64,000 nt of DNA from positions 434,001 to 498,000 of the forward strand of contig CAXKVV010000043.1 in the NCBI GenBank assembly GCA_964058805.1. The letters are read 5' to 3'. The stretch is from Schoenoplectus triqueter (lineage: Eukaryota; Streptophyta; Magnoliopsida; Poales; Cyperaceae). The notes under the pieces were generated by a model that did no database searches, was not told where the DNA came from, and worked only from the letters and a program-made list of their open reading frames with translations. Made by a program: the position numbers and the translations under genes. Within the stretch, counting starts at the first letter, position 1. Every line of letters starts with the position of its first letter. Shown here piece after piece: positions 1-64,000 of the stretch.

Positions 1-2451
1 TAATGTATAAAATATAATAATTAAACTTAATAATAAATTAATAATTAATGTTTAATTTATTTAATATATAATTTCATTTGTTAGACCTCCTATAAATATA
101 CATGGTAAAAATAGCAAATTGAATAGAGAGAGAAAATAAATTTGACTAAAATCTGAACCGTTATTTTTATAAATCAATCAATATTAATCATAAGTTAAAT
201 ATGAATATTTGGATCATTACACATTATTTGATAATATTAATGGATGCCTTCAATACATTACACTCTTTATAATATTTGGCAAACTCTCTCATTCAACAAA
301 ATATTTTTAATAAAATATAAATTCTTTTATTTACAAATTAATCATTTTTATATAATTTGAGGGTAGTGGGAAACTGAGAATGTAGTTTTTGAATCACTTA
401 TGGTGTCGGAGCGGATAATATCCACTCCGTTCAGTTCTATTTTTAAAAACTATATGTAAGTATATTATATGTATTCTTATCCGATTTGTATCCATAAAAA
501 AAAATATAGATATGAAGACGAATTTGACTTTTTGACTCTATTATCTGTATCCGAAATAAAATATATATTATAAGATTTTATTTATAAACTAATATTACTT
601 GGCAAATTTTTATTGCATACAATATCATTAGTATAATATTAACAAATATATCTATGCATAGTTATTGATAATAAATATTAGTTTTTATTTCATATCCATT
701 ATAAATTCGTATCTTGAATATCTACTTCGTATCAATATTTATTTAAGGCGGACTTGATTTTATATTTTGACATCTGATTAATAATTATATTAGTCAAATA
801 AAAACAGATACGAATATAGTTTTCAGCTTTTTCATTCCAAATTCATCATGTATAACTATTGAGGTTAGTGGTTGCAATAACCTTTGTCCTTTGCATTAAG
901 AGTCTCTGGACCACGATAACAGTTGTACGACTTATTGTGGCCCAGAGACCTTGTCCGCCTCTCTATTCCCAATTGCTAATGAGTCTCTCTACATGACCTA
1001 CTAGCAAGTCTCTCTCTCTCTCTCTTTTGAAAATATGGCGGAAGCTGCCCTAGATATGATAATGGGCCATGTAGGTGAGTAAAATACTAGTCTCTTTATG
1101 TAATATATCCATCAAAATCACATACTTATTTTGTCTGATTCATACCTCTGAGCCAGAAATCTTAGCCCGTCCTACCTGCAAGTTGATTTTTTTTGTTGGC
1201 CCTGCACGACATGTCTAGACCCGTCCTTCAGCGTAATTTTTCAAAATTGACCGAGAATTTTTTTTTTTAACATTTTAGTTTTTGAATTTAAAAAAATTTA
1301 AAATATCAAAGTTATAAATTTTATTGTTATGAATCTATAGAATTTTACCTAATCTTAATAGATTTTTAGCACAAAAATTATGATTAAAAAGTATCTAGAG
1401 ATCGGAAGTTTTTCAGCAGTTATATGACCTTCATAAATATGATTTTTTTTTAGATTGATATTTTTATTTTTGGAAGAGCTGAAAATATAAAAATGATAGA
1501 TAAGATAAGATAATGCATGCATCTATTATGCACAAATCTTATCAGCGGAAATCAATCATACTATCCTTTTTAACCTCTAGCCTAGGTGCAAAGAATTAGC
1601 GAAGCCCATCCTTGAAATTGAACAATGTTTTTTGTTGTCAAATTTGCTGCGAGAAGCGTGTGCAGGAACAAAACATTTGAATAAAAAAGGAAAACAAAAA
1701 TGGAAGAGGACGACCGAACCATACGTTTTACTGGTCTCCGTGGCGATCGGATGATGGATTTCTTTCTGTATCTCTTCGTTTCATTTGTTTTTCTTTTTTA
1801 CAGGTATCCTATATTCCTATGCGTCCGATTTTTGTACCAAGTAGGCGTCATTTTGCAACAGTTGTATATCACCGAATCAGATATAATTGCAACAAAAAGT
1901 TGACGGATGAGACGACTCTTACTCCATATAGATTCCCATGTGAAGTACAAGTGTACAGCCAGCCTTTCACTGACACAGAAATCAAATATAAATAATCCAT
2001 ACTGGTTGAAATCAAATATAAATAATCTATACTGATCAAGACCAGTAAATGCAACAAGACCCAAAAAATAAAAATAAACACAGATACAGGCATACATCTA
2101 ACTTTCCAACTGAAAAACCAGCTCAAAATAAGAAACAAGGTATTATAAACATGAGCACAGAGGACTCCGTCAAAGGTTTTAGCAAGCAACCAAGAAAATA
2201 TCAAGCAACTATGATACAATAATACAGCAATGCAAGAAGGATTAAGAAAATGAACATCCAAAAGAATGTAAAAAGCTGAAAACTTCCCCCTCCCACACAA
2301 TCTAAATCTCACTAAATTTACAACGGCGTGAGATTTTGATCCCTCAAATTAAGTGATTTTCAGTTCCAATGTACATTGCTAGTAGTTGACATCTATCACT
2401 CCCGCATGAAATTAACTCAAACTGGCACAACCTAAGAACTTTAGAATTTAA
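1..2451. other. AT-rich intergenic DNA
   Basis: No coding region is supportable here. The short open frames lack homology-like composition and splice context. The stretch holds a CT-microsatellite near 1009-1023, an 18-bp-stem hairpin at 902-949 (listed separately) and, next to the LIMR stop codon, the presumed 3' untranslated region of that minus-strand gene. Confidence 0.6.
902..949. repeat. Short near-perfect hairpin
   Basis: GTCTCTGGACCACGATAA at 902-919 pairs with TTATTGTGGCCCAGAGAC at 932-949 across a 12-nt loop. Seventeen of 18 positions pair, one of them G:U, and there is a single A/C mismatch. The loop is short for a plant miRNA precursor, so a transposon end or a structured transcript is equally possible. 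Confidence 0.5.
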
Positions 2452-5400
2452 TCAACTTGACAGCTGAAACCGACCTGTGGGTCTCTTCTTTCTCCATCCC
2501 TACAAAAAAAATATATAAAAAAAATATTTAGACAGGAATTTTTTTCTTTTTTGAGATAGACAAAAGTATCATATACATCTTGTGGAACATGAAATAACCA
2601 CATGGCTGGAGCAAAGAAATCAACCAATATTATTTTAATGCATCCGTGTTAATATTTCAACGCTATTCGAATCGTAAAGGTTCAAGAAATAATTATTAGA
2701 ATATAAATGTATATGAGACATCATTCAAAACATCTTTATTTATTTTGGTGATTTTTTTAAAATGATGCTACAAATGATACAACTATGCCGCAAGGGATAG
2801 AAAAAGTAGTCCCCTTTCGAAATATGCAGAATTGGCATTGGGTAAAATTCATATCATTGTACCGTCATACAGGGCCAATTCCATGTAATGCAGTCTTATC
2901 GCGGCTTACGTGAGGTTTGGTACTCATTGGACAAAACATGAAAGAAGTCCAAAACATAAATCTTATGGAGATTTGGAAAAGAAGACCAGAAAGAAATTTG
3001 TGCTCTAGAAGAAGTAATAACAATAAGATAAGACAGCTTACAAAGCATGAATAGTAGAAGAGTGTAATAATGGCAAGAGCAACAAATCCGTACTGAAACA
3101 CATTGTACCTAAAGCACACAAAGTTGAGAACAACGTTTGAAAAAAGGAAAAGAAGTCACAAATAAAATAAATTATCTGAGTTTTAGATACTCACTTGTAA
3201 AGGTACTTAATTCCTCGCAGGGACTCTAGTGTATGCCCAAATATCTCCTGAGCAGCTGTTGCTTGTGCATAATAGGCAAAAGCGGTGGAACAAAATTGAA
3301 TCACACTGGAAAAGGGGTTAAATGCAAAGTTGATCAAAATACTTGATATATATTAATTCAGTACCTTGGTTCCATTTCACAATCACCTAAAATGATCCCT
3401 CATCTTTGCTCAGAATAGCCTTTTGATATGTTTATTTTTTTCAGGTGGGCTGTTAATTGAAAAAGAAAGTAGAAATTTTAAGAAGTCTCAAGCTTTCACC
3501 TGATTGAGCAAAGGAGAATAAGGCCAACATTGAAGAGAAAAGAGTTCATTAGAGTTGCTCCCCATCTGAAAAAATAAAAATACATCAATAAATTATGTCA
3601 AACTAACTCGAACAATTACAGCATTCTCAGGAAGTTCACAGAAGAGAATGGATTATTACTTCATAGGGTGAATTGTTATGAAAACCAGTTTAAGCCCAAC
3701 CATCATTTCACCAGCAATCACAGCAATTAGAAGGTAGAAGCAAAAGAATGCAAATGCCGCTGTACCTAGAAGACCTGGTAAAAACATATAACTTTTAGAG
3801 GGTAACAGAGTAAGCAGAGAAAGAGAGAGAGAGAGTAATTCAATATAATTATTTTAGTTAAATACCCCAGACACTATCAAGCTTAATGAAGACTTCATTT
3901 AGGAATGGAGACAAAGGAGGATCAATCAGCAAGTACAACACAATGTGCACAACCCATGCAATTGATATAATTAATCTGAAAAGCAGAAACTTGTTAAATA
4001 AATCGAATTCAAATTGAGAAAAATTGCCCAAAATATTATAAAATGGTATGATACAAAAAACAAAAAAAATACCCAACAACACCTAATACGAGCTTCCCCA
4101 AGTAAGAAAGGACAGTCAAAGCCCATGTAGCCTCAGCCTATGCAAGAACAACAGCCAAGTAAGAGATGTGATGTAAAATTACCAAGCCCAAATTATCTAG
4201 ATGAAGTTTATTCATTATTTATCTATATATATTTCTCCTATTATTACTTGTTCTCCTTGTGGATACATCTCCTCCAATGCTTTTGTATCATCCTCCAAAA
4301 GAAGCAATTCCTGCATAAAGAAGTAATATCCACATTTAAACATGAGACCTAGAAATCCTATTCAAAATGGTTATTGGTAGAGGAAGCAAAACTGAAACTT
4401 GCCTTTTGCACAGATTTGACATTTTTACGCCATTTGCGGTCCTTTTTTCCATTTCTTTCCTCCTGGTGAAGAGCCTCAGCCGCCTTCTTGAGTTCTCTCG
4501 CTTTCTTCCCCAACTCAGTCGCCTCCTAAGGAAGTCCAAAAAAAAGAGCACATGAGCGCAAGAAGGAATAATGATATACACAAGAAATTTGAGGAAAACA
4601 AATGGAACCTTGATGTACTGAGAGCGTGTTATGACAGCCTTGGGGCGCCTTGCAAAGGAGCTAATGAGGCCTAATGGAAGGCAAGCTATCCCAACCCCTC
4701 CAAATATCTACAATAGATGAACAAGACAAAACAACGACAATGAGCTTTAATGTGAAAATTAAAGAAAGAAATAAGGTCCTCTGTAAAAGAAAACAGTGGC
4801 ATTCACGGTTGCAAATAGCACTAAATATTTCTTGTGCTTGCTAATAACAGCTAGCATTCTACAGCATCTGTAAACAGGACAAATTGACTTCATGTAATTG
4901 CATAGGTATGTTTATTCATAATTGACAACTATACAACATTAAATGATACAATTTTCCTCCCATAATGACCTAAAACAAACAAAGAAAATCAACAGCTACA
5001 ATTTTCTTGCATAAAGCATCAAAGACATGAGTTTATAACAAGAAGGCAATGCTGACTGCATAAGGTAAAAGTACACTTTTATTTTTTTTAGTAGGGCCCA
5101 GTTCCAGAGAGAGAGAGAGCCCTTGCAAAAATTCTCAGATGCACGCGGACAAGCTGAGGCCATAGAGGGTGTTTGAAAATAGTTTTCAACCAGAAATTGA
5201 CCTACTTCGGTGTGACATCATCAGCTGTATCATGGCCCCAAGCCAAAGATAAGTAGTACACTTTTAATTTGCAAAAAGCCATTTACTGCAAACATGTATA
5301 TAGAAAAATGAACATACGGTAAATAGCACAGAGCCGACGATAGTGGCAAGAGCGACGACATATTCTGGAAAGGATGCGCGCATAGTCCAGGTTGTTTCTG

Positions 5401-7215
5401 ATGAAGCTGGTGCCAAATAGGCATCACACTACATAATAAGTAAGAAAAATGGAATAAAGTAGATGACAAACTTGTTATCACATTTTTATTAAAGATTCTG
5501 TATATAATGTGTATAAAATAACAACAGAAGAAAGAGAAATGAGACTGTCCTACTGTCCCCGCTGGGGTAGTCAAGTACTTAGTCCTCAACTAAACATACA
5601 AATTCACAAGCATTAAAGGGCACAAAATCATGTAATTACAAAAATGTAAAAGAAAGCTTATTTAATCAAAGCACTGATTCAGGTTACATAAAAATTGACT
5701 TGTCAATAAGTTGACAATTGGAACTTGGAAGGAGTCAAACAATTTGGCTACTTCCAAAGAACATGCTAAAGTACAAATGCAAGATCATGAGCTTGAAAGA
5801 GATACATATTAAAGAATATATAGGATATAGGAATTGTATAGGAAAACCTGCTTCATCAAGGGGCTGATACAAGGCTGGCCACTAGAGAATTGATTCCAAG
5901 TACTAGGGAAGGTCGTAACTGAAGATGAGAGGTGTCTGACAGTGAAGTCCACTTTGCCAATCAATGCTGATAAAACACAAAAGAAGTATTATGTCTGTGT
6001 AAATACAGTTCACAAAAGCTATATGATATGACCAATAATCACCCTATCAGTTCTGTGTCAAGGAACAAGACTGCCAGCACTTATACCAGGTTAAAACAGT
6101 ATTAAATGTTCAGCTACTCAGTTAAGGAATGAACCTCTGTTCAACCCAATCCAGCATAGTTTACCTTCAGTTGTGCAATTAACAACCAAAAAAGAAGGCA
6201 GAAAACAAAACAATGATAGAAGCTTTGGTCAAACTAGTATGGCACCATACAGGTATCAGATACAAGCAGCAATGCTAACATGAGATCTAATTTGATCATA
6301 CGCATCAGTCCTAAAATCTTTCTATGAACAGTATATTGACAAAGAGAGGCCTGTTTTCAAAAGAGCTTTTCACAAAGTACACACAAGATTACATGTTAAC
6401 TTCAGACTGTGTCCAGAAAGTAAACTAGGGGCAAGTAATGTTCTTTATTTAACTTCTATTTTAGTGTCTTTATGCTATATGTAGATAACTCATTCCATAA
6501 TATACTTGCACACTAAGTGAAACCTAAGTGCTAAGTGCTAAGCATCAAATGGTAAATAACCACCAACAAAAGCAAATGCAGTATTAGAAAATAGTCACTT
6601 TTTTTTTCAGAAAACGTGCTATTTTTCTTTTGGCATTTCTCAAAAGCTACATCTCACTGATCTCAGTAAAGAAAACAAAAACAAGAAGAGAAAGAAGCAC
6701 TGACTGTAAAGGATTCCAAGGCAGAGAGCACAGACAACCGCCGAGCAAAACACCCAAATCAACGCACTCTTCAACCTCTTTCCAACGCTCCTGCGACAAA
6801 ATTCCAGATCCAGTCAAATCAAATCCGAACAAATCAAACAAGAAATAGTCGAGCTCCCCACGCACTTATCCTGATCTCCTTCGTAGTAGAACATCGCAAA
6901 TGGAATGACGAGGAAAACGAGCACGGCATCGACGATGTACACTATAATCCAGAGCGTCTTCATGGGGAGCGTGAGGTTGCAGGCGCCATTGTAGATCGCG
7001 TGTCGACAGGCCTGTCGGTTGGCCACGTCAGCAGGGAGCATGAGGATGGAGATGGCCGCCACGGTGAGTCCGAGAACCACAACGAGCTTCGGGAAGTAAG
7101 CCTGATTGGCATCGTCGGGGTGCTGATAGTTGATCAAGAGGTAGAAGCTGACGAGGAGAACGATTACGGAGACAACCGCCGCCACGATGACCAGCGCGAG
7201 ATTGAAATCCCCCAT
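2452..7215 (-). CDS. LIMR family / LMBR1-like multi-pass membrane protein
   Basis: Complete 14-exon gene. Exons: 7215-6866, 6790-6705, 5966-5848, 5428-5318, 4707-4609, 4525-4403, 4310-4248, 4137-4073, 3975-3866, 3774-3660, 3565-3500, 3305-3195, 3108-3042, 2499-2452. They join to 1533 nt, 510 aa, close to the roughly 509 aa of Arabidopsis LIMR proteins (At5g01460 type). The N-terminus MGDFNLALVIV starts a first membrane helix, followed by the family's NYQHPDDANQAYFPK stretch. Later come a charged helical loop rich in E and K (exons 5-7), the DPPLSPFLNEVFIKLD segment (exon 9), several hydrophobic helices, and the C-terminal tail GRFQLSS. The family is named after lipocalin-receptor-like proteins; its molecular role in plants is poorly known. 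All junctions are GT-AG except intron 6, which starts GC (4402-4401, context AAAAG/GCAAGT). No lesion was seen, so the gene looks functional. Family assignment is firm; biological role is not. Confidence 0.95.
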
Positions 7216-7365
7216 TGTTCAGGCGGGGTTTGCGAACTGGGCCCCTGCAGGCGGATCTGGACTGTAGGGGCGAATGTGGAAATGTGCGGGGTTGGGGAAG
7301 CAATTGCCAATAGCCCAATAGGGGCTGATTTTGAAAGGAGATCCGATCGGAGGTGGTTCGCTCGT

Positions 7366-7405
7366 TTGAGGAGGAAGAGGAGGAGGAGGAGGAGGAGGAG
7401 GAGAG
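7366..7405. repeat. GA/CT-rich tract in LIMR 5' leader
   Basis: A run of (AGG)n and GAG triplets lies about 150-190 bp upstream of the LIMR start codon. Read on the minus strand it is a CT-rich tract, common in plant core promoters and 5' leaders. Whether it has a role here is inference. Confidence 0.4.
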
Positions 7406-7430
7406 AGGGCACTGGGTGAGGACGAGACAC

Positions 7431-9360
7431 GGCTGGGTCTGGGAGCCTACCTGACGCTGACGCGTCGCTTTCTAACGTCTCAAAATATCATATATACCCC
7501 TGCAGAATCAGAATATTTATTTTTCTCTCTCGCTAAATCACTGGGAAATGATATCATCTCACAATGACTTATTTGGCAATCTAAATAAATTAAAAAAATA
7601 TTAGAAATAGAAAATATATATAGATATAGATATATTCTTCAACTTTAGTTTGATAATATTTTAATTATTTATCAAATTATCAAAGATTATTAATATTTTA
7701 TATAATTTATAATAATTTAATTATCAAATAATAACTAAATTGCATAAAAAATGTAACACTATTAATCTATAAATTGAAGAATATATCGATAAACTTTATT
7801 CATTTTATTTTTTTAAGTTTATTTAGATTACCATTGTCAAGTAATCTCCCTTTACTTATACCATAAATGATGAACATATATGACGTATCCTAATAATATT
7901 TGTAGAAGAGAGAATGTAGGTGCTGTGAGCCTGTGGGCAGTGGGCTGGAGGAGAGGCAAAGAGTATACAAAATTGCAAATTGTAATCGCTATCCGTTATT
8001 TTATTTGTCAGTTTTCAATTTGCCATGCTATGCTGGAACATCATCGTATATTTTGTCAGATTGAAGCATCAAACACTCGTAAGCAAGGAGATGCATGCTG
8101 GGAGTTCGTTTAATCTCGTTCAAACAATATAACATTATAATCAATTTCATCAGATTTGTGATTTTTCATTTTATCTGTTTAGTACAAAACCAAAACGGTA
8201 CGAATAATAAAATGTCGGAAGATCGTATATGCACTCATAAAGAAGAGCAAATTGTCATTATTATCGTTCCAATCGATTCCTAAAGTTTCAAAAGTAGAGG
8301 GCAATGGGCAGGTTAGGGTTGGGCTGAATCGAATGGCAATTTCACTTTTTTTAAAAATCAATCAGATTAGGACATCATCAAGGTCGATTGAGTGGGTGGG
8401 GTTAATTTCAGTATTGGTTTTTTCAGGTCTTTAATTGTTTTCAGTCAGATTATACGCTATTTGATTTTGGATGAGTCAGATTAATCTGAATTGGATCGAA
8501 TTAATTTATTATTTTTAAATTAGCTCACGTCAGATGAATTTCTCAAAAAATATTAACTTCATTCTTAAAATATCACTTTTGTTATTAAATTGATTTTCAA
8601 ATAGATCATTTTAGTCCTCAAAGCTCTTAATTTATACTAAAGTGTTAATGTGTCAGATCAATTCAGATTTGAGTTCAATCCTTAAAGCTCTTAACTTAAC
8701 TTCAAAGAAAATATTAAATCCATATATAATTATTTTATAAATCGATAAATATAAAAATAAAAATTATTTATAACAACAAAATATTATCACATTTAATTAT
8801 TATTATTAATATTATTATTATACATTTTAACATTTTAGAAAAAAAAAACATGTTAAAATTTTTCATATAGTGAAATTTTTATTGAATATATTTAAATTTT
8901 TATATTTTTAATTATTTATTTGAGAAATAAAATAGCAAAATCCAAATTACTATACATAAATTACATGGGCAAAATTGGACACAAGTTGCATAATTCTCAA
9001 AAAAGTAAAGCTAAAAAAGTTAAAATACAGGAGTATCACCACATATCTGCAAGCCTGCATTGAAGTAATAAATGGGTAAGTAGAGAACCAGCGCAAGTCT
9101 GGAGAAATTATGCCTAAAACAAAGGTAAATTCAAATTGCAAGCTATTTAATATTTGATCTTTGAAGGGGTTAAATGTCGAACACAGAAGTACAAACATCA
9201 TAAATGTTAAAATACATGGAAGATAGTTTATAAATATAATCCAACAACAGAGTGCAGTAGATGCTCCAACACACACATGCCCAACATAGAAGTAAAGAAC
9301 AAAATTGTTGGTGGATCCCAATCGTTGACCTAAGATTCACATAAGAAATCATTCATTCAA
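7431..9360. other. Intergenic region between LIMR and MRT4
   Basis: This holds the LIMR promoter side and the 3' flank of MRT4, both genes being on the minus strand. Apart from a fold-back element at about 7562-7845, I see only AT-rich, low-complexity sequence and short non-convincing open frames. Confidence 0.5.
7562..7845. repeat. Fold-back (MITE-like) element
   Basis: Sequence containing GGCAATCTAAATAAA near 7573 recurs in reverse complement near 7825-7845 (GGTAATCTAAATAAA). The inner arms also pair: AGATATATTCTTCAA near 7630 with its inverse near 7775-7790. The AT-rich element can fold into a long imperfect stem. Family and target-site duplication were not resolved. Confidence 0.45.
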
Positions 9361-11732
9361 TCAAGATGATTCAATGTCAGATAGATCCAATCCCTCCCTG
9401 TAAACTTCAAATTCATCCTCCGACCATCTACATAGTAGGTTCAGCTTGAATGTTGCCATTTTTACTCCCAGCAATCTCTGCCAAAAGAAAGAGATATCAA
9501 CAGAAAAAATCAATAATAAAGATATCCCCATCAAGTCAAATGCACTTCAACCTCCAATACGTGCACAATAAAAGGGGTAACTTTAGTGGGCGAACAGTCT
9601 CTGCGGATATTTTCTATGCGGAGATCACTGCAGTGAAATCACAACGACTGTGGGGAAGTCTAAACACGAATTTTGATGCACGGGGCTGTTTATTACTGTT
9701 AAATCATAACCGTTTATAAATGATCGGACCGCTCAAATCAAAAGAACCGCACCTGCGGAGCTGAAATGATATGGTTCCAACTTTAGTATGGCAATTTTTA
9801 CAAAAATCCACGGGCTGTGGAGGGGGTATGAACATTTTTTTTCTGAAAATCATGTTATACTTTTGATGCTGAAGGAAGGTTATTGAACTTCTGAAACTTC
9901 AAGGGTAGCACAAAATAATAATAAAAGAACAATAAATAGTACAATCCAACAAAAGTAGTTAATACCAAAGCGCGGGCAGCTTCAGGAGACAGGGGCACCC
10001 CTTCCTCACACACAACATGATCAGATACTAATTCTATAACACCTATATTTCAATAAAGTTAAACACATAAATACCTAGAAATATGATAACATCATTAACG
10101 GAGGCCAATTCAAGATCTACTTACCTTTATTCAAGCGAACAGGCAATCCCTGTTTGCGCAAAAATGGCTCCATTTCATGTGAGAATTGATCAAAAGGACC
10201 AGCCTTAAGCTCTATCTGTTAATAAAATTAACTATTATCATAAGCTTAATCGGTAACTAATCAAAACTTTATGCAGCCAAAAACACTAAAGACTATATTA
10301 TTTTTAATAGAAACCTTCTCTGTTGCGGTAGTCCCAGTTCTCGCGAAGTCATACTCCTCAAATTCTTCAAATATTCTGAAATTTTTAGCAGGAAACTTTT
10401 GTGGGAATTCTCTTTAATAGCAAGTTTCATCTTTATAGAACAATATCTAAAGTCAGAGGAAGCATTCACCTTTGAACATCCTCTCTAGGTAGGTTAGTCA
10501 AAAAGAGACCTGTATCACCCCGAAGCAACTGTAATTTCACAAAAGCACAGTAGTATGTTAAAACAGAATCTATGTTTTTCTATTTTTTTTCTGAATATAA
10601 AGATAGATTATCAGAAATAACCTTAGAGAGCTTATGTATGCGTGGTCTAGCCTCATCAGCTGGGGAGCGACCAAGGGCAACTTGCATTACTTTATTGGAT
10701 CCAAGAAAAAACCTACACGGACATTATAAATTGAGCTTTCAGTCAATTAAATAATGACTAATAACTAAATCTTGGTACAGTTAAACCAAACAAGAAAGTA
10801 CACTGTAAACTATAGCTTTCAAAATAAATAATTGAGGGAGAGAATTACTACAAAACAGTTTTATAGGTGTATCTGGAAGTTTAGGGTTTAGGGAAGGGAT
10901 ACCTGCTGTTGGGTTTGAGCTGTTCTTTGAATTTCTTGAAGTTCTGGTTTCTCATGTTTTCAACAGTGAAAACATATGCGCTTTTATAGTTATCAAGCCC
11001 TTCTTTTATGGAATTTACCAAAGACTCCTTGGCCTCTCTGCCCTTCTTCTTTGTTTTAGACAAAGTCACTGTATTGTTTTTATGTGGAATTTGAAGGAAA
11101 AAAGAAAGCAAAATAGTTAGAGTCAAGCTCTTTACTGCTTTACACATGTTATCACTTACCTAAAGTTAAATTTGTAAACAAGTCACAAAATTATATAAGA
11201 CAACCAATCAAGTCTCTAAGTTTCATCAAGGAAAACCTGGAAGTGCACAAACAATACCTTCACCAATAAGTAATATATAAAACTACAAAAACTGTTCCAT
11301 TCATTTCAAACAAGGTTTATAAAAAAAAACATTTATTTCAAACAAGGTTTATAAAAATAAAAAATAAAAGCTAACTCCACAAGTCCCAAGAGTAGCAGAT
11401 TCCAAATTCAGTACTTGAATTAGAGAATCGTGAGCATTGGTAGAACAGAGTGCTGTTTGTTGAATTTCTCAAAAAACTAGACACAACCTACGAAAATTTG
11501 AAACAAGCAATTGGCTTTCTACCTTTGTTTTGGTATGTTACTTTTGAAATAACTCAACAATAACAGAACCAAACAAGGGATTATGCAACCGCTCTTAAAA
11601 TTAGAACGGCTGGAGAGAGTGGAAACCTTCAGAAAATTCAAATCCGTATGAAAAATGAAGACAAAATTATTCCTTCCAACACATTGACGAGAATTCAAAA
11701 CTACCTTCCCGATTGCGCTTTGAGATAGGCAT
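9361..11732 (-). CDS. MRT4: MRT4 homolog, ribosome assembly factor (uL10/P0-like)
   Basis: Complete 8-exon gene. Exons: 11732-11705, 11068-10903, 10712-10622, 10528-10470, 10375-10315, 10215-10125, 10042-9966, 9477-9361. They total 690 nt, 229 aa, normal for the family. The tiny first exon encodes MPISKRNRE and splices in phase 1 to VTLSKTKKKGRE, the conserved N-terminal signature. Further landmarks are FFLGSNKVMQVALGR, LLRGDTGLFLTN, ARTGTTATEK, KQGLPVRLNKG and the end MATFKLNLLCRW. MRT4 resembles stalk protein P0. From yeast and human work it occupies the P0 site on pre-60S particles in the nucleolus and is released as P0 loads. A telo-box lies upstream at 11821-11828, fitting co-regulation with ribosome genes. 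No lesion seen. Confidence 0.95.
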
Positions 11733-11820
11733 TTCTCACTTCTCTAGCTCCACAAGTTTTGTTCCACACTTCTTCCCCCTCCCTCTCTCTCTGCGACTGT
11801 GTTCGTCTCTCACCGATTTC

Positions 11821-11828
11821 TAGGGTTT
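11821..11828 (-). promoter_or_regulatory. Telo-box AAACCCTA upstream of MRT4
   Basis: TAGGGTTT on the plus strand reads AAACCCTA in the sense of MRT4, about 90 bp 5' of the start codon. Telo-boxes are enriched in plant promoters of translation and ribosome-biogenesis genes. The motif is exact; its function here is inferred. Confidence 0.5.
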
Positions 11829-12154
11829 CTGATGGAGTTCGGAGGGTTTTGGGTTTTATTTTCGGGCCGAAATGACATGAATATGAATTGTGGGCTAGAA
11901 AAATAAATTCATCCGTACCCCTCCAAAATCTGATTTTTTTTTTTCATTGAAACAATTTAGAAGTACATAATATATTTTAGGAGCACATGAAGATTCGAAT
12001 AACGGGAGGCATAATTGAAGTTGAGCGTGCTACAATTGAATTTCCGATAAATTTGGCAACAATAAAAAGAAATTTTAGAAAGTGTTAGAAGAAATGCAAC
12101 GATTAAAATTTTCTTTTCAAATTTTCATAGCACAAATATTGCACACGCATCTCA

Positions 12155-12642
12155 TCTATACTATAATAAAGAGTGTATGTAGTGAATTTGTCCATTAATG
12201 TTTAGCTTTTTGATATTTTTTAATGATCAAAATGTTCCTAATTAAATGGTGCGGTAGCGCGGATCAATATTTTCAAGCACTAACGATTTAAATTTTGGTC
12301 AATGTTATATTTTCTCTTCATTTCATTTTTTATTTTTTTACCATACATTAATGGACCTAAAAAATTATCGATCAAATAAATTAATAATCAACTATTTATA
12401 TTTTGTAAAGAAAATAAAGTGTCTACTATACAGCTTTATTTAAAAAAATATTATATTTTGTAAATTATATTTTACTAAATAAGAAATTATTTTTATGTAT
12501 AAATTTAAGAGTCTTTATAATTAATTTAGATATAAATTATATCTAATTAAAATATATTATTTATTTATGATGAAATTGCTGTTGGATACAATATTTATTT
12601 TTAAAATTAAAAGGTCCGCACAACATGCAAGTTTTGTGCTAG
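12155..12642 (+). mobile_element. Small non-autonomous Helitron-like element
   Basis: It begins TCTATACTATAATAAAG after an A (12154) and ends CTAG (12639-12642) before a T (12643), the A/T insertion rule and CTRR end of Helitrons. A hairpin, GCACAA (12618-12623) with TTGTGC (12634-12639), sits at the 3' end. There is no coding capacity. The stem is short and touches the CTAG, so the 3' boundary is tentative. The left end could instead belong to a larger element ending near 14553. Confidence 0.45.
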
Positions 12643-12679
12643 TCTGATTAATGAATGAAAAAATTAAGTCCATCACTGC

Positions 12680-14325
12680 CAATTGTTTTAAGGATAAATA
12701 TTATAATCCCTAGTTGATTGTCCCTAAATTTTATCCCCATTAACTATTTTTTAATTTTGATGACTGATCGTTCAATTCAAATGACTTTATTAGACTCAAG
12801 AGATGTCTCTTCAAGAGATGTCTCTTCAATTTCTTAAATATAAAATTCTCATCAATGATTCTTTTATAATTACGAATCTTATTCTCAGATTTCTCATGTT
12901 CATATCTTTCACTTCATTTTATGCAATATCTCTTAGGCACTTCTTCAAATTGTCTTCAGTAATATTTATTTCAAACTATTTACGTTGGTAACTTTCTTTT
13001 CTAATGTCTTATACCTTTGTTTTTTAAATATAATGATTAAAATCACGAAGTCCATGAATAAGTTTCTTTTACAAATTTAAATAATATTTCTTGCATCACT
13101 TCATCGCACAAGTTCTGATGTGCGTTTTTTTTCCATGAAATTGACACATGTGATGGATACATATTGATTTTGATAAACTGGTTATTGCTTTTTCATCAAT
13201 TTGATTTATCAAACTCATTTTGAAATTCACCGCATTAATGTCTATGTATTATTTTATCTTTATTTGATTATCAACTAATTATCATTTTGATTATTTTTTG
13301 TCTCCTTCTTTATTGTATATGAAGAAATAAAAATTATGAATAACAACAACATATAATTATCATCACTTCCGTTCCATGATCTTTTGGTTTTTTTTTGTGG
13401 ATATTCTTTCTATTTTTATTTTTATAATTCTCTTTATCATTAGTTGCTACAATCGTTATTTTGTTTCGCTAAAAATATATAATTTTGAAAAATTAAACAT
13501 ACAATAATCAATGCTTTTCATTATCTTTTTTATTTTCTTTTGCCAATTTCAGAAAAATATTTGATTGTGCACTATACTTCATGATGTGTTTTAACATGTG
13601 ATATAAATGACTAGTATATTTGGTATAAACAATACCAACTTAATTTTCATATATTTAGCTTCTATATCAAGCATTGGTCAACATAGGTTGTTCATAATTG
13701 GATTATAATTGAAGTATAAATAGCACCATCACTTAATATAAGTCTTTAATTTATTCAATGGGTTAATTAATAAAAGATTAGTGTTGTCATCTTGGTACGG
13801 TGAATCCAAGATAGAAATATATTATGGACTGACCCCATAAATAAAATAAGTATTTGAACGTAAATAACTTTGATAGTTAATACAAATAATTAGTTCAATA
13901 AATGCAAATAGCCTAAATAATTTGTATAAATAGCATTATTGTGACATAACAAATATTATAAATAATTAATATAATAATTAATTTAATAAATATAAATAGC
14001 TCAAAATAATAGATATAAATAGAAGTGTGATAGCAAGTGATTCAAAGGGTGGCGAGTCGTGCCATTGACTTTCTATAATAGTTGAGTTGCGGTCAACTTG
14101 ATTACTATAAATAATTCATGTGAAGAGCATGTTAATATGAATTATGAATAACTAAGTTATTTGATATAAATGATTGTAACAATTGATATAAATAGCTTTC
14201 ACATATATTAATTTAAGTGCTCAATTGTATTGTAGCGCTTTACAATTTTCATGTGCGCTAAAGTCAACTATTGGGGATTTTTTTTGGGGACAAGTTCTTA
14301 GGGACAATTATCAGCCCCTTGGCGC
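12680..14325. mobile_element. Possible degraded TIR element
   Basis: A stretch near 12690-12745 with CCCTAGTTGATTGTCCCT and ATCCCCATTAACTATT resembles the reverse complement of 14265-14325, which contains ACTATTGGGGAT and TAGGGACAATTATCAG. The arms are only roughly 70% alike by eye. The interior is AT-rich and non-coding, with repeated TATAAATAG motifs at its right side. The element class is unknown. Confidence 0.25.
13715..14195 (+). repeat. Cluster of TATAAATAG motifs
   Basis: Five exact TATAAATAG copies occur at 13715, 13925, 13991, 14014 and 14187, with variants between them. Spacing is irregular. No gene follows within 1 kb, so these look like remnants of a degenerate repeat rather than working TATA boxes. 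Confidence 0.4.
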
Positions 14326-14520
14326 TTCTCTGCCAAACTAATATTATTTTATGAAAAGAAGCATTGATTTAATCAGGCATTAGAGATGTGAAAAGTATAA
14401 AGTTTAGCCTAAACATTACAGAGATTAGAATAACCTCTTGCACGGTAACCGTTGGTTATAAGGTTAAAATAATATTTTGCGGACGTTACGTATTTATGAG
14501 GGTTCTTATTAATTAATGAG

Positions 14521-14553
14521 GTATAATGCATCCGTTGAATGCATTATAGCTAG
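14521..14553 (+). mobile_element. Helitron-like 3' terminus with perfect hairpin
   Basis: TATAATGCAT (14522-14531) and ATGCATTATA (14539-14548) form a perfect 10-bp stem around the loop CCGTTGA. The stem is followed at once by CTAG (14550-14553) and then T. This is the expected 3' end of a Helitron. The matching 5' end was not assigned with certainty; 12155 is the nearest candidate. Confidence 0.45.
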
Positions 14554-14688
14554 TTTTATAGAATACTTCCGCATTAGATTTCTGTATTATTCTTAAATTA
14601 AGAAATTAGTGAGTTGAATTAATAAGTAATAATAATTCAATACTTCCACCTATATATTCTCTTCAATAAGCAAGCTACATTTATAAAA

Positions 14689-15156
14689 CTAGCTATATAT
14701 CCGTGCGTTGCAATAGATTCTTTTATTTAAACATTAAAATATTATAAAATAAAAAAAATCACATTTACTAATATTAAATTATAAAATCACCAAATTATAG
14801 AGAAAATCTATAATAAAGACTATATTTAATCTTGGATGAGATTTTTACACAATATGAGTTAATAATTCATGATTTTTATGGCAAGAAAAGTAAATTATTC
14901 TAACATATATTATCACCATTAATTTCTTACAAAATATGCACAAGGTTGCTAAATAAAAAAAATAATATTATGGAAATAATAGTATATAAGGGAAAGAAAT
15001 GGAGAGAAAAAGGATCAATGAACGTGATAACATACGTTCGATCAACTAAAAATAAATATTATTCATATAATTGAGGGATAAAATAATTATAATAAAAAAT
15101 TACTATGATAAAAAATGGACCCTCCAATTCTTAAATGCTTTGTATAATAGTATAGA
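14689..15156 (-). mobile_element. Second small Helitron-like element, inverted
   Basis: Read on the minus strand it starts TCTATACTATTATAC at 15156 after an A and ends CTAG at 14692-14689 before a T. A GC-rich stretch lies near the 3' end (CAACGCACGG), a decayed form of the hairpin usual in plant Helitrons. Length is 468 bp, with no coding capacity. The 5' terminus closely resembles that of the element at 12155, but the interiors look different. Confidence 0.45.
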
Positions 15157-15435
15157 TACTTCATCGGTTTTCGCTTCTCTTTTTTGGGAATATCTTCCGT
15201 TTCATAGACGTTATTCTTCTTCTTTTTTCATGCCCCGGTTGATAAATTTTCCAAACCCCTTGCTGTGCTGAATTTCAGATATTTCTGGCTGAACTCTTAT
15301 TTGGTATGGTAACTATATATATAGTTCACTAAATTTCGAGAGTTCACTGAAAAAGGGTTAATTTTTACCTATATTGCATGTTTATACCACAGGGGTCACG
15401 CACGAGAGTTGTTTGAGGAAATGCCTCATTGAATT

Positions 15436-16269
15436 ATGAAAGATATGGAAAACATAGCCCGACATGATAGAAATGATTGGATTAGTAATATGTGTGATGA
15501 TATTCTAATTCACATCCTCTCCTTGCTACCTACTAAAGAGGCTGTGAAAACATGCGTTTTGTCTAGACGATGGAGCCGTGTATGGACTTCTGTGTCCGTG
15601 CTGAAATTTCATGTTGATGAATTCTCAAAAAACGAAGGTGTTACTTCCAAAACTCTAAATAAGAGAATATCTGAAGGTAGGTTTGTGCGGTTCGTAAATG
15701 GTGTGTTGACAAATCGAGAGCCATCACATTTGGATACTTTCAAGTACTTTTGTTTACAAAGGGATATCAATTGCCACTCCGTTGAATGGCTTGATCGTGT
15801 GACATTTCTCATGCCTCGGGTGATCAATGTTCATATTGATATCCCATGCGGTTCGCACTTGCCTGATTCCATATTCTCTTGTGCATCATTAGAAGAACTC
15901 GAGTTGCATATATCTTGTATGAGTCAAGAGATTAGTAGAGCACAATCAATTAAGCTACCTTTTCTAAAGGTTTTACAGCTGGGCAATATGGTTCTCAATA
16001 ATGATCTAATCAACAAAATTCTTTTGGGCTGTCCTGCTCTTGAGCGGCTGATTCTTGATTATATTTCTGGTATATCTGACATTACCTCTGATAGCTTAAA
16101 GGAGTTGGATATTCATTGCTGGAAACCCCAGAAATTGCTAATATCTTGTCCAACTCTTGTTTCCTTTTCTGGTCATTTTACTGATCCTACAGGACCCATT
16201 TTCCATTTTATTGAACGATATGCCATTACTAGAAAGTGCAGCCATCTTCGTATGTGGAGGATATTGTGA
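15436..16269 (+). CDS. F-box/LRR (FBD-type) protein, probably frameshifted
   Basis: An open frame of 277 aa starts at 15436, with an in-frame stop just upstream. Residues ~14-58 are an F-box: DDILIHILSLLPTKEAVKT, then CVLSRRW and a VWTSV stretch. F-LRR features follow: LPDSIFSCASLEELEL, KLPFLKVLQL and LLGCPALERLILD. F-box proteins of this kind are substrate adaptors of SCF ubiquitin ligases through SKP1/ASK binding. The present frame ends in unrelated residues (ITRKCSHLRMWRIL). The next frame from about 16190 continues the family pattern with MPLLESAAIFV and VSTIKLHGCHQLK. This implies a small insertion or deletion near 16185-16205. Either the gene is decaying or the assembly has an error there. 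It has no close coding neighbour. Confidence 0.7.
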   Translation: MKDMENIARHDRNDWISNMCDDILIHILSLLPTKEAVKTCVLSRRWSRVWTSVSVLKFHVDEFSKNEGVTSKTLNKRISEGRFVRFVNGVLTNREPSHLDTFKYFCLQRDINCHSVEWLDRVTFLMPRVINVHIDIPCGSHLPDSIFSCASLEELELHISCMSQEISRAQSIKLPFLKVLQLGNMVLNNDLINKILLGCPALERLILDYISGISDITSDSLKELDIHCWKPQKLLISCPTLVSFSGHFTDPTGPIFHFIERYAITRKCSHLRMWRIL

Positions 16270-16560
16270 TATGCTGATTCTAAATGTATCAACTATAAAG
16301 CTTCATGGCTGTCATCAGTTGAAGGTACACTACTTTCTGTATTTGTTATTGCTATATAAGGTGTGTTTGTTTGTTTTCTTGACCCACTAAATAGAATTGA
16401 GTTTTTTTTTTTTTTGAATTAAAATCCAGAGATGTGTTTGTGTGCGAGTACCTTGATAAGGTCAAAATCACTTGCTGGCCGAAGATGGAACATCCCAAGC
16501 TGGTTGAGGTTCTGCTTAGACACATTATAAGAAATATAGGGAATATTGTTGTTGGATAAA
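16190..16560 (+). pseudogene. Out-of-frame 3' remainder of the F-box gene
   Basis: In a different frame from the upstream F-box part, 16200-16324 encodes MPLLESAAIF... and IKLHGCHQLK. It ends at a plausible donor (AAG/GTACAC). A candidate last exon starts after CCAG near 16429 and encodes YLDKVKITCWP and LVEVLLRHIIRN before a stop near 16557, like the C-terminal part of FBD proteins. The assignment rests on pattern only. Confidence 0.4.
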
Positions 16561-17360
16561 CTAGTTTAATTTGGTCATCACATAAGTAATTAATTTGTTT
16601 AGGTTGTTAATTATGTTATTAGTTAGATAACTGAAGGTATTACAAGACTGAAGAGTTGTGTTTTGTTCGAGATAACTCTCTGGCTTGCTACGTGCAAGTA
16701 GAATATAATGCTCTTTTCTTCTCTTTTTGTTTTTGTACATATATTGATTTCTTTTGTCATTTTAATTTCTACATCAAAGCGCTTGTTAATGCACACTACT
16801 TAATTTATGAACTCTCTGCAATGTGTTTTAGTTTTTTTATGTAAGGAATGGCAAACATGATAACAAGATTTTAAAATAATACTTTGCGGTTTTAGAAGAA
16901 ATTAGAAAATGCATATTTATGAAAATCCAAATTAAGATACTATTGCCAGTGAATCTACAAATTTCGATGAATTCACATATAGCATAAGTTTGACCGAAAT
17001 AAAATATATAACAAAACCTAACATAAAAGTTTGAAACAATGACTTTCACGAGTTTAAGAATTTATCACATGCACGGCCAGGATCGAACAGGATCCGCATA
17101 ATCTCCAACATTAGCTCGGATCTGATTTATTTCTGGAAAATTATTTTTATTTTGTAAATCCTGACTAAAATTATGAAGTCAAGCATAATTAGAAAATTAT
17201 TTTGTTATTAAAGATATTTTAATAACTCAATGAAGAAGATTATTAGAAACTTGATCTTTTATAACTTAATGTAACCACTGTTGCATCATGGGGATCAAAT
17301 TAGTTAATCTAACAACAATAATCCCTATATTTCATGTGTGTCTAAGCAGAACCTCAAATT
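16503..17360. repeat. Widely spaced inverted repeat
   Basis: Sequence around 16506-16560 (GAGGTTCTGCTTAGACACA, then AATATAGGG and TTGTTGTTGGAT) recurs inverted at about 17300-17358. The left copy overlaps the candidate last exon of the F-box gene, so the right copy may be an inverted duplicate of it. A fold-back insertion is the alternative. Confidence 0.45.
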
Positions 17361-18055
17361 TGTCGGATGCAGACTTCTTGGCTCGGTGTCTATTAAATGA
17401 AAGAGAAATTTTTTTAATCCGCAAAATTTTATCTTAAAATTTATCATTTAGCTGTTTTTTTTTTCAACTTCATAATTTCAATAATACTTTTATTTTGATA
17501 AATTTTATGTCCACAATCAGATATAAATACCTCAGTTACTAGATATAAATATCTTTATAAACAAATAAGCATTCATATATATAAATATGAATAACATGAG
17601 TGTTTCGATATATATTTTGGTTTGTACTTTGATCTCTATGATAATTGGGCATTCAACGGCTAATAAAAATATACCTTAAAATACTTAAATACACCTAAAT
17701 GTGTGATTTACAAGTACATAACCTAATAATTCTAGTATAATTAGGGTCGAACCACATAACAACTATAGATATTAAGTCAAAGTTTGATTATCTAAACAAC
17801 AATAAATGAAGTTGATAATCAATCCAAAGTTTATGCTAAAGTAAATCAGGAAAAATAAAATAGAATACCAAATCAACTTAAATGTAAATAAAGCAAGTTC
17901 AGAATATAAAATTTTCTTAGAATTTTCAGATTATAATTAGATACATTTACTAAATTAACTCAAGTCTAGTTAATAAATTTTCATGCAATTGCTATTTAGA
18001 ATTTCTAATTCTAATTAGAATATGTCCATTTGCTGGTGCAATACTAATTAGAATT
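17361..18055. other. Gene-free AT-rich stretch
   Basis: I see no gene, structured RNA or repeat boundary here beyond low-complexity AT-rich sequence. Confidence 0.5.
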
Positions 18056-18065
18056 TATGCCCACT

Positions 18066-18250
18066 TTCGGCCAAACCTGTCAGAGAAATATGAACTTTTA
18101 CAATATAATGATGTCTTGCAGTGTAGTTATCCTTTTAAACCTTCTGTTTGGGTCTTTGTTTGGTTTATGCATACACTACTTGTGCCTTTGTGGATTAAAT
18201 AAGGATGAGGATGGAAGAAAACCAGTACAAACATGGATTGAGAATATCAA
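18066..18250 (-). repeat. Dispersed fragment of a CPL4-like intron end
   Basis: In reverse complement this sequence matches the intron and exon start at 42270-42420 of the CPL4-like locus. The shared parts include CCATGTT, GGTTTTCTTCCATCCT, GGCACAAGTAGTGT (GCACAAGTAGTGT in the other copy) and TGCAAGACA. Here the splice acceptor is intact (CTCTGACAG/GTTTGG), whereas at 42413-42414 it reads TG. Beyond the acceptor the two copies diverge. Confidence 0.6.
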
Positions 18251-18455
18251 ATGCGCTCCCTTTTGGTTCCTTGTGGTGCTGTCGCCTGTCAGGTGGGGAT
18301 TGGAAAGGGTCCCTCTCCGCTCCCTCTCCCTCCTCTTCCTCTCCGAGTTTCAAATCAAATTACAAAAATAGAAAATGAAAATTAAATTTTCCAAATCAAA
18401 AGAAAAGAAAGACCCAACCAAACGAAAGAGTGAGGTTGAATAAAGATGTTGAGAG

Positions 18456-19225
18456 TGTTGACCTACTTGTATATTTATTCTGAAATGGATTATCTTGAGA
18501 TTTATTTCGAATTTTTTGAACTCGAAATACTATTCTAAGTTCTGACACAGATGTTTACTCTGGCAAACAAGAACAGAAAAGGCGATTGACAAGTTGGAAG
18601 CTTCACTTTGATTAATGCATGCTTTAATGGTAATTCTGAGATGTTTAATAGCTCATTTTGTGATAGTATATGTAGTTGGTTAATTATGTTATTTTGTTTA
18701 GCGGTGTGGGCTTAAAACTAAGTTATTTTTTTATTTATGGAGTAGATGAATATTATGTTACTTGGTAGTAGTTCTTAAATTCCCATGATACAGGAGTGTG
18801 GTATCAAAGAATAATTTATTTCAATATGAAACAGATGGTATATAGCCACTTTTAATAAAAAAAATAAACGAAAAACTGAATTAAATAAGAATAAAATAAG
18901 TTACTAGATCAGGGAGACGAGAGATACTGCTCTGAAAGCTATTTTCTTTATAATTCAATTATGTTTACAAAGTGTTTTCTCTCTCTTATCTCTCTTTACA
19001 CTACTCCTCTATTTATAGTGCTCGGTGTCATTAATGCACCTGCAATCCTATATAATCAATCTAATCCTAGCTATCATAGCTATACATTGGCATTAATTGC
19101 CTAGCCACACTTTCTGTCATTTCCACTGCTGCTCCCATCAGCTGTCTTTAACACACGCGGTAGATGTCAGAATTGTCATGTTCATTATTTAGGACAAGGG
19201 CTTCATCCCGAACTCCCTGATGTTC
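18456..19225 (-). repeat. Copia 3' LTR with an internal insertion
   Basis: It begins TGTTGACC like the other LTR and ends at GATGTTC, where similarity between the LTRs stops. It is about 290 bp longer than its partner because of foreign sequence at 18578-18868. Confidence 0.8.
18578..18868 (+). mobile_element. 291-bp insertion inside the 3' LTR
   Basis: This block is absent from the partner LTR at the same position (AACAGA/CGAAGAACTG there). It begins with sequence that can be read as the tail of a coding region (AIDKLEASL then a stop) and ends in an A-rich tail, AATAAAAAAAATAAA. A retroposed transcript end or SINE is suggested. No clear target-site duplication was found. Confidence 0.4.
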
Positions 19226-19865
19226 CTGAGCTGTTGGACTCTGGTCCATCCCGAGCTTTACTTTTCACACTCGTTCGTGCTTGATGTTGCTGCTGCTTCT
19301 TCGAGTTCAGCTTGGGGCATCTCGAGGTGGTCGGGTTCCCGAGTTCTTGGTCATTCGGGATCGGGACTTGGAGTTTACTACTCTCAACATCCTCCATTAA
19401 ACTCAAGCCTCGCTCCTTCATCATCCCGAGCATCTGCTTGCAGTTTTTGAATAATGGCTTCGGCATAACCTTTGTGAAAATATCTGCAACTTGATCATTG
19501 CTTTGCACATGAACAATTCGAACTTCTCTATTCTTGATATGTTCTCGGATTGAATGGAATCTCACATCTATGTGCTTGCTCCTCTCGTGATGTACTAAGT
19601 TCTTGGCTAACTCGATAGCCGACTTGTTATCGACCTGAATCTCGGTCGATTCAAGTTGTGGGCACTTCAGCTCCTGTAGCAGCATTCTGAGCCAGATTGC
19701 ATGGCTTACGCCGAGTGATGCTGCAACATACTCGCCCTCACAAATGGATAGTGTGACGATGGGCTGCTTCTTCGATAACCATGTGAAGGTTGTGTATCCC
19801 ATGTAGAATGCATATCCCGAAGTTCTCTTCTGATCATCAATGTCTCCGCACCAGTCACTATCCAC
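19226..19865 (-). pseudogene. Copia RNase H region
   Basis: The open frame 19865-19203 carries the Copia RNase H pattern: DSDWCGD, TSGYAF, TWLSKKQ, CEGEYVA, DNKSAIELAKN and HIDVRFHSIRE, then ADIFTK. The last part, rich in S, Q and G, runs into the LTR. It has no usable start and is separated from the reverse transcriptase fragment by a stop and frame change. Remnant only. Confidence 0.85.
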
Positions 19866-20035
19866 ATAACCTGTAAGTTCAAAAATGTTAGTCTTTTAGT
19901 AGAACAACCCGAGATCCTTTGTCCCTTTGACATATCTAAGAATCCTCTTCACTGCTTTCAAGTGAGGTTATCTCAGGTCCTCCATGAATCAGCTTGCGAC
20001 CCCCACGATAAATGCTAGGTCAGGTCTCGTGCAAG

Positions 20036-20290
20036 TCAGGTACCTCGACTACCTATCATACTCCGATAGGTGTTTGAGAGTTTGGCACCGAGTTCCATCG
20101 GTGTCGCTACCGGGTTGCAATCAGTCATCCCGAACATCTGGAGAATTTCCCGGGCATATGATCCTTGAGATACAAATATTCCCGACTTCTCTTGTCTGAT
20201 CTCGAGATTGAGAAAGTACCTCATCATTCTGAGGTCTATCATCTCTTCAGGTCCGGGATTTTTCCGTATGCTATACTCTCGAATATTTTG
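20036..20290 (-). pseudogene. Copia reverse transcriptase C-terminal fragment
   Basis: It encodes MRYFLNLEIRQ, GIFVSQGSYAREIL and FGMTDCNPVATPME, the region after the catalytic site in Copia reverse transcriptase. The preceding core with the YVDD-type site is absent. Upstream the frame joins directly to the end of integrase at about 20290. Confidence 0.8.
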
Positions 20291-20960
20291 AGATGTGCAA
20301 CATTTGGTTTGTGTCGACGCCAGAGTTCTTGGGGGTTCTATTATTAAGAAATACATGTGAGCATTGATTTTGTATGTACACCGCACACTCCACAACTTCG
20401 ACCCAAAATTTTTTCGGCATTTCTTTGGTTTTGATCATTGATCTCACCATGTCAAGGATTATCCTATTTTTTCTCTTAGTGACGTCATCCTGCTGTGGTG
20501 TGTAGGGTGCTGTCAAAAACCTATGAATCCCATGATTCTCGCAGTATGACTTGAATTGGTTGGATAGGTACTCACTGCCTCTATTTGATCTCAGAGACCG
20601 AATATTCTTTTCCGTCATTTTCTCAACCATGACCTTGAACTTCTTAAAGGTCTTGAATGTCTCAGATTTCTTCTCGAGGAAGTACACCTAACACTTTTTT
20701 GAATAGTCATCAATGAAAGTGATGAAATACTTCTTCCCACTAAATGAGTCCGGGGTGATCGGAACATAAATGTCGGAATGGATCAACTCGAGGGGTCTAG
20801 TTGTCAAAAACTTAGACTTTCCGAATTGCCTTCTCGTCTGCTTCCCTATCACGCACCCTTCGTAGAATTTATTCTCGAAGTCGAGATTCAGCAGTCCTTG
20901 CACTGGCTGTTTCTTTACTAAGTCCCTGAGACCACTATACCCTAGATGTCTGAACCTCAT
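20271..20960 (-). pseudogene. Copia integrase, interrupted
   Basis: Two frames (20960-20688 and 20687-20271) together carry the GAG-pre-integrase part (HLGYSGL) and the integrase core: LELIHSDI, ITFIDDYS, RSNRGSEYLS and APYTPQQ. A stop codon separates the two frames, and the end runs into the deletion that removes reverse transcriptase. Confidence 0.8.
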
Positions 20961-20999
20961 GTGCCATAACCAGGGTTCGTCTTTCTTATTAATCTTAAG

Positions 21000-22165
21000 T
21001 CATTTCTGCTCGATCCTTTGTAAGTTCAGCTTGAATACTCGACTATTTTTCAAATGTAGAGTCCTCTTCTTCATGAAGATTTCGAACCCATTTTCCATTA
21101 ACTGGCCCACACTTAGAATGTTCATCTTTATCTCCGGAATATAGTAGACATCTTCTACCATCCTAAGTTTTCCATTCTTCTGGAGAAACTTCACGTTGCC
21201 TTTTTCTTTGACCTCCACCTTAGAGGCATCTCCGAAGGAAACTGTCCCGGCTAACTCGATCATTTTGGTAAATAAATGCTTGTGACCGATCATGTGATTG
21301 CTGGCTCCTATGTCTAGATACCACACAGTGTCGCATCCCGAAGTCGACGGAGTTTGTGCCATCAACAACACTTTCTCATTTTCAATCACTTTGGCGTAGT
21401 TGGTTTTACCTTCTACTTTCTTCTCTGCCCAACAATCTCGAGCATAATGCTCATGCTTACCGCAATTGTAGCAATCTACATTGGGTTTGTTTTCTGCCTT
21501 CTTAGCTTCTTCCTCGTCCTCGCGAGGTTGGGCTTGAATGTCCCGACTGGCTCGACTCACCTCGATCACGTCATCCACGACCTCCTCGGCTGCGTGCCTG
21601 TTGTGCCTTCTGCACATACAGCGCTTTCTCTTCGAGAACCACCTTAGCTTGAAGGGTCTCCTCGAGAGTTTCTTTCTTCTTAAGGTTCTTCCTCTGCTCA
21701 TGTGCTAAGAGCGAGCCGGTGAGTTCATCCACAATTAGCGCTGCCAAGTCTTTTGACTCATCTATCGCACATACCATATTTTTGAATGTGTCGGTCAACG
21801 ATCTCAAGATCTTCTCCACCACCCTATGCTCCGAGAGACTTTCTCTTCAGTTGATTTGTTACCGTCTGTACTCTTGTGATATAGTCCGAGACTCCCTCAA
21901 TGTTGTTCATCCTCAGCATCTCAAACTCACCTCGTAGTGTTTGGAGTATTATCTGTTTTTTTATCCGCTACTTTCCTCTCCTTCAACAGTTTCAGCTGTT
22001 GCATAGTCAGAAGTGTGACATTCTCGGGTTCAACATACCCATTCTCGACTATATCCCACACATCCTACGCTCCTAACAGGACTTTGATCTGGATGCTCCA
22101 ATTGTCGTATTTCGATTTCATCAACTTGGGTATCGATATGTTGAGTGAACTGTTCCTAAAACTAA
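21000..22165 (-). pseudogene. Copia gag, zinc knuckle and protease
   Basis: Gag starts near 22165 with a YDNWSIQIKVLLGA-type motif that runs into an amber stop at the expected DVWDIVE continuation. Downstream frames give a coiled-coil-like lysine/glutamate segment, a CCHC knuckle (CYNCGKHEHYARDC) and a protease whose active site reads DIGASNH rather than the usual DTGASNH or DSGASNH. Several frame breaks separate these parts. Confidence 0.8.
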
Positions 22166-22186
22166 CCATTGGCTCTGAGACCAATT

Positions 22187-22662
22187 TGTTGACCTACTTG
22201 TCTATTTATCCCGAAATGAATTGTCTCAAAATCTATCTCAAACTCTTTGAACTCGAAATACTATCACAAGGTCTGACACAGGTATTCACTCTAGCAAACA
22301 AGAACAGACGAAGAACTGAATTAAATGAGAATAAAATAAGTTACTCGATCGGGGAGAAGGAAGATAGTGCTCTAAAAACTGTTTTTTATAACTTAACTGT
22401 GTTTACAAAGTGTTTTCTCTCTCTTATCTCTCTTTACACTACTCCTCTATTTATAGTGCTAGATGCCATTAATGCACCTACAATATTATATAATCAATCT
22501 AATCCTAATTATCCTAGTTATACTTTGGCATTAATTACCTAGCCACACTTCTATCACTTTCACTGTAACTCCCATCAGCTATCTCTGACACATGCGGCAG
22601 ATGTTAGAAGTGTCATGTTCATAATTTGGGGCAAGAGATTCATCCCGAGCTTCGTGATGTTC
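22187..22662 (-). repeat. Copia 5' LTR
   Basis: A 476-bp LTR bounded on its inner side by TGTTGACC and the primer-binding site. It carries a TATAAATAGAG box on the minus strand, about 200 bp from the outer end, a plausible element promoter. Its outer end abuts the last intact part of the SDN-like gene. Confidence 0.85.
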
Positions 22663-22693
22663 TTTTAAATGACAAATTAATGAAACTACATAC

Positions 22694-24078
22694 CTCCAAC
22701 TTTTGGTCAACAGCACAAACCCGTACAAGTGCTTCAGTACCGTCTGTACAAAGTATCGTCTCACAACGGATAGCAATCATTGATTTTGAGTCCATTTTTT
22801 CAGGTAATTTTCCCAGTTGAACGAATTCCCACCCCTACACACACAAAAGGAATCATGTTTATTAGCAACAAAAATTAACACCTTTTCTGAATTTTAGAAT
22901 ACAAAAAACACAAAAAACTGAAACCATATAAGCCAGCGACCAATTAAGAGAGTGAGAGAGAGAAGAACCTCCTTATAAGATGGAAAAACATAATTCCTTG
23001 TGTACTCTGGGTGCTGCTCTGTCAAACTGACCAACCTCTACATTTCCAAAGTAATTATTCATTCAAAAATACAAGTCACTTTTCATAAAGTAAAAAGCTA
23101 TCATACACCTAACAAGTTGTAGCCAAAAAGTAAAAATGTTCTCATAGTTTTGTTATAACCTATATGACAGCCAAAGTTTGGTCTTATATGTGTGTCATTC
23201 TTCATATGTACCAACACCAGGCTATACAGTACTGAGTTTTAAGGCTGAATCTGAAGTAGAATCGGATCATGAAAAAAAAAAAAAAAAAAACAATAACAAA
23301 CCGTTTAATCCCAAATCATGAAAAAATATAAGAAGTATCAAATATCAATTATTACAATGTGGGGACTCTCCGGAGTAGGAGACTCATTGAAATGCAGAAA
23401 CATTTTACGTTCATGGGATCTTTTTATGATCTTCTCAAAATACTACAGAAGAGCAAACCATAGAAAAAGAGGATTTATCAGACACCAACTGAGATTGCAT
23501 TCAACAAAAAATACTAAAATTTTCTAAAAGTTTGTAATCAAGACAGGCAACCTCTACAGGCTACATATTTAAGAAAACCCAACTCCGGCAAAAAGAAATG
23601 GTAGTAGCAGGTCCAGAAGCGTACACAACTAACTTGGTTGGTTGAGCACCCGCACAATCCATACTTATGCCATTAAACAGACAGAAAGTTTTGCAGAGAG
23701 CATTGTATTGTAATTTGTAAGTACCTTTTGCAAATGCAGAGGGAAGGTACGGAGGAAGGCAACTAAGAACTCAGGGGCTCTTTTAGCAGGGTCGCCAATG
23801 GAGCTTCCCAATTTCTTGTCATGGCGCACCAAATAATCTTTCTAGCCTCCTTCGGAACCATTCAGATTCTGCTTCTGAGTGAATTTCACAATATCCACCA
23901 GAACCTGAGTTTTTTTTTTTAAAAAAAAAGAAAAGAAATATTTGATGAGATTGTGTTTCAATTTCTTCTCTCAGCGCTCACCATGTTGAAATCAGCTCAA
24001 AAAGAGAGGGATAGAGAGGGATAGAGAGAGATAGAGAGAGAGCACCTTCTTGTCGGCACCGTAGATGAGCTTGCCCAT
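22694..24078 (-). pseudogene. SDN-type small RNA degrading nuclease, truncated
   Basis: Four exons resemble plant SDN 3'-5' exonucleases, which trim mature small RNAs. Exon 24078-24046 encodes MGKLIYGADKK. Exon 23904-23725 encodes VLVDIVKFTQKQ and KLGSSIGDPAKRAPEFLVAF. Exon 23037-22969 encodes RLVSLTEQHPEY and YVFPSYKE. Exon 22834-22694 encodes GWEFVQLGKLPEK, MIAIRCETILCTDGTEALVR and AVDQKLE. Between the second and third of these, one family exon was not found. Three defects are visible. A TAG replaces the Trp of the GGWK motif. The first catalytic Asp of the DEDD site (family DCE) is Arg (IRCE). Everything after the donor at 22693 is lost to the Copia insertion. All remaining junctions keep frame. 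Family assignment is strong; activity is not possible. Confidence 0.8.
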
Positions 24079-24302
24079 TGTGACTGGAGTCCGGTCCCCG
24101 TTTAAATTCTCTGGTCTGGTTGCTTTTGCTTGGTGGCGGCAAGCGCGCTACAGTTTGGGTTTTTGAACAGAACTCAGAACTTAGAAGGCGGCTGAAATGC
24201 TTTCTAATCTTTGGGTTTTACTTTTTATTAAATATTAAATCAGCATAACACATTTAATTAACTGGAGAGGAGAAGAGAAGAGAAGAGAAGACGCCATTTG
24301 GC

Positions 24303-24366
24303 ACTTGCTCGTGCTTGATGCTGCTGCTGCCGCTTCTTCGAGTTCGGCTTGGGGCATCTCGAGGTT
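24303..24366 (-). repeat. Captured piece of the Copia 3' region
   Basis: CTCGTGCTTGATGCTGCTGC and CTTGGGGCATCTCGAGG match 19272-19325 of the Copia element with few differences. It directly abuts the BUB1-like fragment, so this patch is a chimera of displaced pieces. Confidence 0.6.
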
Positions 24367-25534
24367 TTCTGAAGAACCAAAAGTAGAGAATGCATGCCAT
24401 CATGGCCTGGTGGACCCCACCATGAATTTGAGAGAAGCAATGGATGAAATAAATGATATATTTTAGATGATAGCAGTTTTTCTATCTTATCAGATGATGT
24501 ACTGGAAAATAACACAAACCCAACCCATAAACCAAATAACTTTTCAGATAGCAGCTTTTTCTATTTACCAGATGATGAACTGGAAGAGAACACAAACCCA
24601 ACCAGTAAACCAAACAACATTTTGAAGGGCGGGAACTCAAAAAAAGGTAAAAGTAGTTTTGGTGACGAACCAATTAACAGTTCTGGGTCTGCTAACCCAG
24701 CAACTGAAGTCAAATCAAACCCAACCTGTAAAAAAGTTGAGGAGGGATGAAGCTGTGATGGTTTGTTTGAACTAGGGTATTGAAGACGGTCCGGTCCGGT
24801 CCAAACCCGGACGGTCCACGGTCCCACACGGTCCACGGTCCACGGTCTCGCACGGTCCAAACGGTCCGGTCCAAGGCGGTCCAAATTCGAAAAAACCAAA
24901 CCCGTCCCACCGTTGGCCCCCGGGGGCCGGACCCCCACGGGACGGTCCGGTCCGGTCCAATTTTTTATTTTTTTATAAATCGAAAAAAATAATAATTTAT
25001 CATATTTTTTAATAATAATTTCTAACTAATTCGAATTATTATTTTTAATTGTTTAAAAATCTAATAGTACTAAAAAATTAAAAAAATTGTAAAAAATAAA
25101 ATTTCAGAAAATTATAAAAAAATAATAAAAGTTGAAAAATAAATTTATTAATTTTTAAATAATCATTTTCATCAAATTAATTATGTATTTTTGAATAATT
25201 ATTATTTTTGAATAATTTAAAAATCAAATAATACAAAAAAATACTCACGGTCCGGTCCGGGACGGTCCGGTCCACGGTCCCGCACGGTCCACGGTCCGGT
25301 CCGGTCCGGTCCACGGTCCGGCACGGGACGGGTCGGCACGGTCCATTTTCGGGTGAAGGGAGGACCGACCCACCGTTGGACCGGACCGTGGCCGGGCACG
25401 GTCCGGTCCACGGTCCGGTCCGGTCCGGGACGGGTCGGACCGTGCGGTCCATTTCAAATCTCTAGTTTGAACCAACATTTTTCACTCGGCAAGCCATGGA
25501 TGACATCAATGAGATGTACTGGAAAGGAAATTGA
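24367..25534 (+). pseudogene. BUB1/BUBR1-family gene fragment, interrupted
   Basis: Plus-strand coding remnant. 24367-24460 encodes VENACHHGLVDPT followed by NLREAMDEINDIF, a hallmark of plant BUB1-family spindle-checkpoint proteins. It is followed by acidic DDSSFSILSDD and DDELEENTNPTSKP stretches and, after the hAT-like insertion, PTFFTRQAMDDINEMY. Removing the insertion and one 8-bp duplication restores continuity GLFEPTFF. Stops occur at about 24755 and 25532, no kinase domain or start is present, and the left border touches a Copia scrap. This is a displaced internal fragment, not a gene. Confidence 0.6.
24773..25464. mobile_element. hAT-like non-autonomous element, copy 1
   Basis: A 692-bp element with termini TAGGGTATTGAA and (reverse complement) TAGAGATTTGAA. 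It is flanked by the perfect 8-bp duplication GTTTGAAC (24765-24772 and 25465-25472), the hAT hallmark. Both subterminal regions (24786-24960 and 25245-25450) are GC-rich arrays of CGGTCC / GGTCCGGTCC / CACGGTCC units; the core is very AT-rich. There is no transposase. The long frames with DRTGP repeats are artefacts of the array. Confidence 0.85.
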
Positions 25535-25652
25535 TTTCTGAGGCGCAACTTAATATAAAGCAAACCCTGTTTTCTTTATCCAATATTTTGAAGAAAGGGA
25601 TATTGATTGTTGTTCACTAGTTATGTGGTTTCTGCCTCTCAGTTTATGCCAG

Positions 25653-26969
25653 CACTAAAAGATCACTTCAACAGATTTTGAATTTAATAACGGATTTTAA
25701 AACCCTTTAACAATGGTGAACCGTTATTGAAGGAGGTGTTAGAAAAATATAAACAATCGTTGTTAAAAACGCGCTATTAAAACCGTTTTTAAAAGACATT
25801 TAACAATGATTCTTAACTAATAATTATTATTAAAGATCCTTTAACAATGATAAAAATCATTGTTAAAGGGTTCATTAGCAAAGATTAAATTAAAAATATA
25901 TATATATTAAAAAGTACTTTTAGCAACGGTTTTTAACTAATAACCATTGCTAAAAGACCCTTTAACAACGATTATTAGTTAAAAAATCATTGTAAAAGGT
26001 ATTTTTTGTAATTTAACTGTCTTTAAAAGGTGCAAGTCAAATTGATATTGAGTCGTATTGATTAACAGTAAACAATAAATATGAAACCGTATTGATTAGA
26101 TAAGAATAAATATTGTTCATTCAATAATTAATATGAAATAAATATAATTATTCATGAAATGAAAAAATCTTTACTCAAAAAATATATACATCTTGCTCAT
26201 ACAATAATATGAAAATCTATACAATTTCTAAGGAAAAAAAAACAGAAAAAAAGCTTCAAATGTGTTTTTGAGGTTGAAGATGAGGATTTTTGGTCTTGAA
26301 AATGGCGGTAACAATGTAAGACGTTAGCCTATATATCTCGTCGTTAGCTTTCAGTGACCGCGTAGAATGCCTCAATCGGAGTTTCCTATCAAAAGTTATG
26401 GCCGTTTGAAGTTGAGATGGTCGGATTTCAGTTTTTATTTCTTTTGTCTCTCTTCTCTCTTTTTTTCTTTCTTCTTTCTCTCTATCCTCTCTCTTTTTAT
26501 ATATGAAAATAGATGAAAATGGGGTGGTAATCCGTAGAATTTTAGTTTTTAAATTTTTATTTTTAGAACATTGGATTGAGATTAACGAACGATGAGATGT
26601 GCAATCCGTAGGAGCAAATATTATTGGTGAGAGCAAAAAAACAACTGTCAGAGCAAATGTCAGATCCAAAAAAGCAACAAAAATATTTAGCAACGGTTCC
26701 TTGTTGCTAAACACACAATTTAACAATGGTTTCAAGCATAGAACCGTTGTTAAAGATAGTCTTTAACAACAGTTTCTTAAAGGAACCGTTGCTAAATGAT
26801 TCTGCTGTTTTTTAGAGTTATGGGAGTATTTTAACAATATTTTTTTTATTATAAACCGTTGTTGAAAAGTTGTCAATATTACAATGATATCACTGAGTTA
26901 TTTTAACAACATATTTAATATATAATCGTGGTTAAATGAGTATTGTCTAAGTTGATTTTTATTGTAGTG
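25653..26969. mobile_element. CACTA-like non-autonomous element
   Basis: It begins CACTAAAAGATCA and ends TTTTATTGTAGTG, i.e. CACTACAATAAAA inverted. Both ends hold many direct and inverted copies of a unit like AACAATGGTTT / AACCGTTGTTAAAG, typical of CACTA subterminal repeats. The interior has no transposase. The 3-bp flanks do not match, so it is old or wrongly bounded. Confidence 0.5.
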
Positions 26970-27543
26970 GATAAGTGTGGTTTGAGGAAATGCGGCTTTA
27001 TGTTATGTCAAGAGTTTTGAGATGTTTGCTTGTAAGAATTGTTTGTTGATGTTGCTTTACCTTTTAAAAGCGTCAATATTACTTCTTTTGTTCAACAAGA
27101 TTTACTGACTAGCTAATAGGTTAGATATTTTCATCTTACCAATGGTACTAACATATATGTCATCTTTTTTTTTTTCTTTTTGTTGGCTTCTGGGTCTAGA
27201 CGTCCAGTGTGCGGAGCGGGTAATGATCCAACGAGTGCATTTCTGAACTATACTCGAAACTTCACAACCGGCAAGAATAAATAATATAGCAAAATAATAT
27301 GTTTCTCAATTTAACAAAATGCACACAAAGCATCACCAAAAAACAAAATGTACACAAAAGTGATCCATAGTGCTCTTTTCAGATACTCTTTAAAAGCTAA
27401 TACAATACATCCATGTTATGTACAACTTACCATTATGAAGTAAAATACAACTCGAAGTACTGAAACCCCCCAGAAAAATAAAGGAAAAAAAGAGTGAAAA
27501 ACGAACATCCAAAAAGTTGCACGCCAATGATTTCATGTTTTCT

Positions 27544-29038
27544 CTAGCTACCTTCGGTAGATACAATCTCAAGTTCAGCCCACCATAATGGTGAATCTCT
27601 TGGTATCGCCACCATTTGTGAAACCCCAGAAATCTCCTTCATTTTTTTTGCCACCTCAGCCACACTAGGCCTTTCCTCCGTATTAGGATTTATACAAGCT
27701 TTAATCACCTCACATAAGCCCATCAAAAGCTCCTCAGATACAGATCCATCAAGTGTCGGGTCTACCATACCCATCAGCGACCTCTTACCCGATAGGTAGC
27801 TTGAAGCCCATAATACCAACAAGCCAGTATCCTCAGAAAATGGCAACCTACCTGAAATAAGCTCCAATAGTAGGATAGCATACTTATAAACTACAGGCTC
27901 TTCTTCATCCAAGCCATTTGCATCATTTGCAACAAAAGGGTCTTTCTTGGAATCAATTTGAAACCCGATATCAGAAACCTTAGCAGCATAATCTTCAGAG
28001 AGGTAGATAGTGGATGAATTTAGGGCTTTTAACCTTGTAGGTGGATCAATAGTCTCTAGGTACTGTAGACAGTATATTACACCCATGGCTATACGTAGAC
28101 GTGCAGACCAATCTAATTGTTCAGCTTCTTTAACTGCAACAAACGGAAAAGTAAAATTTTATTTTTTCATTCAAAGACAAGTAAAAGCATTTTTTAATAA
28201 GTCCTGTACATACAAGTGAATTTATCTTTTGGAACAATTACATCTATGCCCCTACAACAATAGAAATACTGTACCAAGTACCAACAATCTACAGAAGAAG
28301 TCAGACACAAAGCCCTGTTTTCCTACTCAGTAGTAGCAAAAAAAAAGGAATACCATGGTAAAATGGAAAAGTTAGGTGTATAAATACATTAGTCTAAACT
28401 TTCTTGGAATATGCATGATATTTGGGGGAGCATACATAAAATTTCCCATAGTAAAAATTTCTAAAAAATATATAAATTCATATCCAACTAGATTTTCATA
28501 TGGAAATCATTTTGAGCAGTTTAGATCGTCCTCTTTTATTTTGAAAATGAAGTGATCCATAGCATGAGACCGATCCGTACTATGCATAGCACCATAGCCC
28601 AACTATATATATATATAGAGAGAGAGATGTGTTATGGTGCTTTGCAAAGCAAAAAACCCATATTGTTTTGAGGCGAGATTTTATATTCCGAGATCTCAAA
28701 TGGTCAATCTAAGTTGCTCAATAATTTCTTCATATTAAAATCTTATGGGATATTAAATTTCATGATTTTTTGAGCTTTATAGCTATTTTTTAAATTATTT
28801 TTAAAAACAGCCCTGAAATAGGCTATTTTCTTATGTTAAACAATGCTGATTTTAAAAATAATTTAAAAAATAGCTAGAAAGCTCAAAAAATCATGAAATT
28901 TAATATTCCATAATTTTGACATGAAAACATTATTGAGCAATTTAGATTGATCATTTGAGACCTTGGGATATTAAATCTCACCCCAAAGCAATATGGGTTT
29001 TTTGCTTTGCAAAACACCATAACACATCTCAATATATA

Positions 29039-29085
<47 letters not shown>

Positions 29086-32000
29086 ATAGAGAGAGAGCTT
29101 ACTGTGCAAGTGCTCAAAAAGGGTACCATTAGGGGCATATTCAACCACTAACATCCGCGTAAAAGGATCATCAACCTTGCAGTATCCCAACAGATTCATG
29201 AAGTTTTTATGGCTTATTTTTGATAAAATGGATACCTACATCACAAAGAAATTAGAGATGAAAATTCAAATTTAGAACCCTATATGTAATTGCTAAATTA
29301 TGATTACATTATAGCATGAAACTTTGTGCTCATGCCTTTTCAGCCATCGAAACAAGGGGCTAAAAAAAAGAAATGACTAATTAAATATTACCTTGCATTT
29401 AAATTGATTTTCAGATATGTCAGGCCACTCGGCTGCTGCTGTGGCTAGGGTAGAAACAACAGCAATCTCAGACCCATTGGATAGCGTCCCTTTGTAGATA
29501 GTGTAATCAGATGAAGTTAATATAATGTTGCTAAAACCTTCACATGCTGTCTCCAGCTCAGCTCGTCCCAGTGAAGATACACCTGAAACAGAACAATCAC
29601 CTGGCTTTCCTTCATGTCCTCATACAAACCTTAAAAGCTCACATACATATATTTCTAACCATTCAGGATGACAATTTTTAAACCAAAACTCAAGTTGGGT
29701 ATCATATGGAAAAATATAATAACATTAGTATGCATATTTATTTTCTTAATGAAAAACTTAGCTTTTAACTTGCACACCCTCAGATTGATTGATTGTTTGC
29801 ACACTTATTAAAATTAATGCTCAAGCAAGCTACGATGTCAGTCAAAAACCATACAAGAGCAACACACTAGAGAAGAAAAGTTCAAGCAAAGTAGATCTTT
29901 TATATCTCAGGGAGGACCCAAGAAAGTTAAATATCCATCATGCTGACCTCCACATAATAATTTTCCTAAACTTGAATGGAAGATGTTTTGCATGTACAAG
30001 CTCAATAGAGTACACTCACCTCCCTATCCAATAGTCATAAAAATGATAGTGAAGTTTATGACATTTCAAAGGTGGGAATGTAAAACAGACCTGTTATCAA
30101 GGCTTTGCTGATGGGCCCACTCAACCCAGTTGCCCACGGCACGATATTGACCTTCTTACCCTTGAACAAAAACATATACACAGCCAATAAGACTGCTATA
30201 ATAAATCCTCCACCAAATGCAAGTCCCAAAATAAGGGGAGTTTTATGCTTCCATTTCTTCTTGCCTGCGGTAATTGGAGGTGGGGTTGGCTCTTCAATTT
30301 CTGGTGAATCTGACTGTGGAGGAGACAGAGAGGGAGAAGAAGAAATAGAGGGAGTGGGAGATGGAGATGGAGATGAAGATGGAGATGGAGATGGAGATGG
30401 AGATGGAGAAAGGAAGGGAGAGGGACTTGGCTCTTCAACTGCTTTGCGTCTAAACAAGGACAGTAGCCGCCTCCTTACTGTGTTGTTCTCTGAAGACCTG
30501 AAATATATTGGGTTTGAAATCTTTAACAGATGCCTAATTGATGCACTTTATAGTCTGTCTACGTCTTTAGGGGATAGTTGACTATACCTTCTGTCTGACA
30601 TTTCAAAATCATCTTCCTCTATGACTTCAGATATGACAGCAAGTTCATGCAATTTCGGAGACAATTCACCAGAAACCATATTTCCATTTATTAATCTGAA
30701 AATTGGCAACATTAGATGTTGTTGTTATTATAAATAAACAAGTACAATATTTTTCAAGCAGTAAGGGAGTATATCAAACACTTACAATAATTTTAGTGAA
30801 AAAATGTTATCAAGGTCTGATGGAAGGGTCCCACTGAGGCTGTTGTTTCTCAAATCCAATACCACCAACTGCTTCAATTCTCCAATCTCTCTTGGTATGA
30901 CCCCGTAAAAGGAATTGTTACTCAGATCACTACAATTAAAAAGAAAAAAAACAAAAGGCATCAAACACAAAGGCGTTAAAACAAAATAATACAGATTTTA
31001 TTTTCTAACAGTCTTTACCGGCCAGCTGTTTTGGATACTGTACCAACAGGGTTATGGGAATACAAACTATCCCAGATAGGTTCATCAACTCAACTCAAGG
31101 AGATAACAATACAAGAAACAAACATCCTTTTCAGGTCTTGCTAGAGGAATAACTCTAGCTGTTTTACATGACAGGAGCACAAATAAGGAATCAAGAAATA
31201 TGACCCTTATACAGAATTATACGTCAGTTCTTAGTTTTTTATTATATGGGGTTGAACTAAAGAAGGCTCAGATAATTTTGGCCAAGTAACAAGATTACCA
31301 AAAAACTAAAGGGGCGAAATTGGGATTTAGAAAAACCAAAAAAAAAAAAAAGAATGCCGAATGCTTACATAATTCTCAAATGGTTGAGGTTTCCAATTTT
31401 GGAAGAGATCATTCCTTTCAGAGCAAGATCTGGTAAGTTCCTAGCACAAAATTCTTCAAAATTTTAACAAGATAATAGGACATTAACATGTAAAATAAGT
31501 AAAATTTCGTAGAGGAATTATTAGAAAGCAAAAGGATAAAATGCACTAGAATCCATTTACAAGAAAAAAGTACAAGCACAAAGCTGAAAACAAAAGCACT
31601 TATCCAATCATGCACTTATGGTACCCAGAAAAAGAAAAAAAAAATACCAATAGAAGCACCTCATGTAACTAGTACTATAAACCCAGTGAAATATTCTTTT
31701 TTTTAATCGTTTTTGTTAGAAAATAAAGACACAAAGTGCAATTATTAAAACAATTCGAAATAGAAGCTTTCTCATAATTTGATAAAAAAAAAACAAATTA
31801 AAAACTTGAACTATAGAGAAAGATTTGAGCGAAGGAGGGATATCGTCAAAGAACTTACAGAGCTACAACTCTCAAATCGTCAGAACAAACAACACCAGAC
31901 CAAGAGCAATGATGGAGAGCTCCATTTTCTCCCCAATTTGATAAAGCACCGTATGGATCATTCTCTATCCCTTCTCTGAAAGCCAAGAGAACACTTCCTG

Positions 32001-32203
32001 TTGATTATATCAGAAAAAAGAAACACAAAATGAAATTCAGGGAAGAACTGATCAATCCATTGTTTGAAAATCTTTCAAAGAATGATATTGTTAATGGTAA
32101 ATTCCATACCTTCAGAATTGAATGCTGCACCAAACTGAAATCTGTCAATAACTAAAGAGACCAACAAGAGCAAGCCAACTAATTGAACGCTTAAACTTTC
32201 CAT
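27544..32203 (-). CDS. LRR receptor-like pseudokinase (MRH1/MALE DISCOVERER type)
   Basis: Complete 9-exon gene. Exons: 32203-32110, 31997-31859, 31440-31369, 30929-30786, 30695-30588, 30497-30091, 29582-29392, 29235-29103, 28133-27544. They total 1878 nt, 625 aa. A signal peptide (residues 1-~28) is followed by an LRR N-cap (WGENGALHHCSWSGVVC) and about three LRRs in 72-nt exon units. Then come a Ser-Pro-rich stalk (~207-255), a membrane helix (~273-297) and a C-terminal kinase-like domain. The kinase looks inactive: the VAIK lysine region reads AVVST, the HRD region reads TRLKALNSS, and DFG is DIG. This fits the plant subfamily that includes MRH1 (root hairs) and MDIS pollen-tube receptors for LURE peptides, acting at the plasma membrane with active partners. 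No lesion was seen. Confidence 0.92.
28624..29030. mobile_element. Long fold-back MITE in intron 8 of the pseudokinase gene
   Basis: The two halves are near-complete reverse complements. GAGATGTGTTATGGTG opens the left arm and the same sequence inverted (CACCATAACACATCTC) closes the right arm. Pairing continues through TTTGCAAAGCAAAAAACCCA to the centre near 28830. It would form a stem of about 190 bp in the pre-mRNA. It is flanked by TA and TG/GA microsatellites. Confidence 0.8.
29036..29096. repeat. TG/TA/GA compound microsatellite
   Basis: (TG)n, (TA)n, (TG)n and (GA)n runs follow one another next to the fold-back element, just upstream of exon 8 in genomic order. Simple-sequence DNA, likely length-variable. 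Confidence 0.8.
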
Positions 32204-32637
32204 CTTTTCACAAAAAAAAAAAAATCAAAAGTAATTTCTTTTCCTTGCTGAAAGGCAGACAAGATGCTAAGAACAAAAATGCTCTAAATTGAAAAAAAAA
32301 AATGTACAAAATGGAGTTGGAATCTTTCAACTGCGAACGCGGAATTAGTCTAACGAAGCGACAATGATTCGATTTGAGATTTGAGGAACGGAATGCTTCG
32401 ATTTCTATGGGACAATAAATGCAACTGAAATGTCTAGTGGGGGTCTACTGATGACCCGCTCCGCTCTCAATTTCTCAGAAGGAGAGGTGGGAGTGTTGGC
32501 TAAGTTAGTAGAGAGAGAGAGGAGAATGGGTCTAATGTAGCTATAGCCTGTAATATTTGTCTGTTTTTGATTGATTCCATGCAAGGCAAGGCAAGGCAAC
32601 GAAAGGGTAGAGAAGACTTTGACCTGGTAGTACCAGT

Positions 32638-33512
32638 TAGAGTATTGAACACGGTCCGGTCCGGGCCGGTCCGGTCCAAACCCGGACGGTCCACGGTCCC
32701 GTACGGTCCACGGTCCCGCACGGTCCGGTCCAAGGCGGTCCAAATTCGAAAAACCCGAACCCGTCCCACCGTTAGCCCCCGGGGGCCGGACCCCCACGGG
32801 ACGGTCCGGGACGGTCCACAGTCCGGTCCGGTCCGGTCCAAATTTTTTTTTTTTTATAAATTAGAAAAAATAATAATTTATCATATTTTTAATAATAATT
32901 TTTAACTAATTCGAATTATTATTTTTAATTGTTTAAAAATCTAATAGTACTAAAAAATTAAAAAATTTGTAAAAAAATAAAATTTCAGAAAATTATAATT
33001 TTGGAAATACAATAATTTTTTTTTATAAACATGCTTAATTAAAAATGAGGTGAGTTATTATATTTTGATGTTATCTAGAACATATTTTTTTACTACACCA
33101 ATAATTATTGTTATTTTTATTTTATTTAAAACTACACATAATAGTTATTATATTTTGATGTTATCTAGAACATTTTTTTTACTACACCAATAATTATTGT
33201 TATTTTTATTTTATTTAAAACTACACATAAAACACTAATTGTTATTTTCATTTTTACACGGTCCGGTCCGGGGGTCCGGTCCGGGACGGTCCGGTCCACG
33301 GTCCCGCACGGTCCACGGTCCGGTCCGGTCCGGTCCACGGGTCGGCACGGGACGGGTCGGCACGGTCCATTTTCGGGTGAAGGAAGAACCGACCCACCGT
33401 TGGACCGGACCGTGATAGGGCACGGTCCGGTCCACGGTCCGGCCACGGTCCGGTCCACGGTCACGGTCCGGTCCGGAACGGGTCGGACCGTCCGGTCCAT
33501 TTCAATACTCTA
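32638..33512. mobile_element. hAT-like non-autonomous element, copy 2
   Basis: An 875-bp relative of the element at 24773. Its termini are perfect 12-bp inverted repeats TAGAGTATTGAA, flanked by the perfect 8-bp duplication GTACCAGT (32630-32637 and 33513-33520). It has the same GC-rich subterminal arrays and the same AT-rich core start, but carries an extra tandem 90-bp duplication. It lies 435 bp upstream of the pseudokinase start codon, in the likely promoter. Confidence 0.88.
33054..33233. repeat. Tandem 90-bp duplication inside hAT-like copy 2
   Basis: The unit starting GTTATTATATTTTGATG at 33054 repeats at 33144 almost unchanged. It is absent from copy 1, so it arose after the copies split or marks a different subfamily. 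Confidence 0.75.
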
Positions 33513-33520
33513 GTACCAGT

Positions 33521-34775
33521 ACAAGCAAGCAAGATCGACTCTCCTTTCAACGAATTAGGTTCGGAAAATAAAGATATAATGGAGAATTATTACTGAGATT
33601 ATGCGAATGAGAGAAACTAAATATAAATATATAATGGCGACGAAATATTTATTATGGTCTAAATTTATATATCATACAAGAGCTATTCTAATTAGGAGGG
33701 TGAATAAGATATTACGTATTTTAGAGGGGAATATATGTGATTTTGGAGTTTTAGAGAGGTATAAGTAAAAATTTGCCGATTTTATTCTATCATACACGGG
33801 GAAGATTATTCAATTGATAATATCATAGGGATTTACCAAATCAAATTGTAGTTAAGTGTATAACAATAGTAAGATATTTTCTTTCTTTTGTTAAATTAAC
33901 AATATTGCGACCATCACGCCAATGGATACCCTACATTAAAATTATATTTATTTAAAAATTGTTAATATAACCAGTCAAAGTTATTTATATATATATTTTT
34001 ATTTTCATCATGCTGAACCACAAGTAAAACGTGAGGCGGGTGACGAGGCACAAGTATGAAGATAAGACTGATGGGAAACCAGATAAAAATAATAATAATA
34101 TATAAAATGGCGAATGCCAAATTTTGTAACAAAATTTTAAGGACGCCGGTTTTGGCATTTCATAATTTATATTCACATTTTGATATGACTTTTTTTCTAT
34201 AACTATTATCGATTACCAACATCCTCTCATTTTATCTTGATCGGATGACTCATTTATTGTTTTTCTCTATTTGCATTTAAAAAGATGAATGTGATATCAA
34301 AGATACAATTTAATTCTTAAAACAATCTAATATTTTCCTTTCTCTATTTAAATTATCTGTGGCTAATCGTATAGTTATTTATCATCATACACATTTTCAG
34401 AATTTTGAAAAAATATATGTATTCAAAAATTGCTTAATAATATATTTTGTTATATATGAAACATATTTTTCTCATTGTAGACACATGAAACCAGGACAAC
34501 TCTAGTGAACATAAATCGTGGACTTCATCAACAATAATCAGTGTTTAATTACTTCCATGATGGCACAACAATAATAATAAATCAATCGGTCAGTTGTCAT
34601 TTCGATTCAAGGTTTAGTTTTTTTTTAAATCATAAATCAATCAATTGCATTAGATCTTTTTATCATTTTGTATTGTATTCTTTATATTTTTAACGTTTTC
34701 AGTCTAGAATTTACGACTTGTTTCATCAAAAAATTAAATTATATTCAAAATACATAATTTACTAAAAAAATGATG
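33521..34775. other. Gene-free AT-rich stretch
   Basis: Nothing beyond low-complexity AT-rich sequence can be supported here. Confidence 0.5.
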
Positions 34776-35267
34776 TGTTGGATCACACTGATTTTTTAAT
34801 CTAATAATATTAAAAAAATTATTATTAATAATAATAATGAAAAAACTAAATTTTAATACTAGGAATAACAACGCGCCATTACGGATGACGCGTAAGAAAC
34901 ATGTCACCACCAATGACTTCTTTTCTATTTTTTTTTACTTAAAAAAAATATATATAACAGCGCCGGTGGGAATGACGTCCTCTTACTGGGCTACTATAGT
35001 ATGCTCAATTCAAAGTTTCAAAATATTTAACAGCACAAATGCAAAGTATTAAGAAAAAAGAGACGTCACTGGGAATGACGTCTTCCCTGAATGCACAAGT
35101 GGGAGTGACGTGTTTAGGGAAGATACCACTATGAATGGCGTCTTTCTTATACGCCACCCATAGTGGCACATTGCCGTTTTTATTATTAAAATTTAGTTTT
35201 TTTTGTTATTATTAATAATAATTTTTTAATATTATTATATTAAAAAATCAGTGATTGGATCATGTTA
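34776..35267. mobile_element. Fold-back element with internal TGACGTC repeats
   Basis: Inverted arms of about 85-90 bp: the left has CACTGATTTTTTAATCTAA and the right its inverse, TTAAAAAATCAGTGATTGG. They enclose about 320 bp with degenerate direct repeats of GGGAATGACGTC (near 34970, 35072, 35102 and 35132). Each holds a TGACG core, the sequence bound by TGA/CREB-like bZIP factors. There is no coding capacity. Confidence 0.65.
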
Positions 35268-38200
35268 GAAAAAATAACTTTTTCTAAAACCTTATCGTGA
35301 ACCCCGCGGGCGGAGGGCAAATTTTATAAATGCATACAAACTCAACTTGATTATGGATTATCAAGTCAAATCTTATTTTTCAATTTATGATATTTTTGGT
35401 CTATAATTTACCATTATAACTTAAGAGTAATTCTAGTGAGATTCAATGCTTACGTACATTTTTCTAAAAGATATCGTTCAAATTAAAAATCAAAATTATA
35501 GATATGTTTAAATAGAATATGTATCAAATTTTATTTAATTTAAAAGAGATTTTGTCTTTCATCATATATTTTAAATTTTAACAATGAAGTTTTAATGATT
35601 TTTGTGATGGATGATCAATTAAACTCTATATTATTTCAAACATAAAAACATTCTATCTATAATCTATTAAAAACACTTCTATTATTTTGATTTTGTAATT
35701 TGAATAAAATTTTCCTAAAAGATGTACCAAAAGCTTTGAATGCACAATAAAAGTTGATTATACACTATAATTACTCGTAACTTAAAACTGATTGAATCAA
35801 TATTGCTCGATTTTTTTTTTATTTTACAAGTCTGTCGGTTCTATTGACAGAAAATATCAAACTAAAATTTTTATTATTCTTGAGCGAAATACGAGGATAT
35901 TCATGTGTCTAGCTACATAATTCAAAATGTATTGATGAAGGGCTGAGTAACGATTATATCAGAAAAATGTTAAACACAAGAAGTTTATAATTGCCATGAT
36001 TTCAGGAGTAGTGGCCTCCAATGAAAAATTGTTAATATTAAGTTAAAGAGGGAAATTAAACGGAGTCAACTGTTTAATCTTAATTAATTTGTTATGCCCA
36101 AGATAAAGCATTAACGCTCACCTTACGGATTTTAAAAGGAAGTAATAATAATTAATAAAGTTGTAGGGACCTTTGTACAATCTATTTCTTTCTTTCTTTA
36201 CCTTTTAATATATCTTTCTATTATTCTATTCTATTGTCAGCAATTGGAGAGCAGTGAACAGGTCCAATTAAATCTGTAGACTTCCTCAAAACAAACTTGT
36301 CTTTGTCTTTGAAGTTTTACTTCTTCGCGTTTTAAACATATATAGGAAATTATAATATTAATTGCCTATGTGCAATAATTTCAGAATAATTTCTCCCAAT
36401 ATAGATAGCTCAACGCACCATTCAAAAGTGAAACATCTATAACGTCTCCCTTCCAACAAACTATTTTTTTTCTTTCTTCTTGTTTTTATTTGTCTGAACA
36501 AACTATTTGGTAATTGTTAAGAATCATTTAGAAAAAAAAATGAAAACAGATAAAATTTGATACTAAATGTATAAAAAAATTGGACATATAGGTAGTCTAA
36601 CAATTAAATTTAATGTAAATTAAAAATATTTGATGATTTTACACCAATGACATTGAATTTCGGATTGTTAAAACTTCAAATCATTCGGCGTATAATACAC
36701 ACATTTATGTATAAGTTTGTTTGAAATATTCGTTGATGGAGAGACGTACTCTCACCACTTGCATACCCATATAATATAACCGTATCTATTCTATAAATAA
36801 GCTCTCACTATCTCCAAGTTGTTAAGAAATTTCCTAATTGAATTTGGAAAAATAATATAAAAAAATTCACCATAAATTAATATTTTAGGTTAATTAATTT
36901 TCGTTTTTTTTTGGTATTGATCGATATTAACACCAAGTTATGCCATGTACAGAAATTGCATTTATATCTACCATTTAGGCTAGCAATGACATAATTTATC
37001 TGTCAAATATATATAACAAAGCGAGGGTGGATGGATTCTTATAATTCTGGAAGCACACCACATTTTTCGTTGTAAATATTTTCAAGCATGAGATGAATAT
37101 TATTTATATAACATATAAGCTCAACCATCCTTGTCCGAGTTAGTACCTTAATTTCTCTCTATTGACCAGAGTGGTTCAGCTAAATATTTCTACTAATTAA
37201 ACTAGTGGATTAATATATATAATCAATAAAGATATCAAAAAATTGGCATATGATTAATTTGGATATAGATTGAGAGGAGAATGCAATATGACCGTTTGAG
37301 AAGAACATGCCATGTGAGGAGGCATGGATCCAGCTTCCAACCTATTTCAACAAGAGCACATGGAGTGGATCATTATACGAATTTAATCATTGTTAGATTA
37401 TTAATTAACGAAGTGATTTACTAGATATATCTCCACCAATTTTCTCTGGTCTAGGAAAAAAGGGGAGTTTATATATTTGAAGGACCACAAATAAATAAGA
37501 GTTGTAGCTAGTGAGCTTGTTTGTCAGCTTATAGACAAACTCACAAAAATATTATAATCTGAATTGTTTTAATTTATATAAATTATATCAATCTCAGTGT
37601 TTTTCCGTAAATGCTCGAAATACTTCATTATTATATAAATATTTTTTTAACTCAAGAAGATTAAATTAAGTGCAGATGTGCATTGACGCCATAGAATAGG
37701 TTCTTGAAATTAATACTTCATTGTTAGGTCACCTTATATTCTGCCCAAGTATATTTGAAATATATATAACTATATCTTTATGATTAAAAACTACATAATG
37801 ATATTATATATATACAGTGAAATGAAGTGTCAGATTGGCCATAGAGAATATTCATTGACAACATAGAATTAATATAGAGCTTAACAAATAAATAATTAAG
37901 CTGAGCTTGAGAGATTGGGCCATCTGCCCCGGCCTCTGAGACTCTCGAGAGTTAGAATTGGGAAAAAAGTTGATGGTTTAAGAAGAAGGTTTCTATTGTA
38001 TGGTGGAAGTTAGACCATCAATTGTTTTTCATGGATTATTATATATAGAGTTGCATACTCCTTTAAGATGGTGATTTTCACCGTCCACATGTTATGGCAT
38101 GTAGAGATTAATTCCTTCTGTTCGAGACAGATTTTTCGCTTCATTGCATATGCTCTTTTCCTTCATAAATTTGGAATAATGAATTAAATTCTTAATATAT

Positions 38201-40430
38201 AGTAATATATAAATAATGGTCAGTGTAGTTAAATTAATTAATTAATTATATGGACTCCTCATATTTTTTTCTTGAGAAGTGATTCAATTATCATCATTTT
38301 GATATCACACGAGTGTCATTAAAATTAAATATCAAATAATTATTATTTAAATTCTTAAATAATAAAACTAATTGAAGAAATATTTTATAAATATCATCTT
38401 ATATATGTATACAAAAAAATATATTATTTTAATATTATTTATATATACATCAAACATTAATAAAATCAACGGACCAAATTTTATAATTTAGACTCATTAC
38501 TTGATGGCTATTCAAATGAAGTTAAAATTTTATGATTTTTCATATACATATAATTGAGATGATATAAAATACATCCAAAAGTTCACATTTTTAAATTTAT
38601 GAATAAATAAATAAATGATGATGGCAATTGAATCCTTTTTTTTTTTAAATTGATAGGATCCCTTATCTTTTTTTCTTTACTTAATTTGTTTTTCAACAGG
38701 ATGGTATAGAATAAGGTCGGTCTCACTTAATATTTGGAACCTTATCTAGAGTCTAGCTAGAAGAAGATTAGGCCTGATGAAGCCTCGGCAGTTTAGTACT
38801 TCATCTTTACCGTTCATTTCCTCTCTGTCAATTAATATCGTCCGTTGGATCTTCTTTTTCTCATCTATGTGATTGTTTTGTTGTTTCCTATTCTTTGTAG
38901 TCTGTGCATGTGGTGGTTTATAAATGATCAATATACTAGAGTTGTTCATCGGGTTTCTCATAAAAAAATATTAATAATCAATTATTTTAAATGAAAACTT
39001 TTCTGTAAAATAATTTTTATTAGAAATTTTTTTAACATAAATATTTTTTTTTTCAAAATTCTACAGAATAATTCACTAAAAAGAATACAAATAATTGTAT
39101 TGCTTTAGTATTTAAAATATACCTTAGAGACAACATATATCTCTTTAAATGAAAAAAAATAAAAAATAAAATAACCTATTTGATTAAGATAAATGAAGAG
39201 AGAGGAATAAAATTAATATGAAAAACATGAATGATGTGACATAGCTAAAAAAACTTGAAAAACTAATTTGTTTCTAATAAATTTTTGTATCTCACAAGAT
39301 TTTTATATAAAGAATATAATAAATATTGATAAATCAAAATTTAAAATAATTTGATTTATTTTTTTAGTTAAGCTTATGAAAAACTCTCTGTGTGCTTAAG
39401 TTCACACTATCTTTAATCTATATATTATATTCTACTTCAAAACAACAACAACAATTAAAAATATTGTGCAAACTAACAAAATATATTAAAATTATATACT
39501 GTCTAATAGATTAGATAAGATATATGTCGATCGAATTTAAGCTAATTTGAAATTGAATTGATTATTCAATATAAAGTCAGTAAATTAAACTTTAGCATTC
39601 AAAATTTCAAATTAATTAGGCTATTTTACATATAGATCTAGTAAAGAAGTTGAGAGCTAGGAAGGATCTCATATTCTCATTATGTTGTAGCTGTATCGGC
39701 TGCAGATCTTCCCTGCATTTTGGAAGGCAGAAGGATAAAATATATGCACTCAGGAAATAATAACATCTCCCCTGCATTTTGTGTATATATACGGGGAAGG
39801 AACACTTATTTTAACTGCTTGCAATGTAGGTACATTGCTTAGGAGCAAATTCGTTATATCATGGAAGTACACAACGAGAACTAACTACAACTTTGGATCG
39901 ACCTGACCTCTACTGTATATATGGTTCCTTGGAGGCTAGAAATCAGACATTGATTGACACACAATGAAATTCTTATTTAAGAACATCATCAAGACACTTT
40001 CAAGTGAATAACCTAGAAGTTGTGCACTTATTATCAATAAACATTTATAGGAAATTGGTGAAAGTTAGTACCCAATATAGTTTAATTACATGGATGCGCT
40101 AATTAACTCTAGATTGCAAAATTGATTTGGAAACCAGAATCCCAGTCCCAGCTGTGGCTTACTAATGTGGTACAGCATGAACAACAGAGCAAGATAAAGA
40201 ATTTCACTATCATGCTAGCTAGCTTGTCTTTTCTTTGGTTTGTTCAATTGTCAGGTTTCCTACTCTGTATTATTTACTTCTATGAGGCATTTTCACAAAC
40301 AAGTGTTGTGCACATTGTATTGTATCCTGATAAAATAAAACTAGAGACAGGAGTACATGACAATCCTTCACTGTTGAGTGTTGACACACACGACAGGCCA
40401 CTAATCTACACACAAAACACTAATTCTATT
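35268..40430. other. Large gene-poor region
   Basis: Over 5 kb of AT-rich DNA. The open frames are short, with no recognisable motif or splice context. No RNA gene, LTR or long repeat was identified by eye. It may hold distant promoter sequence or highly decayed transposons. Confidence 0.45.
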
Positions 40431-40459
40431 TAATTTATGTTCTGAATGCAGATTTATTC

Positions 40460-40857
40460 ATCCTCTCTCTCTCTCAAGGTCAAACTGTTCATCTCTCAGC
40501 TCGCAAGCCGAGGCGGAGGAGGAAGATAAGCTTCATCTTCTCGGTCAATATTACTCTAGAAATCCAATGCAATGTAATAATAATATAGTGATGATGATGA
40601 TGGTATAAATTGGGGGAGAAAGATACCCTCCGCTCCGCTCCCAGTTTAAAGTCTCTCTCTTTCTCGACGAAAGACGAAAAATCCTGCAAAACCCTAGAAA
40701 GTAGAATCTAATCCCAATCGCCATGGGCCATGGGCCATGGCGTCGATGAGCTTGCTCTGCGCCACGCGAACACTCGCTTCCTTTCAACATCTCCAGCGAG
40801 GAGATGTACGGTGGTCGGTGGGCTCCGCAAATAGTATACATACATACTCCTCGTGAT
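40460..40857 (+). other. Promoter/5' exon-like sequence of unclear gene
   Basis: A CT-rich leader, an AAAACCCTAG telo-box-like motif (40688) and a tandem CCATGGGCCATGGGCCATGG precede ATG codons. From the third ATG (40740) a 39-codon frame opens MASMSLLCATRTLASFQHLQ, similar in composition to an organelle transit peptide. No continuing exon was found, so this may be a displaced first exon or the leader of the CPL4-like locus. Confidence 0.25.
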
Positions 40858-41078
40858 GCGTGTCAGACATAGTTTTAATTTATTCCAATTTGCAAATGTT
40901 GATGAGAAATTTCTCAACAAAAGATACTTTTTCAGAGGCTCAGATTTATGCATAACATTTATATGCTTTTGCAGGAACAAAAAAACAAAGGTTATGGATA
41001 AGTAAAACAGTGGTAAAGGCAGTTAGTGATGGTATATATTCTAAACCACTGTATTTGTGAGGAAAATCAATATAAAAT

Positions 41079-43395
41079 ATGAATTTAACAAGTTGCAATT
41101 TCAAGTTTTCAACCTTTACACTGAGCATGACTGCTAAAATTGCATGCTTTAATTCAGTAGTCGAAGAATCTGGATCGAGTGTGGCCTTTCCTGATATTTA
41201 CAAGGTATATCTTCAGAATTTGAGGCTTGAACCATCAGCAGCAGATAATCTTCACAGAGAGCATGTGAAATACCTTTTGAAGGATAAGAAATTGATACTG
41301 GTTTTGGATCTGGATCACACTTTGGTTAACTCAGTTTTCAATGATCAGATTACTGAGGAGGAGGAATACCTACTTGATGAGATTATGATGATAGAAGGTA
41401 AAACATGAAACTATTTTGCCCAATGAATAAACAATTAGGAAAGTGATATGGCAAATCCGGGAGCATTTTATATATTTCCTACAAAATTATTATGCAATTC
41501 TCATCTTCCCCCATGTCAAGAACTAACCAAATGATATTGTCCATTCCTTTATTTGCTAGCAAATACTAAAGCAGGTTGAGGCAAACTGAAGCCCAACTTG
41601 TTTATAATTATGTGTATATCTGTAAATGTAGCATAGTTGTGAATTTGATGAAAACTTAAGGAATAAGACTGGTGCACACTACATCTACCAGGCACTTAGT
41701 ATTTATTTGGATTTTATGACTGACAGTCCGTTTGTTTCCATCTCTTTTCTTTGACCCAGACCTCTTTCAGGTTGGCAGATCTAGTTACATGCTGACAAAG
41801 CTGCGACCCTATGTTCGCTTCTTCTTGGAGGAGGCTAATGATATGTTTGAAATGTACATATACACAATGGGCGGACAGGATTATGCTGACCAGATTTCAG
41901 AGCTGCTTGACCCTGATGGTATGTGTATTTCCCCTTTAGGGTTATCAGTGGGTCCGATGGCACCACAAGCAATAAAAAGGCGCTGGATATTGTGTTCGGG
42001 CCTGAGAATATGGTGATTATTCTTGATGATTCTGAAAATGTAAGCTCAAATCATCATTTTATTGTATCATTTTGTTAGGAGTAGAAAATTTGGTGCACTT
42101 ATGATGCTTTTGAGTTACTATACCCTGTTCTGCTCACGCACATTTATTTCTTTAGTAGAAGATTTGTAGGCGATTTTCTGATGCCGATTTCTTGGAACTT
42201 TGGAAGTATATCATTTTAGAAAAGACAGTAGGTAAACAAAATACCGTACTTTTATGTGGGCTGGCTGTTTTTTCGATCCATGTTGTACAGGTTTTCTTCC
42301 ATCCTTATTTTAATCCACAAAAGCACAAGTAGTGTGTGTATATATACAAGGTTCGACAGAATAATTACATTGCAAGACAGCATCATAATGCATAAGTTCA
42401 TCTTCCTTTGACTGGTTTGGGAGAAGAACAAAGAAAAACTCATTCTAATGCAGCGGTACCATTACTTTGTTCATAGCGCGAGACAGCTCAGTTCTGACTT
42501 TAAGTCTGTAACGGAGTCGAATATGGATGAAAGTGAATATGACGGGATCCTTGCAAGCATTCTTATTGTTTTAAGGCGGGCTCATGAGTTATTCTTTGAC
42601 CCGGTTAGGTTAATTGCCTATTTACTTCCCAACTTATAATCAAATTCTCATTGAGCATGTTGTACCTGCTAAAATTGCATGTCCTCAATTGCATTGCCGG
42701 CAGTTATTGTGCACGGTACCTCCCTCCCCCTCCACCAATTAAAAAAAAAAGAAAAAAGAAAAAAGAAGAAGATGAAATAGGATGTGCATCGAAACATTCT
42801 TTTGTCTGGAGAGAGTGTCCTGTATTGACACATTTGTTCAATAATTCAGTTCTGTTCCAGTTTTTTATGGCATGCATGAATTTTTTTTCTTTTTGAGAAA
42901 GCTCCTGCTGAAATTTGGATTTCGATTGGTTATTTATTGCTTCTTCAGAAGGATAGGACTGAATTTTCTATGAGAGATGTGAGGAAGGTACTTGTAGCAC
43001 ACTCCTATTTAATTTTTAAGATTATTGGTTATGTTAACAAATGGTGTATATGCTCTGATCTCTATTTCTGTTCCTTGATTTTGTAGATACTACCAGTAAT
43101 CACAATGGAGGTACTAGATGGGTGCCACATTTTGTTCGACAAAGAACAACCAATTTTCAAGACTATTGATGTAAAGCCTGAAGAACAGCCTATCTGGAAA
43201 TTAGCTGAGGGTATTGGAGCCAAATGCTTTTCTGACGAGGATTCTTCGGTGACACATGTTGTGGCGACGGTCTCCACTACCATGATGGCACAGTGGGCAA
43301 GAGATAACAACAAGATTTTGGTCGCCCCTTGGTGGATTGAGTCGGCACATTACTTCTGGAAATGGCACAAGGAGGAATATTTTCTCGTGCTTTAG
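41079..43395 (+). pseudogene. CPL4/FCP1-like RNA polymerase II CTD phosphatase, damaged
   Basis: Five exons: ~41079-41397, 41760-42039, 42415-42603, 42949-42987, 43087-43395. They encode an FCP-type phosphatase core with the DLDHT (DxDxT) active site, KLRPYVRFFLEEA, DDSEN/VWEKNKE, and a C-terminal BRCT-like domain (WKLAEGIGAKC, VTHVVAT, WWIESAHYFWKW). Such enzymes dephosphorylate the Pol II C-terminal repeat in the nucleus. Two lesions are visible. An extra TG at about 41921-41925 shifts the frame between DPDGM and YFPFRVIS. The acceptor of intron 2 reads TG at 42413-42414 where AG is needed. The usual N-terminal extension with cysteines is also missing. All other junctions keep frame, so decay is recent. 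A sequencing error could explain the first lesion but not easily both. Confidence 0.7.
42270..42424 (+). repeat. Second copy of the dispersed CPL4-intron sequence
   Basis: This intron end matches, inverted, 18066-18250. Because it sits between two CPL4-like exons, this is probably the source-type context and 18 kb the displaced piece. The acceptor base is altered here. Confidence 0.6.
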
Positions 43396-44340
43396 AGAGA
43401 GTTGGGGACTCGGTCGGGGTTTATGAACGGTCTGGTATGGATTTATGTTTTCATGTTGCGTAAATTTGATAGAATGGATATAAATTTGAAAAAAATGATT
43501 ATAACTTGATGAAATTCTTATAATCAGTATGTAAAAAATTCAGGGTATACAGTCTAGATCGAGTTTTTAATTCGGTCCAGACCTTAGGATCGAATTAAAA
43601 ATTCAAATCAGCCTGTATCCAGATCTTATGTGATTTGAAAATGAAATGGGGAGGGGAAAAAAGGTTTTGGACCAATTTAGTTTTTCGGACTACCTAATCT
43701 GGCCCCAAAAAAAATTTAAACCATGCACTGCATCTTAAAACATATGCAATCATTCTAAATGTCGGAGAAAATTATTTTATTTTAATTATTAAAAAAAATC
43801 AGATATTGCTGTCGACAACTAGCGAATTGCGAAGAGAAAACAAGAGAAAAATATCTTGCTTGAGTAAAATAGATAGAAAAAGTAATCCTAAATTTCAATA
43901 AATTAATAACGGAAATTTGTTTTTTGAGAAAGATGAGAATTTAGATCCTAAATTTTTTTTGTGCATGTAAAAAATTTAAATCCATGTTTTTTAGTGATCA
44001 TTCTAATTAGTTATCACTTGAGTTATTGAATTACTTGCTAACAATCGAAATATAAAAAAATCTAATCAAACGAACTGAACTAAAACTAAAACTAAATCAA
44101 ACACTGAACAAATTATAAATTATGAATTTTTTTTTTACACCTAAGCCAAAATATTACAGCAGCAGAAGTATACATTTCGATATCGGAATCGGATGCACAG
44201 GATCTGATCATCCGACCCACCCACTTCATTCCTCCTCTCCGGCTCTCCGCGATTCCCCATTCGCACGCAAAGGGAGAGAGAGAGGGCTCCTTTTTTCCCC
44301 AGTCACTGCATTTCCCCAGGCTCCAGCCCCATAGAACTGA
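43396..44340. other. 3' flank of CPL4-like locus and promoter-like DNA
   Basis: AT-rich flank, then from about 44200 a CT-rich, GC-richer patch with GAGAGAGAG typical of plant promoters or leaders. No gene is defined. Confidence 0.4.
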
Positions 44341-44346
44341 TGAAAG

Positions 44347-45677
44347 ATGAAGCGCTCCCTTCAGAGCTCAGGTACAGGCGCCTTGATCTATTGGTGTCGT
44401 CTCAAAGGAAACCAAGGGAATGCCTTTTGTTAATCTTTTAAGCCTAGAGTTTGTGCTGTACACTCTACTCTAAATTTCTTTTACCGGTTCCTCGATTTTT
44501 GTATGTGCCAACTGCCAAGTAGGAATTGTCACATAGCACAATTGGTTTTGATTTAAATACTATTGTTTAGACTTTAGACTGATGGTTTTCAATTTTGTGG
44601 TCTGCTGTTGAGGCATGAGGGATTAGATTGATTATAGCTAATTGGCCTCTAATCCGTAGGAATTAATTATCATCATCAGCTGGCTGATAAAATGAACCTT
44701 TAGGGACCAAATCACCTGTTAGAGAAAGTCGTATAAAAGAGCCATTGTGTCACTTTGTAATAACATAACATAATAGCAAGCAATAAGAATAATTTTCTGT
44801 TCAGTATTCTCTCTCAAATTCCATAAAATTCAACTGGTCTATATATGCGATTAATCTCAATTCATATCTTTAATTTGTTAGGTTGTCGGCTGTTACTTGC
44901 TGGGAAAGGCTTCAGCTTCTCAGAACCCATGAGGCCATGACCTCACTTTATTGTATGTTTAATTGTTCTCATCACTTCAGTTCTCCTAAAACAATAATCA
45001 TTACTGTTGAGATTCAGTAGCTTGTACCAGTAAGTGGTACAACAACAACAATAAAGCCTTTAATCCCAAATAAATTGGGGTAGGCTAGAAATAAAACTAA
45101 TCTGAAATCATAGAGATCAAAGATCTCAAAGAACAACAAAGCCTGTACAGTAAGTGGTACATTATATAATTTTTACTTCATTCTGTCTAGCTTTGCCTGT
45201 GCCATATCTAGTTCAGGTTTAAGTTTTATCCCTATTTATCACTTGTCAGGTGGTAATTTCTGATAGTTATAGGTCTAGCAAACAATCTGCTTTTGCAAGT
45301 TCAGTTTTTCCGCTGAAAGCCTGAAAGGTATGTTCAATTTCTTAGATTGTTTTAGTACCAATTGTCACAGTTTATATTTTGCACAGGTAAATTTTCTGTT
45401 GTACACTTCCTGAACTATGTGTTTAGTACATCCTGTGTTTTATCCACTGTGGTATTGTGGGTTAACGGTTTTTTTTTCTTTCTTTTCTAACAGGTTATTT
45501 ATATTTAATGTGTCTAATTGGCTAGTTGCATGTTAATTTGGACCAACAGATCACTTATTGATAAGTGAATGCAGGTCCATGTGCCTACTCAGGAGTTGGG
45601 AATCAGGACAGGTTTATTGTGCTGCCATAGCAAGGATCTATATGCACACCCAAGTTGTCGAGATTGTGTATAAGGTA
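44347..45677 (+). other. Possible spliced transcript of unknown nature
   Basis: An ATG at 44347 opens MKRSLQSS and meets a good donor (CTCAG/GTACAG). A sequence after TTGTTAG at 44882 continues in frame as CRLLLAGKGFSFSEPM and stops soon. Another exon-like block follows GCAG at 45575 and ends at AAG/GTATCT. The frame is short, so this may be a long non-coding RNA or the ruined start of a gene. Weak evidence. Confidence 0.2.
45041..45148 (+). mobile_element. 108-bp SINE-like retroposon with target duplication
   Basis: The insert begins AACAACAACAATAAAGCC, then TTGGGGTAGGCTA, a signature of plant Au-like SINE sequence. It is flanked by the 12-bp direct repeat AGTAAGTGGTAC (45029-45040 and 45149-45160). 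It is truncated relative to full SINEs. Confidence 0.6.
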
Positions 45678-46017
45678 TCTGGTCATATAAATATATGTAT
45701 ATTTAGTACTATGAAAGAAAAAATTCTAAACAATTAGATTTATGTTGAGAATGTGTACATCAAAGCACACTGTATAGTATAAACAAGCAGCAGTTAATGT
45801 ATTTACTTTTTAGAATGTTCTTACTCATTTAGTGGAAATCAAGGTTTAAGGTCTTGCAACCCAGAATGAATATTTGAACATATTACTACCCAAATTCATA
45901 AATTAGAAGATAATTGAAAAGTACATATTACAATACCATAGATAACCAAGAACTGCTAATCCAATGTTAACTAGTAGAACGTGAATAGTGGAGACCTTAA
46001 TTTTTTTTAATCAATTT

Positions 46018-49000
46018 CTATGTTCCCAACTTCATTTGCGCCAAGTTCAACTCCTTGAGAACATCTTTGATAGAAATGCGATCTTTTGGCAACTCTTTGG
46101 AGCACAGAAGCCCACATTGAATGACTGAAATCAAACAGCTATAGACATTTTCAGGTGCAACCATTTTGTCTTGTCCAACAATTCCTGAGAAGAGTTTGGT
46201 GTCGATTATGTCCATGATTTCTTCAGGAAAAGCCATCTCAACATACTTTTGGAGGCTCAAACTATCACCGAATCTTTTATCGGTGGGGCTTACTCCAGTG
46301 AACATCTCAAGAAGAAGAATGCCGTAGCTGTAAACATCTCCTTCTATTGATGGCCTGCGACCCATACCATACTCTAGACAAAAAAAAAAATGTTGTTACT
46401 CCACCAATTTAGTATGATTCATCTGTTTATTCATATTTGGCATCACGTGATTATGTGTGTATACATAACATGTGTTGTCTGGTTTTTCCAATTATGTAAC
46501 CAATGGTAGAAAATAATGTTAGCATATATACATAATTCATGAAAAGCACCATAATTTCAGCATCTACGTGGCAGAGTTTGCTATTTGTTTGTTTGAATCT
46601 TAACTAACAATACAATTTATTTTTGTTGCCTCCCTTCAAAAAAAAAAATACAATTTATTTGTTCAAATCATCAAATGACATGCTAAGGGAAAAATATCTA
46701 TAATCTCAATTGTACCTGGAGGAATATAGCCAATAGAACCTTTGATTCCACTGGCGATTGTCATTGATTGGGAAAGTATCGTATCAGGTCCGACCAAAAT
46801 CCTTGCTAATCCAAAATCACCCACACGTGCAGTCATGTCATCATCCAAAAGTACATTGCTAGGTTTGAGATCACAATGGACAATTGGTGTGGACCCATAA
46901 TAGTGAAGATACTCTAGTGCTGATGCTACATCAGTTGCAATGTCCAACCTCTGGACCAGGGTGAGGCTTTTAAATGTTTCATCTGTGTTCTGATGCAACC
47001 ATGTTGCTAAGTTACCATTTGGCATGAACTCAAAAACCAAAGCCTTGAAATCATTGCCTTGGTGGTCTATGCTTGAGCATAAATTCAACAGTTTGATGAA
47101 ATTCCGATGTCTCACATTTTTCAGTGCCTCACACTCAGAAAAAAAACTTTTAGTAGCCCCTTGTCTCTCAAGATTTAGCACCTTTACTGCAACGGTTGTC
47201 ACATTATCGAAACTCATGACAGCTTTGTACACTGTACCAAATGCGCCTCTTCCAATTAGATTCTCCGATGAGAAATTTTTAGTGGCTATGAGAAGGTCAT
47301 TGTATGAAACATGATTCAACTCGTGTCTCAATGGTCTATCAGATTGTTGATTATTATGAGGCCTTTTTCGAAAATAACAAATTACCAACAGCCAGATGAC
47401 AATGGACAAACAAATAAAAGAACTAACAATAGAACTTATGAGCACAATTTTTCTTAGAGAATGATGACTCTGTGTCGAAGGTTCTAAAATGCATTGTGGC
47501 AAATATAATTCAGGTACTCCACCGCAAAGTTTAGGATTTCCTCTTATGTCAATGACACTAATGTTCTTGAAAATGCCTTCTCTTGGTAGTTCTCCCTCGA
47601 AATTATTGAAAGAAATATTTAGATATTGCAGGTTCATTCTACCAATAAATTCAGGAACTTGACCGGAGAAAGAATTGTTTGAGATATCAAGTTGTTGCAA
47701 ACCTCTCAAGCTGCTCAAGGTGGATGGAAGTGTCCCTTGGAAAATATTATTATCAAGATAAAGGCCCTGAAGCAATTGACATCCACCAATTGTGCTAGGA
47801 AGCTCTCCAAATAATTTGTTGTTTGAGAAACGAATTGTTTGTAGGTTTTTTAAGTTACCAATTTCGGGTGGCAAGATGCCAGTAAGATAATTGTGTGACA
47901 AGTCCAAACTGATTGTAAGAGAAGATAGGCTCATGATTTCTTTCGGAATTTTGCCCGTTAGCTTATTATTTGATAAATTTAAGAGCAATAAACCATGCAT
48001 GTTAACTAATTCCGGTGGTATGCTCCCTTCAAATTTATTATCGTTTAGGGATAGCTTGGTCATCTTAGTGAGATTGCCAAAATTTGGTGAAATTTGACCT
48101 GAAATCAAATTATGGGACACATCGAAAAGTTCCAATCTGAAAAGATTCCCGATTTCATCTGAAATGGTGCCACCAAGAAGCATGTGGTTAAGTTCAAAGT
48201 AGTTCAAATTAGAGAGCTTTTGAAGATCTGTTGGTATGGCACCTTTGGTTGGGTTATTAGGCATTGAGAGTTCAACAATACTAGAAAGATTTGCTATGGA
48301 ATTTGGTAATACTCCTTGGAGGTGGTTCTGTCCAATATCTAGATATCCTAATGATGTAAAATTGGCCAAAGCATCAATAAAGCTCCAATCACTAGGTGTC
48401 TTAGCCTCTAGTTGATTATCGATGAGACTAAAGTAATAAAGATTTTTTATGATTCCAATGTTATATGGTACAATGCCACTAAAGTAATTTGAATCTAAGC
48501 TGAACTTCGTTAGAGCAGAACAATTAGATATGGATGATGGGATTCGGCCACTGAGTTGATTTTGAAATAGGGCTAAACTTTCCAGATTTGGGAACGCATC
48601 ACACATATCAAAAGGTAGAGTTCCTTCAAGCCGGTTGTAACTAAGTTGCAAGGTAACCATTGCTGATATATTGTAAAGGGAGTGTGGTATTTCACCCGAA
48701 ATGTTGTTACCATGGATGTTAAAAAACTGAAGGTTTTGAAGCTTCCCAAGTGTATTGGGGAGGAAACTGCTTAACCTATTTTCGAAGAGACTTAGCTGTT
48801 TAATATTATTGAGATTACTCAAGGCAGATGGGATGGAGCCACTTAATTTATTTTGGTGAAGAAAAAGATTTATTAAGTTAGTAAGATTTCCTAAGAAGGG
48901 CGGGATGGGGCCAATAAGGTTATTTTGTTGAAGATATAAAAGGTGGAGGTTGTTGAGATTACCCAAGGTAGATGGGATTGCCCCACTTAAACTGTTTTGG

Positions 49001-49938
49001 AAAAGGGAAAGGTGTACTAAGTTTGTAAGGCTCCCTAAGATGGATGGAATAGGACCATTAAGGTTGTTTTGATCAAGACGCAATGATATCAGGTTAGTAA
49101 GATTGCCTAATGGGAGTGGGATGGAACCAATGAAGTTATTTTCGAAGAGAGAGAAGTCTGATAGATTAGTAAGTTTGCCCAAACTATCTGGAATGTAACC
49201 AGCTAAATTATTTTGGTCAAGATAAAGGAATTGTAGGCTACTAAGATTGCCTAAGGTGGATGGTACGGGTCCTGTAAGATTATTCACAGATAGTCCCAAA
49301 ACAAGAAGCTGAGAGATAAGACCGAAGCCTGGAGGTATGCCTCCTATGAGGAAGTTATTTCTGAGATCGATAACTTTAAGTTCTTTGCATTTTGCTAGAG
49401 TGGATGGGATAATTCCATGGAGATTATTGTTTCTCAAAGAAATAGCTTCTAGTTTGGAACAGTTGCCAAGAGTAGACGGAATGCTACCCTCCATTGAATT
49501 CACGCTCAAGTTGACAACACGTAACCTCTGCAAGTATCCAAGCTCAACTGGAATATCCCCTTGAAGATGGTTATCAGAGAGACTTAAGTTTTGGAGAAAT
49601 GTGAGGTTTGCCAAGGATGGAGATACATAACCTGATAATCTTTTGGAGTCCAGAATAAGAGCAGTGACTCTATCAGGATACTGCTGGCCACAGAGAACAC
49701 CTTGCCATCTGCAATGATGAAGGGAATCATTCCATGAGGACAGGACTCCAAACGGGTCACCAAATATTTGGGACTTGAAGGAGAGCAGCGCTGATACATC
49801 AGTACTACTTTTACTACTGGGTGCTTGGGCTGCAAGAGGAGATGAGAAAACACTTACGAGGAGGAGAATAGTGAGGAAATGGTAATGAGGAAGCCCAATT
49901 CTTTGTGCCATGAGTATGATGGGGTGGTTACTCTCCAA
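46018..49938 (-). CDS. LRR receptor-like kinase, subfamily XII type (non-RD)
   Basis: Two exons, 49938-46716 and 46373-46018, join as PP/EYGMGRRPS to 1192 aa, longer than the ~1000-1050 usual for EFR/XA21-like members. A later Met (MAQRIGLPH, residue 11) is an alternative start. Signal peptide ~17-38; N-cap with WNDSLHHCRWQGVLC; some 27 LRRs from ~100 to ~795; membrane helix ~831-855; kinase ~885-1180 with GRGAFGTV (897-904), catalytic-loop-proximal K919 (VAVKV), HCDLKPSN (1021-1028) and DFG (1041-1043). The Cys before the catalytic Asp makes it non-RD, the class typical of pattern-recognition receptors at the plasma membrane. The intron position, just before the EYG motif, is conserved in subfamily XII. 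No lesion seen. Ligand unknown; a role in immunity is inferred from family. Confidence 0.93.
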
Positions 49939-50011
49939 AATAATGCGCTTCTTGTAATTTGGAATTGGAAGAGTTGGAGATGATTAGAGGAAGTAGCTGA
50001 TAGCGTTAACG

Positions 50012-50142
50012 TGTGAAGAGAGTGAGGAATCATCTAATCACGAGTATGACTGGCTCATATAATCGCGACTGAAACTGAAACTGAAACTGAAACTTTGGGG
50101 CCGACATCAATAATGTGAAGAGAGTGAGGAATCATCTAATCT
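50012..50142. repeat. Direct repeat and GAAACT array in the LRR-kinase promoter
   Basis: GTGAAGAGAGTGAGGAATC followed by ATCTAATC occurs near 50013 and again near 50114, about 100 bp apart. A short (CTGAAA)n run lies between at about 50068-50093. The segment is immediately upstream of the receptor kinase start. Confidence 0.6.
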
Positions 50143-52143
50143 AATTAATTAAATAATTGAAGTGTAACGTGCTCAATTTTGCTTCACATAACGTGGTTAA
50201 TTAAATAATTTAATCACGTGCCCGCATGTGGGCAGGATTTTCCTCCCATAATCATATATAAATTAATCTGTAACTAACTATTGATATTAATTTTTGATCC
50301 AATCAATTATCTTTAACCGTGTTTATTTCTTCTGTTATTAATCATAGCTTTCCATAATAAAGATTAGTTTGTTAAACTAATACAGAATCACATCCATTCT
50401 AAAAAGGCCAAAACAAATGCGTTGCATGATTGCATCTGTCATCAGTCAAGTCAACAGGGAATCATATTAGGAAAAGCAGCAAAAGCAGGTCCTACAAGGA
50501 GACCCAAAGTCAAATCATGCGCAAGAAGATACAAGGAAGCTCACTTTCCCCCAAAATTTGATTGGTTATATGAATATTCATCATAAGGCCATCAGAACTT
50601 TGTCGTTAAAATTTCATAAATTATCTTGAAATAGAAGAACACGTATGCATAGGAAAGAGTTAATTAAGAGGAGAGGAGGGAGTGAACAGAGACAGAGTGC
50701 CGAGATTTAATTGTACAAAATAGATGGTTTGAACTTTGAAGAAGCTTGATATGTATCAAGCTAGAAGCTACTGATGTATGACTGGTTTCATAGACTAGAA
50801 TGATATGGGTAATGGGTTTGAGCCTTAAATTCAAAGTTGTTGATTAACTAGAATAGAAAAGACAATTCTGAATTGATAATGATATCAAACTTTGTGGGTC
50901 TCATTAATTTGCTTTTCAGTTTCCACTAAGAGTCTAAGATAAAGAGACTTACCAGATTGAGACTTGTCCAGAGTCTTTTCAATTCAAGCCGCTTGATGAA
51001 ATGAAATCCATCAAGATCTATGGTATAATAATAATACTTTATACTCTCGGTTCACTATTCTGTTAATTAGACAATATGCTAAATTTCACTTCGTTCGACC
51101 TAGCTATTTAATTTAGAATCAAAGTACTGTTAAGAAATTATAGTGAAATAAAACATAATGATGAGTAACTGATTTTATATATTATATTAAAAATGATTTG
51201 TATTCTTTATTGCTCTGAGCCTCGCTTCAGCCTCTGAGCTACGGTTTCATTCTTACCGAGAACAGACAATCGGTCTAAAGGAACGGTTTAGATTTGCCTG
51301 AATCATACCATTACCATCAAGTCCCTACAATTGGAGAGAAGCGGTGCCTTAGATTTTGCACTTTAATATATTAAGTGGGGATCCTAATCTGCTGTTATAA
51401 TAACTATAGCAGGATTGTGCAATGGTTCTTTTGGCTCATTGGATTTGTTTGAATGACTCAGATTTTATTATAAGAGATGCTTTTTTAAATGTGAGATCCA
51501 CCAACATAAAACAAAAAAATATATAATAAAATTTGCCATACAAATAAGTATGGTGTGGTGCACAGAAATATTCCATTAGAGTATTTAATAAGCATGAGGC
51601 AAAAACTTTCAAATTATGACTCCTTAATTTATGAAGGCTTTCATAACTCTTTTAAGTTTTTTCTCGATACGATCAGCAATTCATAGTGATGATGATGGAC
51701 TTTTATCAACTATCAACATCATTTTGTTATTAATATTATGATGATTATTTTGTTGGATAAACTTAATTAAATAAATTGATGATGTCGGCAATAGTGTGAA
51801 TGAAGCAAAGTTGAAAGTCAAAAATAGTGGCTGCTATGCCTCATGCTGCCAACTAGATCTGCGACCTTTGCCGTCCATAAAATAATAGGTCGCCTTAATT
51901 AATTTTATATTAGTTCAATCGGGCTCTTTCACAACAAAACGAGCACTTAGCACTTGCTAATTCCAACTATAATCAATCAATCAAACAATCAATCAAATAA
52001 GGAAATAACTTCCAAATATTGTCATTTGTCATTGTCAAATAAGGAATGAACGTTCCCTTGTCAGTTGTCACCGGTTAAGTTACAACTTTCCAAATAACAT
52101 ATCTTCAAAATATAACTAAAACTGAAATAACCCACACCATAGT
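50143..52143. other. Gene-free intergenic DNA
   Basis: About 2 kb without a supportable gene between the receptor kinase and the LTR at 52144. It is AT-rich, with no clear repeats. Confidence 0.5.
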
Positions 52144-52774
52144 TGTTGAGTATATTTAATAGTGGATACAATTCATATAGTGGTAGAGAGAAGAGATGGA
52201 GGAAACAAACAAGTTCTTATCTGAAAAACTATTTGTAATTCTCTATTATATTATCTCTCTTACATTGTCTTTGGTGTCTTTGGCTCATTTTCATCATCGG
52301 ATAAAGGTGAAGATGGTTCGGCCTGTGATGTTTTAAAAGACAATAACTATAGTCAAGAAATCCTAAAATTTTCATCCCCAACTACACTGAAATTCTGCTG
52401 AATTTCTGTTGCACCAGTTTTAACTCTCTCATATGTTGAGAATTCTTTCCACCACCTATAAGAGTTAGAATTCATGGAGAAGAACTAGAAGATCATGGAG
52501 AAAACTTTCAATTTCCCAATCAAGATGTTGAGAAGGCTTTTGTGGACCGTTCTTGGTGGATACCATTGGAGAGGATCTCAGTTGTTCTCTCGGTATCGTG
52601 CGCGTCTCCCGATCATTTCCTGCCCTTCTGGTGACTCAAGCACGCATCAAAGGTATATCAATCTTATTTATAACTTATATTTGATTCAGTTTAATTCATA
52701 TACAAGATCCTTTTTGGTGTTTTAGATGAATTTTTTTGAATTTATATACTAGTTACACTGATAAAATCCCAACA
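52144..52774 (+). mobile_element. LTR of a truncated Copia-type retrotransposon
   Basis: It starts TGTTGAG and ends CCCAACA, so the ends are complementary TGTTG/CAACA. One base later comes a textbook primer-binding site TGGTATCAGAGC (52776-52787). Downstream, no gag or pol could be found and no second LTR was seen, so the element is cut short. Confidence 0.7.
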
Positions 52775-52775
52775 G

Positions 52776-52787
52776 TGGTATCAGAGC
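52776..52787 (+). other. Retrotransposon primer-binding site
   Basis: TGGTATCAGAGC is the exact complement expected for the 3' end of plant initiator methionine tRNA, used to prime reverse transcription. Its position one base after the LTR fixes the LTR boundary and the element's plus orientation. Confidence 0.8.
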
Positions 52788-53634
52788 AATTGGTTGTTTG
52801 TATGTGATTTGATCATGGACAAATCAACAAGTTTATATAATTATTCTTGTTCTTAAATATGTTATCTTTATGATCATGCATTAATTATATTGAATCTCAT
52901 AAATAGTCATATGATTTGATTGATTTGTATAATCAAAACCCGTTTTGTAGCGTGGTTGATAGGTTTGACATGATTTACTTGTGAAAACTCATTAGAACTG
53001 ATCTTAACTCCAATTTCTTGCTTTTCTTGGGGTTATTTATTGTTGTGACTGACCACGAGTTATCATTTAAGATTAGCCTTTTCAGTTTTAGGGCCTTGGG
53101 CTTAATAGGTCATTGATCGGGCATCGAAATAGAAGTCAGTTATTTTTGAATAGCAGCTTAACCAATTAGGGTTGCCTTTCCTTGTGATTTTTTGATCACA
53201 TTGAAAGTGAAACTGAATTTAATTGTGCATGATTATTAGATTATAAGATTAGGATCGATTATAATCAGTTTATGCAAATGTTGCACCGTGCTAACTTTGT
53301 TTTGCAGGGGCGAATTTGTATAGTCATATGTTCAATGTTTTGTGTGATGTACTGAATGCATGTGATTGTTTCTAATGTGGCTTAAGGTGCTCTATGGTAT
53401 TAATAATTAAATGAGAGCCTTGTTTACTCTCTTCTAAATTTAATTTAAGGTTTGCATGCCAAAATTTATTTAGGGTTAGGACCGAGCGCTTTGTAGGTTA
53501 GTTTACTTTTCATATTAGAATAGTTCTATTTGGGAAGGATAGTTAGATTATTGTTTTTAATCATGGTGATGATCAGAAGGCGATGATCAAACGTATTTGG
53601 AAGCACAAGGGATATACAAACTTGCGACATAATA

Positions 53635-53897
53635 TAGTTTAGTTTTAGTACGGTTATAAAGTGAGAACCGTTATTGAAGTTCAAGAATTAATAACGGTTT
53701 TTTGTCAGAGCCGTTATTAAAGCCTTATATTAAGTAAAGAACCATTACTGAGGCTCTGCTTTTTCACCTCCCAGCGACGCCCATTTACTAATGGTTGTTT
53801 AAAACCTTTAGTAACCTCCCTCTTCAATAATGGTTCATGAACCGTTATTGAATGGTAAAAAAAAATCGTTATTAATTCTTTTTTTTTTCGTGTAGTG
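53635..53897. mobile_element. CACTA-like terminal fragment
   Basis: It ends TTTTCGTGTAGTG (CACTACACGAAAA inverted) and carries subterminal repeats of AACCGTTATTGAA and ATAACGGTTTT in both directions, similar to those at 25.7 kb. The left terminus was not identified. Confidence 0.5.
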
Positions 53898-55345
53898 GAT
53901 TAAGAGAAGGGATGAAATTACAGTAAAGAGACAGATTTGTTTTTTGTTTTTGTTTTTAGAATGACTAGAAGAAAGAAAAAACTGGAGAAAGTAAATAAGT
54001 TTTCTCTGCTGTTTAAAATTGAATAACTGGCACTTTTGTGTTAACAAGTATGAAATAAAGTAAATGAAAACTTCAACTCACTATGATACAGAAGCAATGC
54101 CACATGAAATCTCGTTTTGATATCAATACTATATCTTTCATCTGAACCATTGATTTATTTTTAGATTCCATCTCAATCATTGAAGAATCTACCAGATATT
54201 ACACTCTTAATATAGGAAAAATAGATATGTCATTATCCGAGTTAAACACAAATTAATACATCTATATTATATTATAAGGAGCATATGTATTGAAAACGTT
54301 AATTTGTTCAATGTGATCTCATATAAGTGAAATGCCATATATACATTTTAAAAGATAGATAATGTAATGACTAAAATAGGTTTTTTTTTATTTTTTAAGT
54401 TCTAGTTGCGTGCCTATGAGAAAGTTAAATATCTAAACTTCTCAAAACTACAAATGTGTTGGATATGATGTTTTTTTTCATGTAAATGATATTTTTTTTA
54501 TGCATCAAAATAAAATTAATTAAGCAACAAAAGTTATGAAAAATGAGTAAGACACTAGGTACAAATATACTAGTCAATTATTTAATATTTGTCATATTAA
54601 GAATTAAGATAGACCTCGTGAATGACACAGGTTCTTTGCTAGTATTAGTAATATATAAATATACACATCAGATAAAAATAAACATTTACAATAATAACAA
54701 GATAAAAATAAAATAAAATAAATAAATATTTCGAATACATATAGAAACTTGCATCTAATAACCAATCCAATGGAGATATCCACTTCACACAACACTGGAA
54801 ACAATCAGCTCAAAGATAATTCTGTCAATCAAGATATTCGGAAGACAATCACTTAACTAGATTTTAGGGATTTTGTTTTATTTACAGCTCATACCTTCTG
54901 CCTATTAATAGAATGTAATAATCTCCAATACAGTAATGAAAAACACAATAATTCAATATACACCTGTATCACTTCTCTCTAATACAATTAATCTGTTCAG
55001 CATCATTGATTTTTCAGTCTTGTGAGGCTAATTTTGTGGTTTTCAATTTTTATTTTTCTTTATATAGAAAAATCGATATATATTTGTGTTTGTGTCCAAT
55101 CATATAATTTTACTTTATATAGGCCAAAGCTTCTGCGACTAGTTCGCTTTATTTGTACATATTTATGCTCAAGGGGAATTTAGGTGTTGTGCTTATTTAA
55201 TTTCCATGTCGTCTAGAGATTGGGTCCTTTTTTAATTTTTTTTGTATATTGGCCAAATTAATTATGAATGCATACATTGGCAATCGTTTTCAGCTATTCA
55301 AGTAATATCGTTATTTCTCGCATGCAGAGAAACAATTAAATTATA
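53898..55345. other. Upstream region of the 55 kb gene
   Basis: AT-rich DNA without a supportable gene or clear repeat. The last few hundred bases presumably include the promoter of the gene starting at 55346. Confidence 0.45.
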
Positions 55346-58300
55346 ATGGAAGCTGGTGCTTTTGTGGATGATGATAAAGGATGTGAAACCAGATTGAAAA
55401 TTATAAGCACAATTATTACCAAACTTCGTCACTATGATCAGAGGTGGCTAAGGCCTAGTGCTTCACAAGAGAAGTCCTACGAAGCAGCACTCGCTCACAT
55501 AGCTCGTATTTGTTCAAACAACACAGATACGCCGCTCCAAGGTAAATTAAGTTAGTTTCTTAATATATATATATATATATATATTACTAGCTACACAAAA
55601 GTATTTGTGACAGTAATTAATTGTATTGCAGGTTCCATCTCATGTTGTAATCTGAAGAATTGCATCAAAAGCACCAGCCGTAAACAATGCCTGAGAGAGG
55701 TACTGACTCTGTTGCAGGCAATGGAGCGCAAGCGCTTGTACAACCCCCCAGCTGATGATGAAATCCAACACTACATACGTATTAAGAGACACATTAGATC
55801 ACTAATCATTTTTTTCGATGCTCGTGTTGGTCATCAACCAGACACATTAATAGGCTATATGTTTCGCCCTAGAACACTGGACTTCCTCTGTAGTTATGCT
55901 GATCTTAGAAGTTTGTTAGAAATTGTGGAACTCGGTTGGCATTTTGCAGATCTCTCAACTTATGTTTCAGATATGGATATAAGAAAAGGCAAGTGTTGTT
56001 TGTGTATATGTGTGCGTGTGTCTATATATACATATTCATAGATCAAATAGAGCTATCTAGACATAGATTATTGTGAAAATATTTGCACTTTGGTCAATAT
56101 GCAACCTCCTAAAAAAAGTTATTATCCCCCTAAAGTTTCAATTTATGGTGCTCAATGATGGATTAATATTGAAATCTTATGGGAGACGATTTCTATTTTT
56201 ACATTTTTCAACCATTTTTTTTTTCAGATTTTCTAAGATTGCTTTGAAATATTAATAAATTTTGTATATTGAAATAGATCATCTAATTTTTTTTTGAAAC
56301 AAATACTCAAGAAAAATCTAAAAATACAATTTTTTGGTCTCGCATGAGATTTTGATACAAAAAAATTATTCAACATCATAAACCAAAATTTCGAAGATGA
56401 TAAAATATGTTTTATGTGCTTGCATATAAGCTGAAGTGGAAATATTTTCACAGTATATATAACACATTGATAGATCAATGTATAATTAAATTAATCATTG
56501 TTTGAATTATTTTTATGATGTAGGCTCATCAATAAACCCCTGGATGAGTATAAAAAATGATGAGACAGAACCAACTGTTATTCATGGGAGCAAAGAGAGA
56601 AACAACGTGTTTTACTGCCACAAGTTTGAGTTAGCAATATTGGACCTGCACTCAACCGAGTTTGCACTCAGCTCCGCTTCGGCTGATGAGGAGAGATCCT
56701 ATCTCCAAGTCTCTGGTTCCTTGCCAGATGTGGACAGATATCAGATCTCTATAGGCAAGTATCACCTGCACCTGTACCTGCAATATTATATATTCCTTGA
56801 TTTAATTAAATTAATTGATAAATTAATTAGTTTAATTTCCAATCAAGAAAGATAGTGCTGACTATTAATTGTTTAATGGTTTATTCTCCAGGGAACCCAA
56901 ATATATACTCGGATGAGCTAAATTACCTCTTCCGTGAGAGAATATACCGGGAGGCTGGCAATTTAGTGAGAGATTTTAGAAGAATAGAAATTGCAATTTT
57001 TCGGATGCTCTCTATTAGTGACCACTGGGAGTATCTCAGCAAAGGAATCAATAATGCATACAGACACAATGAGGAAACTTTTGTTCATTTGGGAAAAGAA
57101 TTGGCTAAGAAATATCATGTGTCATACGAGGACCTTCCTGGATATATTACACGTGTTGATCGATGTCTTTTTATTGCATCTTACATAAGCAGACTTATCT
57201 TTTCTCCTCTTCATTTTCTCTTTCCGGGGGTATATGAAGCTCCACGTCAACATGCCTCATCGTTCCTTAAAGAAATAGCAGGATGGGAGGCTCTCCATGC
57301 AGCTACCTTCTTGAAGCATGGTAACACAAAACTTTAATAATTATCCCGCTACATTCATGCTTAACTATATATACTACTACCATACCACGAAGGAATAAAA
57401 GGAATTTGATATCTTTAGATGGGTTTCCTGCAGAAACGAAACATTTTTTAAGTGCCTTGGTTTCCGTTTTGTGATCAGTGCACTGTGCACCTTTTTGCGA
57501 TTTTCAACTCGTGTACTGACATGAGAAAACCCTTTAACATTTTTCTTTCGAGTGATCATAGTTTTCTTACTCAATACTAGGTAGATATCTTGGTAGGGTT
57601 GTTTAATATCTGACAAGCATTAACATCTACCTGTCGTTACCAGTTTGTGATCTATTCTTGCTGCTATTTCAGGTAGCGTTTCCAATAGGATGTTATTTCA
57701 AAATCAACCCTGGGAACAGATGGTCCCTAAAGAAGGTATGCATGAATGAGATTCATTATTGATCAATCAGAGTTTTCTTTCTGTTCACAGCAGAATAAAC
57801 GCGATTTTGATAATGTTCCACGAATTAATTCATTAAAATTATAGGAACATATTTTAAATGAATTGATTGATGTTTTGTTAAAAATGATTTATAAAGTTGT
57901 ATAATTTGACTATATATCATTAGTTGATGCATTGAAGGCTGTTGGACTGAAACATATAGTTGAAAAAGTTCAATGGACAGTAAGACTTGAACCAAAAACT
58001 GCATTATGCATGGTTAGTCAATGTACATATCTATACTATATTAATGATGCCCCAAGTGTCAAAATCAAATTCCAATATTCATTTGTGAGAAAATTAAAAA
58101 ATCCTATTTTCAATGGATGGTAATTAAGTTCATGTTGTTATGGATGCTTCAATTATCATATATATATATATGAATGGTGGCATTCGTAGTCTGTGCACGG
58201 GTTTTGCATGAAGCTAAGAGGAAGTGTGCTCCTTGCGCATCTCCAGAAGAGGGCATGAGTGGGAATGTGAAAATCCTGAAAGAAATTATAGAAAAAGTTA

Positions 58301-58764
58301 AGCTCATTGGAGGTGGAGATGTAGAGCAACAGCAGCAGCCAGACAAAGAAGAGGAGCAACTTATGAATAAAATTTGGCAAAATGTCGCATCGGCTGTTTA
58401 TTTCTTCTTCGCAGCTATGACATATGAGCAAAGAATGTTCTTCACGGAACATGATATCTTGCCTTCCAGTGAGTACTTTTCTACAATTCTATATATTATT
58501 TAATGAGGTTCATACGTGCTTAATTAGGAAATTCTATTTGATATCTTAATCTTAGAGAAAAGTATATTAATTTTTGTTCACGCAGGTACCCTAGGAGTGA
58601 TAAGAAGAGCAAAGAAGAGGAGTTTTGGTGGTAAAGAGTACTATTTTGAGCTTCTTGAAGCCAAAGGAGACATGATGGACTTGGTCTTCTTTTTGGCTTC
58701 CTACAAAGATGGTCTGCTCCAAAGGCTCATCAACAAACAGGAAGTGTTGAGTTTGTTCTCGTAA
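55346..58764 (+). CDS. Uncharacterised 610-aa plant protein, 8 exons
   Basis: I do not recognise the family. Eight exons (55346-55541, 55632-55988, 56524-56754, 56892-57320, 57673-57735, 57924-58022, 58190-58468, 58586-58764) join without a break to 1833 nt. It begins MEAGAFVDDDKGCETRLKI and ends KQEVLSLFS. The sequence is rich in predicted helix, with Cys pairs near CCNLKNC and CAPCAS, a Gln-rich patch (EQQQQPDKEEEQ) and no signal peptide. One moderately hydrophobic stretch (RCLFIASYISRLIFSPLHFL) could be a buried helix. All seven introns are phase 1, so every internal exon is symmetrical. Introns 2 and 3 start with GC (G/GCAAGT) and the rest with GT. Splicing the alternative GT sites would break the frame. 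An intact frame over eight exons argues for a working gene. Exon 6-7 borders are the least certain. Confidence 0.75.
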
Positions 58765-59627
58765 AAATATGATCAGTGTGTTCATATGTAACATGTTTCA
58801 CACTACTACGCCGGACATGATCAACGTGTTACATATAAATTCCAACAAGTTAACAATCAATTAAAACCATGCCTCATTGCAATTAAGTTTCTTGAACAAT
58901 TTCTAACCATCTAATGGCTTGTGTGAATCTGAATTAGCTGCTGGTAGTCGTCACAAACAATTGATCAAACTTGTACCCAAAATAATCATCCAAATACTGC
59001 AACAGTACAAAACTTATGATCTCCTACTGTTGTTGCTTGTCTTAATTAAATAAGTAGGAAATCAATATCTTAAAACATTATAATTTATAAATAGTATATT
59101 ATTAATGAGTGAGATTGTATGTGTTTGTTTGTCTTAATTAAATCTTAATCCAAAGAGTTGAAATGAACCTAAATATTCCTGAAATTCTGGCTTCAGTCGG
59201 AAGTTAGAAGTTGCATCTTGCAACACACATCACACCAGGATTTCAATTCTTTCCTCTTTTTGCATATATCATATTCATATCATATGCTTCAGAGTTCAGA
59301 CTCTTATTAATGTTAATATTAATATGGTGAATACCTTGTTACAATGAACCCAGGGCATCTAGAGCTTCCACGTGTCCATTCTCACGCCTCAAGACTACCA
59401 ATTTCCCACAAATCTTCTTTCAATTTTTCCTTCATTTTCATGTCATTTTCTCTTTCATTCTCGTCTCAATCGCTCATGGCGAACTCAAGCATTTCTCCAT
59501 GCATCTCCAGGCGGCTCGACCCAGGATGTGACCGACTTCTTTTCTCCCAAATCCATTTCTCTTCTCGCATCCCTCTTCTTTAGCCAATCACGACCCTTCC
59601 TTCAACTGTTAAAAGAGAATAGTGGAT
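58765..59627. other. 3' flank of the unknown gene
   Basis: No gene or repeat boundary recognised; the presumed 3' untranslated region of the preceding gene lies at its left. Confidence 0.45.
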
Positions 59628-61166
59628 ATCACATTTTGAGATAAGAGAAGAGATGGATAAAATAACTTTCATTTCTATTAGAAACTCTTGTATCTTTCTT
59701 ACATATCAAATATCATATAACAACTCTATTTATAAACTAAGACAATAGAAATATCTAGAAAATTCATATTAAAAATGAAATACTAAACAACAGCTGTTTC
59801 AGCTGACCTCTGTCCACTAAAACAGTCATAACTCTCTGTAGGGAACTCCAAACGACTTGTAATTTGAATCATTGAAAACTAGACTTCAAGATCTTTTCAT
59901 CCATATGTCAAACAACCAAAAATGACATTATTTATTCTTTTATATCCTCTCATCAATCAGTCCAAAAATTCTACAACTGCTGAATTCTAAGAGTTCTCTA
60001 TTTTCCACTAGTTACAAAACTCCCCCATAAACTTAATTTTAAGAACTTATATTTTTCCTTATTAGTGTCGATTGTGATGTTTCTTAAATTTCCTCATATG
60101 TAGTTATTCTCTCTTGTTGATTTTTGTGAACTCAATACTTGTCTTTCTTATTAACTTGTCTTCATATCATCATTGTACTTCTTCATAACTCACAGCGAAT
60201 AGCGACATCATCCATTGGATGGCTTCTTCTCGATTCATTGAGCTAGAAAACCCGAAAAATCAGTCGTGGTTTCATCTAATATGTCATCCAATTGTCTGAC
60301 TCTTCATGTCATGTATATGTGAGATTCACACCCACACCGCGGCTCCACACTGTATTTTTTCATGTGGCTTCACACCACATCTTCTCGTGGTCTTCACACA
60401 CTTCCAGCAAAATATCTCATAATGTTGCTAGTTCTCTTATCCTAACACTTATTACACAGGCTATCATGAGTCATTGCTCATGTCGGCTTCACTCATCGAT
60501 TCTTCGAAGACCACTGGCAAATACTTCACCATACTTTTGTAACATTCGCTGCTTGATACATAGGTCTCATCATTGATAAGTTTTCATTCTTTTTTTTTCT
60601 CTTACAATATCTCTAAAATTATCTTCACGAAAAAATATCACAAAAAAAACTTTTTTTAACAAAAAAAATCAACACAAGATATATTTTCATTATTCCGACA
60701 TTTTTTCTTTTCTCACAAAAAAAATAAGAGCATTCTATTTTTTTCACTCATTTTTTATTTTTTTTTCAATGCTCCTAACCATCACACTTTGAGATAAGAG
60801 AATAGATGGATAAAATAAATTTCCTTTCTATTAGAAACTCTTGTATCTTTCTTACATATCAAATACCGGATTATAACTCTATTTATAGGCTAAGACAACA
60901 GAAATATCTAGAAAATTTGTATTAAAAATGGAATACTAAACAGCAGCTGTTTCAGTTGACCCCTGTCTACTAAAATAGTCATAACTCTCTGTAGAGAACT
61001 CAAAACAATTTGGAATTTGAATCATTAGAAACTAGACTTCAAGATTTTTCTATCCATAGGTCATATAGCTAAAAATGACATCATTTGATCTTTTATATCT
61101 CCTTATCAATCAGCTTAAAAATTCTGCAACTGCTGAATTATGAGAGTCTCTTTTATTTTCCACTAG
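59628..61166 (-). mobile_element. Small LTR retrotransposon without coding genes
   Basis: Two direct repeats, 59628-60011 and 60781-61166 (384 and 386 bp, similar throughout by eye), flank about 770 bp with no gag or pol. Each repeat has TATAAATAGAG or a close match on the minus strand. A polypurine tract (GGGGGAG on the minus strand, about 60020-60026) adjoins the left repeat, so the element points left. It is TRIM/LARD-like or a deleted Copia. Confidence 0.7.
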
Positions 61167-61513
61167 ACTTAATATTATTAATGATAATTAAGTTTATATT
61201 TCAACATCAACTGCCTCCAGCCGTCTAATGCGGACCCAATTCAGGAGCTATTTGGGTCGGATCCTGCTTCTACCGCCATAGTCCCAACTTCATCCCAAGT
61301 TCAATTCGGGTTGGTATCAGATTTAGCATCTGTCAGTGTTTTCAGTTTTCACAGTTTTGTTTTCCTGCTACGGATATCTACTGCGTACAATTTAATTGAT
61401 ATGCATTATGCAGTAGTAACAAGAACTATACCCTGTAAATTGCAATCAAAATGACTTCTAAATTATGAGAAGAAGAGACTGATTTGTTTCTTTTATATGC
61501 TATTTTGTGGCAG

Positions 61514-61925
61514 CACCTGGTTCTGGCGCGGTTACAGCATGCCGGTACCAGTGGCCCTGCATTGGTTTTGATTCATGGATTTGGTGCTAACAGGTGTAAG
61601 TCAAATTTGAGAGAAACATGATATTGGATCAAACAACTAAGGTTTCATGACCCGTGATTATTAAACAGCGTTGCGTTTTCTCTTTTACTGTTTAATCTTC
61701 TGAGCTACTTGTGCAGTGACCAATGGTGAAAAAACATACCCTTTCTTGCAAGTTCGAATAGAGTATATGTGATAGATTTTATCGGTTTTGGGTATTCAAA
61801 CAAACCTAATTTGCAAGAGATCGGCAGTGGCTTTTACACATTTGAGACATGGGCTGATCAACTCAACAACTTATGTGCTGATGTGGTAAGGGACAATTCT
61901 TTCTTCATTTGCAACTCCATTGGAG
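61514..61925 (+). pseudogene. Chlorophyll dephytylase-like alpha/beta hydrolase remnant
   Basis: Exon-like blocks 61514-61593 and 61717-61925 encode GTSGPALVLIHGFGANR and, after a phase-2 intron, SDQW-stop-KNIPFLASSNRVYVID, FYTFETWADQLNNL and FFICNSIGG (nucleophile elbow GNSIGG reads CNSIGG). This matches chloroplast hydrolases of the At5g38520/CLD1 type. A TGA replaces the expected Arg in the HWRKN-like motif, and a small deletion breaks the frame in the first block (WFWRGYSM then shift). Nothing of the gene follows after 61925. A possible first-exon remnant lies at 61206-61340. Non-functional. Confidence 0.6.
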
Positions 61926-61934
61926 GTGAGGCAC

Positions 61935-62523
61935 GTGCACAATCGCATCAACTATTAGTATGAACATGGTACTAGACCTGGTACTGTGGTACAATATGGT
62001 ACAGTATGGTACCATATATTATGTTGGAATGCTGATAAGTGATATGATTGGATTCTGCTGCACAGGGCTTGTTGGCATAATTAAAACTATGCAATGTGGA
62101 CATTTATATGTCATCATTATATACATTTTATAAATCTAAAAAGAAAAATTATTTTTATATAAAACTTAGATATTTAAAAATATATCAAAAAAATGTCAAA
62201 TATTCCGTAAAAAACTGATTAATCAACCGCATAACGTTTAATCACTTCACGGTAGACTGACTGTTCGTCAAGCGCAAATTATTATTTACAACATACGTGA
62301 AAAGACTTACTCATCGTGATCATTTTTAGAGAAAACCTTAGACATCATCTTCTTCTTTTTCATATATATATATATATATATATCAAAATTCATTTGATTT
62401 GGAGTTTGTTTTTCCTCTTTGCGAAGCAAAATGGTATGATTACTTTTAATTTGTGCATATATATCCACACTCGAGCTTTAAATTTGATCTCAGGAGCTGA
62501 AATCAAATTTTGAAACTCGATCT
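61935..62523. other. Low-complexity DNA with GGTAC repeats
   Basis: Irregular TGGTAC repeats at about 61960-62015, a (TA)n run at 62361-62382, no gene. Confidence 0.5.
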
Positions 62524-63330
62524 CAATTTTTTATTATAAAATTTATATATTTAACTAATTATAAAAAGGAAGCGGGGAAGATTCAAAACTCTTTGAATCT
62601 AAAATTTGGTTTAAAGCCTCTTTCAGTCATTAATTTTATATCGAGATTTGTACTTTTATTTTTTTCTAATTTTATATGATGATTATTACGAATCTCGATG
62701 CAAAATCAAATTTTAGGTTCAAATGGTTTTGAACCTCTTTTCGTTTCAAAAAAAAAACTAAGATCAAATTTCAAATTCGATCCCAGCATCTAAGACCGAA
62801 TTTAAAACTCGGATAAAATTATGTACATATCATTTTGCTCTCTTCTTTTTTTATATTTACTAAAAAAAATTGCAAACAACGCCACAAACTAGGCTGCAAA
62901 AGTGTAAATAAATTAAGCGTAAAGTTCAATTTTTTATTATAAAATTTATATATTTAACTAATTATAAAAAGGAAGCGGGGAAGATTCAAAACTCTTTGAA
63001 TCTAAAATTTGGTTTAAAGCCTCTTTCAGTCATTAATTTTATATCGAGATTCGTACTTTTATTTTTTTCTAATTTTATATGATGATTATTACGAATCTCG
63101 ATGCAAAATCAAATTTTAGGTTCAAATGGTTTTGAACCTCTTTTCGTTTCAAAAAAAAAAACTAAGATCAAATTTCAAATTCGATCCCAGCACCTAAGAC
63201 CGAATTTAAAACTCGGATAAAATTATGTACATATCATTTTGCTCTCTTCTTTTTTTATATTTACTAAAAAAAATTGCAAACAACGCCACAAACTAGGCTG
63301 CAAAAGTGTAAATAAATTAAGCGTAAAGTT
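62524..63330. repeat. Tandem duplication of a 403-bp unit
   Basis: The unit from CAATTTTTTATTATAAAA at 62524 repeats at 62927 with only a few differences (for example T/C near 62647 and 63051, T/C near 62788 and 63192, one extra A). Near identity means a recent duplication. The unit has no coding potential. Confidence 0.9.
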
Positions 63331-63722
63331 CAAGCCTAGCTACGACTACGAGCTTTGGGCTACTGCTCACGGGTTATTTCAAATCAAAACCAACAAATCA
63401 TGAAATACAATTTTGAGAAAAGCGTATGTATTTAATGCTAGACGTGCAATTGTGCCTGACCGACGGGTTAGACAGATTTATATAATATTAATTAATAATA
63501 TTATTTTTAATAGTTCGAATCGTGGCCGTTCAATCTTTAAAGCGCGTTGTTAGAAATTATTATCGTGTCTGCTGAGCGGCACCGTATAGGACATTATTTG
63601 GACCGTTGGATCTCCTCGTAATTCACGCTGATACTAATCTCTAAGTAATATAACGAATCACGTTATGTGTGGTACGCTGCTGCGCAGCATAGGATCAGAG
63701 TCCGCTTGAGAGCGAGAGACGC
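63331..63722. other. Intergenic DNA before the edge gene
   Basis: No gene. The right end is presumably promoter of the gene starting at 63803. Confidence 0.45.
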
Positions 63723-63733
63723 TTTAAACCCTC

Positions 63734-63800
63734 AAAACCCTACTTGGAGTGTCTGCTAGCACAGTAGCACTCTTCTCACTATCTTCCTCTGAAAACCCTA
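63734..63800 (+). promoter_or_regulatory. Telo-box-like motifs upstream of the edge gene
   Basis: AAAACCCTAC at 63734-63743 and AAAACCCTAC beginning at 63792 lie within 70 bp of the start codon at 63803. Such motifs mark many constitutively expressed plant genes. Confidence 0.45.
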
Positions 63801-63802
63801 CA

Positions 63803-64000
63803 ATGAGACGCACCAACGATCCCTCTTCGTCTAGTCCTCCACCACCGAAAAGGACGAGGCCCGTTGTGCCTGAACCATCCCAGCACACTCCAGCTCCGGG
63901 TGCTCTTCCCCCTGCCGGAGATCCGTCGGCGCAGCTGCCCGGCGAGCTCGCTTCATTCCAAAACCAGCTTTTTGGAGGCTCCACCGAGGTCCTTGGACCT
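63803..64000 (+). CDS. N-terminus of unidentified protein, cut by window edge
   Basis: The first 66 codons, starting MRRTNDPSSSSPPPPKRTRP, are open to the edge. The segment is Pro/Ser-rich and basic (PPPPKRTRP), disordered in character, and could include a nuclear localisation signal. GC content jumps compared with flanking DNA, as expected for a plant first exon, and telo-box-like motifs precede it. The family cannot be named from this stretch. Confidence 0.6.
   Translation, partial: MRRTNDPSSSSPPPPKRTRPVVPEPSQHTPAPGALPPAGDPSAQLPGELASFQNQLFGGSTEVLGP

Follow-up and report, generated by a model that had tools for sequence, protein, structure and literature searches.

According to the available excerpts of the papers concerned, several hAT transposons (Ac, Tag1, Tol2, Herves and Hermes) carry a short word in several copies near both ends, where it is bound by the transposase (PMC3260210, PMC3143072, PMC10368747). 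In maize Ac/Ds, the word is AAACGG, which stands in several copies in the terminal 200 bp and is bound by the transposase (excerpt of PMC3260210). The repeated motifs bound by transposase are CGATTCAT in Herves and AAACCC and TGACCC in Tag1 (excerpt of PMC3143072). The repeats of Hermes are given as antisense for LE STR2-7 and as sense for RE STR1-5 (excerpt of PMC10368747). A sequence-only reading of the DNA studied here had known of no described family with the design of its element; as far as these excerpts go, that claim does not hold for the general design, which is the one just outlined for five elements. Ends rich in GGGTCGGGT are moreover common among plant hAT elements, so that a GC-rich design is less novel than it might seem.

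The window, a stretch of 64,000 nucleotides from Schoenoplectus triqueter (Cyperaceae), contains at 24773-25464 a complete 692-bp non-coding, non-autonomous hAT element whose boundaries are exact in the sequence (Table 1). The coordinates and the perfect 8-bp duplication first read from the letters proved exact, with GTTTGAAC on either side. The 12-bp inverted ends of this copy, TAGGGTATTGAA (left) and TAGAGATTTGAA (right), are identical at 10 of 12 positions. The CGGTCC arrays claimed at both ends around an AT-rich core were also borne out. The 692 bp hold 32 CGGTCC and 4 GGACCG, that is 36 words against a mean of 1.2 and a maximum of 5 for both directions summed in 500 dinucleotide shuffles, and the GC content is 67.2% at element positions 1-186, 8.5% at 187-470 and 71.2% at 471-692. 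The most frequent 6-mers of both arms are CGGTCC and its shifts, not the AAACGG hexamer of Ac/Ds proper. By eye, recurring stretches, TTTAACAATG and CATTGTTAAA among them, stand out beside the element at 25700-26000 and are possibly another transposon.

Table 1. Coordinates of the two family members in the window and of their parts.
Feature	Position	Strand	Basis or remark
Left target-site duplication GTTTGAAC	24765..24772	.	present once at the C378 empty site
Left terminal inverted repeat TAGGGTATTGAA	24773..24784	+	alignment of two-ended copies
Left GC-rich arm	24773..24958	+	14 CGGTCC and 0 GGACCG; word counts
AT-rich core	24959..25247	.	to about element position 470 (window ~25242) common with the 3' part of coding copies
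Right GC-rich arm	25248..25464	+	CGGTCC mostly on + strand; element positions 471-692 hold 18 CGGTCC and 4 GGACCG
Right terminal inverted repeat, TAGAGATTTGAA reading inwards	25453..25464	-	alignment of two-ended copies
Right target-site duplication GTTTGAAC	25465..25472	.	perfect 8 bp
Second family member	32638..33512	+	875 bp; TAGAGTATTGAA at both ends; found by scan for such ends
Left target-site duplication GTACCAGT of second member	32630..32637	.	end scan
Right target-site duplication GTACCAGT of second member	33513..33520	.	end scan

The second member is an independent insertion about 7 kb from the first. It has positions 15-345 and 477-692 in common with the first element, at about 85% identity, and the rest of its middle is different and includes, at 33053-33230, a tandem duplication of 89 bp. 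Two further pairs of candidate ends in the window, 45907-51062 and 51577-56790, were put down to chance, since their duplications agree at 7 of 8 positions and their ends are poor. Elsewhere in the window, two almost identical tandem units make up 62523-63333 (period 403, 2.0 copies, 99% matches), and a tRNA-Ser is predicted within them (TGA anticodon, 63117-63213, minus). At 46663-49938 (minus) lies a 1091-codon frame for an Xa21-like LRR receptor kinase; its nearest relatives, at about 60% identity, are in Carex rostrata and Rhynchospora, and it contains a 144-bp repeat at 48809-49078. Together with the nearest named transposase, from Carex littledalei, this frame by itself already indicates that the host is probably a sedge (Cyperaceae). 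By eye, 19203-19865 and 21000-21701 (minus) resemble pieces of a copia-type retrotransposon, one RNase-H-like and the other with a zinc knuckle and a protease-like part.

Elements of this kind recur in the host genome. In the 82-Mb assembly (2086 contigs), the 17-mer TAGAGTATTGAANACGG has 66 matches against 0 for its reversed control, and CGGTCCGGTCCGGTCC has 315 against 1. The pattern ACGGTCCGGTCCNNNNNGGACGGTCCACGGT with 3 mismatches hit one place, outside the window, and was useless for copy counting. When 40 of 314 candidates were scored and 40 loci fetched, at least 19 copies aligned over both ends. Duplications were counted in these 19 of the 40 loci, the other 21 being left out. As a trait of the family, the 8-bp duplication is upheld by 15 of the 19, in which it is perfect, and by 2 with 7 of 8 positions, but not by the remaining 2 (L015 and L028), which have none. 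L026 and L027 have the same duplication and length and are probably a single insertion on two contigs. The commonest ends among the 19 are TAGAGTATTGAA (left) and TAGAGATTTGAA; short hAT inverted repeats have A at position 2 and G at position 5, and so do both of these. The terminus TAGAGTATTGAA quoted in the sequence-only reading is the left end of 13 of the 19 copies, but the window copy has TAGGGTATTGAA/TAGAGATTTGAA instead.

Empty sites were sought with the joined flanks of 20 elements (16 non-coding copies, the second window copy and three coding copies, without L015, L028 and the twin L027), for which 40 of 603 candidates were scored. Four of the 20 gave a continuous match with a single target: the window copy (L009), L012, L014 and L017. 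This target is unchanged in L009 and L014 and carries one change in L012 and two changes in L017. No continuous match was found for the other 16 joined flanks among the candidates scored. In 14 of 16 copies, points of divergence from the working consensus amount to 0.4-4.8%; the other two stand at 9-10%. The hAT family is real and fairly young-looking. Four loci (L042, L043, L044 and L046, on C898, C1144, C855 and C778) match positions 315-692 only and are perhaps another class of derivative with a different left part.

Some hAT dimerisation domains adjoin loci that match only positions 1-470 of the element (150 of 273 candidates scored). Three coding copies were read through: C140 (4852 bp, duplication ATCCAGAC/ATCTAGAC, 7 of 8), C208 (3701 bp, CTCATGAC twice, 8 of 8) and C471 (2934 bp, ATCCGCTG twice, 8 of 8). 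They match the 692-bp element from position 1 or 15 to 470 at 89-92% and in right-arm stretches at 81-87%. Coding copies with both ends thus exist, and C140, whose spliced model is open, is a candidate for the autonomous copy. The gene of C140 runs from the right end to the left end. Its exon 1 has 540 codons, exon 2 matches the RNase-H model PF14372 (E 3.4e-10), exon 3 matches the dimerisation model PF05699 (E 1.2e-21), and splicing at GT-AG sites is modelled to yield 797 residues uninterrupted by stops. C1191, found by the exon-1 search, is 99% identical to C140 in exon 1 and reads open; stops interrupt 75 of the 87 exon-1 matches (80 of 404 candidates scored). Just upstream of the C140 start codon, at L080:2240-2850, about six tandem copies of an AT-rich unit of about 105 bp were seen by eye.

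A profile of 36 homologues matches Hermes with E 1.6e-41, with the BED region and D180 aligned, and the alignment of exon 3 reaches E572, where the residue numbers are our own count along the alignment. We take D180, D248 and E572 of Hermes to be its catalytic D-D-E positions. D248 lies outside the printed profile alignment, and all 36 rows of the homologue alignment keep D364 of exon 1. As the Pfam BED model did not match C140 exon 1 at E <= 0.1, the assignment of the N-terminal BED zinc finger rests on the Hermes BED region in the profile match. Exon 1 was modelled with AlphaFold (mean pLDDT 76, below 50 over the first 128 residues), and the 12 best PDB matches to the predicted fold are all Hermes chains (best E 3.4e-13), at modest TM-scores of 0.34-0.40 by query length. 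An RNase-H fold and a C-terminal hAT dimerisation region accordingly lie between the same ends, and the coding copies are predicted to encode a Hermes-like BED/RNase-H/dimerisation transposase. Among the 100 homologues listed, those with names are mostly plant RICESLEEPER or 'putative AC transposase' proteins, the nearest named sequence to exon 1 is from Carex littledalei (65% over 44%), and the best-scoring one is an unnamed metagenome protein (63% over 99%).

The hAT-like identity first suggested by the letters is supported by the 8-bp duplications, by the empty sites and by full-length copies that have the same two ends and a hAT transposase. A short element with inverted ends would also fit another superfamily (Mutator, PIF/Harbinger or CACTA) or a chance structure; given the 8-bp duplications with empty sites, the TAG...CTA ends and the hAT transposase between the same ends, we find this scarcely credible. 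The 692-bp form has both ends in common with a coding copy and lacks the middle. Since coding copies have the same ends and a transposase, it is therefore a Ds-like derivative. Very probably, this non-autonomous form arose by internal deletion from a full-length hAT of the kind of the 4.85-kb C140, whose transposase would read the CGGTCC arrays and move the element. That the arrays are transposase binding sites is plausible, has indirect support and is their most likely reading. We propose that the transposase from full-length copies would act as a multimer whose many BED fingers jointly read the arrays, bring the two non-equivalent ends together and allow cleavage at the TAG...CTA tips, followed by reinsertion with an 8-bp duplication. 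By homology, a BED finger on CGGTCC, a multimer and mobilisation by intact-looking copies are all probable.

That the two ends are not equivalent follows from the direction of the arrays. In 20 complete elements, the 250-bp left ends hold 257 CGGTCC against 0 GGACCG, and the 250-bp right ends 305 against 68. When the left arm was aligned with the right, the direct orientation beat the inverted one in 7 of 7 elements tested, with scores of 85 against 34 in the window copy and of only 29 against 25 in C208. The tips are inverted, but the words are not mirrored: they keep a single direction throughout the element, which is inward in the left arm and mostly outward in the right. Complete non-coding elements carry 18-40 partly overlapping CGGTCC and the three coding copies 11-28; in some coding copies the arrays have decayed, as in C208 with its 11 CGGTCC.

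The arrays change in length between copies. Start-to-start spacings of 5, 7 and 10 account for 355 of 522, and arm lengths range over 167-213 bp on the left and 195-273 bp on the right despite low point divergence. Between the 14 copies compared, which exclude L024 and L026, the length of gaps of 4-24 nt takes the form 5a+7b in 156 of 157 cases in the left arm, 116 of 206 in the right arm and 35 of 100 in the core, against a baseline of 12 of the 21 possible lengths, though the pairs of copies are interdependent and any alignment of a periodic array will tend towards such gaps. As nearly all left-arm gaps fit and the right-arm gaps show no such pattern, these results suggest that units of the left arm, not the right, are gained and lost whole, in 5- and 7-bp steps. 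Differences between copies by array units, with 156 of 157 left-arm gaps of that form, are also what one would see if the arrays were a slippage-prone satellite carried passively, only the inverted ends being recognised. We consider this quite unlikely, as both arms are kept in all 20 complete elements examined, 17 of them without a gene, as the excerpts cited above describe hAT transposases that bind such subterminal words, and as sister families keep arrays at the same places and in the same direction with other words.

These sister families of the CGGTCC family (family A) came from ten relatives fetched by exon-1 matches 47-76% identical. Family B (C1954, C340 and C86) has 28 CGGGTC per element in its two complete members and 19 in one arm of C86; its arms have 0 CGGTCC, and CGGGTT is the second word (8-10). 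Its inverted repeats are TAGTGTATTAAAAT/TAGTGTTCTAAAAA, with duplications CCTACGTC in C1954 and TCCCAGAC in C340. In family D (C1889 and C670), the single arm seen has 14 and 12 CGGGTA, and CGGTCC and CGGGTC are absent there. Family-A arms, in turn, hold 0-3 CGGGTC in the forward sense. Among the others, C694 has 14 CGGGTC and a 7-of-8 duplication; C1969, with a mixed array (6 CGGGTG and 3 CGGGTC), and C439, with a sparse one, have TAGAGRTTTGAAAA-type ends and perfect duplications; C39 and C581 were read for ends and gave none that were clear. The direction of the word relative to the transposase gene is the same in families A, B, D and C694.

The many CG/CCG sites of the arrays had also been put forward as methylation targets. 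Among family copies, C-to-T (or G-to-A) changes at CG, CHG and CHH amount to 2.7, 2.8 and 4.7% in the left arm, 5.0, 2.4 and 6.4% in the core and 2.7, 2.8 and 3.7% in the right arm; A/T transitions stand at 0.3-1.4% against 2.4-6.4% for cytosine changes, although gaps in the repeats may hide changes. Decay specific to CG was looked for in both arms and the core, and no excess over CHH was found. C-to-T is raised, but at all cytosines and not more so at CG, so there is no CG-methylation signature, and the substitution pattern neither proves nor excludes methylation. The same data bear on the idea that the arrays serve chiefly host regulation, by methylation or nucleosome exclusion, and not transposase binding. 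The CpG-dense ends within AT-rich DNA and the raised cytosine changes, as in methylated DNA, speak for it; CG lies below CHH in both arms and the core, and a strand-specific orientation is not expected from methylation alone, which makes it very unlikely in our judgement.

We compared the array word with the predicted BED finger at 24 loci (twelve newly read and twelve earlier). In Hermes, all base-specific contacts are assigned to N67, R70, S66, Q64 and the main-chain carbonyls of R63 and T65 (excerpt of PMC10368747). A dense array, taken as 10 or more copies of a single word in the same direction by a threshold fixed after the counts were known, is present at 13 of the 24 loci; the finger tip of C694 could not be read, which leaves 12. 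The residue aligned with Hermes N67, a placement that depends on the profile alignment to Hermes, is Ala with CGGTCC (2/2), Gln with CGGGTC (8/8) and Ser with CGGGTA (2/2). The match holds in all 12, which come from three lineages only. Family D also differs at the positions aligned with S66 and R70, with Thr and Arg. Among the 11 loci under the threshold, Ala goes with 3-6 CGGTCC in C208, C1428 and C1383 and with no array in C1060 and C39, C768 has Gln and no array, C439 has Asn with a sparse mix, and C1759 and C581 are unreadable at the finger tip. C2061 has Gln with 9 CGGGTT and 1 CGGGTC, where CGGGTT is possibly C-to-T decay, and C1969 has Ser with its mixed array and not CGGGTA.

The finger region is also more divergent than the catalytic one in most relatives. 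Identity to family A over the 54-residue BED is 35 residues in C86 and C1954, 38 in C1969 and 20 in C1889, against 72, 69 and 62, respectively, of 85 catalytic residues; C439 goes the opposite way (33/54 BED, 48/85 catalytic). The N-terminal 128 residues are divergent, with 29-53 identical of 96-124 aligned (C1889, C86, C1954, C340, C1969, C694 and C439). It is conceivable, and we put it forward tentatively while leaning slightly against it, that sister hAT families have radiated by a joint change of subterminal word and BED-finger specificity, array turnover spreading the new word and each transposase moving only its own non-autonomous copies. Word and finger may instead each simply follow descent, as three lineages only stand behind the correlation. 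C1969 (Ser, mixed array) and C2061 (Gln, CGGGTT) speak against joint change. If joint change is true, a new word could spread through both arms by turnover of whole array units, which would separate the families. How a transposase switches its word when dozens of sites must follow is a question to which several answers seem to be present in one genome. The sister families with different words and finger residues are the part that deserves specialist attention, as each family is a substrate for the study of BED-finger specificity and of cross-mobilisation of non-autonomous elements.

The family was absent, by title or abstract start, from the papers listed on hAT subterminal repeats, Ac binding sites and methylation outside subscription papers, and, among the matches listed, from those with CGGTCC and transposon. 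By title, no paper containing CGGTCCGGTCC dealt with transposons and none containing CGGGTCGGGT and transpos with plant hATs; a plasmid collection gave no match to the element. The CGGTCC family is a hAT of a known kind, with dense arrays, and is probably undescribed. With the plant RICESLEEPER and 'putative AC transposase' proteins it shares the same kind of domains, the named plant proteins outside Carex being about 24-36% identical among the 100 listed. Its inverted repeat probably differs from that of Ac, which we take to be CAGGGATGAAA. Like maize Ac/Ds, as described in the excerpt, it combines a hAT transposase with derivatives that keep the ends, internal-deletion ones included, and unlike Ac, its array word is CGGTCC and not AAACGG (PMC3260210). 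Like Herves and Tag1, it repeats a short motif at both ends; the words are others, and those of Tag1, in the excerpted text, differ between its two ends. Hermes of the house fly is likewise among the closest known systems, with a BED, RNase-H and dimerisation transposase of detectable homology and with subterminal repeats that, in the excerpt, are read by BED fingers (PMC10368747). The Hermes sites are described there as 5'-AAG(T/C), 17 and 14 per end, not GC-rich, unlike the CGGTCC arrays, and they belong to an animal element (PMC10368747). If the excerpt gives the Hermes repeats inwards from each tip, they too run one way along the element, as the CGGTCC arrays do.
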